Shown here piece by piece: positions 1 to 64,000 of a stretch of DNA of 64,000 nt. The DNA comes from Spirochaetales bacterium (GTDB lineage: Bacteria > Spirochaetota > Spirochaetia > Sphaerochaetales > Sphaerochaetaceae), in assembly GCA_022788185.1 (NCBI GenBank), contig JALEVV010000033.1, positions 1 through 64,000 of the forward strand, given 5' to 3'. How positions within the stretch are numbered: position 1 is the first letter of the stretch; each line of letters begins with the position of its first letter. Both the position numbers and the translations under genes were made by a program. The notes under the pieces are model-generated. The model searched no databases, had not been told where the DNA came from, and was given only the letters and a program-made list of their open reading frames with translations.

Positions 1-623
1 TGAGGAAATACGCTGAAGGTGGCAGGAGGCACTCCTGGAAGACAACAGGACCCTTGAGGCCAAGGATAAACTTAACAGGCAGCTCAATGCCGAAGCAAAT
101 GGACGGAAGGAATCCGGATGATGTTGGACACAGACAGACTGACAATGCAGACTCAAAGGCTGCGATACTCAGTTCAATCGAGAAGATCCAGAATGCAGTG
201 AAGGCCCGGGAAGAGCTCTCTGACATCCTTTCGATCGGCAATCCATCCCAGAAGAGAACCAAGCTGGAAGACTGGTCAAAGTTATATTCATCAGTGGGGA
301 TCTCCCAGCTCGCCAGGTTCGCCAGGACCGTGACGAACCGAATGGACTGCATGGTTTCAAGGGCCACCTTCCACATCAGCAGCGGGAAAATCGAGGGTGT
401 GAACAGCTTCATAAAGGCTCTGAGGAGAAGTGGCTTCGGCTACCAGGACTTCGATTATTTCGCTTATCTGATCTGGGAACAGACCCATAAGGATTCCCTG
501 TATGGAAAGCCGACAGACGGAAGCTCAGGCAGACATTATTCAAGGAAGAATCCCTACAACCAGAAGCGTCTGAAGCAGACTATCTTCAGGCTTCCTGATG
601 ACGGTAATAAGAAGGCCGTATGA
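1..623 (+). pseudogene. ISL3-family transposase, 3' remnant
   Basis: The readable part ends with SGKIEGVNSFIKALRRSGFG followed by a Y/F/W-rich stretch. This matches the C-terminus of ISL3 (IS204/IS1001/IS1165) transposases, where the last catalytic Glu sits in a (N/G)xxEGxNxxIKxxKRxxxGY context. The gene is open at the window's left edge. Upstream of about position 120 the plausible coding sense changes frame: residues resembling LLEDNRTLEAKDKL are read in frame 2 (about 35-110), which then hits a stop, while the downstream part is in frame 3. The element therefore looks frameshifted, though the missing left part prevents proof. No terminal inverted repeat was identified before the convergent gene at 659. 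Confidence 0.6.
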
Positions 624-658
624 CCTCCGGATTTTAGATCCCAAAATTTCCTGCTGTT

Positions 659-1330
659 TTATTCTTCCACAGGCATTGCCATTGTTTTTTTGATGTTGTC
701 GATATGGGTTCTCATGGCATTGACCGCCCTTTCGGGATTGCGGGCCTTTAGGGCAAGGATTATCTCATGCATTTCGCTGAGGGTGGCATTTGCTCTCTTG
801 TGGTATGTAATGTTTGAGATCTGGATGCGTTTGATGATGGAAGAGAAGGAATTTATGGTCTCTGCAACCATCGAGTTGGATGAAGCGGCATAGATTTCAC
901 TGTGCATTTTTCCGTCAAGATCATATATCAGACTTCGTACCTGATCTTCCGGCTGGATTGAGAGGAGGGCAACCACCTGATTATATTCCTTCAGAAGGGA
1001 GTCTATTATCTTCTCATCGATTGTTTCAACGGCCCGTTCTATGGCATAGCACTCCAGCAGGCAACGGAGGTCGCAGACATCTTTTCCCTGTTCGATTGAA
1101 AGACTTTTTACCAGTGTGCCTACCTGTGGCTTTGACTCCAGCATTCCCTCCTGGGCAAGCCGTGATACAGCCTTCCTTACGGGATCACGGCTTACTCCGT
1201 ATCTGGCAGCCAGCTTTGTTTCGGACAGTTTCTCGCCGGGTTTGAAGAAGAGAGTGACAATGTCATTTTTCATTTTCTCATACACAACATCCGCAGATGT
1301 CGCTTTCCTGATGTTATCGCTGATCTCCAT
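659..1330 (-). CDS. GntR-family regulator, FCD subfamily
   Basis: Transcription factor of the FadR/FCD branch of GntR. An N-terminal winged helix-turn-helix (about residues 14-74, with LSETKLAARYGVSRDPVRKA) is followed by an all-helical FCD ligand domain. That domain keeps the Asp/His set typical of metal-containing FCD proteins (YDLDGKMH, SEMHE, MRTH). I chose the ATG at 1330 because GGAG lies 7 bases upstream of it; the ATG six codons earlier has no ribosome site. It is the last gene of the same-strand run starting at 8377, so it probably controls the TctABC/LarA/enolase-like operon in response to the substrate or an intermediate. It also has its own promoter with an inverted repeat (1364-1394), suggesting autoregulation. 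Ligand unknown. Confidence 0.88.
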   Translation of the reverse strand: MEISDNIRKATSADVVYEKMKNDIVTLFFKPGEKLSETKLAARYGVSRDPVRKAVSRLAQEGMLESKPQVGTLVKSLSIEQGKDVCDLRCLLECYAIERAVETIDEKIIDSLLKEYNQVVALLSIQPEDQVRSLIYDLDGKMHSEIYAASSNSMVAETINSFSSIIKRIQISNITYHKRANATLSEMHEIILALKARNPERAVNAMRTHIDNIKKTMAMPVEE

Positions 1331-1363
1331 TCCCCGGCTCCAATACATGTGTTTTTAACGCTT

Positions 1364-1394
1364 ATTATAACTCAAGTGTAGTTTTTGCACACTT
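1364..1394 (-). promoter_or_regulatory. Promoter and inverted repeat of the GntR gene
   Basis: Read on the minus strand there is a perfect -10 box TATAAT (plus coordinates 1364-1369), about 35 bp upstream of the chosen start. Just upstream lie 6-bp inverted arms, AAGTGT at 1374-1379 and ACACTT at 1389-1394, 9 bp apart, covering the spacer and -35 region. The -35 match is weak. This arrangement fits repression by a dimeric regulator, most simply the GntR protein itself. Confidence 0.5.
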
Positions 1395-1401
1395 AATTTC
1401 C

Positions 1402-2679
1402 TTACCATTTTCGGGTTATCAGATTTCTGTTTTCATCAAAGCACAGGGAATAAGGACCTTCCTCAAGTGACAGTCCCTTGCCGGTTGCTTCATCAATCAT
1501 GGACTCTGAAACCTCAATCAGGTCTAGCCTGAGGGTGTTCTTTATCCGCACGATTCTCAGTCTTTCATAGTCCACATCCGGGCAGGTCTTTATACCTGTT
1601 CTTATTGCATCGTAATCATCTGCCATGATTAGAGGAACCATACCCCCTTTTACGGTTCTTGCAGTAAGGAAATTGGGGTAGGTCTTTTCCCTGTCCATTT
1701 TCCTGAAGGCCCTTTCCGTGGAGATGTCTGCAAGGCCGAACCCTGCGGCATTACCATCGGACTCTTCCGTCAGGTCAAGGACGGCAAGCCGTTTGATGAA
1801 AGACTTTGGGAGCATGTGTTCTGACGTGAACCTCTGAATTATATTGCAGTCCATCCCCGTACCGGTTATATTTTTGCCGAATTCATCCACTATCAGGAGA
1901 TCAATATTGTCAAACGGTATTGATGGCAGGAGTGCCTTGGCTCTTTCAAGCAGTTCCGGTTCCCTGTCCATTATCTCATCCATGGGAATAGCTTCAATGA
2001 AGCATGGATCATCATATGAGTTCTCAATGATGCCCAGGGAGAAAAGGACATTGGAATGGTCCCTGAATACTCTGCCTATTTTCTCCAGATTAGTGCCCAT
2101 ATTCGCCATCCCCTGATAGTGACAGTAATCGGCACCTTTCTGTTTTCCAAGTCCAATCACGCACATCTTTACCATCCCGCTTTCGTATTTTCCCCTGAAT
2201 GAGCAGTGTGGCTTTATTCTTGCAATAGTGACCGTATAATCTGCTCCTGCAGCATTTTTATCCATGTTGACCGGAACCCCGTCTTCGGTCTCTCCGATGA
2301 TGACGGTTTCCATTGATGAACGTATTTCAGCTTTGGTGTATTCCTCAGTGACTCCGAGGTGCTCAAGGATTCTCCTCTGATTTTCGGCAACGGCTCCGCC
2401 ATGGCTTCCCATGGCAGGGACTATGAATACGGCCGCTCCATGATCCCTGAGGACGGAAACCATGGTCTTTGCAATTTCAGCAATGTGTGAAATACCTCTG
2501 CTGCCTACGGCAAGTGCAACTGTCTTCCCGGAGATTTTTTCTATCCCTTTAACGGAAGAGACTGTATCCCTGATCCTATCTTCAATGTTCCTGATGTGTT
2601 CAGTGCTGAAGCTCTGTCTGCAGAGGAACATCTTTGGTATTTTCACGTCTTTGAGGATCTCTTCATAGACCGGATTCAT
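1402..2679 (-). CDS. LarA-like (DUF2088) protein, putative hydroxy-acid racemase/epimerase
   Basis: Belongs to the lactate-racemase LarA superfamily, whose known members use a nickel-pincer nucleotide to racemise or epimerise 2-hydroxy acids. Visible features are GSRG (59-62), MGSHGGA (90-96), KPH (156-158), FRGKYESG (161-168) followed by K171, and H187, consistent with the His/Lys-rich active site of the family. Length is 425 residues, as usual. The start overlaps the stop of the TctA gene (ATGA), so the two are translationally coupled. Its position behind a carboxylate transporter suggests it interconverts stereoisomers of the imported acid. No larB, larC or larE cofactor genes lie in this window, so the cofactor must be made elsewhere or the protein works differently. 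Substrate not predictable from sequence alone. Confidence 0.75.
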   Translation of the reverse strand: MNPVYEEILKDVKIPKMFLCRQSFSTEHIRNIEDRIRDTVSSVKGIEKISGKTVALAVGSRGISHIAEIAKTMVSVLRDHGAAVFIVPAMGSHGGAVAENQRRILEHLGVTEEYTKAEIRSSMETVIIGETEDGVPVNMDKNAAGADYTVTIARIKPHCSFRGKYESGMVKMCVIGLGKQKGADYCHYQGMANMGTNLEKIGRVFRDHSNVLFSLGIIENSYDDPCFIEAIPMDEIMDREPELLERAKALLPSIPFDNIDLLIVDEFGKNITGTGMDCNIIQRFTSEHMLPKSFIKRLAVLDLTEESDGNAAGFGLADISTERAFRKMDREKTYPNFLTARTVKGGMVPLIMADDYDAIRTGIKTCPDVDYERLRIVRIKNTLRLDLIEVSESMIDEATGKGLSLEEGPYSLCFDENRNLITRKW

Positions 2680-4187
2680 TCCTTGGCTTCTCCTTTATTT
2701 GATTTTCTTGCCCTTGAAATCACGGTGGATGCTATGACTGCAACAGCTACAAGGATGAAGAACATTGCAACCGGGCGATGCAGGAAGATTGAGGCACTTC
2801 CGTTACCAAGCTTGATTGCCCTTCTGAATTCACCTTCAAACATCGACCCCAGAACCAGCCCAAGCACTATGGGGGCCATCGGGAAGCCTCCTCTGGTCAT
2901 TACGAATCCGATAAGCCCGAAAAAGAGTGTAAGAAGCACATCAAAGAATGATCCTCTGATGGCATAGGAACCAACAAGGGCAAGCATGACCAGGATGGAA
3001 TTGAGTATATTCACGGGTACATTGAGCGTCTTTACGAAAAGCTTGATGCCGAATACCTGGAGTAGGACCATAAAGATCGTGGCAACGAAGACCATAGTGA
3101 ATATGCCCGATACGATCGAAGGCTTTTCACTGAACAGGGTAGGGCCCGGTGTGATTCCATGAATCATCAACCCACCCAGCAGGACGGCAGTGACGCTGTC
3201 ACCGGGTATGGAAAGAGTGAGCATGGGGATAAGTGCTCCTCCGCATACACCGTTGTTCGATGCTTCAGATGCAATGACTCCGTCAGGGTTTCCCTTACCA
3301 AACGTATCAGGTTCCTTTGAGAATCTTTTTGCCTGATCGTAGGAAAGGAAGGCCGCTATGTTTCCGCCTGCTGCGGGGATGATGCCTATGAAGGTTCCGA
3401 TGAGTGCGGAACGTATGATGTTGAACTTTCGTTTCCACTGTTCTCTGAACGGAGGAACGATATTCCTGATGGTAAGGTCCTTACCGCTGATCTTCTCATT
3501 GTCCTTATCCATGCAACTGTTTATGATCTGCGGAATTGAATAGAGACCAATCAGAGCTGCAACCGTACTGATTCCGCTCATCAGATTGACAGAGCCGAAG
3601 GTGAATCTCATATCGCCCCAGATCGGGTCGATTCCCACGAATGAGAGTGTTACTCCCAGGAGTCCCGATATGAGTCCCTTTACGACGGATTTTCCCGACA
3701 CAGCCGCAATGATCGAAAGTCCGAAGAAGGCCAGTGCGGCATATTCCGGTGATCCGAAACCGGTACAGATTCTTGCAAGCAGTGGCGCTATGGTACAGAG
3801 CAGCAGCCAGCTTATGATGGATCCCCAGCCTGATGAAAATGTGGCCCATCCAAGTGCCCTTGCTGCCAGTCCGTTTTTAGTCATGGGATAGCCGTCAAGA
3901 CTTGTGACGACCGATGAAGGTGTGCCCGGAATGTTTATCAGGATTGCTGATATTGCTCCTCCGGCAATGCCTCCGATGTATACACCTATCAATGTGCCAA
4001 TTGCGGTGACCTCGCTCATTGAGAAGGTCAGGGGTATTATCAGGGCAACACCCATCGTGGCGCTTAATCCGGGAAGCGCACCGAAAATGAGGCCTACAGC
4101 CACACCGAGCAATACCCAGAGCAGACCTGCAGGATTAGTGAATACGTTGACAATTCCAGCAATAACAGTTTCAAATGTCATCTTCAA
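2676..4187 (-). CDS. tctA: TctA-family large membrane subunit of tripartite tricarboxylate transporter
   Basis: Large integral membrane subunit of a TTT-family secondary carboxylate transporter, 503 residues, the normal family length. It has about 12 hydrophobic segments. Family hallmarks are visible: GALPGLSATMG near residue 40, IPGTPSSV about residues 105-112, and IPAAGGNIAAFLSYDQAKRF about residues 270-290. It works with TctB (6 bp upstream) and the periplasmic binding protein TctC. Energy comes from an ion gradient. The substrate class is citrate, tartrate or other hydroxy-carboxylates; neighbouring LarA-like and glycerate kinase genes favour a hydroxy-acid. Confidence 0.93.
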   Translation of the reverse strand: MKMTFETVIAGIVNVFTNPAGLLWVLLGVAVGLIFGALPGLSATMGVALIIPLTFSMSEVTAIGTLIGVYIGGIAGGAISAILINIPGTPSSVVTSLDGYPMTKNGLAARALGWATFSSGWGSIISWLLLCTIAPLLARICTGFGSPEYAALAFFGLSIIAAVSGKSVVKGLISGLLGVTLSFVGIDPIWGDMRFTFGSVNLMSGISTVAALIGLYSIPQIINSCMDKDNEKISGKDLTIRNIVPPFREQWKRKFNIIRSALIGTFIGIIPAAGGNIAAFLSYDQAKRFSKEPDTFGKGNPDGVIASEASNNGVCGGALIPMLTLSIPGDSVTAVLLGGLMIHGITPGPTLFSEKPSIVSGIFTMVFVATIFMVLLQVFGIKLFVKTLNVPVNILNSILVMLALVGSYAIRGSFFDVLLTLFFGLIGFVMTRGGFPMAPIVLGLVLGSMFEGEFRRAIKLGNGSASIFLHRPVAMFFILVAVAVIASTVISRARKSNKGEAKE

Positions 4188-4193
4188 ATCCTC

Positions 4194-4682
4194 CTAAAAC
4201 AGCATGCTTAACAGTGGTTCGGGAAAATCGACGCTGAAGAGAAAGCCGAATATCAGATAAATGGCCGCAGTTGCTCCAACGCTTACCGCAAACGCCTTAA
4301 GCCAGGAACAATCTTTCCATCTCAGTATCTTGGCTTCGACCGTGATGAACAGCAGTGAGCTGATGGCAAAGCCTGTTACATTCCAGAGAGCCGCATATAC
4401 GATAATCAGGGCAAGGGTAAGAAGTTTGATGGGGTGAAGCCTTTCAAATGATTCCCCTGACTCATTATGCTGTCTTACTGCCTGAATGATGTTTGAAATC
4501 AGTTTCGCGGCGCAAAGGATGATCATGACAGCAATTATTCCTTTGGGAAATGTCATGGACTTCATTCCATTGACTTTGAGTGATTTGGCACTCATTGCTA
4601 CTTTGAACAGATATGAGAAGACACAGATGAATAGTACATATACAAAGTTCTCATATGTTTTTTCCGTTTTTTCATTTGCCAT
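4194..4682 (-). CDS. tctB: TctB-family small membrane subunit
   Basis: Small membrane subunit of the TTT transporter, 162 residues. Four hydrophobic segments are seen (about 10-30, 45-65, 88-120 and 130-155), the topology expected for TctB. The family is poorly conserved in sequence, so the call rests on length, topology and its fixed place between tctC and tctA. It ends 6 bp before the tctA start. Confidence 0.85.
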   Translation of the reverse strand: MANEKTEKTYENFVYVLFICVFSYLFKVAMSAKSLKVNGMKSMTFPKGIIAVMIILCAAKLISNIIQAVRQHNESGESFERLHPIKLLTLALIIVYAALWNVTGFAISSLLFITVEAKILRWKDCSWLKAFAVSVGATAAIYLIFGFLFSVDFPEPLLSMLF

Positions 4683-4705
4683 TCGGTTTTATCTCCATTA
4701 AGAGA

Positions 4706-4732
4706 GGTGAGTCATCCTGAGGATGACCCACC
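4706..4732 (-). promoter_or_regulatory. Intergenic hairpin between tctC and tctB
   Basis: Arms GGTGAGTCATCC and GGATGACCCACC, 12 bp with one mismatch and a 3-base loop, sit in the 61-bp gap between tctC and tctB. There is no T-tract, so it is not a simple terminator. Hairpins placed after a binding-protein gene commonly stabilise that part of the mRNA so that it is made in excess over the membrane subunits; that role is inferred here. Confidence 0.5.
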
Positions 4733-4743
4733 AGGTTTGATGT

Positions 4744-5730
4744 TCAGTTCGTGAATATCTCTTTACTTGCCTTCTCCAGGCCGTTATAGATGTCTGTGAT
4801 GTAAGCATCGAAATCATCACCTGAAAGAACATTCAGCTGGATTCCGACACCAGCGGCAAACTCCTTATACTCATCGGAGTTGATAACGTTGGTAAACATT
4901 TCAACAATCTTGGCCTCAACTTTGGGATCAATGTTTTTCGGGCCCATGAGGTACGCCATCTGCTGGATATTGCCAAGGCGGAACACGTCATATCCGAGAG
5001 ACTCAAATGTCGGGACTTCCGGAAGGATTGTTATACCTTCCCTGTTGAATACGCCCACAATCTTAAGCTCGCCGCCTTTTACCTGTGCAATGGTTTCTGA
5101 AGGCTTGAGAACGCCGCAGTCCACATGTCCGCCGATGAGTTCGGCAACAACTCTTGATCCACCGTCGAAGGGCATGAAGTTGAATTCAGAGCCAACCTGC
5201 TCCTGAAGCAGAGTCGCATAGATCTGGTTGACGTTGTTAGTGCCGGGAACACCGCATGATACCTTTCCTGGATTTGCCTTCAGGTCTGCGATAAGTGCCT
5301 CCGCATCGCTGTATTTTCCATTGTTTTTGACAACGAGAACAATGGGCTCCTCCATGACGCTCAGCATGTTGGTTGTGGCATCAAGGGTGGAGTCGACAAG
5401 GCCCTGTGCGAGAAGTGCAAGGTATGAGCTTGTTGCCAGACCAAGGGTATATCCGTCATTTTTGGAATTTGCCGCTTCAAGAATACCTACTGCGGAACCG
5501 CCGCCGGGAACGTTCTTGATTACGAGGTTCACATCATACATTGATTTGAAAACCGGCTGCAGGGCTCTTCCTGCAAGGTCGTTTGTTCCACCCGGGTTCC
5601 AGGGAATGATAAGTGTGATTTCCTTGGTAGGATAATTGACTTCAGCACTGCTTTCAGCCTGACCGTTAGCGAACACTGCAGTCATAGCAATGAGACAGAG
5701 TGCCAATACCATGAAAAACTTTTTTTTCAT
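4744..5730 (-). CDS. tctC: TctC-family periplasmic carboxylate-binding protein
   Basis: Extracytoplasmic solute receptor of the TTT family (Bug/TctC), 328 residues. The signal peptide (about 1-21) ends VFANGQ, a signal peptidase I type site with no lipobox cysteine, a form common in spirochaetal binding proteins. The mature N-terminus has the family motif YPTKEITLIIPWNPGG, with GGTNDLAGR following, the region that binds the ligand carboxylate. It delivers a carboxylic acid to TctAB, encoded just downstream. Start chosen by an AGGAG site a few bases upstream. Confidence 0.92.
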   Translation of the reverse strand: MKKKFFMVLALCLIAMTAVFANGQAESSAEVNYPTKEITLIIPWNPGGTNDLAGRALQPVFKSMYDVNLVIKNVPGGGSAVGILEAANSKNDGYTLGLATSSYLALLAQGLVDSTLDATTNMLSVMEEPIVLVVKNNGKYSDAEALIADLKANPGKVSCGVPGTNNVNQIYATLLQEQVGSEFNFMPFDGGSRVVAELIGGHVDCGVLKPSETIAQVKGGELKIVGVFNREGITILPEVPTFESLGYDVFRLGNIQQMAYLMGPKNIDPKVEAKIVEMFTNVINSDEYKEFAAGVGIQLNVLSGDDFDAYITDIYNGLEKASKEIFTN

Positions 5731-5781
5731 ACTTTTTCTCCTTTTCTATATCTTTCAATGGAAGACCATTGTTTTTTTACC

Positions 5782-7008
5782 TTAAAGATTAAGCTCCTTT
5801 GCGATTCTCAGGAGTCTGTTGTATTTGACGTTTCTTTCCATCCTGACGGGGGATCCCAGCTTGATCTGCTTTGCCCCGACTGCCACTGCAAGGTCAGCAA
5901 TGAAATCATCATCGGTTTCTCCGGACCTGAGGGAGACCGTGACGTCCATGCCCTTTGACTGGGCATAAGCTGCGGCCTTTATCGCCTCGCTTACCGTTCC
6001 TATCTGGTTGATCTTCAGCAGAAGGCCGTTTGCACACCGGTGGTATTTCTCAAGAAATGTGATATTTGAAGTAAAGAGATCATCACCGACATTCTGGCAA
6101 GGGAAGGGGAAGTCCCTTATCAGACAGAATCCTTCTTCATCATTCTCATCAAATCCGTCCTCGATATATTCGAGGGGATGCCGAGTGCACAGTTCCCTGT
6201 AGTATGAGGCAAGTCCCTTTCGGTCCAGCATCCCTTTTCCGACTTTGTACCTGTCAGACTGACGGTCATAAAGCTCGGAAGCGGCAACATCCAGGCCAAG
6301 TCCTACTTTTCCTTCATAGCCTTCCTGCCTTGCCGTATCCATCATGATGGTAAAGGCTTTGTCAGTACTTTCGACAGGAGCGGCAATGGCCCCACCGTCT
6401 TCCATGCATGGTCCGTAAAGTTCAGTGATGTTTTTCTCCAATGACTTTCTCAGTTTTACCAGTGCCTCAAGCTGATCTGAAAAACTGTCGAATTCATGGA
6501 AGATATACAGATAGTCCTCAAATTCAAGTCCGGATACTCCGAACTCTCCTCCTGCAATAACAGTGGCGATTATGTTGGGAATTGCGTAATGATTTCTGTC
6601 TGTCAGGGTTGCATACAGGGACTTTCCAAGTGATTTTGCCCTGACCTTTGCAAATGCAACGGACACAGGCAGGATGGCGTTGGCTCCAAGCCTTGATTTA
6701 TTCTTAGTTCCATCAAGCTCAAGCATTATTCCGTCAATCTCCTCAATTGAGGAAATCTCATGCCCGATGAGGGCAGGAGCGATAATATCGCTGACATTAC
6801 CAACAGCCTTGCGGACACCCTTTCCCTGGTATCTTGCCTCATGATCGGTGAGGACGAAGGCTTCATTGGTCCCTGTGGATGTACCTGCCGGTACACTCGC
6901 AGTTGCCTCCGCTCCGTTTTCACTTGTCATAGTGACTGCAACAGTCGGATTTCCTTTTGCATTCAGAATTTCATAAGCTTCTATTGATTTGATCCTGTCT
7001 TTCATCAT
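5782..7008 (-). CDS. Enolase-superfamily paralogue with altered active site
   Basis: Full-length enolase fold, 408 residues, aligning with true enolase from N- to C-terminus. Conserved are the metal ligands (D240 in LDVAASE, E283 in IEDG, the GDD at 308-310), the catalytic Lys (K332 in LKINQIG) and K383 in QIKLGS. Key residues differ by my gap-free alignment: F156 replaces yeast His159, D165 replaces Glu168, D204 replaces Glu211 and L360 replaces His373. Four of the residues that bind 2-phosphoglycerate or act on it are thus changed, so ordinary enolase activity is doubtful; a related dehydration of another hydroxy-acid is a reasonable inference. Two adjacent ATG codons start the gene and GAGG fits the second better. 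It starts 4 bp after the glycerate kinase stop. Confidence 0.85.
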   Translation of the reverse strand: MMKDRIKSIEAYEILNAKGNPTVAVTMTSENGAEATASVPAGTSTGTNEAFVLTDHEARYQGKGVRKAVGNVSDIIAPALIGHEISSIEEIDGIMLELDGTKNKSRLGANAILPVSVAFAKVRAKSLGKSLYATLTDRNHYAIPNIIATVIAGGEFGVSGLEFEDYLYIFHEFDSFSDQLEALVKLRKSLEKNITELYGPCMEDGGAIAAPVESTDKAFTIMMDTARQEGYEGKVGLGLDVAASELYDRQSDRYKVGKGMLDRKGLASYYRELCTRHPLEYIEDGFDENDEEGFCLIRDFPFPCQNVGDDLFTSNITFLEKYHRCANGLLLKINQIGTVSEAIKAAAYAQSKGMDVTVSLRSGETDDDFIADLAVAVGAKQIKLGSPVRMERNVKYNRLLRIAKELNL

Positions 7009-7012
7009 TTCC

Positions 7013-8377
7013 TCACCTGATCACTACAACGCGGATATTCATTACATTTGTGCCCGTATTTCCTGTAATGACATCATCGTTCAGCTCCTTCAGGGCCCTG
7101 TAAGTGCAATGTGTTGAATATATCTCATCGTATGAGATACCCGTTTCAGCCAGCCTGTCGTTGGTCAGTCCATCTCCGATTCCTCCGGCTATGTCGGTCG
7201 GTCCGTCTGTGCCGTCAGTATCAAGGCAGACAAATGCAACCCGGTCCTTCTGTCTCAGTTTTTTCGTGAAACCGAATACCGATTCCTGATTCGGTCCTCC
7301 CGGTTCAGGCTTTCCGGTAATGGATATTGTGGTCTCCCCACCGCTTATCAGGGCACAGGGTGACTCAAACGGATTTGATGAACGGACTATTTCATTTGCC
7401 ATTCCGGCAAGGAAGATTCCCATATCCTTTGCCTCTCCGTCCATACAGGCAGAGAGAATGTATGGTCTGTATCCCAACTTAGCTGCCTTTTGGGCTGCAG
7501 CCTGACAGCAGACACTCTGATTGCCGCATGAAAGGAGAATCTGGTTCATCCCCTCCAGCGATTTCAGCGTTTCCATTGACGGGTCTCCGGCTCCCCGGAG
7601 AAGGCGGTTCCTCACCGAAGGTGCGACCTTATCCCACAGCGCAAAGTTTCTCAGGACGTCTATTGCATCCTGGAAGGTTGAAGGGTCAGGAAGACACAGG
7701 TCAGGCCAGGGCATTCCCGGAGTATTGGTGTCGAGGGTCAGGGTAATGACCATTGCGGGCTGACTGTACTGTACGATTCTTCCTCCCTTCAGATTGCATA
7801 GGTGTTTCCTGACTGCATTCATGTGGACTATATCTGCACCGCTTCTCAGAAGAAGTCTGTTTGTTTCCTTCAGTTCTTCCATCGTGATTCCGTCTGCGGG
7901 CAGGTTCACCAGTGCCGAGGATCCTCCGGTCACACATGCGAAAACAAGATCTCCTTCACCTGCCGAATCACAGATTTCCCTGATTTTTCCAGCAGCATAC
8001 TCGCTTCTTTCATCAGGGAAAGGATGGCTGGACTCAAATATTTCAATATGGGGTAGTCTTCGTTTCTCTCCTTCCTTGACAGCGACAAATCCTTTATCGA
8101 TTCTGGATCCGAATATCTCATCAAGTGCCTTCGCAATGGGATAGGACCCCTTGCCGGCTCCTACCACGAAGATTTTTGATGTGGTTGATATTTTCAGAGT
8201 TTTACCGTTTATTCCGACTTCATCAGAACCGTTGTAGCTGATGTATTCAAGTGTTCTGTCGTATGGGATTACAGCCTTTATTCCTGATTCAGCAATATCA
8301 AGGGCATCCTTACGTAAGTCTGTCAGACCATGACTGATCAGCTGTTCATAGTTATCGTAAATTGTGTCCTGACGCAT
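7013..8377 (-). CDS. Glycerate 2-kinase, MOFRL family (class II)
   Basis: ATP-dependent kinase giving 2-phosphoglycerate from D-glycerate, cytoplasmic, 454 residues from the chosen start. The N-terminal DUF4147 domain contains VGAGKGSYPIAKAL and FACVTGGSSALV; the C-terminal MOFRL domain contains LISGGETTISITG and VCLDTDGTDGPTDIAGG. I place the start at 8377, where AGGAGA sits 8 bases upstream; an ATG 18 codons earlier lies inside the promoter palindrome. It is first in the operon. In tartrate and related hydroxy-acid pathways this enzyme feeds glycerate into glycolysis, which matches the transporter and LarA-like genes downstream. Confidence 0.92.
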   Translation of the reverse strand: MRQDTIYDNYEQLISHGLTDLRKDALDIAESGIKAVIPYDRTLEYISYNGSDEVGINGKTLKISTTSKIFVVGAGKGSYPIAKALDEIFGSRIDKGFVAVKEGEKRRLPHIEIFESSHPFPDERSEYAAGKIREICDSAGEGDLVFACVTGGSSALVNLPADGITMEELKETNRLLLRSGADIVHMNAVRKHLCNLKGGRIVQYSQPAMVITLTLDTNTPGMPWPDLCLPDPSTFQDAIDVLRNFALWDKVAPSVRNRLLRGAGDPSMETLKSLEGMNQILLSCGNQSVCCQAAAQKAAKLGYRPYILSACMDGEAKDMGIFLAGMANEIVRSSNPFESPCALISGGETTISITGKPEPGGPNQESVFGFTKKLRQKDRVAFVCLDTDGTDGPTDIAGGIGDGLTNDRLAETGISYDEIYSTHCTYRALKELNDDVITGNTGTNVMNIRVVVIR

Positions 8378-8403
8378 AAGTTCTCTCCTTTTGCTATTAT
8401 CTA

Positions 8404-8438
8404 ATATGCATTCTAGCATGCTAGTATGCATATCGCAA
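8404..8438 (-). promoter_or_regulatory. Operon promoter inside a 30-bp near-palindrome
   Basis: Positions 8404-8433 form a 30-bp palindrome (arms ATATGCATTCTAGCA and TGCTAGTATGCATAT) with one mismatched pair, 8412/8425. On the minus strand TTGCGA (8433-8438) and TAGAAT (8410-8415) form a -35/-10 pair with exactly 17 bp between. A repressor bound here would cover the whole promoter. The FCD regulator at the operon's end is the natural candidate. Confidence 0.7.
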
Positions 8439-8746
8439 ACATTTTTTTTATTTTTCCTGTCATTTTTAATAAGTGGGTCATATTCGTAAATGGCTGTTGA
8501 TGTTGAGCTACTTCAAAAATACTGATCAATATACGCACGTTTTTCATTAACAATGAAGTTGAAATGGGATTTGATGTACTTACATGCATTGCCCGGACTT
8601 CGTAGGTGTTAATGGCTTTTTTATCTTGGTATGGTTTGCAGTGATGGGTACTTAATGCAGGATAATTGCTGATTTATAATCAAGCTTTTTTCTTTGATGG
8701 AACGCAGATTCAAGTTAGTATTGAATTAGGTTATGGAGGTATCATT

Positions 8747-9697
8747 ATGGCAACAGCGGAACAGGTTAAGAGTCTTGTTAAGGCACATATTGAAAACGAT
8801 GATGAAAAATTCAGAACAGTCGTTCTTCAGATTGCTGCTCATGAAGCCAGAGCCGGACATGATAATTCCGCAAGGGAGCTGAAGAGTCAGATAGAAAAAA
8901 TTACAAAGAGATCCACTATCTACAGGTTCGATACCGGAAGTCAGCTCTGCCTTTTCACCACGCCGTCATTCAGAATTGAGGATTTAATAGTAACGGAAGA
9001 GGTTAGCATAAAGATTGAAAGAATCCTTATGGAATACCGAAACAGAAGGAAGCTTCAGTCTCATGGCCTTGCAAACAGAAGAAAGATATTACTTGAAGGG
9101 GTTTCAGGAACAGGGAAAACCCTGACAGCATCTGTTATTGCATCTGAATTGAATTTGCCCCTGTTTACAGTACAGATGGATAGACTGGTATCAAAATTCA
9201 TGGGCGAGACAAGTGCAAAACTGAGACAGATCTTTGATTCCATGTCTGTTAATGAAGGTGTTTACTTCTTTGATGAATTCGATGCCATTGGTTCCGACAG
9301 AAATCTTGATAACGAAGTGGGTGAAATGAGAAGGATACTGAACTCATTCCTTCAGTTCATTGAACAGGATTGTTCTGAATCCCTGATCATATCAGCTACT
9401 AATAACCAGAAGTTGCTTGACAAGGCTTTGTTCAGAAGGTTTGATGATGTGCTGCACTATGATTTACCTACCGATGATGAGATTTGCAGGCTTTTTGAGT
9501 ATAAGTTAGGTGCATATTCACCTTCTTTCATCTCAGACAGATCACTTATAAATGAGGCAATGGGACTGAGTCATGCTGAGATCGTACGTGTCTGTGATGA
9601 TGCCATAAAGAGTACGGTACTGACTGAGACCACAATAACAGAGCAGGAGATTAAGAATTTGATCAAAGAGCGACATTTGTTATATAAGGAAGCATAA
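8747..9697 (+). CDS. AAA+ ATPase, orphan defence-type
   Basis: 316-residue AAA+ ATPase. Walker A GVSGTGKT is at 118-125, Walker B VYFFDEFD near 172-179, sensor-1 ISATNN near 215-220, and an Arg-finger-like RRFDD follows. The ~90-residue N-terminus, beginning MATAEQVKSLVKAHIENDDE with AAHEARAGH, resembles the small ATPases that I recall being encoded next to subtilisin-like S8 proteases. No protease gene is present here; downstream comes an IS remnant. Start at 8747 follows GGAGG. A TATAAT at 8675-8680 with a weak -35 could be its promoter. Codon use is A+T-richer than the core genes, suggesting acquisition. Confidence 0.75.
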   Translation: MATAEQVKSLVKAHIENDDEKFRTVVLQIAAHEARAGHDNSARELKSQIEKITKRSTIYRFDTGSQLCLFTTPSFRIEDLIVTEEVSIKIERILMEYRNRRKLQSHGLANRRKILLEGVSGTGKTLTASVIASELNLPLFTVQMDRLVSKFMGETSAKLRQIFDSMSVNEGVYFFDEFDAIGSDRNLDNEVGEMRRILNSFLQFIEQDCSESLIISATNNQKLLDKALFRRFDDVLHYDLPTDDEICRLFEYKLGAYSPSFISDRSLINEAMGLSHAEIVRVCDDAIKSTVLTETTITEQEIKNLIKERHLLYKEA

Positions 9698-10030
9698 CAG
9701 ATGGCCGTCTACAAAAACATAATTCTTTCAAATACTGCTGAATCGCTTGATTATAAGTCTCCATCATAAGCATTTTCCATGCATCATCTCCCTGATGGGC
9801 GAAATGCATGATGGTTCCATGATTTTCTGTTTCCAGTTTCCGGCCTTACTGTCTTTCACGATCACTGGATGAACCTTGCCGCACTTGGGACAGACTTCAA
9901 ATATACCATTCCCTTTAACGATGCTGTTGTCTTCCATATAAGACTCAAACAGCTTCAGTATGGTTGATGTCTGAAGTTCTGTAAGTCCGTATTCCCCGAA
10001 TAAACTCTCAATTGCCGCTGTCTTGTCCAT
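9690..10030 (-). pseudogene. Degenerate IS transposase N-terminus (IS1595-like zinc ribbon)
   Basis: From an ATG at 10030 the minus strand encodes 88 residues with ELQTSTILKLFESY and a half zinc ribbon CPKCGKVHP, followed by VIVKDSKAG. This looks like the N-terminal region of IS1595/ISXO2-type transposases. The frame then shifts: the sense reading FAHQGDDAWKMLMMETYNQA continues in another frame from about 9805 and is lost near the AAA+ gene end. Most of the catalytic domain is absent. It is a truncated, frameshifted remnant. Family assignment is tentative. Confidence 0.5.
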
Positions 10031-10077
10031 ATGTCCTGTTCCTGTGCTTTCATTGTCACACAGTTATCAGGACATAT
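10029..10077. repeat. 10-bp inverted repeat at edge of IS remnant
   Basis: ATATGTCCTG at 10029-10038 and CAGGACATAT at 10068-10077 are perfect inverted copies, 29 bp apart, overlapping the start codon of the transposase remnant. They may be the outer end and promoter region of the former element or an operator for its expression. Confidence 0.45.
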
Positions 10078-10158
10078 AGTGTCGTAGTAAATCGAGAAAT
10101 CACCGATTTTCAAATAAGGGGGATTTGAATTGATAGAACTAACTTTTTATTTTGAATA

Positions 10159-10211
10159 TTTGCGGAAAAATCTGCAAAATCACTTGATAAATAGGTGTTA
10201 TGCACTATAAT
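10159..10211 (+). promoter_or_regulatory. Promoter of the ATPase-HEPN pair
   Basis: TTGATA at 10184-10189 and a perfect TATAAT at 10206-10211 are separated by 16 bp, 31 bp ahead of the ATPase start. Just upstream is an 8-bp inverted repeat, TTTGCGGA (10159-10166) and TCTGCAAA (10171-10178), with one mismatch, a possible operator or activator site. Confidence 0.65.
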
Positions 10212-10242
10212 GAGAGTGAAAACAGTGAAGGGAGGAATTCAG

Positions 10243-11490
10243 ATGTTACTTGAATTCTCGTGCTCAAACCATCGCTCCATTCGTGAAGAAGTGATTTTTT
10301 CGATGGTTGCTGGAAAAGACTCGGCCCATGAAGAAAAAACAAAAGAATTCGCAGGAGTGAATATTTTGAAGGCCGCCGTTGTGTACGGTGCCAATGGATC
10401 AGGAAAGAGCAATTTTATCGATGCGATTGCGTTTGTAAAAAATCATATAGTCAACAGTATCAGAAACCAGCCAGGACAGGGAATGCGGCAGACACCGCAT
10501 AAGCTGGATGGATTTGAAAAAGAAAGCACTTACAGAATCCAGTTTGTAACAAAGGGAGTCCGCTATGTGTTTGGTTTTTCCCTGAAGAATATGCTTGTTT
10601 CGGAGGAATACTTATATTATTTTCCCAACGGCAGACAGACGAAGATATTTGAGCGCAGCGGAGAGACTTTCACTTCCGGAAACAGATTCAGGGGAAAATT
10701 CAACACCTGTAAGGATGTGTTGAAACCAAACCGTCTGCTGCTTTCCTGTGCGGCAAACTTCAGCACTGTTGAGGAAGTTGAAGATGCATTCCACTTCTTT
10801 ACCGATGAACTGGTAATCTATGTTCCAGGTAATCAGGATAACTGGATGAAATACTCTTTGTATCAGATGAATACTAACGGAAAGGTGAAGAACGCTGTAT
10901 TGACTTTCCTGGATGAATTGGGAACGGGCATTCGGGATATCAGAGTCACAATTGATCAGAAGCAATTGGAAACCTCTCAGCTCCCGCCTTTCCTTTCGGA
11001 TGAGTTTAAAAGCATGTTGCTGCAGGAGAAAGTGGATGCCATTTCTGCGAAGGTTGTATATGATGGGTTTGAAACAGATCTCCTTGTGGAGGAATCAACA
11101 GGCGTCAGAAAACTGGTCGGTATGCTTTGCCCGCTGATTGACATTATGATAAACGGAAAGGTCCTGATCTGTGATGAGCTGGAATCCAGTCTGCATGAAT
11201 CCCTTGTATTCGAACTTGTGAAGCTGTTTGTGAACGAGCAGACGGAAAAGTTTGCACAGCTGATATTCACGACCCATGAAACCGGCCTGTTGAACCTGGA
11301 TTTGTTCCGAAGGGATCAGATTTGGTTTGCAGAAATGAAGGGGACGGACCGGTCTACGGATCTGTTCTCGCTGGCTGAAATCAGAAACGTCAGAAAAGAA
11401 GATAATTATGGCAGGGGATACATCACCGGTAAATACGGTGCGATCCCCATGCTGAATCTCGACTTTGCAAATGTAGTGTCCAATATGTGA
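10243..11490 (+). CDS. COG1106/AAA15-type ATPase, RloA/AriA-like
   Basis: 415-residue SMC/ABC-like ATPase. Walker A GANGSGKS is at 49-56, a signature-like EESTGVRK at 283-290, Walker B VLICDELE near 307-314, and a switch-region FTTHET follows. The start MLLEFSCSNHRSI is typical of COG1106 proteins, the ATPase component of RloAB and related anti-phage pairs. GGAGG lies 8 bases upstream of the ATG at 10243. Its stop overlaps a GTG start of the HEPN-like gene, so the two are coupled. Such ATPases are thought to sense infection and release or activate a nuclease partner; applying that here is inference. Confidence 0.85.
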   Translation: MLLEFSCSNHRSIREEVIFSMVAGKDSAHEEKTKEFAGVNILKAAVVYGANGSGKSNFIDAIAFVKNHIVNSIRNQPGQGMRQTPHKLDGFEKESTYRIQFVTKGVRYVFGFSLKNMLVSEEYLYYFPNGRQTKIFERSGETFTSGNRFRGKFNTCKDVLKPNRLLLSCAANFSTVEEVEDAFHFFTDELVIYVPGNQDNWMKYSLYQMNTNGKVKNAVLTFLDELGTGIRDIRVTIDQKQLETSQLPPFLSDEFKSMLLQEKVDAISAKVVYDGFETDLLVEESTGVRKLVGMLCPLIDIMINGKVLICDELESSLHESLVFELVKLFVNEQTEKFAQLIFTTHETGLLNLDLFRRDQIWFAEMKGTDRSTDLFSLAEIRNVRKEDNYGRGYITGKYGAIPMLNLDFANVVSNM

Positions 11491-11504
11491 GAGGGATGAT
11501 AGGA

Positions 11505-12242
11505 ATGGCAACAAGAAACTTAGATCTTATCCCCAGAGTGGAGGATGTAAGGGAAGCGCGGCCAGTTGCTTTGCCTGTACAATTCTCTCTTGAAGAAATC
11601 AAGCAGCATTTCGATGATAGCCTTAACGGAATCAAAGGGCAGTATTTGGTTGCTGATTTGCTGATACAAAACGGGAATGAAGTAGGGGGGAAAACGATTT
11701 GGCGGTCACAAGTTGTTCTGGCAGAAGGATTGCTGGATTTCTACATTCACGAGATGAGTAAATTCTGCCTATTCCGGATGTTCTCGGGGCAATGGGAAAA
11801 GACCGAGAAGTACGGTAGTTTTCAGGTTCCAATGTCCAAGGTTGAGGCAGCAATTGCTGCTTCTGAATCACAGGACTGGTTTTTTAGCTATCTCAACGAC
11901 CGTTTTAGCAGAGATGTGTTCCTTGGAGTTGAAAGTATGAGAGACCAGCTTAATCTAATAGGTATTGGATTTGTTCCTGTGATGGTTAAGGCCTTTCCAA
12001 TGCAGAAAGAAGAGGAGTCTAAGAAGTATGGAACACAAGTTGTGAAGGATTTGTTCCAGCGCAGAAATGATATTGCACATCAAAATGACCGCAGTCACGC
12101 ATCTGCTGAACAGACGGACATAACTAAGGTATTCGTTGAGGATTATATTGAAAAGATTGAAAAAATCGTAAGTGCAATACAGGGAATCGCTGTTCAGAAG
12201 GATAGCTCAGTACGGGATGATGAACAACAGACGTCAGGATGA
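11505..12242 (+). CDS. HEPN-domain putative RNase, RiboL-PSP-like
   Basis: 245-residue mainly helical protein. It carries RNDIAH at 187-192, which fits the HEPN catalytic motif R(N/D/H)x3-4H; the preceding R and following Q/N/D-rich segment are as in RiboL-PSP-HEPN proteins. HEPN proteins are metal-independent endoribonucleases, often toxins or abortive-infection effectors. It follows the ATPase directly; alternative starts are the GTG at 11487 (overlapping) and ATG at 11496, and I chose 11505 because GATAGGA precedes it. Its 3' end abuts a fragment of an RloB-like gene. Predicted role: effector of the ATPase. Confidence 0.7.
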   Translation: MATRNLDLIPRVEDVREARPVALPVQFSLEEIKQHFDDSLNGIKGQYLVADLLIQNGNEVGGKTIWRSQVVLAEGLLDFYIHEMSKFCLFRMFSGQWEKTEKYGSFQVPMSKVEAAIAASESQDWFFSYLNDRFSRDVFLGVESMRDQLNLIGIGFVPVMVKAFPMQKEEESKKYGTQVVKDLFQRRNDIAHQNDRSHASAEQTDITKVFVEDYIEKIEKIVSAIQGIAVQKDSSVRDDEQQTSG

Positions 12243-12345
12243 CTACATTTTTGCTGTTACCAATCCTAGTTTTGAACTATTCTTTTTGATCCATTATGAA
12301 AACTCCTTTCGGGAAATAATTGAGCCATATGCAGATATCATATTG
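12208..12345 (+). pseudogene. RloB-like gene fragment
   Basis: In the frame overlapping and following the HEPN stop, about 45 residues read as coding, with NPSFELFFLIHY matching the (S/T)NPxFELWLLLH motif of RloB proteins, the usual partners of COG1106 ATPases. The N-terminal TOPRIM-like part is missing, and after position ~12345 the frame runs into the Rpn-repeat unit and stops. It is a scar of a gene once adjacent to the ATPase. Confidence 0.55.
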
Positions 12346-12433
12346 AGTGTTAATGATACCTTTATTTGTCTGACATCTGCTAATAATAATGTCGTTATAA
12401 AATGATAATGGCTAACCAGTTTTGTCTTGAGGG

Positions 12434-12970
12434 TTGGAGTCGATCAATTTAACATGTAAGGCAAGATACCATTCCAGTGCAATGGATGCAGAGAACTCGT
12501 ACAAAGGTATGGATTTTGACGAGCTACCTGATATTTATGTAATATTCATTACGGAACATGATTATTATGGCAGAGGTAAGGCAATCTACAGGGTACGCAG
12601 AACTGTTGAAGATGATAACAGCCTGTATGGCGATGGTTCCAATATCCTGTATGTGAATGGCCAGTATAGGGATGACACCGACATCGGAAAGCTGATGCAC
12701 GACTTCTGTTGCTCAGATCCTGACGATATGCTGATTCCCATGCTTGCTGAAAGAACACGATATTTGAAGACCGACGAGAAGGAGGTAAAGCATATGTGTG
12801 AACAGATGGAAAGAATTGAAAACAGAGGTGAGGCTAAAGGCGTATTGAAAACTTTAATTCAGCTTGTCCAAGATGGAGATCTGAGCCTAAATAGAGCTGC
12901 CGAAAAAGCCGGAATGACAACAGAAGAGTTCCTTAAGAAAAAAGAGGAATACGAAAAAAACAACCACTAA
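12434..12970 (+). pseudogene. Rpn-family (PD-(D/E)XK) recombination-promoting nuclease, N-truncated, copy 1
   Basis: Encodes the second part of an Rpn/PDDEXK_2 protein: ARYHSS, then LPDIYVIFITEHDYYGRG, RRTVEDD and LYVNGQYRDDTDIGKLMHDF, all typical of the family. The N-terminal nuclease half with the D...E-x-(Q/K) catalytic residues is missing; an in-frame TGA (12428-12430) lies just before the first possible start, a TTG. After residue ~135 the C-terminus (VLKTLIQLVQDGDLSLN then a helix-turn-helix-like KAGMTTEEFLKKKEEY) differs completely from copy 2. An internal ATG at 12794 has an excellent ribosome site. As a nuclease this copy is dead. Confidence 0.75.
12794..12970 (+). CDS. Possible intragenic Rpn small protein (RpnS-like), copy 1
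   Basis: 58-residue in-frame product from the ATG at 12794, beginning MCEQMERIEN. AAGGAGG ends 8 bases before it. In Escherichia coli, rpn genes carry an internal start that makes a small C-terminal protein antagonising the full protein; the same arrangement is seen here. The codons around the site also encode an ordinary E-K-E-V-K-H sequence, so the match could be coincidental. Confidence 0.45.
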   Translation: MCEQMERIENRGEAKGVLKTLIQLVQDGDLSLNRAAEKAGMTTEEFLKKKEEYEKNNH

Positions 12971-12977
12971 CAAACAA

Positions 12978-13010
12978 GCCCACTAGCTTAACAGGAGCCG
13001 GTGGGTTATA
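12978..13010 (+). terminator. Terminator of Rpn copy 1
   Basis: CCCAC-TAGCT ... AGC-CG-GTGGG hairpin right after the copy 1 stop, followed by a short T/A-rich run. The T-tract is weaker than in copy 2. Confidence 0.55.
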
Positions 13011-13135
13011 TTATTACACACAGGAGCAATTTACTTTTGATATTGTCAACAGTGTTAATGATACCTTTATTTGTCTGACAGCCGCTAATAATGTAGTTAT
13101 AAAATGATAATAGCTACTCAGTTTTGTCTTGAGGG

Positions 13136-13678
13136 GTGGAGTCGATCAATTTAACATGTAAGGCAAGATACCATTCCAGTGCAATGGATGTAGAGAACTC
13201 GTACAAAGGTATGAAATTTGACGAACTGCCGGATATTTACGTAATATTCATTACGGAACATGATTATTATGGTAGAGGTAAGGCAATCTACAGGGTACGC
13301 AGAACTGTTGAAGATGATAACAGTCTGTATGGTGATGGTTCCAATATCCTGTATGTGAATGGCCAGTATAGGGATGACAATGATATCGGAAAGCTGATGC
13401 ACGACTTCTGTTGCTCAAATCCTGACGATATGTTGATTCCTATGCTTGCTGAAAGAACACGATATTTGAAGAACAACGAGAAGGAGGTAAAGCATATGTG
13501 TGAACAGATGGAAAGAATTGAAAACAAAGGCGTGGCTAAAGGAATCGGAATTGGCGAGACTAATAAAGCAAAAGACATGGCAATTAATCTGAATGATATG
13601 GGTGTAGATATTGAGGTAATTGCAAAATCAGCCAATGTAAGTGTTGACCAAGTTAAGGAATGGCTCGCCAAAAAATAA
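13136..13678 (+). pseudogene. Rpn-family nuclease, N-truncated, copy 2
   Basis: Nearly identical to copy 1 for the first ~135 residues (same truncation point, same preceding stop) but with its own C-terminus: GIGETNKAKDMAINLNDMG followed by IEVIAKSANVSVDQVKEWLAKK, a short helix-turn-helix-like tail common in Rpn-family C-termini. Lacks the catalytic N-terminal half. The shared truncation means the unit was truncated first and duplicated afterwards. CTGACA and TATAAA, 17 bp apart at 13075-13103, could be its promoter. Confidence 0.75.
13496..13678 (+). CDS. Possible intragenic Rpn small protein (RpnS-like), copy 2
   Basis: 60-residue in-frame product from the ATG at 13496, again 8 bases after AAGGAGG. 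Shares the first ~10 residues with the copy 1 product, then diverges. If expressed, each copy would yield a small protein of different specificity, as reported for polymorphic Rpn C-termini. Confidence 0.45.
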   Translation: MCEQMERIENKGVAKGIGIGETNKAKDMAINLNDMGVDIEVIAKSANVSVDQVKEWLAKK

Positions 13679-13722
13679 CGCCTTACGTTTTATTATCTCT
13701 TATAAAGTAAACAATAAAACAT

Positions 13723-13758
13723 GCCCACTAGCTTACAAGAGCCGGTGGGCTTTATTAT
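13723..13758 (+). terminator. Terminator of Rpn copy 2
   Basis: GCCCAC ... GTGGGC hairpin with an inner GCT/AGC pairing, followed by TTTATTATT. Same structure as in copy 1, with a better outer stem. Confidence 0.7.
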
Positions 13759-13796
13759 TACACACAGGTGCAATTTACTTTTGATGTTGCCAACAG

Positions 13797-14355
13797 TTTT
13801 GTGTAAATAGTTTTCTAATCATAGGATTGAGGATAACGATTATGTTTCTCTCAATGGTGGGGCAAGTTTCCTGTTATGAACCATTAATTCACTCATTATT
13901 CATAATACAATCTGGATGAACTGATAATTCCTTCAGATCCGGAAATGTGAATATTAATCTGTATTCGGAATGTAATAAATAAAAGAGCTTTCCTCGGGAT
14001 TGGTTGTTCGTCTGATCTGATTTACTTGCTGGAGGGGTAAATGAGGAAAGCTCCTGAGCCTAATATAATATCAAAGGTGTGAGTCGGAAAGGAAAAATGC
14101 ATATTTTTATTAATCCAACTGGTTGGATAAATTTATAAAAATATTTGTGTTAGTTATTTTTGTTATTCTGAATAAATTTTTGTTATAAAATGAGTAATAT
14201 ATTAGAAAAAATAGGAGTTTATCCCTAACATCTCTCTCTAAACTGTGATATCTTGTTAACTGTGACAGGTGCGTAAGCAGTATCCGTCAATCCGGATATG
14301 ATCATATACATCGGCGGTGGACCCGGCTATGAAACTACAATAAACAGGGAGAAAT
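13797..14355. other. A+T-rich non-coding gap with inverted repeats
   Basis: No convincing gene. It holds an 11-bp perfect inverted repeat with a 47-bp loop (GAGCTTTCCTC 13985-13995, GAGGAAAGCTC 14043-14053), and a compact operator-like repeat ATCCAAC-TG-GTTGGAT at 14113-14128 in very A+T-rich DNA. This gap separates the defence-type island from the metabolic genes and may mark an integration edge. Confidence 0.5.
14113..14128. promoter_or_regulatory. Operator-like palindrome
   Basis: Perfect 7-bp arms ATCCAAC and GTTGGAT with a 2-bp centre, 230 bp upstream of the gene at 14359. The size and compactness suit a dimeric repressor. Its owner is unknown. Confidence 0.4.
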
Positions 14356-14358
14356 GTG

Positions 14359-14967
14359 ATGTATTGGACTATCCAGCAAAGCAGTGTGCTCGATGAGATC
14401 GGGCGCACGGGAGTTTACTATCCTGATTTCAGGACTTCCGAGATCAGGTACCCCGGACTGTATACCTTTGCACTGAGGTATTTCCGTATGGTAAATGGTG
14501 ATTACTATGGCCTGAAGGGTGTGGTCTTTACCTTTGATGACACACTTGATGAGCCGCTTCGCACCCTTAAGGATGTGGAGGACTTTCTTAAGGTGGACGA
14601 AAGAAGGGAGGCCATCAGGAAGGGGCACCTTCCTGCCATCTACGATCCCGGGCGCTACTGCCTGATCTGCCTGGACAACTATCCATCCTGTCTCAGGACC
14701 CTTCCCATGGACATGATGTTCTTCTGCCTTCTCAAGGATTACATGGGTGCAGACGGTGTCATCACCGATTCAAGACCTGACAGCAGGTGGATGATGAACT
14801 GGCTGGAAATGGCCCTGATGTCCTGGGTGGAGGAAGAACTCCCCGGCTGGAGCGCCAGATCCGATATAGGCATAAACAACATAATGCAGCGCTGCGTGCC
14901 GTTCATAAGAAAGGACAATATAGTGTCAGTGCACTCCATGAACGAAATAATAAGGGCAATCAGTTAG
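14359..14967 (+). CDS. Unknown protein, weakly DUF3841-like
   Basis: 202-residue soluble protein. The opening YWTIQ and a later GVVFTFD recall DUF3841 proteins, but the rest is not a clear match, so I give no function. It contains a Cys/Trp-rich middle (CLICLDNYPSC) and no signal peptide or membrane segment. GGGAG lies 9 bases upstream of the ATG at 14359; a GTG one codon earlier is also possible. Base composition is that of the core genome, and it heads the run leading to the HAD and kinase genes. Confidence 0.6.
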   Translation: MYWTIQQSSVLDEIGRTGVYYPDFRTSEIRYPGLYTFALRYFRMVNGDYYGLKGVVFTFDDTLDEPLRTLKDVEDFLKVDERREAIRKGHLPAIYDPGRYCLICLDNYPSCLRTLPMDMMFFCLLKDYMGADGVITDSRPDSRWMMNWLEMALMSWVEEELPGWSARSDIGINNIMQRCVPFIRKDNIVSVHSMNEIIRAIS

Positions 14968-15009
14968 ATTTTACACTTCCCTTAATGGCGTGCAAGTTAT
15001 CATCTCTCC

Positions 15010-15198
15010 ATGAAAGACATGGAAGCACTCATCAGAACCGGTGTCGGAGACAGTGAGGTCTTTGACGGGGAAGCTTCCCGCGAGCTCTGCCGTGGCATGC
15101 CGCTTCACGCCATCGCATCGTTCATCCCCGTTCCCGATGATTATTATGAGCAAATTGAAAAAAGTCTGGAAGGAATCGGATGTTCAGGTGATAATTGA
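15010..15198 (+). CDS. Small unknown protein (62 aa)
   Basis: Reading frame with core-like codon use, acidic, ending 3 bp before the HAD phosphatase start, which suggests translational coupling. No recognisable domain. There is no good ribosome site before its ATG, so expression is uncertain. Confidence 0.35.
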   Translation: MKDMEALIRTGVGDSEVFDGEASRELCRGMPLHAIASFIPVPDDYYEQIEKSLEGIGCSGDN

Positions 15199-15201
15199 AC
15201 C

Positions 15202-16014
15202 ATGAAAGATATCAGACTTATCTGCTGTGATCTGGACGGAACGCTGTTAAGGGGTGACAAGAGTCTCAGTTCTGAGAATGTCAGATGGATCAGGAGGGTC
15301 CGTGAGGAGAAGGGTATTCCCTTTGCCTTCATTACCGGAAGGACCAACCTTTCGGTCAGGAGGTACTTCCGGACCATCGGGTTCAACGGTCCTTCCTCAT
15401 GTCTTAACGGCTGTATGATCTGGGATGAGCTTCTCACTCCGCTTACCTCCCACCTGCTGCCCTCTGAGGTGCTTTCATCCATCGTGCGCGCCCAGAGACG
15501 CACGAAGGTGGAGCTGATGATGGTGAACGGCAACACCTGGTTCACTGAAAGCAGCAAGGGATATCTTTATGATGCCAAACTGCCCATCTATGTCAGAAAC
15601 AGCGTCCTATGCCGCTTTACTGAAGTGGAAGCGGTCAATAAGGTCATCTTCATGAGCCCGGATGCTTCCGAGATTGAAAGGCTGTCTGAGGTCCTGCGTG
15701 AGGAAATTAAGGACGAACAGGCGGTGACACTCTATCCGGGAAAGGACTTTCTTGAGATAATGCCCGGTGGAATAAACAAGGGAACCGGCCTTGTGGAGCT
15801 GGCCTCAATGCTGGGTATCGACCAGGAATCGATCATGGTCATAGGTGATGACCTGAATGACACTGAGATGTTCAGAAGGGCAGGCTTCTCGGTGGCCATG
15901 GGCAATGCCAGGCCTGAAGTGAAGGCCCTGGCCGATTGGGTGACATTGGACAATGAAAGTGACGGTGTTGCCCATGCAATTGAAAAACTATTCTTCAGCG
16001 GGGATAATGAATGA
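15202..16014 (+). CDS. HAD-superfamily Cof-type sugar-phosphate phosphatase
   Basis: 270-residue cytosolic phosphatase of the Cof/YidA-YbiV class (HAD IIB, with a cap domain between motifs II and III). Motif I is CCDLDGTLL (nucleophile Asp and acid/base Asp), motif II FITGR, and motif IV GDDLNDTEMF. Substrates of such enzymes are usually sugar phosphates. Its end overlaps the start of the sugar-kinase-like gene (16011) by 4 bp, so the pair may act on one amino-sugar or sugar. Confidence 0.88.
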   Translation: MKDIRLICCDLDGTLLRGDKSLSSENVRWIRRVREEKGIPFAFITGRTNLSVRRYFRTIGFNGPSSCLNGCMIWDELLTPLTSHLLPSEVLSSIVRAQRRTKVELMMVNGNTWFTESSKGYLYDAKLPIYVRNSVLCRFTEVEAVNKVIFMSPDASEIERLSEVLREEIKDEQAVTLYPGKDFLEIMPGGINKGTGLVELASMLGIDQESIMVIGDDLNDTEMFRRAGFSVAMGNARPEVKALADWVTLDNESDGVAHAIEKLFFSGDNE

Positions 16015-16901
16015 CGGAATTTGCTGCAGGTATAGACGGAGGCGGGACCAAAACCTCAATAGTCCTGCTTGATGAAAACGGTAATATGATCGCAAGAAGG
16101 ACCTTCGGTGCCTTCAACCTCAACAGCATCGGGGAGGAGCACTTCAGATCCCTTCTTGAAATAATCGTATCATGGCTCAATGAACATGGTAAATGCGGTC
16201 ATCTCACGATCGGGGCCGCCGGAGTGAGCAACCCGCTGATGCGGAAGATAGCGGATGAGGTATTCATCCCTGCCGACATTCCCTACGACATGGTCGGGGA
16301 CCATGTCATAGCCCTGGAGGGCGCCCATGGCGGAGAGCCCGGACTGGCCGTGATAGCGGGAACGGGTTCGATCTGCTTTGCCAAGACAATGGATGGTGCC
16401 ATCGTCAGGACCGGAGGGTGGGGACACCTCCTCGGTGATGAGGGCAGTGCCTATGCCCTCGGCCGTGATGCCATAAAGGCAGTCATTGCCCAGATGGACT
16501 GTACCGGACCGGAGACTCTGCTGAGTGATTACCTTGCCGATGAAAGGAAGCTTTCCTCCAGGGAAGAGATAATAAAATACGTGTACGGCGGTGATAAAAC
16601 AGCTCTTGCATCGCTGGCTGTCCTTGTGGACAGGGCCTATGAGGAAGGTGATGCCGCTGCCGCTGAGATCCTGAGGGACAATGCCGTTAAACTTGCCAGA
16701 CAGATTCAGAGCGTTCATGCGCTCTCCGGCCTTGAGAAGGCTCCGGTGGCGTTCCTGGGCGGGCTTATCGACAAGGACTCGCCCTTCAGAAGGGCACTGC
16801 TTGCCGCCATGAAGGAAAGTGACACCGGACTCTACTACCGCGCTGCACTCCATCCTGCAGTGATGGGCGCCGCCATGCTGGCCTTAAAGGCCATGTCCTG
16901 A
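16011..16901 (+). CDS. N-acetylglucosamine kinase-like protein (BadF/BadG ATPase family)
   Basis: 296-residue ASKHA-fold kinase. The N-terminal phosphate loop GIDGGGTKTS is at 7-16; the adenosine/sugar part has GTGSICFAK and GGWGHLLGDEGSAYALG, characteristic of BadF-type N-acetylglucosamine kinases. Probably phosphorylates an amino sugar, for example from peptidoglycan or chitin recycling. Overlaps the phosphatase gene upstream by 4 bp; downstream begins a CxxC mini-protein right after its stop. Confidence 0.85.
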   Translation: MTEFAAGIDGGGTKTSIVLLDENGNMIARRTFGAFNLNSIGEEHFRSLLEIIVSWLNEHGKCGHLTIGAAGVSNPLMRKIADEVFIPADIPYDMVGDHVIALEGAHGGEPGLAVIAGTGSICFAKTMDGAIVRTGGWGHLLGDEGSAYALGRDAIKAVIAQMDCTGPETLLSDYLADERKLSSREEIIKYVYGGDKTALASLAVLVDRAYEEGDAAAAEILRDNAVKLARQIQSVHALSGLEKAPVAFLGGLIDKDSPFRRALLAAMKESDTGLYYRAALHPAVMGAAMLALKAMS

Positions 16902-17042
16902 ATGCCTGTGAGAAGATATGCGTCCATAGGTCTTGTCCTGCTGGGAATAACCCTCATCATCCTCGGTGTGATGAGAGGGGAGGTTACTTACGTCTTTCAG
17001 AAGGCAGTCAATGTCTGCTTTGAGTGTATAGGTCTGTCATGA
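16902..17042 (+). CDS. CD1871A-like CxxC mini-protein (46 aa)
   Basis: Very short gene starting at the base after the kinase stop. It encodes one membrane segment (SIGLVLLGITLIILGVM, about residues 8-24) then FQKAVNVCFECIG, the CxxC ending that defines the CD1871A family. These mini-proteins are typically encoded just before a NapH-like membrane ferredoxin, exactly as here. The stop overlaps the next start (ATGA), implying translational coupling. Probably a redox partner or cluster-delivery subunit; function not established. Confidence 0.75.
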   Translation: MPVRRYASIGLVLLGITLIILGVMRGEVTYVFQKAVNVCFECIGLS

Positions 17043-17926
17043 AGGGATCACGATTCAGGCTTTTCATACAGGCTGCCGCCTTTGCCTTTCAGAATGGGTA
17101 CGTGAAGGGCTTTCTCAAGGGGAACATATATAAAGGGCCCCTCAAGAGGTTCTGCGCTCCCGGCCTCAACTGTTATTCCTGTCCCGGTGCCATCGCATCG
17201 TGCCCCATCGGGGCGCTTCAGGCGGTATCGGGGGCAAGGGGCTTCGGTGTGTCCCTCTACGTGCTCGGCTTCATCGTGGCAGTGGGTGCCCTCTCGGGGC
17301 GTTTTGTCTGCGGCTGGCTCTGTCCCTTCGGCCTTGCAGAGAGACTGCTTTATAAAATTCCTTTGATGAAGAAGAGGAAAAGCCTACCCGGACACCGGGT
17401 GCTTAAGTGGGTAAAGTACGTCATCCTGGCACTGTTTGTCTTCCTGCTTCCCCTTCTTTCCGGCTCTCCCGCATTCTGCGAGTGGATATGTCCCTCAGGA
17501 ACGCTTTTCGGTGCGATTCCGCTCCTTGCAGTGAATGAGTCCCTGAGAAGCCTTATCGGGAGCACCTTCTTTTTCAAACTCTTCCTGCTTGCACTTATCA
17601 TAGTGCTCTCAGTGAAGTATTCACGGCCTTTCTGCAAATACCTCTGTCCGCTTGGGGCACTCTACGGGCTTTTCAATCCCGTTTCCCTTTATCATTTCAC
17701 CGTGGATATGGATAAGTGCACCGGGTGCGGTGCCTGTGAGAAGGTATGTCCCATGGATGTGAAGGTCCGGGAAAACCCGGACAGCATGGAGTGCATCAGG
17801 TGCATGGAGTGCAGTAAGGTTTGCACGGCAGAGGCAATCCGCTTCTCTATTGAACTCAGGGACGGGAAATGTTTAAACTCTCACCATGACAGACATAGAG
17901 ATAGCAAACAGCGTAAAACCACGTAA
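17039..17926 (+). CDS. NapH/CcoG-like membrane 4Fe-4S protein
   Basis: Membrane ferredoxin of 295 residues. It has about four or five hydrophobic segments, paired cysteine motifs CGWLCPFG and CKYLCPLG at membrane borders, CPGAIASCPIGA near the N-terminus, and a C-terminal ferredoxin domain with CTGCGACEKVCP and CIRCMECSKVC. Predicted to pass electrons between a membrane or exported partner and the cytoplasm. The start at 17039 overlaps the CxxC mini-protein stop by 4 bp. Its last 41 bp overlap the fhs start. The physiological acceptor is unknown. Confidence 0.85.
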   Translation: MKGSRFRLFIQAAAFAFQNGYVKGFLKGNIYKGPLKRFCAPGLNCYSCPGAIASCPIGALQAVSGARGFGVSLYVLGFIVAVGALSGRFVCGWLCPFGLAERLLYKIPLMKKRKSLPGHRVLKWVKYVILALFVFLLPLLSGSPAFCEWICPSGTLFGAIPLLAVNESLRSLIGSTFFFKLFLLALIIVLSVKYSRPFCKYLCPLGALYGLFNPVSLYHFTVDMDKCTGCGACEKVCPMDVKVRENPDSMECIRCMECSKVCTAEAIRFSIELRDGKCLNSHHDRHRDSKQRKTT

Positions 17927-19544
17927 CATCACTGAAATTGCGGATAAGCTTTCCATCCCTGAGGAAGCTCTTGAGTGCTACGGCCGCTACAAGGCCAAGG
18001 TAAGCCTGAAGGCCGATGACTCCTCCAGAAGAGGAAAGCTCGTGCTCGTGACTGCGATCAATCCGACACCGGCAGGGGAAGGCAAGACCACGGTCTCGAT
18101 CGGACTTGCAGATGCGCTTTCCCGCCGCGGAAGGAAGGTGGCCCTTGCCCTGAGGGAGCCTTCCCTCGGACCCGTATTCGGCGTGAAGGGCGGAGCCGCG
18201 GGAGGCGGCTGGGCACAGGTCGTGCCGATGGAGGACATCAACCTCCACTTCACCGGGGACCTTCATGCGGTTACTGCGGCAAACAATCTGATCGCGGCCC
18301 TGCTGGACAACTCCCTGGTAAAGGGCAATCCCCTGAACATCGATCCCAGAACCATCACCTGGAAGCGGTGCATGGACATGAATGACAGACAGCTCAGGAA
18401 CATAATCTCAGGCCTCGGAGGAAAGACAAACGGCTTTGTCCATGAAGACGGCTTCCAGATCACGGCGGCAAGCGAGATCATGGCAACGCTCTGTCTTGCA
18501 GAGGACATTGAGGACCTCAAGAGGAGACTTTCAGGTCTCATCCTGGCCAGAACGTATGACGGTGCTGTCGTGAAGTTCGGTGATCTCGGGGGCGTGGGAG
18601 CCGCCGCCATCCTGCTTAAGGATGCGATCAAGCCCAACCTCGTGCAGACCCTCGAGGGAACTCCCGCCTTCGTGCACCTGGGACCCTTTGCCAACATTGC
18701 CCACGGCTGTAACAGCGTCAGGGCAACAAAGACGGCCCTTCAGCTTGCCGACATAGTCGTTACCGAAGCGGGCTTCGGTGCCGATCTGGGTGCAGAGAAG
18801 TTCATGGACATCAAGTGCCGTCTTGCAGGTCTCATGCCCGACTGCATCGTGCTTGTCGCTTCCATCAGGGCACTGAAATACCATGGAGGAGCCGATAAGG
18901 ACAGTCTGACAAAGGAAGACACCGAATCCCTCAGAAAGGGACTTTCAAACCTTGCCCGCCACATCGACAACATCAGGGGAGTGTGGAACCTCCCGGTCAC
19001 CGTTGCAATCAACCACTTCATAAGCGACACCGAGTCCGAGACCGAGATCGTCAGGGCTTTCGCTGCGGAGAAGGGCGTCAATGCATCCTTCACGGAAGTG
19101 TGGGGCAAGGGCGGTGAAGGAGGTCTTGATCTCGCCGACAGCGTGCTTTCGCTTCTGGAAAATGAAGCTCACGGCACATTCACATACCCGGACGATCTTT
19201 CCCTCAGGGGCAAGATCGAGGCAGTTGCAAAGCGCATCTACGGAGCTGACGGAGTGGACTTTGCCGCCGGTGTCATCACGAAGCTTAAAAAGGCAGAGAA
19301 GGAAGGTTATGCCAACTGTCCCGTATGTATCGCGAAGACCCAGTACTCCCTTTCCGACGATCCGAAGAAGCTCGGTGCACCTTCCGGCTTCAGGATCCTG
19401 ATCAATGACATCAGGGTGAGTGCGGGTGCGGGCTTCATCGTCGCCTATGCCGGGGACATCATGACGATGCCGGGGCTTTCGACCGTTCCCGCTGCATATG
19501 GCATGGACATCGATGCCGACGGACGCATCACCGGGCTTTTCTAG
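17886..19544 (+). CDS. fhs: Formate-tetrahydrofolate ligase
   Basis: Makes 10-formyltetrahydrofolate from formate, ATP and tetrahydrofolate; cytosolic, 552 residues, typical length. The P-loop-like motif TPAGEGKTT is at about 59-67, and the family sequences REPSLGPVFGVKGGAAGGG and FHAVTAANN-like HFTGDLHAVTAANN follow. In a fermenter it supplies one-carbon units or, run in reverse, ATP. It starts inside the end of the NapH-like gene, and is followed after 9 bp by an esterase. Confidence 0.96.
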   Translation: MTDIEIANSVKPRNITEIADKLSIPEEALECYGRYKAKVSLKADDSSRRGKLVLVTAINPTPAGEGKTTVSIGLADALSRRGRKVALALREPSLGPVFGVKGGAAGGGWAQVVPMEDINLHFTGDLHAVTAANNLIAALLDNSLVKGNPLNIDPRTITWKRCMDMNDRQLRNIISGLGGKTNGFVHEDGFQITAASEIMATLCLAEDIEDLKRRLSGLILARTYDGAVVKFGDLGGVGAAAILLKDAIKPNLVQTLEGTPAFVHLGPFANIAHGCNSVRATKTALQLADIVVTEAGFGADLGAEKFMDIKCRLAGLMPDCIVLVASIRALKYHGGADKDSLTKEDTESLRKGLSNLARHIDNIRGVWNLPVTVAINHFISDTESETEIVRAFAAEKGVNASFTEVWGKGGEGGLDLADSVLSLLENEAHGTFTYPDDLSLRGKIEAVAKRIYGADGVDFAAGVITKLKKAEKEGYANCPVCIAKTQYSLSDDPKKLGAPSGFRILINDIRVSAGAGFIVAYAGDIMTMPGLSTVPAAYGMDIDADGRITGLF

Positions 19545-19553
19545 GAGGATTGT

Positions 19554-20273
19554 ATGGCATATGTGAGAATGGACGTGAAGTCCGAGGTTATGGACATGTA
19601 TACTTCCCTCATCGTCCTGCTGCCTGACGGCGCTGAGAATGAGGACATTCCGGTGGTTTTCCTCCTCCACGGGCTTTCGGACAACGCGACCAACTGGTCC
19701 CGTTTCACGGCCGCGGAGCGTTACGCCGCATCATACGGCGTTGCCGTCGTGATGCCTGAGGTCCAGCGGAGCTTCTACACCGACATGAAGTACGGACTTG
19801 ACTACTTTAAGTACGTCACCGATGAGCTTCCTGCCCTAATCAGAAGATACTTCCGCCTGAACTGCACCAGCATGTATGTGATGGGACTTTCCATGGGCGG
19901 ATACGGTGCGCTTAAGTGCGCGCTCACTTACCCCGAGCGATATAAGGGTGCAGCGGCCTTTTCGTGCGTGTCCGATGTGAAGGCGCTCCTGGAAGTCTCC
20001 TCTGAGGGCCGCCGTCTTGAGGCCGCGGCCATCTTCGGAGAGGACTTTCCCGAAAAGGATGATCTCTTCGCCCTTGCGGAAAAAGCCGTCAGCCTTCCCC
20101 CGTTCTACATCACGTGCGGTGATGAGGACAGGCTTTTCCCTCACAGTGAGATGATAAGGGACACGCTCATCGCAAAGGGTGCCGACGTGACCTTCGAGCA
20201 CTGGGAAGGGGGCCATGAATGGGCTTTCTGGGACCGCTCGCTCAGCCGTGCATTTGAACTTTTTTTCAGCTGA
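19554..20273 (+). CDS. Esterase of the S-formylglutathione hydrolase/EstA type
   Basis: 239-residue alpha/beta-hydrolase, cytosolic (no signal peptide). The nucleophile elbow is GLSMGGYG, an HGL oxyanion segment lies at FLLHGLSDN, and the C-terminal Asp/His are in CGDEDRLF and GGHEWAFWD. Similar proteins hydrolyse short acyl esters, including tributyrin and S-formylglutathione. AGGAGG is 6 bases before its ATG and it follows fhs closely, so a formyl-thioester substrate is possible but unproven. Confidence 0.85.
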   Translation: MAYVRMDVKSEVMDMYTSLIVLLPDGAENEDIPVVFLLHGLSDNATNWSRFTAAERYAASYGVAVVMPEVQRSFYTDMKYGLDYFKYVTDELPALIRRYFRLNCTSMYVMGLSMGGYGALKCALTYPERYKGAAAFSCVSDVKALLEVSSEGRRLEAAAIFGEDFPEKDDLFALAEKAVSLPPFYITCGDEDRLFPHSEMIRDTLIAKGADVTFEHWEGGHEWAFWDRSLSRAFELFFS

Positions 20274-20299
20274 AAAACTCTCATAATCCGTTGTCTGAA

Positions 20300-20341
20300 G
20301 GGAAAAATCATCAAATCCAGTGATTTTTCCCTTCCTATTTT
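20300..20341 (+). terminator. Terminator after the esterase gene
   Basis: Perfect 11-bp stem (GGGAAAAATCA / TGATTTTTCCC) with a 10-base loop, followed by TTCCTATTTT. Ends the run beginning near 14359. Confidence 0.8.
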
Positions 20342-20393
20342 CAATAAGCTTGATTATAACAGTAGGTATAAACGGCGTAGGGAGGGAAGTTGT

Positions 20394-20825
20394 TTGATCA
20401 GGCTTATATTCATTGATGACAGGAGCGGGTTAATTCCGGAAGGAACCGATGCGTACCGTTACCGTGAAGGTCTTTTCTCAGAGGGTGTGATTCCGCCGGA
20501 TTCAGATTGTGTCGTCATCGCTCGGGAGAGCGAGGCAAGACTGGTTCTGGATGAGGTTGACTGCGATGTCCTCACGGAGGACAGTTTTCCGGAGCTTGCC
20601 CGGAAAGCCGATGCGTTCATCAGGTGCATCACGATAAACAAAGTGTTCTGCCCGATGGGCATACCGCTTTACAAGAAGAGCGAGAAGAAGAACGGGGTAG
20701 TGCGTTACTGCAACAAGCATCAGTGCCGGATATGCATGAACAAGTGCTTTGACGAGAACGGCAGGCTTCCGTACAAGGAAGTGGACTTTTCCAGAAAGGC
20801 AAGAGTGAAAATCAAGAAGGGCTGA
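20394..20825 (+). CDS. Unknown cysteine-rich protein with transposase-like zinc segment
   Basis: 143 residues from a TTG start (GGAGGG 7 bases before it). The first two thirds form a soluble alpha/beta-like domain with no clear match. The C-terminal part, CPMGIPLYKKSEKKNGVVRY then CNKHQCRICMNKC, resembles the cysteine-bearing region of IS1182-type DDE transposases (CPxGKxL...C..C..K..C). No DDE domain is present. It may be a domesticated or shortened transposase relative, or a separate metal-binding protein. It lies between two terminators as a single gene. Confidence 0.65.
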   Translation: MIRLIFIDDRSGLIPEGTDAYRYREGLFSEGVIPPDSDCVVIARESEARLVLDEVDCDVLTEDSFPELARKADAFIRCITINKVFCPMGIPLYKKSEKKNGVVRYCNKHQCRICMNKCFDENGRLPYKEVDFSRKARVKIKKG

Positions 20826-20887
20826 GCTCATTGATTCTTCCTTTTTGAAATCATTTGTGATAGCCTTATCACCAAGGAGATAATAAT

Positions 20888-21904
20888 ATGTCAATCTTGG
20901 TTGCAGGCGGTGCAGGCTACATCGGTTCCCATACCTGTGTTGAGCTTCTGAACGCCGGTTATGAAGTGGTTGTTGTGGACAACCTCTATAATTCCAGCAG
21001 GAAAGCACTCGACCGTGTGGAGGAGATCACGGGTAAGAAAGTCACCTTCTACGAGGTCGACCTTCTGGACAGGGCTGCCCTGGAAGAGGTTTTCGAAAAG
21101 GAAAAAATCGACAGTGTCATCAACTTTGCCGGTCTCAAGGCCGTAGGTGAGTCGGTGCACAAGCCCCTGGAGTATTACCATAACAATATTACCGGTACTC
21201 TCAACCTCTGTTTCGTCATGAGAGAGCACGGTGTGAAGAACATAATCTTCTCATCATCCGCAACCGTATACGGGGACCCTGCCTTCGTGCCCATCACCGA
21301 GGAGTGCCCCAAGGGAAACATCACTAACCCGTACGGACAGACCAAGGGCATGCTGGAGCAGATCCTTACCGATCTTCATACTGCTGATCCCGAGTGGAAC
21401 GTAGTGCTTCTCAGATACTTCAACCCGATCGGAGCCCATGAGAGCGGACTCATCGGTGAGGATCCCAAGGGTATTCCCAACAACCTGGTTCCCTATATCG
21501 CCCAGGTGGCCATCGGCAAGCTTGAGGCCCTCGGCGTCTTCGGAAACGACTATCCCACCCATGACGGAACTGGAGTTCGCGACTACATCCACGTCGTTGA
21601 CCTGGCAAAGGGCCATGTGAAGGCACTTAAGAGATTCGAAGGCAACACCGGAGTCAGCATCTACAACCTGGGAACCGGCCACGGTTACTCAGTTCTTGAC
21701 GTCCTCCATGCCTACGAGAAGGCATGCGGCAAGACACTTCCGTATGTAATCAAGCCCCGCCGTCCCGGTGACATCGCAACATGTTACTGTGATGCATCCA
21801 AGGCAAAGGAAGAGCTTGGCTGGGTCGCAGATCTCGGAATTGACGAAATGTGCTCATCCTCATGGCACTGGCAGTCAATGAACCCCAACGGTTACAACGA
21901 CTGA
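20888..21904 (+). CDS. galE: UDP-glucose 4-epimerase
   Basis: Interconverts UDP-glucose and UDP-galactose using bound NAD; cytosolic short-chain dehydrogenase/reductase, 338 residues. The Rossmann motif GGAGYIGSH is at the N-terminus, [10 protein letters not shown] carries the catalytic Ser/Thr, and YGQTK the catalytic Tyr and Lys. AAGGAG precedes the start. It stands alone, with a hairpin at 21914-21936 after it. Confidence 0.95.
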
Positions 21905-21913
21905 TAAAACTGT

Positions 21914-21936
21914 GGAGCGTCCTTCGGGACGCTCTC
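21914..21936 (+). terminator. Terminator-like hairpin after galE
   Basis: GAGCGTCC / GGACGCTC stem with a TTCG tetraloop, 10 bp after the galE stop. The following sequence (TTATATAA) is only partly T-rich. Confidence 0.6.
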
Positions 21937-22099
21937 CTTATATAAAGCAGTATCGCTTTCTTAACCTTTATGCAGTTTCCGCAGCATTATCATCTCCGGT
22001 CATAGTGCTTTGAGTCTTTATGACTGCAAAAAAAAAGTGTAAAAAGTTTTTTCATCTTACTTGAAAAACCGTTTTTTCATGATGTATAAAATTTTTTTC

Positions 22100-22723
22100 A
22101 TGAAAGAACTGGATGAACTCATCACACGGCTAAGTGACACAGGAATAGGTGAGCAGCTTGCCGCCATCACGGAGTTTTACGACTCCATCGAGCATTCCTT
22201 TGAACGTTTCACGGAGGAAGCTCACATATCATGTCCCTCAGGGTGCGGCGAATGCTGCAGGTACTTCACCCCTCCCGTGACATCTTCCGAGGCCCTTGCG
22301 ATCGCGGCATGGACCTACTTCGTTCAGGAACGGGACGTCAGACCCCTCATGAGGTTCACCTCCTCATCGGAGGGCTGTCCCTTTGCCGACCAGCAGCGGG
22401 AAGGGGGAAAGTGCACGATTTACCCCGTGAGGCCGCTGCTTTGCAGGCTCTTCGGTGCCGCCGCCACCAGAACGAAGAGGGGACTGGAGTTCAGAAGGTG
22501 CTCGAGAAATCCCGAGCCTGAGACTATGCCCGAACTCATAACCGAGGCTGAGATGCCCGAGAACCCTCCCGTCATGGATGCATTCGGACTGAGGCTTGAG
22601 GAACTTTTCGGGAATTCATCTGAAAATGAGGACATGCAGAAGGCAGTGAATGATGCCCTCGGACGCCTTCTCATGATAATCTCCCTGCTGCCCCTTCCCC
22701 CCGATGTTCCCAACGCTTCCTGA
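22100..22723 (+). CDS. YkgJ-family cysteine-cluster protein
   Basis: 207-residue protein of the YkgJ/CxxCxxCC family. The cluster CPSGCGECCRYF near residue 45 and CTIYPVRPLLCRLFG further on give the metal- or Fe-S-binding set, with CPFAD between. The biochemical role of this family is not settled. No Shine-Dalgarno is evident; the ATG at 22100 is the start that best fits the family, but a TTG 13 codons upstream is open. Confidence 0.8.
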   Translation: MKELDELITRLSDTGIGEQLAAITEFYDSIEHSFERFTEEAHISCPSGCGECCRYFTPPVTSSEALAIAAWTYFVQERDVRPLMRFTSSSEGCPFADQQREGGKCTIYPVRPLLCRLFGAAATRTKRGLEFRRCSRNPEPETMPELITEAEMPENPPVMDAFGLRLEELFGNSSENEDMQKAVNDALGRLLMIISLLPLPPDVPNAS

Positions 22724-22871
22724 TGGAAATGTGTTTCTGCAAATAGTAGTATTTATTGCACTATAACGTACTCCATTCATTTATATCCATATAAGAAAAG
22801 AAAATGTGTGTCAGGATTCCTGATGCGCATTTTCTGTTTTACCAGGTCTGAAAATTCATAAAAAATTTTTG

Positions 22872-22900
22872 TTGACCGGTTTACAAAACCGGTTTACTAT
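22872..22900 (+). promoter_or_regulatory. Maltodextrin operon promoter with paired operator boxes
   Basis: TTGACC (22872-22877) and TACTAT (22895-22900) are 17 bp apart. ACCGGTTTAC occurs twice in direct repeat, at 22875-22884 and 22888-22897; the second lies in a perfect palindrome AAACCGGTTT (22886-22895). Both overlap the promoter elements. The CG-centred palindrome fits a LacI-family operator, and a LacI-type gene lies in this operon (26121). Confidence 0.7.
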
Positions 22901-22950
22901 ATAGATATCAGATAACGGAAGACTGGTCTTCCGCGAAAAGGAGAAACAAA

Positions 22951-24243
22951 ATGAAAAAAGCTTTGAGCATCTTACTCGTTGTTCTCATGGCTGTCGGCGC
23001 TGTCTTCGCACAGGGCGCAGGTGAGACATCCACAGCATCCAAGGGTTCTGTCTACTGGCTTAACTTCAAGCCCGAATCAGACGCAGTCCTTCAGGAAGTC
23101 GCAGCTGCTTACACAGCTGAGACAGGCGTTCCCGTAAAGGTCGTTACCGCTGCTTCCGGTACATATAATCAGACACTTACAGCTGAGATGGACAAGTCCA
23201 ATCCTCCTACACTCTTCGTCGTAGGTAACGGGCAGGCAGTCGATACATGGGGTGACTTCTGCCTCGACCTCAAGGGCACAAAGATCGCAAACGAGCTCAA
23301 CACCGATGCATACAACCTCTATGATGCAAACGGCAAGCTCTGCTCCATCGGTTACTGCTATGAGAGCTTCGGTATCATCGTCAACAAGGCTCTGCTCGCT
23401 AAGGCAGGATACAGTGTTGATGACATCAAGGACTTCGCTTCCCTGAAGGCAATTGCCGAAGACATCCACGCAAGAAGCAAGACTCTCGGTTTCGATGCAT
23501 TCACATCATCCGGTATGGACGGTTCCTCATCCTGGAGATTCTCAGGTCACCTCGCAAACGTTGCCCTCTACTACGAATCAGTTGAAGACAACTGGCAGGG
23601 TCAGCCCGCTACCATCACAGGTAAGTACCTCCCCAACTTCAAGAACATCTGGGACCTCTACATCAACAACAGTGCTTATGATCCCAAGACACTCGCTACA
23701 GGCGGTTTCGATGCTGAAGCTGAGTTCGGTAAGGGCCAGGCAGTCTTCTATCAGAACGGCAGCTGGGAGTACGATGCCCTCACAAATACCTATGGCATGA
23801 ACCCTGCAGACCTCACAATGATCCCGTTCTACGCTGGTGTCGCAGGCGAGGAGAAGGCCGGTCTCAACAGTGGTACGGAGAACTGCTGGGCAGTCAACGC
23901 AAAGGCATCCCAGGCTGACATCGATGCAACTCTTGACTTCATGTACTGGCTCGTAACTTCCGAGACAGGTACAAAGAAGCTTGCTCAGACCTTCGGTGCA
24001 ATCCCCTACAAGAAGGCAGCTCCCTCCGGAAACGTCTTCCTCGATGCAGCAAACGAGTACTCACAGAAGGGTAACTACGTCATGACATGGGCTTTCAACT
24101 ACACACCGTCTGTTGATAACTGGAGAGCAGGTGTCGTGTCTGCAATGAACCAGTACGATGCAGCTCAGACTGACGCCAACTGGAAGGCAGTTGAGACAGC
24201 ATTCGTAAAGGGCTGGGAAAACTACTATAAGATGGAGCACTGA
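22951..24243 (+). CDS. Maltodextrin-type ABC transporter binding protein
   Basis: 430-residue extracytoplasmic sugar-binding protein of family 1 (MalE-like). The signal peptide ends AVFAQG with no lipobox cysteine. The mature protein shows the family's GQAVFYQNGSWEY segment and alternating aromatic residues. The permease, LacI regulator and MalQ genes behind it indicate maltose or maltodextrin, though related alpha-glucosides are possible. GGAG precedes the start and a hairpin follows the gene, typical for high expression of the binding protein. Confidence 0.9.
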   Translation: MKKALSILLVVLMAVGAVFAQGAGETSTASKGSVYWLNFKPESDAVLQEVAAAYTAETGVPVKVVTAASGTYNQTLTAEMDKSNPPTLFVVGNGQAVDTWGDFCLDLKGTKIANELNTDAYNLYDANGKLCSIGYCYESFGIIVNKALLAKAGYSVDDIKDFASLKAIAEDIHARSKTLGFDAFTSSGMDGSSSWRFSGHLANVALYYESVEDNWQGQPATITGKYLPNFKNIWDLYINNSAYDPKTLATGGFDAEAEFGKGQAVFYQNGSWEYDALTNTYGMNPADLTMIPFYAGVAGEEKAGLNSGTENCWAVNAKASQADIDATLDFMYWLVTSETGTKKLAQTFGAIPYKKAAPSGNVFLDAANEYSQKGNYVMTWAFNYTPSVDNWRAGVVSAMNQYDAAQTDANWKAVETAFVKGWENYYKMEH

Positions 24244-24257
24244 GCTCTGGATAAAAC

Positions 24258-24285
24258 GGGGCGGGCTTAAACCTGCCCCATTTTT
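24258..24285 (+). terminator. Attenuating hairpin after the binding-protein gene
   Basis: GGGGCGGG / CCTGCCCC stem with a short loop and ATTTTT after it, between the binding-protein and first permease genes. Partial termination or mRNA protection here would give the usual excess of binding protein over permease. Confidence 0.7.
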
Positions 24286-24325
24286 ATAACCAAATGAATG
24301 TGCAATTAGAAAAAAAGGAAACAAT

Positions 24326-25237
24326 ATGAAGAAATCACATTCAGAGGGAGGTCTCACTTCCAACCTTCTCAAGAAGCCGATCAAGAGATGGGGACTTCTC
24401 TTCCTGGGACCCACACTGGCATGTTTTTTAATTGGTTTCGTATGGCCCTTCATTCAGGGTATATGGCTCTCGTTCTGTAAGTTCCGTCTCACATCGGACG
24501 CAAAGTTCGTCGGACTTGCAAACTACTTTGAGGCATTCAAGGACATCACGTTCCTCTATTCCTTCGGTTACACCGCACTCTTTGCAGTGGTGTCCGTAGT
24601 CCTTATCAACCTCTTCGCATTCCTCATCGCCCTCGCTCTTACCAAGGGCATTAAGGGAAGCAATGTTTTCAGAACGGTCTTCTTCATGCCGAACCTCATC
24701 GGCGGTATCGTTCTGGGCTACATCTGGTCAATGATCTTTGACGGTGTGCTCTCACGCTTTGCGACCAACATCCTCATGGAGGCCAAATACGGCTTCTGGG
24801 GCCTTGTCATCGTAATGTGCTGGCAGCAGATCGGTTACATGATGATCATCTATATCGCAGGCCTTCAGGCAATTCCTGAGGACATGATGGAAGCCGCTTC
24901 AATCGACGGTGCATCCTCACTGCAGACCCTCTTCAAGATCACGATTCCGAACGTCATGCCTTCAATCACGATCTGTATGTTCCTCACTCTCTCGAACAGC
25001 TTCAAGCTCTTCGACCAGAACCTCGCCCTCACAGGCGGACAGCCCTTCGGCTTCCTGGCAGACGGAACATCGATCCATAAGACCGAGATGCTGGCACTCA
25101 ACATCTACAACACGTTCTATGTCAGCTCCAACCTGCGCGGTGTCGCCCAGGCCAAGGCAGTCATATTCTTCATCCTCGTTGCCGCAATCAGCCTGATCCA
25201 GCTCAGGGCAACAAGAAGCAGGGAGGTTCAGCAGTAA
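24326..25237 (+). CDS. Sugar ABC transporter permease, MalF type
   Basis: 303-residue inner-membrane permease with six hydrophobic segments. The EAA loop that contacts the ATPase reads EDMMEAASIDGASSLQTLFK. It pairs with the MalG-type permease, whose start overlaps its stop (25237). No ATPase gene is in the operon; a shared MsmK/MalK-type ATPase encoded elsewhere is implied. Confidence 0.92.
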   Translation: MKKSHSEGGLTSNLLKKPIKRWGLLFLGPTLACFLIGFVWPFIQGIWLSFCKFRLTSDAKFVGLANYFEAFKDITFLYSFGYTALFAVVSVVLINLFAFLIALALTKGIKGSNVFRTVFFMPNLIGGIVLGYIWSMIFDGVLSRFATNILMEAKYGFWGLVIVMCWQQIGYMMIIYIAGLQAIPEDMMEAASIDGASSLQTLFKITIPNVMPSITICMFLTLSNSFKLFDQNLALTGGQPFGFLADGTSIHKTEMLALNIYNTFYVSSNLRGVAQAKAVIFFILVAAISLIQLRATRSREVQQ

Positions 25238-26088
25238 TGGCAGATTTAAAGAAAGCAAAAACAATCCACAGCGTGATGTCCATCTGCTTTGCAGTCCTGG
25301 CACTCCTCTGGGTATTCCCGGTGTTCATCGTCGTACTGAACTCCTTCAAGGTCAATACCTTCGTAAAGACCTCCACCTTCAGCTTCCCTACCGGTGAGCA
25401 GTGGGCGGGATTCAAAAACTTCATCACCGGCATGACGCTCGGTAACTATCCGTTCCTGAAGAGTGTGTTCTACTCCTTCTACATCACGATAGTTTCCACG
25501 GCCCTCATCCTGGTGTGTACCTCAATGACCGCATGGTACGTCTCAAGAATTGACAGTAAGTTCTGCCGCATTGTCTATGCCCTCTGTCTCTTCTCAATGA
25601 TCGTTCCCTTCCAGATGGTCATGTTCACTCTCTCAAAGACCGCTGACTCCCTGAAGCTCAACACACCGTACACGATTCCCATCGTCTACCTCGGCTTCGG
25701 CGCAGGTCTTGCGATCTTCATGCTCTCCGGCTTCGTGAAGAGCGTTCCCCTTGCAATGGAGGAAGCTGCATTCATCGATGGCTGTGGACCTGTAAGAGTG
25801 TTTTTTGGTATAGTTCTTCCAGTCCTCAAGCCGACACTCATCAGTGTCGCCATCCTTGAGATCATGTGGGTATGGAACGACTACCTACTGCCTTATCTGG
25901 TACTCGACAGGACCAAGTACATGACGATCCCAATCCAGATTCAGTATCTGAAGGGAAGTTACGGTACCGTCGATCTCGGTGCCACGATGGCTATGATTCT
26001 GCTTGGTATCATCCCCGTGATCATCTTCTACCTTTCATGTCAGAAGTACATCATCAAGGGTGTTGCCGCAGGTGCGGTCAAGGGCTGA
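25237..26088 (+). CDS. Sugar ABC transporter permease, MalG type
   Basis: 283-residue partner permease with six hydrophobic segments and an EAA loop AMEEAAFIDGCGPVRVFFG. Starts on the last base of the preceding gene's stop. Forms the membrane channel of the maltodextrin importer with the MalF-type subunit. Confidence 0.92.
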   Translation: MADLKKAKTIHSVMSICFAVLALLWVFPVFIVVLNSFKVNTFVKTSTFSFPTGEQWAGFKNFITGMTLGNYPFLKSVFYSFYITIVSTALILVCTSMTAWYVSRIDSKFCRIVYALCLFSMIVPFQMVMFTLSKTADSLKLNTPYTIPIVYLGFGAGLAIFMLSGFVKSVPLAMEEAAFIDGCGPVRVFFGIVLPVLKPTLISVAILEIMWVWNDYLLPYLVLDRTKYMTIPIQIQYLKGSYGTVDLGATMAMILLGIIPVIIFYLSCQKYIIKGVAAGAVKG

Positions 26089-26120
26089 TTTCAGGAAACA
26101 CATTCACGGGGAGGTGAGGG

Positions 26121-27155
26121 ATGAAAAACAGGAAAACAACAATAAGCGACATAGCCAGGGAGTCAGGGTACTCCAAGACCACTGTCTCCTTTGCCTTCAA
26201 CTCTCCCTCCCGTATCAGCAGCCAGGCGTGCGAAAAGATTCTGGAAGTGGCAAGAAGGCTTGACTACATGCCCGATCCCATGGCCAGGAACTTCTCGCTT
26301 GGAATGCACAAATCCATAGGCTTCCTGCTTCCCCAGACCATCTCGGACAGCCTGTCCAACCCTTACACTCAGGCTGTCCTGAGAGGCATCGGGATAGTGG
26401 CGGAAAGAAATGACAACACCCTCACCGTGATCCCTCCCATGCACTCATCGATTTCAGAGGCCATAAAGAATGCGACCGTGGACGGTCTCATCTCAATGGG
26501 TCTCTGGTTCGATCCCCAGATCAGGGAGTCTCTTCGAATGAGGAAGATACCCCTTGTCCTGGTCGACGGTGCCGACGAGGAAGGTGTCATCAACCTCTCC
26601 ATCGATGACAGGGCCGCTGCCTACGAGCAGATGAAGGCCGTGCTGGAGAAGGGCCACAGGAAGATTGCGGTCATCTCACTTCCGTTCAGCGCCTATGCAG
26701 ATGTAACCCCGGAGGGGACGAACACGATCTGCCGCCGGCGTCAGGAGGGGTACGACACGGCTCTCAGGGAGTATGGACTTACTCTTGATGAGATTCCGAT
26801 GGTCTCCTGTCCCGTCACCTTCGAGGACGGGGTACAGGCTGCCAGGACGATCATGGCGGATAATGAAATCACATGCTTTGTATGCATGTCCGATGCAGTT
26901 GCCCTGGGATGCATTTTTGCCGTAAGCGCCATGGGCAGAAATGTTCCCGATGACATGTCAGTCGTCGGTTTTGACGGTATCTATGAAGCCACGGCCTCGG
27001 GGCACTACCTGACCACGGTCGTTCAGGATGCCGAAGCTAAGGGAATAAGAAGCGCCGAGCTCCTTTTCAGGGTCATCGGCGGTGAGGAAGTGCCATCCCA
27101 TAACAGCTTTGAATATCAGTTCAGGCCGGGAAACACCTTAAGGGAGATTAACTGA
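26121..27155 (+). CDS. LacI-family regulator of the maltodextrin operon
   Basis: 344-residue repressor. The N-terminal helix-turn-helix TTISDIARESGYSKTTVSFA and hinge RISSQACEKILEVARRLDY lead to a periplasmic-binding-protein-like sensor domain. Encoded within the operon, so autoregulated; likely binds the AAACCGGTTT sites at 22875-22897. Inducer probably maltose, maltotriose or a phosphorylated derivative (inferred). Confidence 0.92.
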   Translation: MKNRKTTISDIARESGYSKTTVSFAFNSPSRISSQACEKILEVARRLDYMPDPMARNFSLGMHKSIGFLLPQTISDSLSNPYTQAVLRGIGIVAERNDNTLTVIPPMHSSISEAIKNATVDGLISMGLWFDPQIRESLRMRKIPLVLVDGADEEGVINLSIDDRAAAYEQMKAVLEKGHRKIAVISLPFSAYADVTPEGTNTICRRRQEGYDTALREYGLTLDEIPMVSCPVTFEDGVQAARTIMADNEITCFVCMSDAVALGCIFAVSAMGRNVPDDMSVVGFDGIYEATASGHYLTTVVQDAEAKGIRSAELLFRVIGGEEVPSHNSFEYQFRPGNTLREIN

Positions 27156-27157
27156 TT

Positions 27158-28699
27158 ATGAATATAGAAGGAGTCAGGAACTCAGGAATCCTGATGCATA
27201 TCTCATCCCTTCCGTCAGAGTACGGAATCGGGGATCTGGGACCTGAAGCCTACGCATTTGCCAGGACCCTTGCCTCCACCGGGGCAAAGCTCTGGCAGTG
27301 GCTGCCCCTGGGACCCACTGGATACGGAAACAGTCCCTATGCGGCAAGGTCGACCTTTGCCGGTAATGAGCTGCTGCTCTCTCCCGATCTGCTCTGCAGG
27401 GACGGATACCTTGAGAAAGAGGATCTCATCCACCCTGAATTCAGCGATGAGAAGGTGGATTTCGAGCGTGTCATCGCCTGGAAGCTTCCGCTCGTCAAGA
27501 AGGCTGCGGCTTCCTTTCTGAAGCAGAACAGAAGGCGTAAGGCCTACCGGGATTACCTTGCCCGTGAAGCCCACTGGCTTGAGGATTACGCACTTTTCAT
27601 GGTGCTCTATGAAAAGTATCAGGATGCCAGATGGCACACCCTCTGGGACCATGGTGAAGGCTACAGGGATGAAAAGGTAATCAATAGCCTGAAGAAGGAA
27701 AAAGCTGCTGAAATCGAGATCTGGTACGCTCTTCAGTACCTTTTTGATGCCCAGCTTGATGAGCTTCACCTCTACACAAAGAGCCTTGGACTCAGGACGA
27801 TCGGGGACATTCCCATCTTCGTCGGTGCCGACAGTGCCGATGCCTGGGCCCACCTCGATCTCCTGAAGACTGACAGTGAGGGCCACTACAGTGCGGTCTC
27901 CGGCGTACCGCCAGACAACTTCAGTGCCACGGGCCAGCTCTGGGGTAACCCGGTCTATGACTGGAAGAAGCACGAGGAGACTGGCTTCATCTGGTGGAAG
28001 CAGAGGATCGAACGCCTGCTTCACATGACCGACATCCTCCGCATCGACCACTTCAGGGGCTTTGATGCCTACTATGAAATTCCGGCGGGTGCGAAGACCG
28101 CAGAACACGGCAAGTGGAAGAAGAGTCCCGGAAAGAAGCTCTTCGATATTATCAAGAGGGATATGGGCGAGCTTCCCATCATCGCCGAGGATCTGGGGCT
28201 GATGACCGACGGAGTTAAGAGGCTCCGTGACTCAAACCACCTGCCCGGAATGAAGATCGCGATGTTCGGCTTCTCCAGGGACGCAAAGGGAGATTTCAAC
28301 CCCGATGATGACTTCCTGCCGATGAATTACACCAGAAGCTTCGTCGCATACACGGGAACGCACGACAACGATACGACCAGACACTGGTTCGACACTCTGT
28401 CCGATGACGATAAACACATGGTCAGGGAGTATCTGGCATGTGACGACAGGGAAGCTGTCTGGGCGCTCATCAGGGCGGTCATGTTCTCCAATGCCGACAC
28501 GGCCATCATCCCCATGCAGGACATTCTTGAGCTGGGCGGGGAGGCGAGGATGAACTATCCTTCCACGTGCAACGACAGGAACTGGACCTGGAGGATGAAG
28601 AGTGAAGCCTTTGATGACTACAGGGTATCACGCTTCCGGCATCTGGTGCGCCTCACTGGACGTGACGGACTCACAGCCGATGAAAGGGCCGCAAAGTAA
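27158..28699 (+). CDS. malQ: 4-alpha-glucanotransferase (amylomaltase)
   Basis: GH77 disproportionating enzyme, 513 residues, cytosolic. Motifs: GILMHISSLPSEYGIGDLG at the N-terminus, LRIDHFRGF with the catalytic Asp, and AEDLG with the acid/base Glu, plus TGTHDNDTTRHWF. It transfers maltodextrin segments and frees glucose from imported dextrins. It follows the LacI gene by 2 bp and is last in the operon; a hairpin at 28741-28767 follows. Confidence 0.95.
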   Translation: MNIEGVRNSGILMHISSLPSEYGIGDLGPEAYAFARTLASTGAKLWQWLPLGPTGYGNSPYAARSTFAGNELLLSPDLLCRDGYLEKEDLIHPEFSDEKVDFERVIAWKLPLVKKAAASFLKQNRRRKAYRDYLAREAHWLEDYALFMVLYEKYQDARWHTLWDHGEGYRDEKVINSLKKEKAAEIEIWYALQYLFDAQLDELHLYTKSLGLRTIGDIPIFVGADSADAWAHLDLLKTDSEGHYSAVSGVPPDNFSATGQLWGNPVYDWKKHEETGFIWWKQRIERLLHMTDILRIDHFRGFDAYYEIPAGAKTAEHGKWKKSPGKKLFDIIKRDMGELPIIAEDLGLMTDGVKRLRDSNHLPGMKIAMFGFSRDAKGDFNPDDDFLPMNYTRSFVAYTGTHDNDTTRHWFDTLSDDDKHMVREYLACDDREAVWALIRAVMFSNADTAIIPMQDILELGGEARMNYPSTCNDRNWTWRMKSEAFDDYRVSRFRHLVRLTGRDGLTADERAAK

Positions 28700-28740
28700 G
28701 TGCGAAAAGCATAGCCATAAAGTATTGTAAAATCTTTGTG

Positions 28741-28767
28741 AAACGGGGTTGGTGACATACCCCGTTT
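28741..28767 (+). terminator. Terminator-like hairpin after malQ
   Basis: Perfect 8-bp arms AAACGGGG and CCCCGTTT with an 11-base loop; followed by a pyrimidine-rich CTGTTATCTTTC rather than a clean T-tract. It sits immediately before the OadB-like start, so it may also influence that gene's expression. Confidence 0.55.
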
Positions 28768-28784
28768 CTGTTATCTTTCATTCC

Positions 28785-29864
28785 ATGAATGGTGATTTTC
28801 TCAGCCGGATCATTATGATCGCCGTCGGGTGTATCCTCATATACCTGGCAATCAGACGGAAGATGGAACCGACCCTTCTGCTGCCTATGGGGTTCGGTGC
28901 CATACTCGTCAACATACCGGGCAGTACACTTACAGAGGCCCATGGCATCCTGTCCTGGCTCTATGAGACGGGAATAGCCGACGCCGAGGTCTTTCCCCTC
29001 CTGCTTTTCATCGGAATCGGTGCCATGATCGATTTCGGACCGCTGCTTGCAAAGCCGTGGCTCATCTTCATAGGAGCGGCAGGGCAGGGCGGAGTATTCC
29101 TTACGATGATGCTCGCCTCCTTCTTCTTTCCACTCAACGATGCCGCAGCAATCGGCATAATTGGGGCCGCGGACGGACCCACCGCGATTCTCGTAAGCAT
29201 GAGACTGGGATCTCAGTTCATTGCTCCGATTCTCATCGTCGCCTACTGCTACATGGCCCTTGTGCCCGTTATCCAGCCCCTGGTACTGAAGGCAGTGACC
29301 ACAAAGGATGAGCGATGCATTAAGATGCACTACACTCCGGTCGGAGTATCCAGAAGTGCAAGGATCATCTTCCCGGTTGCGGTCACGATCATATCGGGCC
29401 TGATCGCTCCCGATTCACTGGCCCTTGTGGGCATGCTGATGTTCGGCAACCTCATAAGGGAGTGCGGAGTACTTTCATCCCTGCAGAAGGCCGCAGAGGG
29501 TGTCCTGTCCCCGCTTATTTCACTGCTTTTAGGCCTTTCGGTTGCCCCCATGATGTCAGGACCCTCGCTGCTGAGGCCTGAGACCCTTCTCATAATGGGT
29601 TTCGGCGTCCTGGCCTTCGTCTTTGACACTGTATGCGGGGTTCTCTTCGTGAAGGCTGTCAACCTCTTCGCCCGGGAAAAGATAAATCCGCTCATCGGCG
29701 GAGCGGGCATATCCGCATTCCCGATGTCCTCTCGTGTTGTTCAGCAGATCGGCCTTGAGGCCGATAAGCAGAACCACCTTCTGCCCTTCGCACTGGGTGC
29801 CAACGTCTCCGGCCAGATCGCCAGCGTCATCGCGGGCGGTCTCATTCTCAGGTTCTTTGCATAA
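28785..29864 (+). CDS. OadB/GcdB-like sodium pump decarboxylase beta subunit
   Basis: 359-residue polytopic membrane protein with about nine to eleven hydrophobic segments. Family hallmarks: IYLAIRRKMEPTLLLPMGFG near the N-terminus and GAADGPTAI, which carries the conserved Asp of the Na+/decarboxylation site. In oxaloacetate, methylmalonyl-CoA and glutaconyl-CoA decarboxylases this subunit couples carboxybiotin decarboxylation to Na+ export. No carboxyltransferase alpha or biotin-carrier gene is nearby. The start is uncertain: the ATG at 28785 lacks a ribosome site, and TTG 28749 lies in the preceding hairpin. Confidence 0.85.
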   Translation: MNGDFLSRIIMIAVGCILIYLAIRRKMEPTLLLPMGFGAILVNIPGSTLTEAHGILSWLYETGIADAEVFPLLLFIGIGAMIDFGPLLAKPWLIFIGAAGQGGVFLTMMLASFFFPLNDAAAIGIIGAADGPTAILVSMRLGSQFIAPILIVAYCYMALVPVIQPLVLKAVTTKDERCIKMHYTPVGVSRSARIIFPVAVTIISGLIAPDSLALVGMLMFGNLIRECGVLSSLQKAAEGVLSPLISLLLGLSVAPMMSGPSLLRPETLLIMGFGVLAFVFDTVCGVLFVKAVNLFAREKINPLIGGAGISAFPMSSRVVQQIGLEADKQNHLLPFALGANVSGQIASVIAGGLILRFFA

Positions 29865-29875
29865 GGGAGGAAAAG

Positions 29876-30019
29876 ATGTTATTTTTCATTAACGGGAACG
29901 TTCTTGCCGCAGTGAAGATGGGGTTTGCCGCCTGGGCACTGCTGACGCTTTCCCTTGCGGCGGTGTATGCCGTCGTCAGGCTTGTCAATGTACTGTCTCG
30001 GAAAAGGAATAAGGATTAA
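29876..30019 (+). CDS. OadG-like small membrane protein (47 aa)
   Basis: Very short gene with a strong GGGAGGAAAAG ribosome site, 11 bp after the OadB-like stop. One membrane segment (about residues 18-38) followed by a basic tail VLSRKRNKD. Size, topology and position match the gamma subunit of Na+-pumping decarboxylases, whose sequence is poorly conserved. The usual C-terminal His/Pro-rich part is missing, so it would only anchor or stabilise the beta subunit. Confidence 0.6.
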   Translation: MLFFINGNVLAAVKMGFAAWALLTLSLAAVYAVVRLVNVLSRKRNKD

Positions 30020-30022
30020 AGC

Positions 30023-31459
30023 GTGGATATTCTTGCCAAATTAAGGGAAGTCACACTATCAGTACTTCCGATTGCGGTAATCGCATCGGTGCTTTCATTC
30101 GTCACGGGCGTAATGTCCCTGCCGGAGTTTGCCGCCTTTGCGGCATCGTGCGTCCTCGTGATATTGGGGCTGACGCTCTTTCTTACCGGTGTTGACAACG
30201 GTCTTCTGCCAATAGGAAACAGGATAGGTTCCTCGATAACGAGGAGCCGGAGTCTTGTCGTAATTATCACGGTGGCTGTCGCCCTGGGCTTCATAATCAC
30301 GATAGCGGAGCCGGACGTGAAGGTGCTTGCCGGTCAGATCAATCAGGTCAATCCTTCACTCGGCGTGACGCTGCTGCTGGTCTCGATCGGTGCGGGTGTC
30401 GGAATCTTCCTCGCCCTCTCGCTGCTGAGAACGATACTCCACATACCCCTTAAGATAATACTCATGGTCTCGTACCTTCTGGTGCTGGTCCTGGCCTTCG
30501 TCGTTCCACCCTTCTTCGTCGCCATCGGGTTCGATGCGGGAGGAGCCACCACGGGCCCCATGTCAGTTCCCTTCATAATGGCACTGGGCATGGGTCTTGC
30601 AAGAACCAGGAGCCGTGATGAGGAGAGTGAGTTCGGCTATGTGGCCATGTCCTCCATCGGACCGGTGCTGGCAGTTTTCATACTGGGTGCTATCTTTTCT
30701 TCCTCGCCTGCAGGTGCGGGCGCCGAAGGGGAACATGCAATGGGCTTTTTCTCGCTGCTGCTTGAAAGCTTTTCCAGCACCGGGGCCGCACTCCTTCCGC
30801 TTCTTGCCGTATGCATCATAATGCAGCTCTTTGTCATGAAGCTTCCCTTCTTCCAGGCATTGAAGCTCTTCATCGGTATATTCTACGCATATATCGGGCT
30901 TGTGCTTTTTTCCACCGGTGTCGAATTCTCCTTCAGCTCCGTGGCCCGTCAGCTGGGAGGTGCGCTTGCATCCTCATCCCCGATGCTTCTTGCCGTGGTC
31001 GGAGGCGTGCTCGGCGCATGTGTCGTGCTGGCCGAGCCTGCGATCTGGGTCCTGACCGAGCAGGTCGAGGAGGTCAGCGGCGGAAGGATAAAGAGGATGC
31101 TCATGATGGTGACGCTGTGCATCGCCGTATCGGCGGCAGTGATGCTTTCACTGCTGAGGACAACGGCAGGGCTTTCCATTCTTTACTTTGTCGTTCCGGG
31201 ATATGCTATAATCCTTCTCATGATGATATTCACGCCGAAGCTCTTCAGTGCGATCGCCTTTGACTCGGGCGGTGTCGCAACCGGCCCGATGAGCTCCGCC
31301 TTCCTCCTGCCATTTGCGATCGGAGCGGCAGGCGGAAGCGCCGATTCCGCATTCGGCCTCATCGCACTGATAGCCATGATGCCCATCTTCTCGATCGAGA
31401 TCCTGGGTCTCATCTTCAGGCATACCGTGAATAAAGGCTCAAAGGGAGGTGCTCGATGA
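30023..31459 (+). CDS. DUF1538 membrane protein (UmpAB-like, two halves)
   Basis: 478-residue integral membrane protein from a GTG start, with about twelve hydrophobic segments in two similar halves. Each half carries a FDxGGxxTGPMS element: IGFDAGGATTGPMSVPF and IAFDSGGVATGPMSSAF, and LFLTGVDNGLLPIG near the N-terminus. This marks DUF1538. The family is often next to P-II-like genes, as here; transport of an unknown ion or solute is suspected. It starts 3 bp after the OadG-like stop and its end overlaps the P-II-like gene. Confidence 0.85.
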   Translation: MDILAKLREVTLSVLPIAVIASVLSFVTGVMSLPEFAAFAASCVLVILGLTLFLTGVDNGLLPIGNRIGSSITRSRSLVVIITVAVALGFIITIAEPDVKVLAGQINQVNPSLGVTLLLVSIGAGVGIFLALSLLRTILHIPLKIILMVSYLLVLVLAFVVPPFFVAIGFDAGGATTGPMSVPFIMALGMGLARTRSRDEESEFGYVAMSSIGPVLAVFILGAIFSSSPAGAGAEGEHAMGFFSLLLESFSSTGAALLPLLAVCIIMQLFVMKLPFFQALKLFIGIFYAYIGLVLFSTGVEFSFSSVARQLGGALASSSPMLLAVVGGVLGACVVLAEPAIWVLTEQVEEVSGGRIKRMLMMVTLCIAVSAAVMLSLLRTTAGLSILYFVVPGYAIILLMMIFTPKLFSAIAFDSGGVATGPMSSAFLLPFAIGAAGGSADSAFGLIALIAMMPIFSIEILGLIFRHTVNKGSKGGAR

Positions 31460-32055
31460 TAAGTTCGACTCTTGTTGCGATAGTGAAAAAGGGTGAAGCT
31501 TCAAAGCTCATGTCGGCAGCCAGGGCCAAGGGAGCTCCAGGCGGCTCCGTGATAAGTGCCCGCGGAACCGCAATGAACTCAATACTTGCGGCCCTCGGAC
31601 TGGGAGACACAAGCAGGGAAGTGCTGCTGAGCGTCGTTGAGAGGGAGAAGCTTGATGAGATACTCTCTGCCGTGAAACGCGTCAGGGCCAGCGGGATCGC
31701 ACTCGTGATAGATGCCTTCAGAGGTGCTGAAGAGGAGGAGATGGAAATGGACGGACAATATGAAATGATACAGGTTATCTGCCAGGACGGTTACAGTGAG
31801 GACATCATGGCAGTCGCACGCAGGGCAGGTGCCAAGGGCGGAACGGTAGTCAATGCCCGCGGAACCTCGACGGAGCAGGACGTAAAGTTCTTCGGCTCTC
31901 CTCTTGTTCCTGAGAAGGAAATCCTCATGATAGTCATGGAAAAGAGCAGGGCAGAGGCCGTCAGGAAGGCGATAAGCCAGATGGAAATCCTTAACAAGAA
32001 GGGTATGGGAATCATGTTCTCAGTACCTGTCAGGGACTTCGTCAACTTAGGTTAA
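31456..32055 (+). CDS. Tandem P-II-like regulatory protein
   Basis: 199 residues made of two P-II/ferredoxin-like domains (about 1-92 and 100-196). Each has a KGGxVxxARGT-type segment (APGGSVISARGTAM and AKGGTVVNARGTST), the region where P-II proteins bind nucleotide. The tyrosine-bearing T-loop of GlnB is not recognisable. Start overlaps the DUF1538 stop by 4 bp (ATGA), so it probably controls that membrane protein by direct contact. Ligand unknown. Confidence 0.8.
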   Translation: MISSTLVAIVKKGEASKLMSAARAKGAPGGSVISARGTAMNSILAALGLGDTSREVLLSVVEREKLDEILSAVKRVRASGIALVIDAFRGAEEEEMEMDGQYEMIQVICQDGYSEDIMAVARRAGAKGGTVVNARGTSTEQDVKFFGSPLVPEKEILMIVMEKSRAEAVRKAISQMEILNKKGMGIMFSVPVRDFVNLG

Positions 32056-33264
32056 TACCCTTACTTCCAGCATGCCGTCCCTGTATTCGGTACTGAGGAC
32101 GGTGTATGACCGGTAGAGCTCGCTGAGGGCTTTGCCGTCCGATGGGTCGAGAGTGAACGTTTTCTCACTCCTTCCCGTCACCGCCTTTTCCCACATGGCA
32201 TCGGTAAGCTCTCCGATGCCTGTTCTGTTTCTAACGCTTATTTCAATATGGTCGGGGACAGCCACCCTGAGGCGCGAGAGCGCGATTTCGCTTGAGACGG
32301 CATCCATCTTGTTGAAAACGACAATGCGGTCGCTATTCGCCGCTCCGAGATTTTCCAGTACCTCCAGAGTTGTCTCATAGCACTGTTCTGCCGCCGGATT
32401 GGCCATGTCCAGTACGATGATGAGTGTGTCTGCATACTTTGCCTCTTCCAGCGTTGATGAAAAGGCGCTGATGAGGTGGTGGGGAAGGTTTGATACAAAG
32501 CCGACGGTGTCGGTAACGGTAACTTCAACCCTGTTTTTAAGCTTCATCGTCCTCGTGGTTGGGTCTAAGGTGGCAAAGAGCCTGTCCTCTGCCAGAATGT
32601 CCGAAGAGGTAAGGAGGTTCAGCAGGGAGCTCTTGCCCGCATTGGTGTACCCCACCAGGGCGAAGGAGTAGGTCTTTCCCCGGCTCCTCGATGCCCTTTG
32701 CACCGTTCTTATCTTCTTCACTTCCTCAATTTCCCTCTTAAGAACGGTTATCCTTTCTGAAAGTGCTCTCCTGTCCAGTTCCAGCTGCCGCTCTCCGGCG
32801 CCCCTGCTGCCCTTGACGCCACCCCGCTGCTGGGAGAGATCCTCCCACCTCCTTCTGAGGCGCGGAAGGGAGTACTCGGCCCTGGCCAGGGCAACCTGGA
32901 GCTTTGCCTCCCGGGTTTTTGCCCTGTCGGCGAAGATCTGGAGGATTACTTCCTCCCTGTCGATGACACAGCAGTCAAGGGCTACTTCCAGGTTCCTGAG
33001 AATGCGGGGGGAGAGCGATGTGTCGAATACGACACAGTCGCACCCGTGAAAGAGGATGTTCTCCTTCAGTTCCTCAACCTGACCCGAGCCCAGCATGGTC
33101 GCACTGCTGTACTCCCTGATCCTGAAGGTGATGCCTGAAAGGGTCTTAAGCCCCATTGTGTCCACAAGGGCTTCCAGCTCCTCCATGCGGAGGGCAGTGT
33201 CATTCACATCCTCATAGGGGATGACAAGCAGCGCGGTCTTTACCTCATCTCTGTTTTCGATCAT
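32047..33264 (-). CDS. hflX: Ribosome-associated GTPase HflX
   Basis: 405-residue GTPase that splits or rescues stalled ribosomes. The N-terminal HflX domain contains GSGQVEEL and the conserved RxQLExDRR-like RQLELDRR; the G domain has G1 GYTNAGKSSL, G3 DTVGF and G4 NKMD. Convergent with the P-II-like gene, overlapping it by 9 bp. Confidence 0.94.
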   Translation of the reverse strand: MIENRDEVKTALLVIPYEDVNDTALRMEELEALVDTMGLKTLSGITFRIREYSSATMLGSGQVEELKENILFHGCDCVVFDTSLSPRILRNLEVALDCCVIDREEVILQIFADRAKTREAKLQVALARAEYSLPRLRRRWEDLSQQRGGVKGSRGAGERQLELDRRALSERITVLKREIEEVKKIRTVQRASRSRGKTYSFALVGYTNAGKSSLLNLLTSSDILAEDRLFATLDPTTRTMKLKNRVEVTVTDTVGFVSNLPHHLISAFSSTLEEAKYADTLIIVLDMANPAAEQCYETTLEVLENLGAANSDRIVVFNKMDAVSSEIALSRLRVAVPDHIEISVRNRTGIGELTDAMWEKAVTGRSEKTFTLDPSDGKALSELYRSYTVLSTEYRDGMLEVRVLT

Positions 33265-33371
33265 AACTCTGACAGTCTATACATTAGATGGGGCGCTGTC
33301 AAAACATTGAGCTGCTCATGTACTTGTGAGAAGTGCGGTTTTGGATTAATCTCAGACGTGAGGTTGATTAT

Positions 33372-34478
33372 ATGGCATTGAACTGTGGTATCGTTGGACT
33401 TCCCAACGTAGGCAAATCTACAATATTCTCAGCAGTCACATCCGCTCCCGCGGAGGCTGCGAACTATCCTTTCTGCACCATTGACCCGAATATCGGAATG
33501 GTGGCCGTCCCCGATAAGAGACTTGACAGGATCGTAAAGCTCATTCCCCCTGCAAAGGTAATCCCGGCAACGGTTGAGTTCGTTGACATCGCCGGCCTTG
33601 TGGCAGGTGCCAGCAAGGGTGAAGGTCTCGGCAACAGATTCCTGGCATCGATCAGGGAAGTGGGCGTGCTTGCCCACGTCGTCCGCTGTTTCGAAAACAG
33701 CGACATCATCCATGTCAATAACAGGATCGATCCCGCAAGCGACATTGAGACGATCAACATCGAGCTGGCCCTTGCCGATCTCGAGACAGTTGAGAAGAGA
33801 TATGACAAACAGAGCAGGATGGGCAGGGTGAACAAGGAGATGCAGAAGGAGAATGAGTTCTATCTTCCGATTCTTGAAAAGCTCAAGGCCGCCCTTTCAG
33901 AGGGCATTTCCGCCCGCTCCGTGATAACCGATGAGGATGAGATCAAGGCACTTTATGACCTTCACCTCATTACGATGAAGCCAGTCATCTACGTCTGTAA
34001 CGTCGATGAGGACTCGATCCTCGAGGAAAACGATTACGTTAAGACAGTAAGGGCCATCGCTGAAAAGGAAGGCGCTGAGGTTGTGGTCATCTGCGGCAAG
34101 ATCGAGAGCGAGATCGCAGCCCTTGATACCGAGGAGGAAAAGAAGGAGTTTCTGGAGGCAGTCGGTCTTGAGGAGAGCGGTCTCAACCATCTCATCAGAA
34201 GCGCATATGCCACTCTCGGTCTCAGGACCTTCTTCACCGCAGGGTCCGATGAGGACAGGGCATGGACCTTCCATGCGGGTGACAAGGCACCCCGCTGTGC
34301 AGGTGTCATCCACACCGACTTCGAGAAGGGTTTCATCAAGGCTGAAGTCTACAACTGTGAGGACCTCTTCAACTACGGCTCCGAACAGAAGGTCAAGGAA
34401 GCCGGACGTCTCCGTCTTGAAGGCAAGGAATATGTCGTTCAGGATGGCGACATCATGCACTTCAGATTCAATAACTGA
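33372..34478 (+). CDS. ychF: Redox-regulated ATPase YchF (OLA1 family)
   Basis: 368-residue Obg-family P-loop protein. It has GLPNVGKSTIF near the N-terminus, DIAGLVAGASKGEGLG, the ATP-preferring NVDE in place of NKxD, and a C-terminal TGS-like domain (FFTAGSDEDRAWTFHAGDKA). Start chosen at 33372, where GTGAGG precedes it. Binds ribosomes; exact role unsettled. Confidence 0.95.
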   Translation: MALNCGIVGLPNVGKSTIFSAVTSAPAEAANYPFCTIDPNIGMVAVPDKRLDRIVKLIPPAKVIPATVEFVDIAGLVAGASKGEGLGNRFLASIREVGVLAHVVRCFENSDIIHVNNRIDPASDIETINIELALADLETVEKRYDKQSRMGRVNKEMQKENEFYLPILEKLKAALSEGISARSVITDEDEIKALYDLHLITMKPVIYVCNVDEDSILEENDYVKTVRAIAEKEGAEVVVICGKIESEIAALDTEEEKKEFLEAVGLEESGLNHLIRSAYATLGLRTFFTAGSDEDRAWTFHAGDKAPRCAGVIHTDFEKGFIKAEVYNCEDLFNYGSEQKVKEAGRLRLEGKEYVVQDGDIMHFRFNN

Positions 34479-34492
34479 TTCCACTTACAATG

Positions 34493-34522
34493 ACCGTCTG
34501 AGACTCTCAGGCGGTTTTTTTC
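34493..34522 (+). terminator. Terminator after ychF
   Basis: 10-bp stem (ACCGTCTGAG / CTCAGGCGGT, one G-U pair) with a 3-base loop and a run of seven or more T. Confidence 0.88.
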
Positions 34523-34611
34523 TTTCAGAAGGGGACATACTATATATTTCTGTTAACAAGAGGTCATAGCATAACGATAAGCAGGTAATATTCTCTATAT
34601 CGTCCATGGCT

Positions 34612-35182
34612 TTACTTTTCCAGTGGCCATATTTCCCTATCGAAGATATCATTGGCATTTGTTGTATTTTCGTTATTGTACGCAATCCTCCATAATGCTT
34701 TTGCATATTTTCTTGGAAGAGCAATTATTCCGTCTCTGATCATTTCAACCACATTTCTGATGCGAAGGCAGGTAATATCATCTATTCCCGTATTCAGCTG
34801 TGAATCAATAATAGGCTGCAAATGAGCCTCATCTGTTGCAAAAACTGGTATTCCGGTAGCTTTTGCAAATGCCAGGGAGCATGCTTCACCCTTATTTTTC
34901 CCTGGTTTGAGCGGATTAATCATAACTCTTTCGAGTGCCCGGAAAGACATGTCATAAATTGCTCTGCCTGATGCTTTGGTCTACGATTCTGACCTTGCCG
35001 ATTGAAATCAGGTCTGATAGCTGTTTTGTTGCACTTGCCGGATAACGCACCTCTTCAAAGGCGTGCCTATGCATGTAGATTTCATCGGCAATCAATGGCA
35101 GAACCTCAAACAGAAACCGGTATTTCTCGCTGCCACCAAGCTTCAAACAGAAATCTGCATCAATGATTATTTTATCCAGCAC
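34612..35182 (-). pseudogene. PIN-domain protein, frameshifted
   Basis: Two adjacent frames together make a ~190-residue PIN-type protein. The first (35182-34952) begins DKIIIDADFCLKL, with the first acidic residue of a PIN fold; the second (from about 34965) reads FRALERVM then NKGEACSLAFAKATGIPVFATDE, the central Glu and C-terminal Asp pattern. The break lies in the A-run near 34970-34978: reading across it would give DQ-ASGRAIYDMSFRAL. A single-base indel thus disables the gene, unless it is a sequencing error or programmed shift. Its start overlaps the metallopeptidase stop. Confidence 0.65.
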
Positions 35183-36018
35183 TACTGATCCTCCATGATC
35201 TTATCAAGTTCCTCATCAGAAGGAAAAGGATTCCTGAAGGGTTCTGAAATTCCAATGTCAATTGGTTTCAGGTTACTGATATCTAAGAGATATTCCAGCT
35301 TTTCAAAGGTAATCCTATTGTTTTCATAGGCATCGGCAGCCAACTCCGTAAGATTGTCGATTACAATCTTTTCATCTCCCTGAGGAATTGAAAGTGAATA
35401 TCGTTTTCTTCCTGCTGAAACTTCATCTTCACTTGCATTAAGAAATCTGTTTCTCTCCGTCTTTGTTATAAATCCAATTTCAAAAAGCCGTTTGACCATG
35501 GTTCTGTAGGGGACGCAGAACAGCTCAGAAAGTATCAATATATCCTTGAAGGAAACATTTTCAGAGGCTATGCCGTAAGTTCTCAGCTCTTTCAGCAAAA
35601 GTTCTTCTTCCACAAGGAATTCTGCAGCAAAACGATTTGCCTTCAATTCATTACGGTCAGTGGTCGCTTCATCCATGACATCTGCAGGTACTACATCAAT
35701 CCTGTCATCTTTCCATATATGATAGAGTTCATGCCCCGCTGCAAATACCTGGCAATCAATAGGAATTGAAGAGTTGATCACAACAAACGGCTTCTGATTC
35801 TGGCCATCTCCTCTTGCCCCCCTGATCCTGGTAAATCCCCATACAGTGTCTTTTCCTAACGGATAGTAAATAACCCGAGCATAAAGAGAAAGAATCTGAA
35901 AAATCTGAATGCCTATGACATCATTCATTTTTCTGCATACTCCAAGTCTGGAAGCTGCATATTCTTTTACTTCCCGAGCTTCTGCTTCCGTCAATTCCGG
36001 TATTTTTATTTCAGGCAC
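35182..36018 (-). CDS. ImmA/IrrE-family (M78) metallopeptidase
   Basis: 278-residue protein with the zinc-protease motif HELYH (in AAGHELYHIWKD) and FAAEFLVEEE further on, typical of M78 peptidases that cleave XRE-type repressors. The start is a GTG at 36018, overlapping the end of the XRE gene by 8 bp, with GGAGG 9 bases upstream. A longer upstream frame exists but lies wholly inside the XRE gene. Probably releases repression of the module by cutting the XRE protein; the PIN-type gene follows directly. Confidence 0.88.
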   Translation of the reverse strand: MPEIKIPELTEAEAREVKEYAASRLGVCRKMNDVIGIQIFQILSLYARVIYYPLGKDTVWGFTRIRGARGDGQNQKPFVVINSSIPIDCQVFAAGHELYHIWKDDRIDVVPADVMDEATTDRNELKANRFAAEFLVEEELLLKELRTYGIASENVSFKDILILSELFCVPYRTMVKRLFEIGFITKTERNRFLNASEDEVSAGRKRYSLSIPQGDEKIVIDNLTELAADAYENNRITFEKLEYLLDISNLKPIDIGISEPFRNPFPSDEELDKIMEDQ

Positions 36019-36355
36019 GTGCAAGTTCCTCCAAAAACAGAATCTCATCAATGGCAGATCTGAGCATCTCCACTTTTTCACGGGTTTCCTCATCCTGCAT
36101 CGTTCCCATAAAGGCCATGCTCTGCTCAGGTTCACTTTGCGTATCCACCGTAAGTAAGGAATCGGTAGTAGTGCCAAGAACAGAAGCAATCTTTGCCAGT
36201 TCGCTTACATTGATTGCCTTTGCACCATTGATAATCTTGCTCATCACCTGCTTTGAGATGGAAAGTGCATCTGCAAGGCTCTGTTGCGTCATTGATCTAT
36301 TGTCCAGTTCTTTCTGGATATTTGCACCAACCTGGGCAAAGTTTATTGCGTACAT
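36011..36355 (-). CDS. XRE-family transcriptional regulator
   Basis: 114-residue repressor/antitoxin. The N-terminal helix-turn-helix reads MTQQSLADALSISKQVMSKI; the acidic C-terminal tail (DEETREKVEML...) is a probable contact for the M78 peptidase. First gene of the module, with two inverted repeats in its promoter (36384-36400, 36449-36467). Confidence 0.88.
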   Translation of the reverse strand: MYAINFAQVGANIQKELDNRSMTQQSLADALSISKQVMSKIINGAKAINVSELAKIASVLGTTTDSLLTVDTQSEPEQSMAFMGTMQDEETREKVEMLRSAIDEILFLEELARA

Positions 36356-36383
36356 GGTAATCTTTCCTCCTATTCACAAACCT

Positions 36384-36467
36384 CCATTTCATTGAAATGG
36401 ATGGATTGTTTTCCTTCCATGCTCAATATAGTAGTGTATTTTCCAAAAAGTCAATGTTTCATTGACT
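36384..36467 (-). promoter_or_regulatory. XRE module promoter with two operators
   Basis: Two perfect inverted repeats share the half-site TCAATG/CATTGA: CCATTTCA-T-TGAAATGG (36384-36400) and AGTCAATG-TTT-CATTGACT (36449-36467). On the minus strand TTGACT lies in the distal repeat, with TATATT 18 bp downstream as -10. Repressor bound at either site would block transcription or initiation. Confidence 0.65.
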
Positions 36468-36663
36468 AAATAATGATATATTGTTTATGTTTTGTTAACA
36501 TATTACAAAATGGGCTATTTCAGTAAGTGTTTTCTGCACAAAGTTCTCCCTGCTGGTCTGACTGGATAGGTATGGCAAAATGTTCAGCAGGAACTTATCA
36601 TACTTCTGTTCTTCGTCTTTTCGCTTGGGACCAGCGTGGCAGTATAAGATACAGGAGGACAAA

Positions 36664-37129
36664 ATGAAGAAAGCAGCTCTGATAATCATCATGGTAATGC
36701 TGACGGTATCACTCCAGGCGGGAATCGATACGATTCTCTCAGTTAAGACCTACTACACGGGAAACAATATCCCTGCTGCGTTATTTTCAGTCAAACCTTT
36801 TCAGATTCTATGCCGAGTACACCGATGCACCCTATGAAGCATCCTTTTCTCTTGAGTATCTGACAAGGGGACAGTATGGCATTGAAAGTATTTACGGAAA
36901 CAGGGCCGAGCTTAATGCCCATGGCATAGAGAACGTGATGGCCCTTGCCGGTGATAAGACCAGTGTCCTCATGGTCAATACAGGTCTTAATTACTGCCTG
37001 CAGGATGCTTTCAGAGTCGGAGGCTCCTTCACCTGGCAGAAGGACATCACTCACAACAGAAGTGCATACAAAGTAAGTCTGGGAGTCAGCATCAACCCGC
37101 TTGATGTCGACTGGAGTAATCTGTTCTGA
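36664..37129 (+). pseudogene. Small exported protein, frameshifted
   Basis: Begins with a signal peptide (MKKAALIIIMVMLTVSLQAG) after AGGAGG. The frame breaks near 36790: the natural continuation LFRFYAEYTDAPYEASFSLE is in the next frame and runs to the stop at 37127-37129. The combined ~154 residues have alternating aromatic and polar residues and end WSNLF, like a small outer-membrane barrel or its fragment. One-base indel, or sequencing error. Confidence 0.6.
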
Positions 37130-37209
37130 AAAAGTCACCGGTCAGTCGGTGAAAAATACCTTAATTTCCGCTTGGCATGCATGATGCATCACATTGGCGG
37201 AGATAAAGT

Positions 37210-37815
37210 ATGAACAATGATGACAGAACAAGTCTTATGACCCTCTCATTCTTCCTCGGCGGCAGTATCGGGGGCCTATGGGAGACCTTATGGGCACTGC
37301 TTACCCGACATGTGCTTGAGTGGAAGAGCGGTATCATGTTCTTCCCGCTTACCAATCCCATATACGGCTTCGGTGCCCTTATCATAACACTATATGCCTT
37401 AAGGGAAAAAAGGGCATGGATGATATATCTTTTCTCGGTTGTCAGCTGTACTCTGGCCGAGTATTTATTCTCACTGGCCGAAGAGTGGATCTTCGGGACC
37501 GTAAGCTGGGATTACTCATCCCACTTCATGAACATCCAGGGCAGGGTGAACCTGCTTTACTCACTGTTCTGGGGCCTGTTGGGAGTCCTTTTTGCCGGAA
37601 AGCTCGTTCCGGTGCTTGTAGCCAGTGTGAAGAAAAATGGTGAATTTTACCAGGACATCACATTCATCCTCCTCATCCTCTACATACCGCTGGCATTCTT
37701 CTCCCTGATCGGATGCTTCTACACTGCATACGGAAGCGGCAGTCATGAGGTGCTCTCCCGTCTCTTCAGTGGGGATATGATGGCTTTCTTCTATCCCACC
37801 AGAGTTCTAGTTTGA
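37210..37815 (+). CDS. Membrane protein, ABC_trans_CmpB family
   Basis: 201-residue membrane protein with about five hydrophobic segments. GGLWETLW, WDYSSHFMNIQGRVNLLYSL and FWGLLG match the family annotated as putative ABC permease (CmpB, PF06541). The transport role is by name only and not established. AGAT-rich leader; no partner ATPase nearby. Confidence 0.8.
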   Translation: MNNDDRTSLMTLSFFLGGSIGGLWETLWALLTRHVLEWKSGIMFFPLTNPIYGFGALIITLYALREKRAWMIYLFSVVSCTLAEYLFSLAEEWIFGTVSWDYSSHFMNIQGRVNLLYSLFWGLLGVLFAGKLVPVLVASVKKNGEFYQDITFILLILYIPLAFFSLIGCFYTAYGSGSHEVLSRLFSGDMMAFFYPTRVLV

Positions 37816-37845
37816 TTTTCTGCAAGAAATTACTCCCGTTTTCTA

Positions 37846-37898
37846 TTGACGAGTGAGTATTCTTTTTTGTATTCTGTTCAGGCTGGTCATGTACCAGC
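37846..37898 (+). promoter_or_regulatory. rpsD promoter and leader hairpin
   Basis: TTGACG (37846-37851) and TATTCT (37870-37875), 18 bp apart, are followed by a short leader containing the hairpin GCTGGT-CATGT-ACCAGC (37882-37898), 9 bp before the ribosome site. S4 often represses its own mRNA by binding such leaders; whether it does so here is inference. Confidence 0.55.
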
Positions 37899-37926
37899 AT
37901 ACAAAATTTTCGGAGGGTATAAATCT

Positions 37927-38520
37927 ATGGCAAGAAACATGGCTCCTAGATTTAAGCAGTGCAGAAGACTTGGTGTTAATGTATGTGGACATCCCAAGGC
38001 AATGAAGAGAGCAAATGCACCCGCATTTGCAAAGAGAAAGAAGCCTACTGAATACAGTAAGCAGCTTACGGAGAAGCAGAAGCTCAAGGCTTATTACGGC
38101 GTTCTTGAGAAGCAGCTTCACCACTACTTTGAGAAAGCTCTCAAGAGTGACATGATGACCGGTGATGCACTCGTCATCCAGCTCGAGAGAAGACTTGATA
38201 ACGCAGTTTACCGCATTGGTTTCGGTAACTCTATCCGTCTTGCACGCCAGCTCGTATCCCATGGACACATCCTGGTCAACGGCAAGAAAGTCGATATCCC
38301 TTCCTATGAACTCAAGGTCGGCGATGTAGTCTCCCTCAAGGAGAGCTCAAGAAAGAACGAGCACTTCAGAGACTGCTTCCTCGGTCATCCCGCTTTCAAT
38401 CTTCCCTACTTCGAGAAGAATGAGGACGAGTTCTCCGGAAAGCTTACAAGACTTCCTGAAAGAAGCGAGATCCCTGTAGAAGTTAACGACCAGTTCGTTG
38501 TTGAGTACTACAGCAAATAA
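37927..38520 (+). CDS. rpsD: 30S ribosomal protein S4
   Basis: 197-residue primary 16S rRNA-binding protein. The central S4 RNA-binding domain reads [20 protein letters not shown] with [17 protein letters not shown]. Start at 37927 after GGAGGG. It stands alone, outside the usual alpha operon, as is common in spirochaetes. Only two cysteines (Cys12 and Cys20) remain in the N-terminal region, so a zinc site is doubtful. Confidence 0.96.
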
Positions 38521-38721
38521 TAACCTTTACTGCATGACACTGCCCCCAGGCGGAGGAAAACCCGGCCACATACGGGAAACTCTGAAGCTGCATCCCCATT
38601 CCCATTTTCTGGATGCATCCAAGGAACGTTCTTTGACGGCTGCCCTCAAAAACAAAGAGCGATCGGAAGCTGAAGGGACAGTAAATGTGAGAGACCATCG
38701 GATAACCGGTGGTCTTTTTTT
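38521..38721 (+). ncRNA. Candidate small RNA or structured rpsD 3' UTR
   Basis: 170 bp after the rpsD stop carry no supported reading frame but end in a strong terminator (38692-38721). TTTACTG near 38525 can pair with CAGTAAA near 38679-38685, closing a ~160-nt domain; inner stretches show further pairing. Length and closing stem recall 6S RNA, but I could not match its conserved bubble, so the class is open. Confidence 0.4.
38692..38721 (+). terminator. Strong intrinsic terminator
   Basis: Perfect 10-bp stem AGACCATCGG / CCGGTGGTCT with an ATAA loop and seven T. Ends rpsD and/or the candidate RNA. Confidence 0.9.
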
Positions 38722-38887
38722 GTTTGCCCTGCATGAGTCTTAACTTTGTGGTGAAAGTCCAATGCGGGAACGGTTCCGGTTGCAGGGGCATAAAAGCAAT
38801 GCTTGGCCTGAAGGAACAGGATTGCCACTCTGCGAGCAGCCCCCCATACAGGCCCCGGACATTTGGATGAGTGTGCAGGATAAGGCA
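38722..38887. other. Unexplained non-coding stretch
   Basis: G+C-rich compared with the repeats after it, no supported gene. GTGGTGAAAGTCC, GGTTCCGGTTGCAGG and TTTGGATGAGTGTGCAGG give the impression of a structured RNA or the 5' part of a group II intron-like retroelement, but I cannot identify it. Confidence 0.3.
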
Positions 38888-39024
38888 TAACTTCACTGAC
38901 TACTTCAATGTAACTTCACTAACTACTTCAATGTAACTTCACTATCAACTTCAATATAACTTCACTAACTACTTCATTACAACTTCACTAACTACTTCAA
39001 TACAACTTCAATAAGACTTTGAAG
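38888..39024. repeat. 23-bp tandem repeats with helically phased ACTTCA hexamers
   Basis: Five 23-bp units start at 38888, 38911, 38934, 38957 and 38980, with a divergent sixth at 39003. Each holds ACTTCA (or a close variant) twice, 12 and 11 bp apart, so the hexamer recurs about once per helical turn. The inverse TGAAGT follows twice near 39018-39035. The period is not a multiple of three and no frame stays open, so it is non-coding; probably a protein-binding array. Confidence 0.85.
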
Positions 39025-39241
39025 TTGTTGAAGTACTCCGTATTCCTGAGTCCGTTGGTTTCCTCTTCTTTATCTGTTCCTGACGGGGAGATCAGCTGTG
39101 GAGTGTTTTCTCCTGTGAGAAATGGAAGGATAATAGTCTGTATTTTATGGATGGATAACTCTCTGGGGAAAAGCCATATATGCTTACAATATAGTTAAAT
39201 GACCTGAATGTAGGGTATATGCAGAAAGGAAATGATACAAG

Positions 39242-39282
39242 TTTTACACTCATTTTACACCTTATCATGTTGGCATTTTACA
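39242..39282 (+). promoter_or_regulatory. Pho-type box upstream of pstS
   Basis: TTTTACA occurs at 39242-39248, 39253-39259 (11 bp later) and 39276-39282. Direct repeats of TT(A/T)ACA at 11-bp period are the binding pattern of PhoB/PhoP response regulators. A phoB-like gene lies in the same operon. Confidence 0.65.
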
Positions 39283-39320
39283 TTCATCCAATATAGTCAC
39301 GGCCAAGGAGACAAAAAGAA

Positions 39321-40130
39321 ATGAAAAAATTTGTTATAACTCTCGCTGTTGCCCTTCTTGCTTCAGCAATGATTTTTGCCAATGGCGCCAAGGAAGTTGG
39401 CGGTGTCGTTTCAACTGATGGTTCCACTTCAATGGAGAAGGTTATCGGATCTCTCGGTGAGGCATTCATGAGCAACAACAATGGTGTCACCTTCACATAT
39501 AACCCCACAGGTTCCAGCTCCGGTATTCAGGCAGTTCAGGAAGGCCGCTGTGATATCGGTCTTTCCTCAAGAAGCCTCAAGGACGCTGAAAAGGCTAACG
39601 GTCTTAAGGAAACAGTCCTGGCTCTCGACGGTATCGCAATTGTCGTGAACCCCGCAAACCCCATCAACGAGCTCTCTCTTGAGCAGCTGGCAGATGTTTA
39701 TACAGGTGCAATCAAAAACTGGAAGGAATTAGACGGCGCTGATGCCGAGATCGTCCTTATCGGCCGTGAAGCAGGTTCCGGCACAAGGGATGGCTTTGAG
39801 TCTATCACAAATACTGCGGATAAGTGCCTCTACCGCCAGGAGCTTACAAGTACAGGCGATGTCATCGCCACTGTCGCACAGAACGAGAATGCAATCGGAT
39901 ACGCTTCACTCTCAGCCGTAAAGGATACAATCAAGGCTGTGAAGATCGACGGCGTCGTTCCGACTGAGGAGAGCGTCAAGGATGGTTCATACAAGGTCCA
40001 GCGCCCCTTCGTTCTGGTGACTGTTGAGAACAAGGCACTCAGTGCAACAGCTCAGAACTTCTTCGACTGGATCCTGAGCGCTGAAGCCGCCCCGATCATC
40101 TCAAAGGCCGGTGCCATCCCCGTGGTATGA
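39321..40130 (+). CDS. pstS: Phosphate-binding protein PstS
   Basis: 269-residue secreted phosphate receptor. The signal peptide ends MIFANG, again with no lipobox cysteine. Phosphate-loop residues are seen in STSMEKVIGSL and GREAGSGTRDGFE. Feeds PstCAB. AAGGAG precedes the start; the gene heads the pst-pho operon and is likely induced by phosphate starvation through the Pho-type boxes. Confidence 0.95.
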   Translation: MKKFVITLAVALLASAMIFANGAKEVGGVVSTDGSTSMEKVIGSLGEAFMSNNNGVTFTYNPTGSSSGIQAVQEGRCDIGLSSRSLKDAEKANGLKETVLALDGIAIVVNPANPINELSLEQLADVYTGAIKNWKELDGADAEIVLIGREAGSGTRDGFESITNTADKCLYRQELTSTGDVIATVAQNENAIGYASLSAVKDTIKAVKIDGVVPTEESVKDGSYKVQRPFVLVTVENKALSATAQNFFDWILSAEAAPIISKAGAIPVV

Positions 40131-40134
40131 CAGC

Positions 40135-40986
40135 ATGAAAGAGAAGATAATCAGCTTCATCTTCACAATACTCGGACTGATCGCGGTAGCACTTGTCCTC
40201 GTGATAACTCTCTACCTCCTTGTGGCAGGAATCCCTGCCATAAGGGAGATCGGACTCTTCGAGTTCCTCTTCGGACGTACCTGGAAGAGTACTGGACAGG
40301 ATCCTCAGTTCGGGATCCTTCCCTTTATATTGACCAGTATTTACGGAACATGCGGTGCGATGGTGATCGGACTCCCGATAGGATTCTTTGCTTCCGTCTG
40401 TCTTGCAAAGATGGTCCCTGCCAGGATCAAGGATCTCTTCGAGGTCCTGATCGGAGTGCTCTCCGGCATCCCCTCCGTAGTCTACGGTCTCGTGGGTATG
40501 CTGGTACTGGTACCCTTCATAAGAAAGGTTTTCAACCTGCCTGACGGTGCTTCGCTTTTCGCGGCAATCCTGGTCCTCTCACTGATGATCCTTCCGTCTG
40601 TAATAAAGGTGTCCCTCACAAGCCTTGAAGCCGTTCCCCGCGATTACGAGGAAGCTTCCCTGGCGCTGGGTGCAACCGAGACGGAAACCTACTTCCGCAT
40701 CACGGTGCCTGCAGCAAAGAGCGGTATCTTCACCAGTATCGTCCTGGGTATCGGCCGTGCGATCGGAGAGGCCATGGCAGTCATGATGGTTGCGGGAAAC
40801 GTTGCCAACATGCCGTCCCTCTTCTCAAGTGTCAGGTTCCTCACAACCGCCGTTGCGATCGAAATGTCATACTCTTCCGGACTTCAGCGTGACGCTCTCT
40901 TCTCAATCGCACTCGTGCTGTTCGTGTTCATCATGCTCATCAACAGCGTGCTCAGCGTGATAAAGAAAGGTAAGAAGGATGAATAG
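40135..40986 (+). CDS. pstC: Phosphate ABC transporter permease PstC
   Basis: 283-residue permease with six hydrophobic segments. GIPSVVYGLVGM, DYEEASLALGATETETYF (EAA loop) and GRAIGEAMAVMMVAG are characteristic. Start at 40135, 4 bp after the pstS stop. Confidence 0.94.
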   Translation: MKEKIISFIFTILGLIAVALVLVITLYLLVAGIPAIREIGLFEFLFGRTWKSTGQDPQFGILPFILTSIYGTCGAMVIGLPIGFFASVCLAKMVPARIKDLFEVLIGVLSGIPSVVYGLVGMLVLVPFIRKVFNLPDGASLFAAILVLSLMILPSVIKVSLTSLEAVPRDYEEASLALGATETETYFRITVPAAKSGIFTSIVLGIGRAIGEAMAVMMVAGNVANMPSLFSSVRFLTTAVAIEMSYSSGLQRDALFSIALVLFVFIMLINSVLSVIKKGKKDE

Positions 40987-41821
40987 AAAACTGTATAATA
41001 CCTCGATGAGGGTAATCTCATACGCAGCAACCCTGCTGGTAGCGGCCCTGACGTTCGCCCTGGTGCTGTACGTCCTGCTGAAGGGAGCCGGGAGCATTAC
41101 CTGGGAACTCCTTTCCACATCTCCCTCCTACCTGGAGGAACGCATCGGAATTCTTCCCGATATCGTTAACACGATTTACCTCGTCATCACCACACTCATA
41201 ATTGTCCTGCCGCTTGGTGTGGGAGCGGCCATCTACCTCAATGAATATGCAACCAACAGGAAGATCGTGGCTCTGATCGAAGCAGCTGCGGAGACGCTTT
41301 CCGGTATCCCCTCGATCATCTACGGTCTTGTCGGAATGCTCCTGTTCTGCCAGTTCTTCTCCCTCAGGACATCACTGATTTCAGGAAGCCTTACCCTGGT
41401 TATCATGACGCTTCCCACCATCATGAGAACCACTCAGGAAAGCCTTAAGACCGTTCCGGACAGCTACAGGGAAGGTGCCGCGGCCCTCGGCGCAGGTAAG
41501 TGGAGGGTCATCAGGACGGTAGTACTTCCCTCTGCGGTGGGAGGCATCCTCACCGGATGTATTCTCTCTGTGGGAAGAATCCTCGGCGAAAGCGCCGCAC
41601 TTCTTTTCACCATGGGCTTTGCCCACACGCTGAATGACTACTTCACCGCGCTCTCTTCCTCGGGAGCAACGCTCACCATCGCACTCTATGTCTATGCGAA
41701 GGAGCAGGGTGAATTCGAGGTTGCCTTCGCAATTGCCTCGATCCTGATGGTACTGACCATTCTGATCAACCTACTCTCATATTCGCTTGAGAGATATTTC
41801 CAAAGGAGAAATGCACGATGA
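40979..41821 (+). CDS. pstA: Phosphate ABC transporter permease PstA
   Basis: 280-residue permease with six hydrophobic segments. [28 protein letters not shown] (EAA loop) and [15 protein letters not shown] fit PstA. Overlaps pstC by 8 bp and pstB by 4 bp. Confidence 0.94.
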
Positions 41822-42570
41822 ACATTATTGAGAGCAGGAAGCTCAATCTCTGGTATGGAGAGCACCATGCCCTTAAGGATATAGATCTCTCGATCGGGAG
41901 CAACTCCGTGACTGCCTTCATCGGGCCTTCAGGCTGCGGAAAGAGTACGTTCCTCAAAACCCTCAACCGCATGAACGACCTGGTTCAGGGCGTCAGGATC
42001 GAAGGAGAGGTCCTCTATGACGGATCGGACATCTACGCTCCCGGCGTCGATGTAAACCTCCTCAGGAAGGAAGTGGGCATGGTATTCCAGAAGCCCAATC
42101 CCTTCATGATGAGCATCTACGACAACATCGCCTACGGTCCCAGGACCCATGGAGTCAGGAACAAGGCAGAACTTGATGAGACCGTTGAGGAGTCACTGAA
42201 GGGCGCAGCCCTCTGGGATGAGGTCAAGGACAGGCTGAAGAAGAGCGCCCTTGGTCTTTCCGGCGGCCAGCAGCAGAGACTATGCATCGCCCGTGCCCTT
42301 GCCGTGAAGCCCAAAGTGCTTCTCATGGATGAGCCGACATCGGCCCTTGACCCGATTTCCACATCCAGGATCGAGGATCTTGTCATGCAGCTGAGGGAAA
42401 AGTACACGATCGTAATTGTCACCCACAACATGCAGCAGGCAGTCAGAATAAGCGATACCACCGCTTTCTTCCTGCTCGGGGATCTCATCGAGACAGGTAA
42501 GACCGAGGAGCTTTTCAGCAACCCGAAGCAGAAGAAGACTGAAGATTACATTACAGGAAGGTTTGGCTGA
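41818..42570 (+). CDS. pstB: Phosphate ABC transporter ATPase PstB
   Basis: 250-residue ABC ATPase. Walker [10 protein letters not shown], signature LSGGQQQR, Walker [12 protein letters not shown] and switch His THNMQQ are intact; the PstB-specific LNRMNDL is present. Overlaps phoU by 8 bp. Confidence 0.96.
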
Positions 42571-43192
42571 TATGAGAGAAAACTACAGAAAACAGCTTGA
42601 GAGCCTCTCAAGGGAGCTCATTGCCATGGGCTCACTCTGTGAGAGTGCCATTGATATGTGCATAAAGGTCATCAGCCGCAGTGAGGCTGTGGGCGATGAC
42701 ATCAAGGTGCTTGAAGGCGAGATCAACTCAAAGGAGAGGGAGCTTGAGAACCTGTGCATCAAGATCCTGCTCCAGCAGCAGCCGGTGGCAAGTGACCTCA
42801 GGTTCATTTCCGCCGCCCTCAAGATGGTAACCGATCTTGAGCGTATCGGCGACAATGCGGCTGACATCGCTGAAGTTGCGGCCTACATCGGTCAGCTCGG
42901 CGAGGGTGAGAGGAAGGTCTTCTCCGATCTTTCAGACTCCGTCAGACAGATCGTGCGCAACGCAATCGATGCATTCGTGCGCAGGGATACGGAGCTTGCT
43001 AAAGAGACGATTGAGTACGATAATGTGGTTGATGCCCTCTTCGTGAAGGTGAAGCACCTCGTTATCGAGTCCATCGACAGGGAGAATGCCGACGGTGAGA
43101 GCATCATCGACCTGCTGATGTGTGCAAAGTATTTTGAGCGCATCGGGGACCATGCCGTGAACGTCGCCAGATGGGCCATATTCGCAAAGTGA
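42563..43192 (+). CDS. phoU: Phosphate signalling regulator PhoU
   Basis: 209-residue helical protein made of two three-helix bundles with D-x-E-R-IGD motifs at the metal sites ([15 protein letters not shown] and [15 protein letters not shown]). Links the Pst transporter to PhoR, keeping the kinase off when phosphate is plentiful. Confidence 0.95.
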
Positions 43193-43198
43193 GGTTTT

Positions 43199-43867
43199 AT
43201 GATCATATGTGTTGAAGATGATGACAGCATCCGTTCCCTGGAGCTTTACACGCTGAAGAACGTGGGCTTCGAGGCGATCGGGTGTCCCGACGGAGCCACC
43301 TTCTTCGAGGAGTTCCGCAAAACCCGCTGTGATCTCGTGATCCTTGACATCATGCTTCCCGACATGGACGGTGTGACCATCCTGAGAAAGCTCAGGCAGA
43401 TTTCCTCCGTGCCTGTCATAATGGCAACCGCCAAGGGAAGTGAGTACGACAAGGTGGAGAGTCTCGACCTCGGTGCCGATGACTATCTCGTCAAACCCTT
43501 CGGCATGATGGAGATGGTATCCCGCATCAAGGCTGTGCTGAGACGCTCAGGCAAGGGAGGAAAGGACACGCTTGCCTCCGGCGGAATCACGGTCGACACG
43601 GGCGCCCATGAGGTTACGGCAGGCGGTGAACCCGTCGTCCTCACCCTCAAGGAATATGAGCTGCTGTGCTGTCTCATGAAGAATCCTGAGACAGTCTTCA
43701 CACGTGATGACCTTCTTACCCGCGTATGGGGCATTTCGTCATACAGTGAGACACGTACCGTGGATGCTCACATCAAGACCCTGAGGCAGAAGCTCGGTGA
43801 AAAGGGCGCTCTGATAGAGACCGTCAGGGGTGTAGGTTACAAATTCAATGAACAGAACGATATTTAG
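43199..43867 (+). CDS. phoB: OmpR-family response regulator, PhoB-like
   Basis: 222 residues. The receiver domain has the acidic pair near 7-9, phospho-acceptor Asp in DLVILDIMLPDMDG and the invariant Lys in LVKPFG. The C-terminal winged helix (LTLKEYELLCCLMKNPETVF ... TVDAHIKTLRQKLG) binds DNA, probably the TTTTACA repeats before pstS. Overlaps phoR by 20 bp. Confidence 0.93.
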   Translation: MIICVEDDDSIRSLELYTLKNVGFEAIGCPDGATFFEEFRKTRCDLVILDIMLPDMDGVTILRKLRQISSVPVIMATAKGSEYDKVESLDLGADDYLVKPFGMMEMVSRIKAVLRRSGKGGKDTLASGGITVDTGAHEVTAGGEPVVLTLKEYELLCCLMKNPETVFTRDDLLTRVWGISSYSETRTVDAHIKTLRQKLGEKGALIETVRGVGYKFNEQNDI

Positions 43868-45512
43868 ATCAATACTGCTGACATCGGTTCTCATCATGAT
43901 CTTCTCTCTGGCCGCGACGCTTCTGGTCGTCAACTCCAACTTCGAGAAGTCTGAGGAGGACCGCCTGCGTGCCGAAATCAAGGTGCTTAAGGATGCCGTT
44001 GAGGACGGCGGGCTTGATTACCTTACCTCCCTTCAGGTCCCCGATTTCAGAATCACCTGGATCGGAGCCGGCGGGGAAGTGCTTTTCGATGACTCCGTGG
44101 ATGCCGGGGAGCTGGGAGACCACTCCGACAGGCAGGAGGTCAGAATGGCACAGCTCTATGGCTACGGTAGCAGCAGGCGTTATTCATCAACGCTTTCAAC
44201 CAAGACCATATATGCCGCCGGTCGTCTTGACGACGGCTCCGTGATAAGGGTATCCATGACCCAGAGCTCGATTCTGCTCCAGTTCCTGACCCTTATCCCC
44301 AGCATGATAATAGTCTTCATCATCTCCGCCCTGGTTGCGGTGGTGGTGTCAAAGAAGCTCTCTGACAGGATCATCAGACCGCTTAACAACCTCGATCTCG
44401 ACAGGCCTCTGGGTAATGATACCTATGAGGAGCTTTCGCCCCTGCTGGTGAAGATCGACGGACAGCAGAAGGAAATCGCCTTCCGCATCCGCGAGCTGGA
44501 AGCCAGACGCAAGGAGTTTGCCGAGATCACGGGCAACATGAGCGAGGCGTTCATCCTCATCAATGCCGAGGAGTCGATAATCTCGATGAACAATGCGGCA
44601 AACAGGCTCTTCGGAGTCGGTGAGGAAGCCATCGGCAAGAGTATCCTGACGCTGGAGCGTGAGCTCTCGTTCATCAATGCGATAAACAGGGCCCAGGGCG
44701 GTATCAGGAGTGAGCAGAGATACTCCAGAAACGGACAGGAGTACTCACTCGTCATCTCCCCGATCATGGAGGGTGATAAGCTGCTCGGCTCGTGCCTTAT
44801 CTTCCTGAACATCACCGAAAAGGCCCATGCCGAGGACCTGAGAAGGGAGTTCAGTGCCAATGTGTCCCATGAGCTCAAGACCCCGCTTCAGACGATCCTG
44901 GCCTCTGCCGAGCTGCTGTCCGCAGGAGTGGTGAAGAAGGAGGATGAGAAGGAGTTCCTTGACAGGATTCACAATGAGGCTTCCCGCCTCGTGTCCCTCA
45001 TCAACGACTGCATAAGCATCTCCGAACTTGATGAGGATGCCCCGATGCACAGTGAGGAGGTATCCGTGAAGACTATTGTCAGCGAGGTCGAGGAATCACT
45101 TCAGGAGGCGGCTTCAAAGCGCGGAATCAAAGTGAATTCCGATGTGGATGAACTGACCCTCAGGTGCGTCCCCCATCTCTTCTACGAGATCATCTACAAC
45201 CTCGTGGACAACGCAATAAGGTACAATAAGCCGGATGGCAGTATCGATATTTCACTCAAAAAGCGTTCTGAGGGCATCGTTCTCAAAGTGAGCGATACCG
45301 GTATCGGTATTCCTCAGGAGAGCCTTGAGCGTATCTTCGAGCGCTTCTACCGCGTGGACAAGAGCCACTCCAGGGCCAGCGGAGGCACCGGACTCGGACT
45401 CTCGATCGTGAAGCATGCCGTCCTCTACCATGGAGGCACGATCAGTGCCGCAAGCGAGCTCGGCAAGTGGACCGAGGTCACTGCCACCTTCCCGCTTTCA
45501 CTTCAGGCCTAA
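43848..45512 (+). CDS. phoR: Phosphate sensor histidine kinase, PhoR-like
   Basis: 554-residue membrane kinase. Two membrane segments (about 10-28 and 150-172) flank an external region, followed by a PAS domain (about 220-320), the H-box SANVSHELKTPL and the ATPase motifs YNLVDNAIRYN, DTGIGIP and GGTGLGLSIV. The architecture is that of PhoR. It ends the pst-pho operon and overlaps the convergent kinase gene by 4 bp. Confidence 0.92.
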   Translation: MNRTIFRSILLTSVLIMIFSLAATLLVVNSNFEKSEEDRLRAEIKVLKDAVEDGGLDYLTSLQVPDFRITWIGAGGEVLFDDSVDAGELGDHSDRQEVRMAQLYGYGSSRRYSSTLSTKTIYAAGRLDDGSVIRVSMTQSSILLQFLTLIPSMIIVFIISALVAVVVSKKLSDRIIRPLNNLDLDRPLGNDTYEELSPLLVKIDGQQKEIAFRIRELEARRKEFAEITGNMSEAFILINAEESIISMNNAANRLFGVGEEAIGKSILTLERELSFINAINRAQGGIRSEQRYSRNGQEYSLVISPIMEGDKLLGSCLIFLNITEKAHAEDLRREFSANVSHELKTPLQTILASAELLSAGVVKKEDEKEFLDRIHNEASRLVSLINDCISISELDEDAPMHSEEVSVKTIVSEVEESLQEAASKRGIKVNSDVDELTLRCVPHLFYEIIYNLVDNAIRYNKPDGSIDISLKKRSEGIVLKVSDTGIGIPQESLERIFERFYRVDKSHSRASGGTGLGLSIVKHAVLYHGGTISAASELGKWTEVTATFPLSLQA

Positions 45513-47122
45513 ACGGCTTTATATATACTCCCGCCCAGGAACTCCCTTAACAGGGAAGTCCTGGGTATTTCTTCAAGCGGTATCATGTAGCACAGTTCCA
45601 GGAACTTCAGAAGTCTTCTTGAGAGAGTGTAGGCATCCCCGCTTTCCGGCTTTACCGACCTTAAAAGCGGGATCGCATAGGGCGTGAGGGCCGCTATCTC
45701 ATAGGGCAGGGATGAGTTTATCATCGCATCCGCATTGTTCTGATAGGGGAAGATGTGGTTCTTTTCCCCGCGTTCCACGCTGGGCCACATGGCAAGGGTC
45801 TCAGTTGCCGAGGTGCCCCTGGTCCTGCTGTCCCTTATCATCCTTCTTATGATCCTGTTGTCAGTCGTGCTTATCCTGTTGTTGTCATCGATGCTGACCG
45901 TGGTCAGGCAGCTTATGTATATCTTATAGACAAGGGACGGATCGATATCGGGAACAAGGCCGGGATTGAGGCCATGGATTCCCTCCACGATCACGATCGA
46001 ACTTTCGGACAGGACCGTGGCGTCACTGCAGTAGCTCCGCTTCTGTGTCCTGAAGTCAAAGGACGGAAGGTGAACCGGGAGACCTTCCGAAAGGTCTGCC
46101 ATGTTCTTTCTGAAAAGCTCCAGATCGAGGGCTTCCATCACCTCATAGTCGTAGTTGCCGTCCTCATCCCGCGGAACCAGGTCCCGGGAGAGGTAGTAAT
46201 CATCAAGGGATATCTTGATCGGGGTGTAGCCGAGGATTTCCAGGGCGCTGAAAAGCTTCAGGGAGGAGGTGGTCTTACCGCTGGAGGATGGGCCTGCGAT
46301 GAATACCATCTTCACGGTTTTCCGCCTCTTTATGTCCTCACTTATCGCCATTATCTGTCTGTCCAGCATCGTCTCGGAGAGCTCTATGAGCCTCTGAGTG
46401 TCCCCTTCGGCTATTTTCTCATTGAGGTGACCGAGGGATTCGGCTTTAATGATGCGGCACTCCCTGGCGCTTCTGCAGAAGACTTCAAAGAGCTTCGGAT
46501 TGTCCTGAAACGGACGTATCCTCATGTAGCCGTCCCGGCTCTGAGGATATCGAAGGAGCATACCCCCGTGGTATGGCCTCAGCTCCCAGAGCGTGAGCAG
46601 GGAAGTGCGGGTCACGATCGGCTCATATGCAATGTAGGAAAAGCCGTCCATGCGGCTTATCCTGATGCCGCTGTCGTTTCTCGTTTTCAGCAGGGCAAGC
46701 GTCCTTTCATAGCGGGGACCCGAAAAGAGACTGACCGCCTCACTGTACGGTATGTTGATCCTCTCGGTCCTTAAATCGCGCCTCACGGCCTCCCGCATGG
46801 TTTCAGCCAGCTCTCCGACCTCGGCTTCAGTCACTTCCTCGTCTGTGAAGCGGAAGAAGTAGCCGTCTCCCAGTGAGTGGCCTATTTCCAGATGGCGGTC
46901 AGGGAAGACTTTTGACGCGGCATAGGAGAGAAGGAAGCATAGGGAGTGGCGGTAAATTCGTTTGCCCAGGGGCGAAAAGAGCCTGACCGGCTTAACGTCG
47001 GCCGGATAGATGAGTCTGTAGTCGAGACTTTTGAGCTCCCCGTTCACGAGCGCACCCACCACCGGGTCCTTCTCATAGGGTGTGTTTAAATCAGCATTGA
47101 GCAGTTTTTCGATATCATCCAT
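45509..47122 (-). CDS. Uridine-kinase-like nucleoside kinase with TGS/ThrRS-type N-terminus
   Basis: 537 residues. The N-terminal half resembles the TGS and second additional domain of threonyl-tRNA synthetase (ALVNGELKSLDYRL; GHSLGDGYFFRF). The C-terminal half is a phosphoribulokinase/uridine-kinase domain with P-loop IAGPSSSGKTTSS, SLDDYYLSR and VVEGIHGLNP-like IVEGIHGLNPG. This fusion is known in anaerobes and is usually annotated as nucleoside kinase; substrate not determined. Confidence 0.88.
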   Translation of the reverse strand: MDDIEKLLNADLNTPYEKDPVVGALVNGELKSLDYRLIYPADVKPVRLFSPLGKRIYRHSLCFLLSYAASKVFPDRHLEIGHSLGDGYFFRFTDEEVTEAEVGELAETMREAVRRDLRTERINIPYSEAVSLFSGPRYERTLALLKTRNDSGIRISRMDGFSYIAYEPIVTRTSLLTLWELRPYHGGMLLRYPQSRDGYMRIRPFQDNPKLFEVFCRSARECRIIKAESLGHLNEKIAEGDTQRLIELSETMLDRQIMAISEDIKRRKTVKMVFIAGPSSSGKTTSSLKLFSALEILGYTPIKISLDDYYLSRDLVPRDEDGNYDYEVMEALDLELFRKNMADLSEGLPVHLPSFDFRTQKRSYCSDATVLSESSIVIVEGIHGLNPGLVPDIDPSLVYKIYISCLTTVSIDDNNRISTTDNRIIRRMIRDSRTRGTSATETLAMWPSVERGEKNHIFPYQNNADAMINSSLPYEIAALTPYAIPLLRSVKPESGDAYTLSRRLLKFLELCYMIPLEEIPRTSLLREFLGGSIYKAV

Positions 47123-47170
47123 GAATATGATTATACCCTGCTTCCGTCGGGAAGTGGTGAATAATCATGC

Positions 47171-47359
47171 TCATTCCCCGTAGTCGTCGTAATCGCCCCG
47201 GGACTCCTTCCTGGCACTCCAGCCGCTGCTCTTTTCCAGCAGCATGTCCGAATCCTCATGCCCGAAACGGTCGTTCCAGGCATTATAACGTCTTTCACTT
47301 TTTGCCTTATGGCCTCTGTTCTTTTCGCGGAGGTCTTCTTCTCCATTTGCCATGGCCAT
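47171..47359 (-). CDS. Small hydrophilic protein (62 aa), unknown
   Basis: Highly charged, with NGEEDLREKNRGHKAKSERR and an acidic end DYDDYGE. GGAGG lies 10 bases before the ATG at 47359. No domain recognised. A longer overlapping frame (47131-47409) has a less protein-like composition, and I prefer this one. Confidence 0.5.
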   Translation of the reverse strand: MAMANGEEDLREKNRGHKAKSERRYNAWNDRFGHEDSDMLLEKSSGWSARKESRGDYDDYGE

Positions 47360-47424
47360 ATCATCTCACCTCCGGCGTTTTGGTGCAATTGATATTTTCC
47401 ATTTTTCACATTAATCTTTAATTC

Positions 47425-49014
47425 ATGGAAATCACGATCCTGACAGCTGACCTGACGGAACAGACAGTGAAAAAAGAGGTGCTTGAGACAGATAAGAAGG
47501 CTCTTGAGCTAGCACTGTCCCTTCATGATTCATCATCAATGGTTTTTGTTCCCCTGGAACGCATAAGTCCGGTATCAGGATATGTTGCCGTCTTCACGTC
47601 CCTTTATGACGGAAAGGTCACATACCTTCGCGGCTGTTCACGGGTCTTTTCCTCTCTTTCGGAGGATGGTATTTCCGCCCTGGTCATAAAGGGCAATGCC
47701 AGAAAGCTATCATACATCACCCTGAAAAAGGACAGCCTGGCCGTCATGACGTGCGAGCAGCTCCGCTCCCACAGCCATCTTCACGCCTTCGAGATCCTTT
47801 CCTCAGGGGACGATGACATCATGCTTGCAATCGGGGAGGCAGGTGAGAAGGGCGTTTACCCTGCGGCCGTGTTCTCCAGCGACAACATGGAGGTGCTGGG
47901 CTGTACGCTCGGGGCCATCTTCGGCATGAGGAACCTCAAGGCGATAGTGGCAGGAGCTGCGGAGACCGAGGTTACGGACTCTCCTGCGGTTCTGAAGAAG
48001 CTTGCTTCCTCGAAGGCCGTGAAGGGCATGAGAAGGGGAGGCTCTTCCTCTCTCATGTACAATGCTTATCAGAATGGATGGATCGTGTCGGGAGGGTTTT
48101 CTCCCCTTAAGGATCCCAGGGCCCTTCACCTTTCAGGCTCTGAGCTGAACAGGGCGGCAGCCTCCGGCGAGAGTGCCTGCACGGATTGTGCGATCTCATG
48201 CAGGAGGAAAACCGGCAGGGGATATCCCTGTCCCGGCTGCCTGGAGTGCATGGCACTGGGATCGGCACTGGGCTTTTATTCCCCTGACAGGATAGTCCGC
48301 CTGACCGAAGCGTGCCTTCTCTACGGCCTTTCACCCTCAGAAACGGGTTTCCTTTTATCCGCCCTCAGACAGTGCACCGATCTTCCTTTCACCTATCCCC
48401 AGCTGAAGGATGCCGATGAAGGGGAAGTAGTGCGCGTCATTTCCCTTCTCGGACAGAAGAAGGGCATAGGGGAGAGCGTTGCCAGGGGCTTTGACCGCCA
48501 GCTCACCCTTGAGGGCCGTCCCGTAACCGTGGACATGAGGGGTGCCCTCGGTGAGGCCATATTTGCCATTTACGGGGAGGGAGACAGCTGCTGGGCCGAT
48601 CTCATTCTGGGACTTTCAAAGAAATACAGTGCCGCTTCCATGGGTTATGCCGCGGCCTATCTCAGGGTGTATGCCCATGCCTTTCAGGCTTTGGGCCTGG
48701 GCCATGTCTATCCGGTTGCGCTCTTCTATGAAAAACTCTTCAGGCACACGCCTGACAGTCCCTTCTTCCTGAAGCGGGCCTTCATGAAAATCAGATGGAA
48801 CGGCATGAAGGCAGGGGAGCTGCTGAGACTCGGCCTTGAAAGCGTGAAGGCCTATGATGAGGCCAGAGGGGGAAGGGCTGACATTCCGTCCCTTTTCACC
48901 GATAACATCAGGGAAGACGGCTCGGAGCTGTCAAAGGTGCGCCTGCTTTCAGGCTATGACAGGGCAATTGCCGAGATTGAGGCACTTGATGCAGCGTCCG
49001 CCCACGGAGAGTAA
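47425..49014 (+). CDS. Divergent aldehyde:ferredoxin oxidoreductase-family protein
   Basis: 529 residues, shorter than usual (~600). Family features: ISALVIKGNARKLSYITL, GEAGEKGVYPAAV and LGAIFGMRNLKAIVAG, and C252-x2-C255-x3-C259 for the 4Fe-4S cluster. The fourth cluster ligand, normally the Cys of a SLGLC motif, is Gly426 here (ALGLGHV), and the C-terminal tail is missing. Extra cysteines at 269, 272 and 275 could compensate. Tungstopterin enzymes of this family oxidise aldehydes; activity here is uncertain. Its last 66 bp overlap the convergent phosphodiesterase gene. Confidence 0.8.
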   Translation: MEITILTADLTEQTVKKEVLETDKKALELALSLHDSSSMVFVPLERISPVSGYVAVFTSLYDGKVTYLRGCSRVFSSLSEDGISALVIKGNARKLSYITLKKDSLAVMTCEQLRSHSHLHAFEILSSGDDDIMLAIGEAGEKGVYPAAVFSSDNMEVLGCTLGAIFGMRNLKAIVAGAAETEVTDSPAVLKKLASSKAVKGMRRGGSSSLMYNAYQNGWIVSGGFSPLKDPRALHLSGSELNRAAASGESACTDCAISCRRKTGRGYPCPGCLECMALGSALGFYSPDRIVRLTEACLLYGLSPSETGFLLSALRQCTDLPFTYPQLKDADEGEVVRVISLLGQKKGIGESVARGFDRQLTLEGRPVTVDMRGALGEAIFAIYGEGDSCWADLILGLSKKYSAASMGYAAAYLRVYAHAFQALGLGHVYPVALFYEKLFRHTPDSPFFLKRAFMKIRWNGMKAGELLRLGLESVKAYDEARGGRADIPSLFTDNIREDGSELSKVRLLSGYDRAIAEIEALDAASAHGE

Positions 49015-49485
49015 TTCGATCCTGTCCGGATATATCATTGCATAGGTGGGCCCTTCCGGTCCCCTGGGACGGGAAAGGCTTCCCGGATTCAGGTTTATGA
49101 CACCGTTTTCATCCACCTTAAGAACCGGGACATGGGTGTGCCCCATTATCATGATGTCCCCGCGGGAGAGGGGGACTGGATAGCCGTCGAAGAGGTGGCC
49201 GTGGGTCATGGCCGCATTACGGCCGAAGATTTCCCTCACTGTGAACTGGGGAGGTGGGGCAAGGAAGAGGTCCCTGAAGGTCCAGACGCTGTCACAGTTT
49301 CCCCTGACACACACGTAGGGAAACGGCGCGCCGCTGAGAGCGGAGGCGAAAGCAGGACCCGTAGGCACCAGATCGCCTGCGATGAGCAGAAGGGAGGAGC
49401 CTGCCTCCACGCCCTTCGAGATTATGAACTCCAGAGCCTCGGGATCTGAATGTATGTCTGATGTTACTGTTACCGGTCCTTCCAT
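48949..49485 (-). CDS. yfcE: YfcE/MJ0936-family phosphodiesterase
   Basis: 178-residue metallophosphoesterase. Metal motifs SDIHSD, AGDLVP, GNCD, THGH and GHTHVP are in the canonical order. Hydrolyses phosphodiesters in vitro; physiological substrate unknown. Short intergenic gap to the lipase-like gene; convergent with the oxidoreductase gene. Confidence 0.92.
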   Translation of the reverse strand: MEGPVTVTSDIHSDPEALEFIISKGVEAGSSLLLIAGDLVPTGPAFASALSGAPFPYVCVRGNCDSVWTFRDLFLAPPPQFTVREIFGRNAAMTHGHLFDGYPVPLSRGDIMIMGHTHVPVLKVDENGVINLNPGSLSRPRGPEGPTYAMIYPDRIELLSVGGRCIKCLNLGNCPVIA

Positions 49486-49627
49486 GTAATGAAATGATAT
49501 ACTCCCGCCTCATGTTACCGCAATTGCAAATGTGGCATAAAAAACGAAATAATTACCATTGTTAAAACCGATATAATTATTTAAGATTAATTGTACGGGG
49601 ATGATATCTGAAAACGGGAGTACTCTG

Positions 49628-50557
49628 ATGGAAGAACGTTTCTTGACGCTGCGTGATGATCACAGACTGTTTTATCGTGTATGGGCGCCTGAATCCGAGC
49701 CTGTCGCGACACTGCACATACTTCATGGAATGGCTGAGCATTCACTGAGGTATGATGATTTCGCACGCTATCTGAACTCTCTCGGTTTCGTTGTATATGC
49801 CCAGGATCACAGGGGCCATGGATTTACTAAGGAAGAGGATGAGAAGGGCTGGTTCGCCGACCATGACGGCTGGGCGACCGTATGCCGCGATTCCTTCGAC
49901 CTTGACCGGGTCATCATGGGTGAGTATGACCAGCTGCCCCACTACCTCATGGGTCATTCAATGGGCTCCTTCATGGCCCGTACCGTCATTACACGGCACA
50001 GCTCCGATTTCGATGGTCTCATCATAATGGGTTCCGGTGCCGGTAAAGGCCTCATCGGAAAGGTGGGAAAGGCACTTGCCCTCTCCGCAGCCAGGAAGAT
50101 TGGTCCCAGAATGCCCAATCAGAAGATGGATAAGCTTACCTTCGGCTCCTATGGTGCAAGAATAAAGGATGCACGCACGCCCTTCGACTGGCTCAGCCGG
50201 GATCCGGCGGCCGTTGACGCATACATTGCCGATCCCCTATGCGGCTTCGTGTGCTCATCGGTGTTCTATGCGGACCTCATCGACGGCGTGGAGGCCGCCA
50301 ACGACAAAAAGCTCATGAAGAAGATTTCCCCGTCCCTTCCGGTTCTCGTCATTTCCGGTGATGCGGATCCCGTCGGTGATTACGCAAAGGGTGTCAGGAA
50401 GTTCACGAAGGCATACCGCGATGCGGGACTCAGGGATGTGACGCTGAAGCTCATTCCCGGAGCACGTCATGAGGTATTGAATGAAACAGACAGGAAGGAG
50501 ACGTATGAATACATCGGCTCCTGGCTGCTGGACAAGGTTCATAAGCTGAATGGATGA
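49628..50557 (+). CDS. Alpha/beta hydrolase, monoacylglycerol lipase/lysophospholipase type
   Basis: 309 residues, no signal peptide. HGMAEH near the N-terminus supplies the oxyanion hole, GHSMGS the nucleophile Ser, and SGDADPVGD plus GARHEVLNE the Asp and His. Start at 49628 follows GGGAG by 8 bases. Stop overlaps the YihY gene by 8 bp. Confidence 0.92.
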   Translation: MEERFLTLRDDHRLFYRVWAPESEPVATLHILHGMAEHSLRYDDFARYLNSLGFVVYAQDHRGHGFTKEEDEKGWFADHDGWATVCRDSFDLDRVIMGEYDQLPHYLMGHSMGSFMARTVITRHSSDFDGLIIMGSGAGKGLIGKVGKALALSAARKIGPRMPNQKMDKLTFGSYGARIKDARTPFDWLSRDPAAVDAYIADPLCGFVCSSVFYADLIDGVEAANDKKLMKKISPSLPVLVISGDADPVGDYAKGVRKFTKAYRDAGLRDVTLKLIPGARHEVLNETDRKETYEYIGSWLLDKVHKLNG

Positions 50558-51812
50558 GGAACAGAAACTGACCCTCAGGGAGCGTCTGGGCTCCTGGCTT
50601 TCCGACATGGGCTTTATTGTGATGAGGTCATTCGATAGCCTCAACCGGGATAATGTACCGATTCTTGCATCAGGACTCGTATATTCGACCCTCGTTGCCT
50701 TCGTTCCCTGCTTCACGTTCATATGTGCGATCGTACAGCTTTTCGGGGTGCTTCAGCCCTTCATAGACATCCTCCTGGACTGGCTCTATGCGGCACTGGG
50801 CGAGGAGATCGCCAATCAGATAGTGGGGGCGCTCTCAGCCCTGACGTCCAACGGCATGGGCCTCGGAGTGTTCGGCCTTATTTCCTTCGTCTTCACCACG
50901 ATATTGCTTGTGAACAAGGTGTACACGGTCATAAACGGAATCTTCAGGGCATCACCCCGTTCGGGAACCCTGAAGCGATTCACGACCTTCTTTACCTTCG
51001 TGATCCTCACCGCGGTCATTCTGGCCGTGGTGCTTGCCATGAACTCAAAGGCAACCGAATACCTCTCCTCAGTCGTTGACAGCACCCACAGTACCGGTGC
51101 GCTGAGAAAGTTCATTGAGCAGGTCGCATCCTTTTTCCTTATTGTCCTCATCCTCTTTGCCCTGTTCTACTATGTGCCCAATGCAAAGGTCCGCTCCAAA
51201 AGCGCACTGCTCGGTGCCGTTTTCGGAGCCATCGCCCTTTCCTTCATCACGCTCATCTTCAAGTACATAGTTGCCCTCTCCGTCGGCTACTCGGTGCTCT
51301 ACGGATCCCTTTCAGCGGTGTTCTTCCTGCTGCTGTACCTCTACTTCTGCTGGTATGTCATCATAATCGCGACCGAGTTCACCTATGTCTATCAGTTCAG
51401 GCCTGACCGCCTCCAGCTCAGGGGAATCGGGGAGTCCCCCTCCCGTCAGCTTCAGGACGGGGTAAACCTTCTCATGCTGGTGGCTTCCTCCTACCGAAAC
51501 GGGGAGGGCGGTGTCAGTCAGAAGGTCCTTATGAGAAGGCTCCTGCTGAACCAGATCGAGCTTGACAACTTCATAAACATCTTCATGTCCCATGGCTTCC
51601 TGCTGGAGACCGTTGGGCAGAAGAAGAACATGGCGTATGTTCCCGCAAAGCCCCTTGACCAGATTCTCGTAAGGGACATAGTATCTGCCCTGTATGCCTT
51701 CTCGTCGGAGAGCATCGACACGGTGGGTGAAGCCGTGAGCGAGCAGTTTGCCGACACTGGCATCAGGTCCTTCGGGAACCTTACCCTGGAAAACCTGCTG
51801 GAGAGAGTATAG
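50550..51812 (+). CDS. YihY/BrkB-family membrane protein
   Basis: 420 residues with six hydrophobic segments in the first 290 and a soluble C-terminal part. ASGLVYSTLVAFVPCFTF and FYYVPNAKVRSKSALLGA are family features. Formerly mis-named RNase BN; real role unknown. Overlaps the hydrolase gene; the following gene starts on the next base. Confidence 0.92.
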   Translation: MDEEQKLTLRERLGSWLSDMGFIVMRSFDSLNRDNVPILASGLVYSTLVAFVPCFTFICAIVQLFGVLQPFIDILLDWLYAALGEEIANQIVGALSALTSNGMGLGVFGLISFVFTTILLVNKVYTVINGIFRASPRSGTLKRFTTFFTFVILTAVILAVVLAMNSKATEYLSSVVDSTHSTGALRKFIEQVASFFLIVLILFALFYYVPNAKVRSKSALLGAVFGAIALSFITLIFKYIVALSVGYSVLYGSLSAVFFLLLYLYFCWYVIIIATEFTYVYQFRPDRLQLRGIGESPSRQLQDGVNLLMLVASSYRNGEGGVSQKVLMRRLLLNQIELDNFINIFMSHGFLLETVGQKKNMAYVPAKPLDQILVRDIVSALYAFSSESIDTVGEAVSEQFADTGIRSFGNLTLENLLERV

Positions 51813-52268
51813 ATGCTTGTAAACATGCACTTTGCGCCTGCGCTGTCAGGCCATGATTACCCATCCGTCCCCGACTGGACGGCAAAGCCCATGAAGCGCT
51901 TTTCCTGCGCTGACGTGACGATTAACTACTACAGAAACGTGAGAACCGCCTCCGGTGAGGACTATGTGTGCATAGCCCACTCGCTTGTGGCGTTTTATGA
52001 AAATGAGCCCCGCTTTGCAGTCTCCGTGGAGAAGCAGGATCTGAGATCCCTTTCCTTCCTGCTCGGACAGCCGCTTAAGGATCTTCAGAAGGAGTATGGC
52101 GTGAGGGGATACCTCACCGAAGGAGTCACTGTCCTTTACGGTAACGGGGAGCGGGAGGAGCTTGGGCCCCTCCAGAGTGAGGAAAAGGAGGAATTCCTCC
52201 TCCCTTATCTCTTTGACATCCTGCTGGACGGAATTGACTATATCGAGGACGTGGTTCCCCTAGACTAA
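51813..52268 (+). CDS. Unknown conserved-looking protein (151 aa)
   Basis: Soluble protein with no signal peptide or known motif, starting right at the YihY stop and ending in the convergent glycosyltransferase gene (9-bp overlap). Codon use matches its neighbours. Function unknown. Confidence 0.7.
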   Translation: MLVNMHFAPALSGHDYPSVPDWTAKPMKRFSCADVTINYYRNVRTASGEDYVCIAHSLVAFYENEPRFAVSVEKQDLRSLSFLLGQPLKDLQKEYGVRGYLTEGVTVLYGNGEREELGPLQSEEKEEFLLPYLFDILLDGIDYIEDVVPLD

Positions 52269-53477
52269 GGGGAAACGGTCCCAGAGGGAGTGACAGAGGG
52301 TCTTTATGAGCCCTCTTTTTTTCTGATAGTTGTTCTTTATCGCATCCTCATAGATCTCAAGCACGCGGGAGGCAAAGGCGTCGGATGAGAAGTTGGAATC
52401 GGCAAACTCCTTGGCCTTCCGGCTCATTTCCTTTGCCTTTTCCCTGTTCTCGATGAAATATGAAAGATGCTCCTTGAATTCCTGTTCATTGGTAAAGGAC
52501 CAGCCGGTCTCACCCTCCAGAAGGACGTTGTCGAGGCACTCATCCTTCTTGCACAGCAGCGGAAGACCGCTGGAAAGGGCCTCGATGTATGTGAGTCCCT
52601 GGGTCTCGCTCTGACTGGCTGAAACGAAGATGTCGCCGAGTCTGTAGTATTTCGCTATGTCATCCTGACTGACCATTCCTGTGAATATCGTCCTGGGTGC
52701 AAGCCCCGTGGTCGCTATCTGCTGTTCGATGGACTTTCTGTCCGGACCGTCACCCACGATCAGGAACTGGTAGTCATGATCCCTGTAGTCGGAGAGGTAG
52801 TTGATGACCTCGAGAAGGTTCTTTTCCTTTCCGAGACGCCCGACGAAGATGAGGGTGGGCACATCCTTCCTGATCCCATGGTGCAGTCTCATGTTATCGG
52901 TTTCTTCCTCGGAGACCGGGGCATTGTACTTAGTCAGGTCGAGGCCTGTGGGGATCACTATGATTTTTTTCTTAATGTTGTATCCCTGAAGCTGGAGTCT
53001 GGTTTTTTCCGTGGGGGCAATGATCGCCTGCATGTAGGAAGTCACGTGCCTGATGTAGGATTTTACCAAAGGTTTACCCATCTTCTTGTTCAGGGCAAGA
53101 TAGTGGACGTAGTCCTCATAATCGGTATGGTAGGTGTGGATCATCGGCGCATTGGTGTTGCGTGAAATGTCCTTTGCCAGCGTGTAGGTGGAGAACTCGG
53201 TGTTGGTGTGGATCACATCGGGCTTCCAGTCTATGAGCTCCTGAATGTACCGCCTGTTGACGGGGTGCTTTATCCTGATGTCGGGATAGATCCTGTCCAT
53301 GCTCATCGAGCCTATGTATATCACGTTATCCTTCACGTGTGTGGAGATTGACTCTGACAGGGTAAGGACCTTAACCTCATGTCCCTTCCTTTCCAGCGCT
53401 TCCTTGAGGTTTTTTACAGATGTTATGACACCGTTTATTGCGGGATAGTATTTGTCGACTGCCAGCAGTACTTTCAT
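52260..53477 (-). CDS. GT4-family glycosyltransferase, diacylglycerol glucosyltransferase-like
   Basis: 405-residue GT-B enzyme. N-terminal DKYYPAINGVITSVKNL and HTNTEFSTYTLA, central PTGLDLTKYN, donor-site FVGRLGKEKNLLE, and SQSETQGLTYIEALSSGLP with the catalytic Glu. Most similar in pattern to 1,2-diacylglycerol 3-glucosyltransferases that make membrane glycolipids. Acceptor and sugar are inferred. Confidence 0.88.
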   Translation of the reverse strand: MKVLLAVDKYYPAINGVITSVKNLKEALERKGHEVKVLTLSESISTHVKDNVIYIGSMSMDRIYPDIRIKHPVNRRYIQELIDWKPDVIHTNTEFSTYTLAKDISRNTNAPMIHTYHTDYEDYVHYLALNKKMGKPLVKSYIRHVTSYMQAIIAPTEKTRLQLQGYNIKKKIIVIPTGLDLTKYNAPVSEEETDNMRLHHGIRKDVPTLIFVGRLGKEKNLLEVINYLSDYRDHDYQFLIVGDGPDRKSIEQQIATTGLAPRTIFTGMVSQDDIAKYYRLGDIFVSASQSETQGLTYIEALSSGLPLLCKKDECLDNVLLEGETGWSFTNEQEFKEHLSYFIENREKAKEMSRKAKEFADSNFSSDAFASRVLEIYEDAIKNNYQKKRGLIKTLCHSLWDRFPLV

Positions 53478-53573
53478 AAGTATGATTATCCAACGATTAT
53501 GCGTAAATAATCAAGGTGTGATTTTCTCAATTCCCATTGTCTCTTTTTCCCATGGTCATTATCATCTGAGGAC

Positions 53574-54755
53574 ATGAATCAGAGAAGCAGAAGGCTCCAG
53601 TTCTGGACACTCAATGCGGCCTCCTTTCTGGGACAGTGCGGCATTTCAATGGTGAATCTGGCACTGGTTTATCACCTCAGGTACACTATCGGGGCAGATG
53701 CCGGGACAATCGGTCTGGCTGCCAGCACATACACGACCGTCTATTTAATCGCATGTCTTTTATTCAGCAGGTTCTATCAGCGTTTTGCACCCCGCATCAT
53801 GGTAACGCTTTCCGTTCTCGGGATGACAATTCCCGTCACCGTGATCGCGCTCAGCCGTTCGCTTTACGTCATCTTCCCCTGTCTGGTGCTATATGGTGCC
53901 GCGATGAGCATGCTCTGGCCCCAGATGGAAGCGTGGATAACCCGTGACAGTGAGGGCAGGGACCTGAACATTCTGACAAGCTCCTTCAACTTCTCCTGGA
54001 GCTTCGGAACCGGTATCAGTCCCTATGTGGCTTCGCTTCTGGTCGTCTTCACCCCGTCCCTGGGACTGGCCGGAGGTGCCGCCATCTTCATCGTGATCGC
54101 ACTTATGATAACCCTTCTTTCCATGAACCGGGAGATCAGGGCGATAAAGCCCGAGGCCGAGCACATAAAGGAAGCAGGGGAGGGGGAGGACCACAGCACA
54201 CCGCTGCGCTTCGACTCCTATGCGGCCGTCTTTCTTGTTTACAGCGCCCTTTCGGTCGTACTGAACATCTTCCCGCTCTACACCAAGGAAGTCCTTCACA
54301 TGAGTGAGAGCGTGAACGGTTTTCTCCTGCTGCTCAGGGGATTTTCGACGTGTTTTGCCTTCATATACTTCGGAAGTACATCCTGGTGGCAGTTCAGTCT
54401 TAAGTACATCATCGGTGCCGAGGCCGCATTCATCATCCTGCTTTTCATCTTTGCCGGACAGACCTCGGTCTGGGCCCTTGGCCTTTTCATGATAGTGTTC
54501 GGAGCCCTCTTCTCGCTGTGCTACAACTTCTCGATCTTCCATGCGGCCTCAGGTGCCGTGGACAGGGGTAAGAGAATGATGATCCATGAGTGCGTGCTAA
54601 CCCTCGGACAGGTACTGGGTGTTTCGATCGGAGGGGGAATCTACGATAAGCTGGGTTTCAGGAACGTCCTCATGACGCTTGCGGCGGCAGGTGTGCTTAT
54701 GATCGCGATCCAGATTGTCATCCACGCCTTCGGAAAAAGAAAGAGGACACGCTGA
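53574..54755 (+). CDS. Major facilitator superfamily transporter
   Basis: 393 residues with about twelve hydrophobic segments and a charged central loop (about 185-215). No substrate-specific motif recognised. Its stop lies inside the terminator hairpin of the tRNA on the other strand. Confidence 0.88.
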   Translation: MNQRSRRLQFWTLNAASFLGQCGISMVNLALVYHLRYTIGADAGTIGLAASTYTTVYLIACLLFSRFYQRFAPRIMVTLSVLGMTIPVTVIALSRSLYVIFPCLVLYGAAMSMLWPQMEAWITRDSEGRDLNILTSSFNFSWSFGTGISPYVASLLVVFTPSLGLAGGAAIFIVIALMITLLSMNREIRAIKPEAEHIKEAGEGEDHSTPLRFDSYAAVFLVYSALSVVLNIFPLYTKEVLHMSESVNGFLLLLRGFSTCFAFIYFGSTSWWQFSLKYIIGAEAAFIILLFIFAGQTSVWALGLFMIVFGALFSLCYNFSIFHAASGAVDRGKRMMIHECVLTLGQVLGVSIGGGIYDKLGFRNVLMTLAAAGVLMIAIQIVIHAFGKRKRTR

Positions 54756-54765
54756 AGTGTCCTCT
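54730..54765 (-). terminator. Terminator of the CAT tRNA, inside the MFS gene end
   Basis: On the minus strand a perfect 9-bp stem AGAGGACAC / GTGTCCTCT with a 6-base loop follows the tRNA and leads into TTTCTTTTT. It spans the last codons and stop of the MFS gene. Confidence 0.75.
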
Positions 54766-54766
54766 A

Positions 54767-54839
54767 TGGGCCCAGGTGGATTTGAACCACCGACCTACGG
54801 GTTATGAGTCCGCAGCTCTGACCGCTGAGCTATAGGCCC
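54767..54839 (-). tRNA. tRNA with CAT anticodon (elongator Met or Ile2)
   Basis: 73-nt cloverleaf. Acceptor GGGCCTA pairs with TGGGCCC; the T-arm GGTGG-TTCAAAT-CCACC is intact; the D-arm uses GCTC/GAGC; the anticodon loop CTCATAA places CAT at 54804-54806. CCA is not encoded. The CAT anticodon fits elongator methionine, or isoleucine if lysidine-modified. The anticodon stem has one A-C mismatch (A31-C39) and a G-T pair. Confidence 0.92.
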
Positions 54840-54849
54840 GAATAGCGTA

Positions 54850-54878
54850 AATATAACAGGCATTTTCTTTATTTGCAA
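54850..54878 (-). promoter_or_regulatory. tRNA promoter
   Basis: On the minus strand TTGCAA (54873-54878) and TATATT (54850-54855) are spaced by 17 bp, ending 11 bp before the mature tRNA. Confidence 0.75.
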
Positions 54879-54996
54879 GGGGAGGCGGAAGTAATTCCGT
54901 TCATGGAAAAAGGCAGTACTTTTTCAAAAACCTTTTACTTTGTGAACGTTGTGCCCGTCCCCCCACTCTGATATAATCTCTGAAACGGAGGTCTTT

Positions 54997-56157
54997 ATGG
55001 TAAAAAAGATCATGGTGACGGCAGTGGTTCTCCTGCTTGCCGTAACTTCGGTATTTGCAGCACCGCTGCGTTTTGTGTTCGGCGATCTTGGTCAGCACCC
55101 TGAGATTCTGATGGGCTTCCTGCCTTCCTATCTGCTTGCAGGTGCGGGATACAGACCCGTGGAGCTCATTGAAGGTGATGTGACGGAAATACAGCTTCTT
55201 GCAGGTCTTGGCTACAACCAGAGAAAGGTGTGGCAGGATTGTTTAAGCGGGGAAGTGGTAAAGAAAGACCCGATAGTCTACGACGTGCTTGAAACCGACT
55301 GGATCCTGAGATTCGTCCAGGGCTTCGGTGACAGCAGCGTGGCAGGAAAGGATCTTTTCACCATGACGGCAGGCTATGAGGGCAAGCTGGAGTTTGCGCT
55401 TGACAGCATGGTGAAGGGCCAGACCAGGAATAACGGTATTCCGAGTATGATAAGAAGTCTTGATGACAGGATCGGAACCTATGACGGTGACATCTATCCC
55501 GACCTTCGCGGTAACAGGACTGCCCTCGGCAGTGTGCTTGCCCTGCAGTTAAAGTATGACGAGATGGATGACAGAATGACCACGACGGATGGTTTTGTGG
55601 CCAAGGCTGATCTCAAGTGGGCTCCCTCCTTTCTGAACGGCGCACTCGACGGAAAGGCTGATTACTACTCTCTCACTCTCAATGCCGTGGCGGCAAAGAC
55701 GGTTTTCGCCTACAGTGAAAACGGTAAGGACATGTTTACGATAACCCTGGTTGACAGGGGCAACGTGAACTGGACAGACGGTTCGATTGTTCCCGTATGG
55801 GCTCAGGGCCCTGTGTCCCTCGGCCGCAAGGTCAGGGGATTCAACACCTGGACATACAATACCCAGTTCACTGCAGTGAACAACTTCGACGTGAGATTCG
55901 CAGGACCCAACCTGGGCGTTAAGGGCATATTCCCGAGAGTAAACCTCTTCTACGATATCGGCTACGGCTGCGGTAAGTACTTCAACACCCAGATCTCAGA
56001 GGGCAACTTCCTGATGAGCACCGGTGTTCAGGTTACGGTGTCCTTCTTCGATTTCATCGACCTGGGATATCAGGTGGCTTACCTATTCAGCGGGGAGAAG
56101 TTCTCCGAAGGAACAAAGAAGGTTGTGGGAAGCTTCACCTTCTTCCTCGATTTCTAA
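54997..56157 (+). CDS. Exported protein, probable outer-membrane type, unknown
   Basis: 386 residues with a signal peptide ending VFAAP and GGAGG 5 bases before the ATG. The rest is rich in alternating aromatic/polar strands with a terminal Phe (FFLDF), suggesting an outer-membrane beta-barrel. No family recognised. Convergent with rlpA, overlapping by 4 bp. Confidence 0.75.
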   Translation: MVKKIMVTAVVLLLAVTSVFAAPLRFVFGDLGQHPEILMGFLPSYLLAGAGYRPVELIEGDVTEIQLLAGLGYNQRKVWQDCLSGEVVKKDPIVYDVLETDWILRFVQGFGDSSVAGKDLFTMTAGYEGKLEFALDSMVKGQTRNNGIPSMIRSLDDRIGTYDGDIYPDLRGNRTALGSVLALQLKYDEMDDRMTTTDGFVAKADLKWAPSFLNGALDGKADYYSLTLNAVAAKTVFAYSENGKDMFTITLVDRGNVNWTDGSIVPVWAQGPVSLGRKVRGFNTWTYNTQFTAVNNFDVRFAGPNLGVKGIFPRVNLFYDIGYGCGKYFNTQISEGNFLMSTGVQVTVSFFDFIDLGYQVAYLFSGEKFSEGTKKVVGSFTFFLDF

Positions 56158-56774
56158 ATACTGTAGGGATTGACCTCGCCCTTCACGAGGGGCTCGGTTA
56201 TCCCTGCTTCCTCAAGCGTCTTCAGCACGCTTTCCAGTCTGTAGGACTGGATGTACATGACGCTGATGCGGACCATCGGCCCGTCGATAATGTCGACGGT
56301 GGGCCTGAGGCCCGCTTTTTTTATGTTCTCAACCACCGTATAGGCATTCTTAATGTTCGTGTACGTTCCGATCTGGATGGTGTACCACCCGGTCTCCAAG
56401 CCCCTGATGTATTTTGTTTCCGGTGTTTCCGGCTCCGAGAGGACTTCCAGAGTCACTTCGGCAATTCCCTTTTCATATATTCCCAGCTGTCTTGCCGCTT
56501 CCGGCGTCAGGTCTATGATGCGGTCCTCCGCATAGGGACCCCTGTCGTTTATCCTGACCTCGACAGAGGCTCCGGTTGCTTTGTCAGTTACCCTTACAAT
56601 GGAACCGAAGGTAAGAGTCCGGTGGGCTGCGGTCATGGCGGAGGTATCAAATACCTCCCCGTTGGCTGTAAGGGCGCCCTTGCGGTCTGCGGTATACCAG
56701 GATGCGATTCCGTCCTCGGCAAAGAGGGAAAAAGAGAGAATTGTAAGCAGGAACAGTATGAAAAGCTTCTTCAT
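56154..56774 (-). CDS. rlpA: RlpA-like lytic transglycosylase with SPOR domain
   Basis: 206 residues. Signal peptide ending LFAED, a double-psi beta-barrel domain (GIASWYTADRKGALTANGE ... AAHRTLTFGSIVRVT ... NDRGPYAEDRIIDLT with the catalytic Asp) and a C-terminal SPOR-type domain (about 125-200). Cuts glycan strands lacking peptides at the septum. No lipobox, so secreted rather than lipid-anchored. Confidence 0.9.
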   Translation of the reverse strand: MKKLFILFLLTILSFSLFAEDGIASWYTADRKGALTANGEVFDTSAMTAAHRTLTFGSIVRVTDKATGASVEVRINDRGPYAEDRIIDLTPEAARQLGIYEKGIAEVTLEVLSEPETPETKYIRGLETGWYTIQIGTYTNIKNAYTVVENIKKAGLRPTVDIIDGPMVRISVMYIQSYRLESVLKTLEEAGITEPLVKGEVNPYSI

Positions 56775-56861
56775 GCTTTGAATAATACCGTAGTTTGGTT
56801 TTTTGTCAAAGGCAATTCCACATGTGGCAATAAATCATAAATTATGCCATAATCAGCTGTT

Positions 56862-58436
56862 ATGAGTGAAATACAGAACAATCACTGGGCAGATATTTAT
56901 GCCGACAGGATAATACGCGAGAAGGGTGATAAGGAAGTCTATACATGCGCAAGCGGAATCACGCCTTCCGGAACGGTTCATATCGGAAACTTCAGGGAGA
57001 TCATCTCCGTTGAACTCGTCGTGAGAGCCCTCAGGGCCAGGGGAAAGAACGTAAGGTTCATCTACTCATGGGATGACTATGATGTATTCAGAAAGGTCCC
57101 CAAGAACATGCCTGAGCAGGAAAAGCTCGCCACATATCTCAGAAAGCCCATCACGCTCGTGCCCGACACGACAGGCAGGGCAGACAACTATGCCAGGGGC
57201 AATGAGCTGGATGTGGAGAAGATCCTTCCCAAGGTGGGTGTCACTCCCGAATACCTCTATCAGGCAGAGCGCTACCGTTCCTCAATGTATGCTGAGGGCA
57301 TGAGGACAGCCCTGGAAAAGAGAGCCGAGATCAAGGCCGTGCTCGATGAGTTCAGGACAGAGCCTCTTCCTGAGGACTGGTGGCCGATTTCCGTCTTCAG
57401 TTCCTTCACCGATAAGGACACAACCACGGTCCTCGGCTGGGACGGTGAGTGGGGCATCACATACCGCGATGACTCAACAGGTCAGGAGGAGACCATTGAC
57501 CTCAGGACCACACCCTATGCAAAGCTCCCCTGGAGAATTGACTGGCCGATGAGATGGGCCCGTGAGGGTGTCGACTTCGAGCCTGCAGGAAAGGACCACC
57601 ACTCCGAGGGCGGCTCCTTCGATACCTCGAAGAAGATCGTGAAGCTCTTCGGCGGCGAAGCTCCCGTTTCCTTCCAGTATGACTTCATATCCATCAAGGG
57701 ACGCGGCGGCAAGATAAGCTCCTCCTCCGGTGAGGTCATCTCCCTTTACGACGTGCTTGAGGTCTACACACCTGAAATCTGCCGTTACCTCTTTGTGTCC
57801 ACAAGACCCAATACCGAGTTTGCCATTTCCTTTGACCTTGATGTTCTCAAGATCTACGAGGATTATGACAACTGTGAGAGGATTTACTTCGGCCTTCTCG
57901 ACGTGAATGAGAAGAGAAGGGCAAAGGAAAAGAGAATCTACGAGCTCTCTCAGGTGGGTGAGGTTCCCACTGAGCCCTCATACCAGATTCCGTTCCGCCA
58001 CCTTTGCAACCTGCTGCAGATCCACTCCGGTGATAAGGAAGCAGTGCTCAGATCCCTTCCTGACATCACGGAAAGTCAGGCAGCCAGACTTAAGCAGAGA
58101 ATGGACTGTGCCTGGGCCTGGATCACGACCTTCGCACCCGAGGAGTTCAGATGGTCACTTGCCGATGAGGGCACACCGCTCGTTGAGGTAAGTGAAGGTG
58201 AGAGAAGGGCTCTCTCTTCCCTCGCAGCGTCCGTCCGCGCCCATCTGGATGAGTGCACCGAGAAGGAGTTCTCCAACTACCTCTATGAGGCAGCTGCGGC
58301 AGGTGAGCTTGAAAGCGCAGCCTTCTTCTCCCTGGTTTACCGCGTGCTCATCGGTAAGGAGAGGGGACCCAAGCTTGCGGGCTTCATCAAGACCTGCGGT
58401 GCAGACAGAATTGCAACCATCCTGGAGAGGTACTGA
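56862..58436 (+). CDS. lysS: Class I lysyl-tRNA synthetase
   Basis: 524 residues. The HIGH motif is HIGN (in GTVHIGNFREI) and the KMSKS loop is KISSSSGEV, both class I signatures. Class I LysRS replaces the class II enzyme in spirochaetes, most archaea and a few other bacteria, so this supports the assignment. Followed after 1 bp by the flavoprotein gene. Confidence 0.95.
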   Translation: MSEIQNNHWADIYADRIIREKGDKEVYTCASGITPSGTVHIGNFREIISVELVVRALRARGKNVRFIYSWDDYDVFRKVPKNMPEQEKLATYLRKPITLVPDTTGRADNYARGNELDVEKILPKVGVTPEYLYQAERYRSSMYAEGMRTALEKRAEIKAVLDEFRTEPLPEDWWPISVFSSFTDKDTTTVLGWDGEWGITYRDDSTGQEETIDLRTTPYAKLPWRIDWPMRWAREGVDFEPAGKDHHSEGGSFDTSKKIVKLFGGEAPVSFQYDFISIKGRGGKISSSSGEVISLYDVLEVYTPEICRYLFVSTRPNTEFAISFDLDVLKIYEDYDNCERIYFGLLDVNEKRRAKEKRIYELSQVGEVPTEPSYQIPFRHLCNLLQIHSGDKEAVLRSLPDITESQAARLKQRMDCAWAWITTFAPEEFRWSLADEGTPLVEVSEGERRALSSLAASVRAHLDECTEKEFSNYLYEAAAAGELESAAFFSLVYRVLIGKERGPKLAGFIKTCGADRIATILERY

Positions 58437-58437
58437 G

Positions 58438-59001
58438 ATGGATGTCATCCTCTTAAACGGTTCCCCGAATGAGAAGGGCTGTACATACACGGCCCTCTCG
58501 GAGATTAAGGATACTCTTGAGAAGGAAGGTCTTACCGCTGAGATAATCCACGTGGCAAAGGAAGGCTTTACCCGTGAGGATGTGGATGCGGTTGCCGAAA
58601 AGGTTAAGTCGGCTGACGGACTCATTCTGGGATCTCCCGTCTGGTATGCATCCTCCTGCGGGCTTGGCGACTACTTCTTCGATCTTCTCTTTTCCAGAGT
58701 AGGATCCTTCATGAAGCTGAAGTTCGGTGCTTCCGTCGTGTCGTGCAGAAGGGGCGGTGCTTCCGCTGCCTTCGATCAGCTGAACAAGTACTTCACCATC
58801 TCCCAGATGGCGGTCGTTTCCTCCAACTACTGGAATCAGGTGCATGGAAACACCCCTGAGGAAGTTAAGAAGGATGAGGAAGGAATGCAGACGATGAGAA
58901 TCCTGGCCCGCAACATGGCCTATCTCATCAAAGCGGTCAGAAAGGCTGAATTGCCCCTTCCCGAAGCCGAAGTGAAGATCAAGACGAACTTCATCAGATA
59001 A
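58438..59001 (+). CDS. Flavodoxin-fold NADPH-dependent FMN reductase
   Basis: 187-residue cytosolic flavoprotein. LLNGSPNEKGCTYTAL is the phosphate loop for FMN and GLILGSPVWYASSCG the flavin-ring loop. Probably reduces quinones, azo compounds or iron chelates; the true acceptor is unknown. In an apparent operon with lysS, ending at a terminator. Confidence 0.9.
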   Translation: MDVILLNGSPNEKGCTYTALSEIKDTLEKEGLTAEIIHVAKEGFTREDVDAVAEKVKSADGLILGSPVWYASSCGLGDYFFDLLFSRVGSFMKLKFGASVVSCRRGGASAAFDQLNKYFTISQMAVVSSNYWNQVHGNTPEEVKKDEEGMQTMRILARNMAYLIKAVRKAELPLPEAEVKIKTNFIR

Positions 59002-59008
59002 TCATTCA

Positions 59009-59038
59009 GGCATCCTCTCCTTCGGGGATGCCTTTTTT
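59009..59038 (+). terminator. Terminator after the flavoprotein gene
   Basis: 7-bp stem GGCATCC / GGATGCC with T6. The ribosome site of the next gene follows 2 bp after the T-tract. Confidence 0.85.
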
Positions 59039-59050
59039 CAGGAGGTTTAC

Positions 59051-59284
59051 GTGAACTTTTCGGATATGATGAAAATGAAGGGTGCCTGGGATAAGTTTTC
59101 CTCATCGCACCCTCAGTTTGTCAGGTTCCTCTCCTACATGGACTCATCTCCGGTGACGGAGGGAACGGTGTTCCGTCTCTCCGTTCAGCGCCCGGGAGAG
59201 GAAAAGGAAGTCAGGACCAGCATTGCCATAAACGAAAGCGACCTGGAGCTTATTGAGCTTCTCAAGTCCATGGCCCGCAAGTGA
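59051..59284 (+). CDS. Unknown small protein (77 aa)
   Basis: GTG start with AGGAGG 7 bases upstream, directly behind a terminator. Soluble, no recognised domain; ends IELLKSMARK. The ribosome site and codon use support translation. Confidence 0.7.
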   Translation: MNFSDMMKMKGAWDKFSSSHPQFVRFLSYMDSSPVTEGTVFRLSVQRPGEEKEVRTSIAINESDLELIELLKSMARK

Positions 59285-60172
59285 TCAGAGGGTTCTGAAG
59301 ATCTTATCCAGAACCACCTGGTTGTTTCTCCACTTGGGATTTGCCTTCACCCTTAAGTCAAGGGTGAGGGAAGAGCCCGGGAATATGCGCTTTATTTCCT
59401 TAAAGGCTTCCTTTCTTATCTTCTTTATGTTCTCGCCGCCCTTACCGACGATGATACCCTTCTGACCGTCACGCTCAGTGATGATGAAGGCCCTTACCCA
59501 GACAGACTGCTCTGTTTCGTTATACTCAATGTCCGCCACATCCACGTAGATTACGTGGGGAAGCTCATCGGTGAGCAGGTTTATGGTCTTTTCCCTAATT
59601 ATCTCTGAGATCCTGAACTCCAGCGGCTGATCGGTATAGGCTTCCTCCCCGTAGAGAAGGTCTCCCTCCTTTGCCAGGGCAAAGAGCTCGATGAGAATCT
59701 CATCCACGCCCTCGTCATTGAGTCCGCTTGCAGTGAGTATGACACTGCTCTTCACATGGTGCGTGAGAAAGAACTCCGCATCCTTCCTCTGGTCCTCGCT
59801 GACAACGTCACTCTTGTTCAGAACTGTGACTATGGGAGCCTTCACGGCCGAAAGAAGGGCTGTTATCGCTTCCTCTTCCTCGCCCATGGGTCTTGTGGCA
59901 TCGACGATGTAAAGGATGATGTCGCTCTCACTCAGCGCACCTGCGGTTATTTCCTGCATCCTTCTGTTGATCGTCTTTCCGCCTAAGTGGTAGCCCGGCG
60001 TGTCAGTGAATATGAGCTGTCCCCTCTGATCGGTATAAATGCCCCTTATCGCATTTCGCGTGGTCTGCGGGGTCGGGGCCGTGATCGAGACCTTCATTTC
60101 GCATATCGTGTTAATAAGGGTTGATTTTCCCGCACTTGGACGCCCTATAACGGACACTGTCGCACACTTCAT
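59285..60172 (-). CDS. era: GTPase Era
   Basis: 295 residues. G1 GRPSAGKSTL, G3 DTPG, G4 NKSD, then a C-terminal KH domain with GIIVGKGGENIKKI. Binds 16S rRNA and helps mature the small subunit. I chose the ATG at 60172 because GGAG precedes it; an ATG 8 codons upstream is open. Its start region overlaps the divergent clpP promoter region by tens of bases. Confidence 0.94.
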   Translation of the reverse strand: MKCATVSVIGRPSAGKSTLINTICEMKVSITAPTPQTTRNAIRGIYTDQRGQLIFTDTPGYHLGGKTINRRMQEITAGALSESDIILYIVDATRPMGEEEEAITALLSAVKAPIVTVLNKSDVVSEDQRKDAEFFLTHHVKSSVILTASGLNDEGVDEILIELFALAKEGDLLYGEEAYTDQPLEFRISEIIREKTINLLTDELPHVIYVDVADIEYNETEQSVWVRAFIITERDGQKGIIVGKGGENIKKIRKEAFKEIKRIFPGSSLTLDLRVKANPKWRNNQVVLDKIFRTL

Positions 60173-60235
60173 TGCCTTCTCCTCATGGGACGGCAAACCT
60201 TTTCACCGGCCCTTTTTTCGATTATACTGAAAAAC

Positions 60236-60808
60236 ATGAGTGAAGAGAAGAAGAATACGGGTGCAGCAAACCCTGCACTGGATGATAAACTTATGAAGAC
60301 ACGCTCCGTGATGCTCACGGGCGAGATCACGAAGGAAAGCGCTGATCAGGTGGTCAGACAGCTTCTGGTGCTGGACAGCGAATCGGATGAACCCATAACT
60401 GTATATATCAACTCCCCCGGCGGGGACGTGGATGCGGGCTTTGCCATCTACGACATGGTGAGATTCATCTCGGCTCCCGTAACGATGGTGGGAATCGGAC
60501 TGGTTGCCTCCGCAGCCTCACTGGTACTGCTGGCAGTACCTGCCGAAAGAAGGGTCGGCTTTGCCAACTCCTCATACCTCATCCATCAGCCCCTTTCGAA
60601 GATGAAGGGTGTTGCCGCCGACGTGCTGATCCATGCTTCCGTCATTGAGCGCCTCAGGGCCAAGCTTGACGGCATCATCGCCGAAGCAACGGGAAAGAGT
60701 GTGGATGAAGTAAGTGCCGACACCGAGCGTGACCACTGGCTCTTTGCCGATGAGGCACTCTCTTATGGCCTCATTTCCCGCATCGTGAAGTCAAAGTCAG
60801 AGCTCTGA
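60236..60808 (+). CDS. clpP: ClpP-family serine peptidase
   Basis: 190 residues. Catalytic Ser92 (GLVASAA, in place of the usual GQAASMG), His117 (LIHQP) and Asp in ADTERDHW are all present, as is the oligomer-handle region. Sequence is divergent from ordinary ClpP1, so it may be a second paralogue. Partner ATPase not in the window. No clear Shine-Dalgarno; start inferred from family length. Confidence 0.88.
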   Translation: MSEEKKNTGAANPALDDKLMKTRSVMLTGEITKESADQVVRQLLVLDSESDEPITVYINSPGGDVDAGFAIYDMVRFISAPVTMVGIGLVASAASLVLLAVPAERRVGFANSSYLIHQPLSKMKGVAADVLIHASVIERLRAKLDGIIAEATGKSVDEVSADTERDHWLFADEALSYGLISRIVKSKSEL

Positions 60809-61132
60809 TTTCTTTTTCCGTGATTTTTTCTTAGGAGGACGAAGCTCATCCCTGACGTGATTCACGTAGGCACACAGAGTCTCCGAGTCCTCCACATCCT
60901 CAATATACTGGTGAAGCTTTGCACCCTCAAACGGATAACCCTCCGGAAGGTCAGGTGCGAAGCTTCTTCCTTTTTCAGTGTTCGCGAAGTAGAAAACGTC
61001 ATCGCATACCAGCCCCAGGACGCATCCGTCCAGATAGATGCAGTAATCACCGAAAAGTTTCCTGAAGGTCACACAACCGCATGGGGAGAGCTGATCTGAA
61101 AGGAACTGTACAAACTCAAGAGTGGAAGCCAT
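60797..61132 (-). CDS. TfoX N-terminal domain protein
   Basis: 111 residues. FVQFLSDQLSPCG, FRKLFGDYCIYLDG and GYPFEGAKLHQY fit the TfoX-N family (competence-regulator relatives), with a basic Lys/Arg-rich tail. Start at 61132. The frame extends much farther upstream but those residues lack protein character and overlap the divergent gene. Overlaps clpP end by 12 bp. Confidence 0.8.
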   Translation of the reverse strand: MASTLEFVQFLSDQLSPCGCVTFRKLFGDYCIYLDGCVLGLVCDDVFYFANTEKGRSFAPDLPEGYPFEGAKLHQYIEDVEDSETLCAYVNHVRDELRPPKKKSRKKKSEL

Positions 61133-61180
61133 GATTCCACTATACCACGGAAAAACGGAAGGTTTCAGTTTATTATTAAT

Positions 61181-62119
61181 ATGAAGTACTTTCTCCTGAT
61201 CCTGCTCTTCTTCCTCATATCCTGCCGACAGGATGTGGTTACCATCCCCGACAGCCTTACCGTCATTACCTATAACCTCTACAACATGTTTGATTCCTCT
61301 GACGACGGAACCGAATATGCCCAGTACCGTCCCCAGAGCGGCTACACCGCCAGGGACGCGCAGAAGCGGTGCGAGCTCTGCAGCGCACTGCTGCGCCGCA
61401 GGGATTTCGATGCGGATGTCATGATCTTTCAGGAGGTGGAGAGTGAGAAGGTGCTTGAAGCAATTCTGGACAGCGGGATGAGGAGGCGTGGGTATCTCTA
61501 CTACGGGATTGCCCAAACAGACAGTCCGATATCGGTAGGATTTATCAGTAAAATAAAACCGACGGAGGTCAATCTCCATGATTCGGGGGATGGGAGGGCA
61601 TTCCTATCGCTGGAGGTGATGAAGGGCGGACGTCAGTATCTGATAATAGGGCTCCATGCAAAGAGCAATCTTGGCTCCGATGAGGAGAATGTCACTCTGA
61701 GAAGGCAGCTTGCCCGCCATGTAAGGGAGCTTGCGGGAGAGCGGGAAAACTGCATAGTGGCAGGTGATTTCAATTCAGTAATCAGAAAGGGTGACATGCT
61801 TTCCCCGGTCGATGACGGAGCCTCCCTTCATGTGGTGACCGATATGGATGGTGTCAGAGGGGGAGCGTTTTACGATGCCACTGAGGATCTGTACTTTCCC
61901 CTTTCGGCGGAGGGAACCTACCGCTATCAGGGAGAGTGGTACTTCTATGACAAGATCCTGGTCTCGGAAACGATCGTGAGGGAGTCTTCCTCCCTGTCCC
62001 TGGAGGTCATGAATGTGGACTCCGTTTCAGGGGAGGATGGAGCTCCGATTCCCTATGACAACTCCTCAGAGAGTGGTTATTCCGATCATTTTGCTGTAAA
62101 ATTGACGCTCGAATACTGA
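61181..62119 (+). CDS. Endonuclease/exonuclease/phosphatase-family lipoprotein-like protein
   Basis: 312 residues. Hydrophobic N-terminus LLILLFFLISCRQD with a lipobox-like ISC, so probably a lipoprotein. EEP-fold motifs: TYNLYNMFD, MIFQEVES, GLHAKSN, AGDFNS and YSDHFAV, in order. May cut nucleic acid or phospholipid headgroups outside the cytoplasm. 9 bp before the glycosylase gene. Confidence 0.88.
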   Translation: MKYFLLILLFFLISCRQDVVTIPDSLTVITYNLYNMFDSSDDGTEYAQYRPQSGYTARDAQKRCELCSALLRRRDFDADVMIFQEVESEKVLEAILDSGMRRRGYLYYGIAQTDSPISVGFISKIKPTEVNLHDSGDGRAFLSLEVMKGGRQYLIIGLHAKSNLGSDEENVTLRRQLARHVRELAGERENCIVAGDFNSVIRKGDMLSPVDDGASLHVVTDMDGVRGGAFYDATEDLYFPLSAEGTYRYQGEWYFYDKILVSETIVRESSSLSLEVMNVDSVSGEDGAPIPYDNSSESGYSDHFAVKLTLEY

Positions 62120-62128
62120 GGTGCAACT

Positions 62129-62866
62129 ATGGAAGACATAAGAGAGATTCTGACAGGCGGACAGAGCTTCAGCTGGACGGATGAGGGGGACTGCTTCTCC
62201 GCAGTCCTGAATGAGAAGGTTTACAGGGTAAGTTCGGCTGCCGACTTTGAGAAGGATGAGTTCCTGCGTGAATACTTTGACTTATCCACCGATTACGATG
62301 AGGCCCGGAAGGTGATAAGCGGCAAGGATGAGCTTCTTAAATCCGCAGTGGAAAAGTTTCCCGATCTCAGGATCCTGAGGCAGGATCCCTGGATCGCGCT
62401 CATCAGCTTCATCCTGAGTCAGAACAACAATATAAAGAGAATAAAGGGGCTTTATGACACTATCGCCAGGAACTACGGCCATGAGGTTGAGCCCGGCTAC
62501 TGGTCCTTCCCGACCCCTGAGGAGTTTTCCAGGGCAACCCAGAGCGAGCTCAGGGACCTGAGGGTAGGCTTCAGGGACAAGTATCTTATCGATGCGATCT
62601 CGAAGGCAGAGCTGCTGGAAGGAATCAATGACCTTCCCTATGAGGAAGCCGAGAAGAGACTCATGTCGATAAAGGGCGTGGGAAAGAAGGTTGCCTCATG
62701 CATACTTCTGTTCGGCTGTCACCGCATGGAGGCCTTCCCCGTGGACGTCTGGATCAGGAAGGTCCTGGATACCTATTATCCGGGAAAGGACCTCTCATAC
62801 TTCGAGCCCTATCCGGCCCTCTGTCAGCAGTATCTCTTCTCAATGGCCAGGTACATTAAGCTTTAA
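62129..62866 (+). CDS. 8-oxoguanine DNA glycosylase, OGG family
   Basis: 245 residues. HhH-GPD motif GVGKKVASCILLFG with the catalytic Lys, and Asp in FPVDVWIRKV; QNNNIKRIKG is the family's substrate-pocket strand. The N-terminal domain (GGQSFSW) is typical of OGG1-type rather than AGOG enzymes. Removes 8-oxoguanine and nicks the backbone. Confidence 0.88.
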   Translation: MEDIREILTGGQSFSWTDEGDCFSAVLNEKVYRVSSAADFEKDEFLREYFDLSTDYDEARKVISGKDELLKSAVEKFPDLRILRQDPWIALISFILSQNNNIKRIKGLYDTIARNYGHEVEPGYWSFPTPEEFSRATQSELRDLRVGFRDKYLIDAISKAELLEGINDLPYEEAEKRLMSIKGVGKKVASCILLFGCHRMEAFPVDVWIRKVLDTYYPGKDLSYFEPYPALCQQYLFSMARYIKL

Positions 62867-63503
62867 GCTTTTCCTCCTTTGGAAACTTGAGCTCGTAGAA
62901 GATCTGTTCAAGCTCAAGGCCTATGTTTATGTTGTGGACCACCGGGGTCACTCCTGAAGGGGTGGCCATGGGCTTCAGGGTAATGGGTGAGAAGTTCAGC
63001 ACTCCCGTGATTCCGCACTCCAGCAGGTGCATGTAGCACTCCTGGGCGCTGGCTTCCGGGACCGTTATGATTGCGGCCTTTACCTTGTGTACCCTGATGA
63101 CCTCCTCGAGACGGGAGAGGGGATAGATGGGAATCGGGTTGGATGCATCGGAGTAAACCACCGGATCGCTGTCGAAGCCCGCAACCATCCTGATGCCGTC
63201 CCCCTCGAAGCCGGTGTAGTTCATCAGGGCCTTTCCGATCCTTCCGCAGCCCACGATGATAACGTTCTGGCTCTCACCCTTTCCCAGGATCTCACCGATA
63301 CTGGAAATGAGATCGGAAATCTCGTAACCGCCCCTTTTCTGACCGTGTATTTCCAGAAGGGAGAAATCTTTCCTCACTATTGCTGCGGAAACGCCCGCAG
63401 CATCCGCAAGGTTATGTGCAAAAACTTTTTCTAATCCGATAGCCCGGAGTCTGGTCAGGGCGCGATAGTAACGTGTAACCCTGATTAGCATGTCATTATT
63501 CAT
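62856..63503 (-). CDS. rex: Redox-sensing repressor Rex
   Basis: 215 residues. Winged helix N-terminus with TRYYRALTRL and KDFSLLEIHGQKRGGYEI, and a Rossmann NAD(H) domain with VGCGRIGKAL. Represses fermentation and hydrogen genes until NADH rises. Divergent from the NuoE/HndA-type gene, a classical target. Overlaps the glycosylase gene by 11 bp. Confidence 0.95.
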   Translation of the reverse strand: MNNDMLIRVTRYYRALTRLRAIGLEKVFAHNLADAAGVSAAIVRKDFSLLEIHGQKRGGYEISDLISSIGEILGKGESQNVIIVGCGRIGKALMNYTGFEGDGIRMVAGFDSDPVVYSDASNPIPIYPLSRLEEVIRVHKVKAAIITVPEASAQECYMHLLECGITGVLNFSPITLKPMATPSGVTPVVHNINIGLELEQIFYELKFPKEEKLKA

Positions 63504-63519
63504 GATTTTTCCTTATTTA

Positions 63520-63592
63520 ATGTGACTAACGTAACATAAAAATCAAGAAATGTCAAATAAAAATATCGAAAACAGGGTTATAGTTATCTAAC
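63520..63592. promoter_or_regulatory. Candidate Rex operators between rex and the NuoE-type gene
   Basis: Two imperfect inverted repeats lie in the divergent region: ATGTGACTAACGTAACAT (63520-63537) and GTTATAGTTATCTAAC (63577-63592). Rex sites are usually TTGTGA-N6-TCACAA-like; these share only part of that pattern, so they are candidates only. Confidence 0.4.
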
Positions 63593-63605
63593 AGTCACAT
63601 TTGAA

Positions 63606-63635
63606 TTGAAAATACCCCCATGAATATTGTATTAT
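63606..63635 (+). promoter_or_regulatory. Promoter of the NuoE/HndA-type gene
   Basis: TTGAAA (63606-63611) and TATTAT (63630-63635) are 18 bp apart, about 28 bp before the start codon. Confidence 0.55.
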
Positions 63636-63662
63636 ATACACATTAGTCTAAAAGGAGGAGTT

Positions 63663-64000
63663 ATGTCACAGAGTCTGTTTTCTGATGATCTGCTTTCATT
63701 TATAGATGAGTGGAAAAACAAGCCGGGCAATCTGATCATGGTACTGCACCGCGTGCAGTCCGAGATCGGGTACATTTCCCGTGAGGCGGCTGATGAAGTA
63801 TCCCGTCTGCTTGACGTTCCGCTCGCAACAATCTGGGGTGTGGTGACGTTCTACCACTTCTTCAAACTGAACAAGCCCGGCAAGTACAACATCCAGGTAT
63901 GTCTTGGCACCGCATGCTATCTTAAGGGCGGTGACATGATCATCGATGAGCTGGGACTGCAGAAGGGACTGGACATCGACGGTCTCACCGAGGACGGAAA
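63663..64000 (+). CDS. NADH dehydrogenase 24-kDa-type subunit (NuoE/HndA), 5' part
   Basis: Runs off the right edge after 112 codons. AGGAGG precedes the ATG. The helical N-terminal region and SRLLDVPLATIWGVVTFYHF, then CLGTACYLKGG with the first two cysteines of the 2Fe-2S site, match the complex I 24-kDa / HndA family. With Rex alongside it is likely the first gene of an NADH-linked, electron-bifurcating hydrogenase or related operon; that lies beyond the window. Confidence 0.93.
   Translation, partial: MSQSLFSDDLLSFIDEWKNKPGNLIMVLHRVQSEIGYISREAADEVSRLLDVPLATIWGVVTFYHFFKLNKPGKYNIQVCLGTACYLKGGDMIIDELGLQKGLDIDGLTEDG

Follow-up and report, generated by a model that had tools for sequence, protein, structure and literature searches.

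Enolase is usually regarded as acting on one substrate only. Its residue His373 (yeast numbering, assigned by motif for the proteins described below) is situated near the C3 hydroxyl, and C2 receives its proton on a single face in enolases. Glycerate 2-kinase is the enzyme for which the MOFRL fold is chiefly known, and it yields 2-phosphoglycerate, on which enolase normally acts. LarC and LarE are the enzymes that make the nickel-pincer cofactor. In the enolase of M. tuberculosis, the equivalent of Glu211 acts on the C3 hydroxyl and the equivalent of His159 touches this hydroxyl, while Lys335, Arg364, Lys386 and Ser42 between them attend to the C2 proton, the phosphate, the carboxylate and the second Mg (PMC10619443). 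Among the 2-hydroxyacid racemases and epimerases of the LarA superfamily, homologues can racemise glycerate, and some epimerise all isomers of 2,3-dihydroxybutyrate (PMC11770544).

An enolase paralogue in a spirochaete operon

The window (i.e. the whole 64,000-nt stretch of DNA that was analysed, from a gut-type anaerobic spirochaete) carries an intact ORF of 408 aa on the minus strand (7008 to 5782), the plus strand of the same segment being full of stops. It represents a clade of enolase paralogues, here named EnoP, that on sequence grounds has a rebuilt active site and accompanies a normal glycolytic enolase. Full-length homology to enolase was originally predicted and is borne out: both enolase domains are matched (PF03952, 151 bits; PF00113, 195 bits), TIGR01060 ('eno') aligns over the full length with 354 bits (cut-off 300), and the top PDB match is 2pa6 (phmmer, E 8e-88). 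The nearest solved relatives are ordinary enolases, to which EnoP is about 36–44% identical along its full length. An AlphaFold model built from nine sequences gave a confident enolase fold (pLDDT 87.6; Z about 50 and rmsd about 2 Å against enolases), the weak stretch being part of loop 2 (159–162).

As the TIGR01060 cut-off is passed, standard pipelines would label EnoP an enolase, and current mis-labelling of this kind is likely. The NCBIfam 'eno' equivalog cut-off was exceeded by each EnoP protein tested (that of the window and those of L042, L046 and L073), and automatic annotation would render these as phosphopyruvate hydratase. No described family with the EnoP residue set was found in the profile libraries and open-access literature searched, in line with the original prediction, and open-access literature searches that paired an enolase paralogue with glycerate 2-kinase, LarA with both enolase and glycerate 2-kinase, or 4-deoxythreonate with enolase, and one on carboxyphosphonoenolpyruvate synthase, gave nothing relevant.

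Table 1. Genes of the EnoP operon, with coordinates in the window.
Feature	Coordinates	Strand	Remarks
MOFRL/DUF4147 kinase, glycerate 2-kinase fold, 472 aa	7013..8431	minus	PF13660 + PF05161; PDB 1x3l, E 1.6e-91
EnoP, enolase paralogue, 408 aa	5782..7008	minus	H159F, E168D, E211 to G205 (or D204 by indel), H373L, T397L
TctC, periplasmic binding protein, tripartite tricarboxylate transporter	4744..5730	minus	PF03401; conserved beside EnoP
TctB, small membrane subunit	4194..4682	minus	PF07331
TctA, large membrane subunit	2676..4187	minus	PF01970, 495 bits
LarA-family isomerase, NPN group 22	1402..2679	minus	NF052515, 493 bits (cut-off 400)
GntR/FCD regulator, probable operon regulator	659..1348	minus	PF00392 + PF07729; conserved in most related operons

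Active-site residues

EnoP shares with enolase (TIGR01060, PF03952 + PF00113) the two-domain homology and fold, the two-metal site, Ser39, Lys345, Arg374 and Lys396, but lacks both the Glu168/Glu211 pair that serves the C3 hydroxyl and the pair His159 and His373; Thr397 is also replaced. The metal ligands Asp246, Glu295 and Asp320 correspond to D240, E283 and D309, the catalytic base Lys345 to K332, and Lys396 to K383, and these five positions show no change in any of the 11 EnoP sequences. The phosphate and metal residues Arg374 and Ser39 are retained as R361 and S44. The substitutions H159 to F156, E168 to D165 and H373 to L360 are unambiguous and common to EnoP relatives, while all 27 canonical enolases of the same bacterial family have H/E/H at these sites; T397 is replaced by L384. 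The original prediction thus holds for these three sites, as for the retained metal ligands and catalytic lysine, and phmmer, MAFFT and hhalign restore none of the lost His and Glu residues in the window protein. Across the clade, E168D, H373L and T397L each occur in 11/11 sequences, and position 159 is Phe in nine, Tyr in one (L046) and His in one (G960). Since G960 still has His159 and L046 has Tyr, the sequences suggest that the His159 change came last.

At the Glu211 site, a gap-free replacement by Asp204 had been proposed, and this part of the original prediction did not stand. All three aligners pair EDGGALAP with GDEGGFAP without gaps, which puts D204 opposite the conserved D210 and G205 opposite E211; placing D204 opposite E211 requires a one-residue insertion after GG. 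By the three aligners the site is Gly in the clade (Thr in one sequence), and if the insertion is allowed it becomes Asp (Glu in G960). The insertion register may still apply, because the acid-acid-Gly-Gly pattern is similar and G960, the deepest member, reads PEEGGALAP here. In either register the aligned sequences indicate that Glu211 itself is gone from EnoP. The choice of register rests on the sequence aligners; a canonical enolase modelled with AlphaFold as a control, from only two sequences, came out poorly (mean pLDDT 54.7). Given the residue roles in M. tuberculosis enolase and the location of His373 (see above), the changed residues of EnoP would thus concern C3, and the kept residues C1, C2 and the phosphate. 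EnoP proteins are natural variants with which the role of Glu168, Glu211, His159 and His373 in enolase specificity can be probed.

Distribution and selection

Within the same bacterial family, EnoP is present in four of 139 genomes (G000, the window genome; G053, G083 and G111), with 57–64% identity, and is clearly separated from the canonical enolases, which stand at about 40%. Further members, from Clostridia (L040–L046), emerged from a genome scan, and searches of evenly drawn samples, comprising 296 genomes of Spirochaetota and 391 and 398 genomes from the class and phylum to which two clostridial holders belong, yielded one new, deeper member only (G960). Occurrence is sparse and spans two phyla, Sphaerochaeta-type spirochaetes and Clostridia, most of the genomes in this comparison being metagenome assemblies. 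In trees, the 11 EnoP sequences form one clade (support 100/97) outside every canonical enolase sampled.

Codon differences among EnoP genes affect 60–71% of third positions and 22–38% of first and second positions. Because third positions differ far more, the genes are judged from their sequences to be under purifying selection; a pseudogene is ruled out by this conservation. The residue set likewise appears not to be due to chance, as it recurs in a monophyletic, two-phylum clade with constrained codon evolution.

The original prediction had hinged on a further enolase gene in the genome, and a separate canonical enolase is indeed encoded there (G000:C79:2722-3957). The same is true of all ten genomes that hold the other EnoP loci (11/11 in total), and EnoP as a replacement of enolase is thereby ruled out.

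The operon and its kinase

EnoP lies in a kinase/transporter operon, and the predicted hydroxy-acid setting is supported by the conservation of this operon. The gene order in the window, all on the minus strand, is MOFRL kinase, EnoP, TctC, TctB, TctA, LarA-type isomerase and GntR; there is one overlap, and no gap between genes exceeds 61 bp. The order in G053 and G083 is LarA, kinase, EnoP, GntR, TctC, TctB, TctA, and G111 has the same genes split across two contigs, with a D-2-hydroxyacid dehydrogenase in addition. Clostridial loci keep the kinase-EnoP pair, mostly with GntR and TctCBA, and are without LarA, which is found in the EnoP operon only in spirochaetes. L042 has no recognised transporter nearby and a D-2-hydroxyacid dehydrogenase instead, and L044 has ETF and a GlcD-type oxidase in addition. 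Allantoinase-like genes beside L040, seen by eye and considered as a link to glycerate, were set aside, being on the opposite strand and in one genome only.

The kinase is encoded 4 bp upstream of EnoP in the window. It immediately precedes EnoP in 10 of the 12 loci, and at several loci the two genes overlap by 4 bp. The two other loci count against a fixed pairing: L045 has no adjacent kinase (MOFRL genes are present elsewhere in its genome), and in L046 the MOFRL kinase is divergent (29%) and lies on the opposite strand. Within the bacterial family, the EnoP-type kinase (at least 64% identity and at least 650 bits) was found in exactly the four of 139 genomes that hold EnoP; the next MOFRL kinases among the 139 drop to 198 bits, with at most 39% identity. 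Compared with MOFRL glycerate 2-kinases (PH0495, 1x3l; T. maritima, 2b8n), the EnoP-neighbour kinase has the same two domains, DUF4147 and MOFRL, but misses both NCBIfam glycerate 2-kinase equivalog cut-offs (198 against 550 bits and 130 against 670 bits). That a conserved EnoP clade with a rebuilt leaving-group pocket is tied to a specific kinase, and in most cases to a transporter, suggests that rumen and gut anaerobes have a catabolic pathway which current annotation would hide, as EnoP proteins pass the enolase equivalog cut-off.

The operon isomerase scores above the cut-off for NPN group 22 of the LarA superfamily, but neither LarC nor LarE was detected in the window genome (94.9% complete). 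Among six genomes with a group-22 LarA, these enzymes were detected in one (G423), the others being G000, G422, G424, G428 and G429. The LarA literature searched named no substrate for group 22.

Proposed function and alternatives

The observed residue changes, the clade, the operon, the co-occurrence with the kinase and the coexisting enolase are best accommodated if EnoP works as a lyase of the enolase family on some substrate that is not 2-phosphoglycerate, acting in a relay of import, kinase and elimination (probability about 0.55). A 2-hydroxy acid would be imported through TctABC; in spirochaetes only, the LarA-type isomerase would invert C2 and so make both stereoisomers usable. The MOFRL kinase would then phosphorylate the C2 hydroxyl (O2). 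EnoP would use the Mg2+/Ser39/Arg374/Lys396 set, which is unchanged, to hold the carboxylate and phosphate, its equally unchanged Lys345 would remove the C2 proton, and the C3 group would be eliminated in a rebuilt, more apolar pocket (F156, D165, L360, L384). The product, phosphoenolpyruvate or a C3-substituted analogue, would be handed to central metabolism. In this scheme the phosphorylated substrate, the order of the steps and the elimination chemistry are what we infer. Judged from the sequence comparisons, EnoP thus probably carries out, on some other phosphorylated hydroxy-acid, a step like that of enolase: the strict link to the kinase, and the retention of the phosphate, carboxylate and C2-proton residues apart from His159, suggest that the substrate of EnoP is the 2-phospho acid made by the kinase, while the changed C3 residues suggest either an acid other than plain glycerate or a different leaving group. 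A dehydratase for another substrate, as proposed earlier, would be the most economical reading, with the amendment that the kinase neighbour points to a phosphorylated substrate and not to the free 2,3-dihydroxy or 2-hydroxy acids that had been put forward alongside 2-phosphoglycerate.

As to the acid, the leading candidate is a 2-phospho-2,3-dihydroxy acid whose C3 group is small and apolar, e.g. derived from 2,3-dihydroxybutyrate (4-deoxythreonate/4-deoxyerythronate), though any such specific assignment is quite unlikely to be right. 4-Deoxythreonate-type acids are a first guess, offered with low confidence, because small apolar C3 groups would fit F156, L360 and L384 and because LarA homologues epimerise 2,3-dihydroxybutyrates; the hydrophobic residues Phe and Leu do not, however, reveal which substrate is used. 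A true Gly in place of Glu211 would also deprive EnoP of the acid that normally assists the loss of hydroxide.

The main rival is plain glycerate assimilation, in which EnoP is a diverged true enolase that converts 2-phosphoglycerate from an adjacent glycerate 2-kinase to phosphoenolpyruvate within a dedicated glycerate-uptake operon. The intact metal site, K345 and K396, the score above the enolase equivalog cut-off, the annotated glycerate kinase among the solved MOFRL relatives and the ability of LarA homologues to racemise glycerate (PMC11770544) all fit. Such an enzyme would, however, be redundant beside the normal enolase present in 11/11 genomes, the kinase is clearly unlike other MOFRL kinases of the same bacterial family, and H159, E168 and H373 are each replaced in all or nearly all members of the clade, so that this explanation is considered unlikely. 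Improbable to a greater degree is the expulsion of a group other than water (e.g. from a 2-phospho acid that bears an ether, ester, amine or sulfonate on C3), which would give ordinary phosphoenolpyruvate and call for no further operon enzymes. Replacement of the hydroxide-departure residues with C2-proton abstraction kept would agree with this, as would the finding that most EnoP operons have no further conserved catabolic enzyme after EnoP, but no neighbouring enzyme indicates such a group, and the clade-specific replacements include no basic residue to suit a sulfonate. Movement of the C2 proton without elimination, by an epimerase or racemase of a 2-phospho acid, could use the retained K345 and metal site and a possible absence of the leaving-group acid, but is highly improbable given that enolases protonate C2 from one face, that no new base was identified on the other, and that spirochaete operons already hold a LarA-type C2 isomerase. 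A reading of EnoP as a catalytically inactive or moonlighting copy of enolase, in favour of which the several replaced catalytic residues might speak, is equally hard to credit in view of metal ligands and lysines invariant in 11 sequences, purifying selection and strict operon linkage.

Other enolase paralogues beside kinases

A second family of enolase paralogues (L074:9875-11176, L080:5122-6426, L081:5885-7189, L082:5979-7274, L083:4760-6049) carries E168D, H373A and T397V with the motif ADEGGFWP, and adjoins an APH/MTR-kinase-like kinase. Where checked, it is accompanied by a GntP permease or Tct transporter and an MtaA/CmuA-type methyltransferase, with a possible CdaR-like regulator nearby. 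Like EnoP, it is paired with a kinase and a transporter gene, and has E168D and nonpolar residues at 373 and 397. Unlike EnoP, it keeps His159 and Glu211, has Ala at 373 and an unrelated, APH-type kinase, and forms a separate branch within or beside the canonical enolases. Its substitutions at 168, 373 and 397 together with an unrelated kinase are a parallel to EnoP.

A tandem pair of highly divergent enolase-like proteins, one of which is without the catalytic Lys345, occurs at L077:4469-7074, where it adjoins a MOFRL kinase (29% identical) and a TRAP transporter; tandem enolase-like pairs are also present in L078 and L079. As two other enolase-paralogue groups adjoin kinases, enolase-like plus kinase modules seem to have arisen more than once. 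EnoP may belong to an undescribed anaerobic catabolic route in which O2 is phosphorylated and an enolase-type elimination follows, giving C3-substituted phosphoenolpyruvate, or phosphoenolpyruvate itself by expulsion of a non-water group; the chance of this is put at somewhat under even. If true, the other modules would be independent versions of such a route, and enolase would have been repeatedly recruited for hydroxy-acid catabolism.

Flanking genes

Defence-type genes adjoin the operon in the window: an IetA-like AAA ATPase (8666-9697) and, nearby, an AbiLi-like ATPase with a HEPN partner (10195-12242). They are followed by two adjacent, almost identical ORFs (12434-12970 and 13136-13678), of which the one tested had no Pfam or PADLOC match. 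On its other side (54-623) the operon is flanked by an ISL3-family transposase fragment, and for this reason it may lie on a mobile island.
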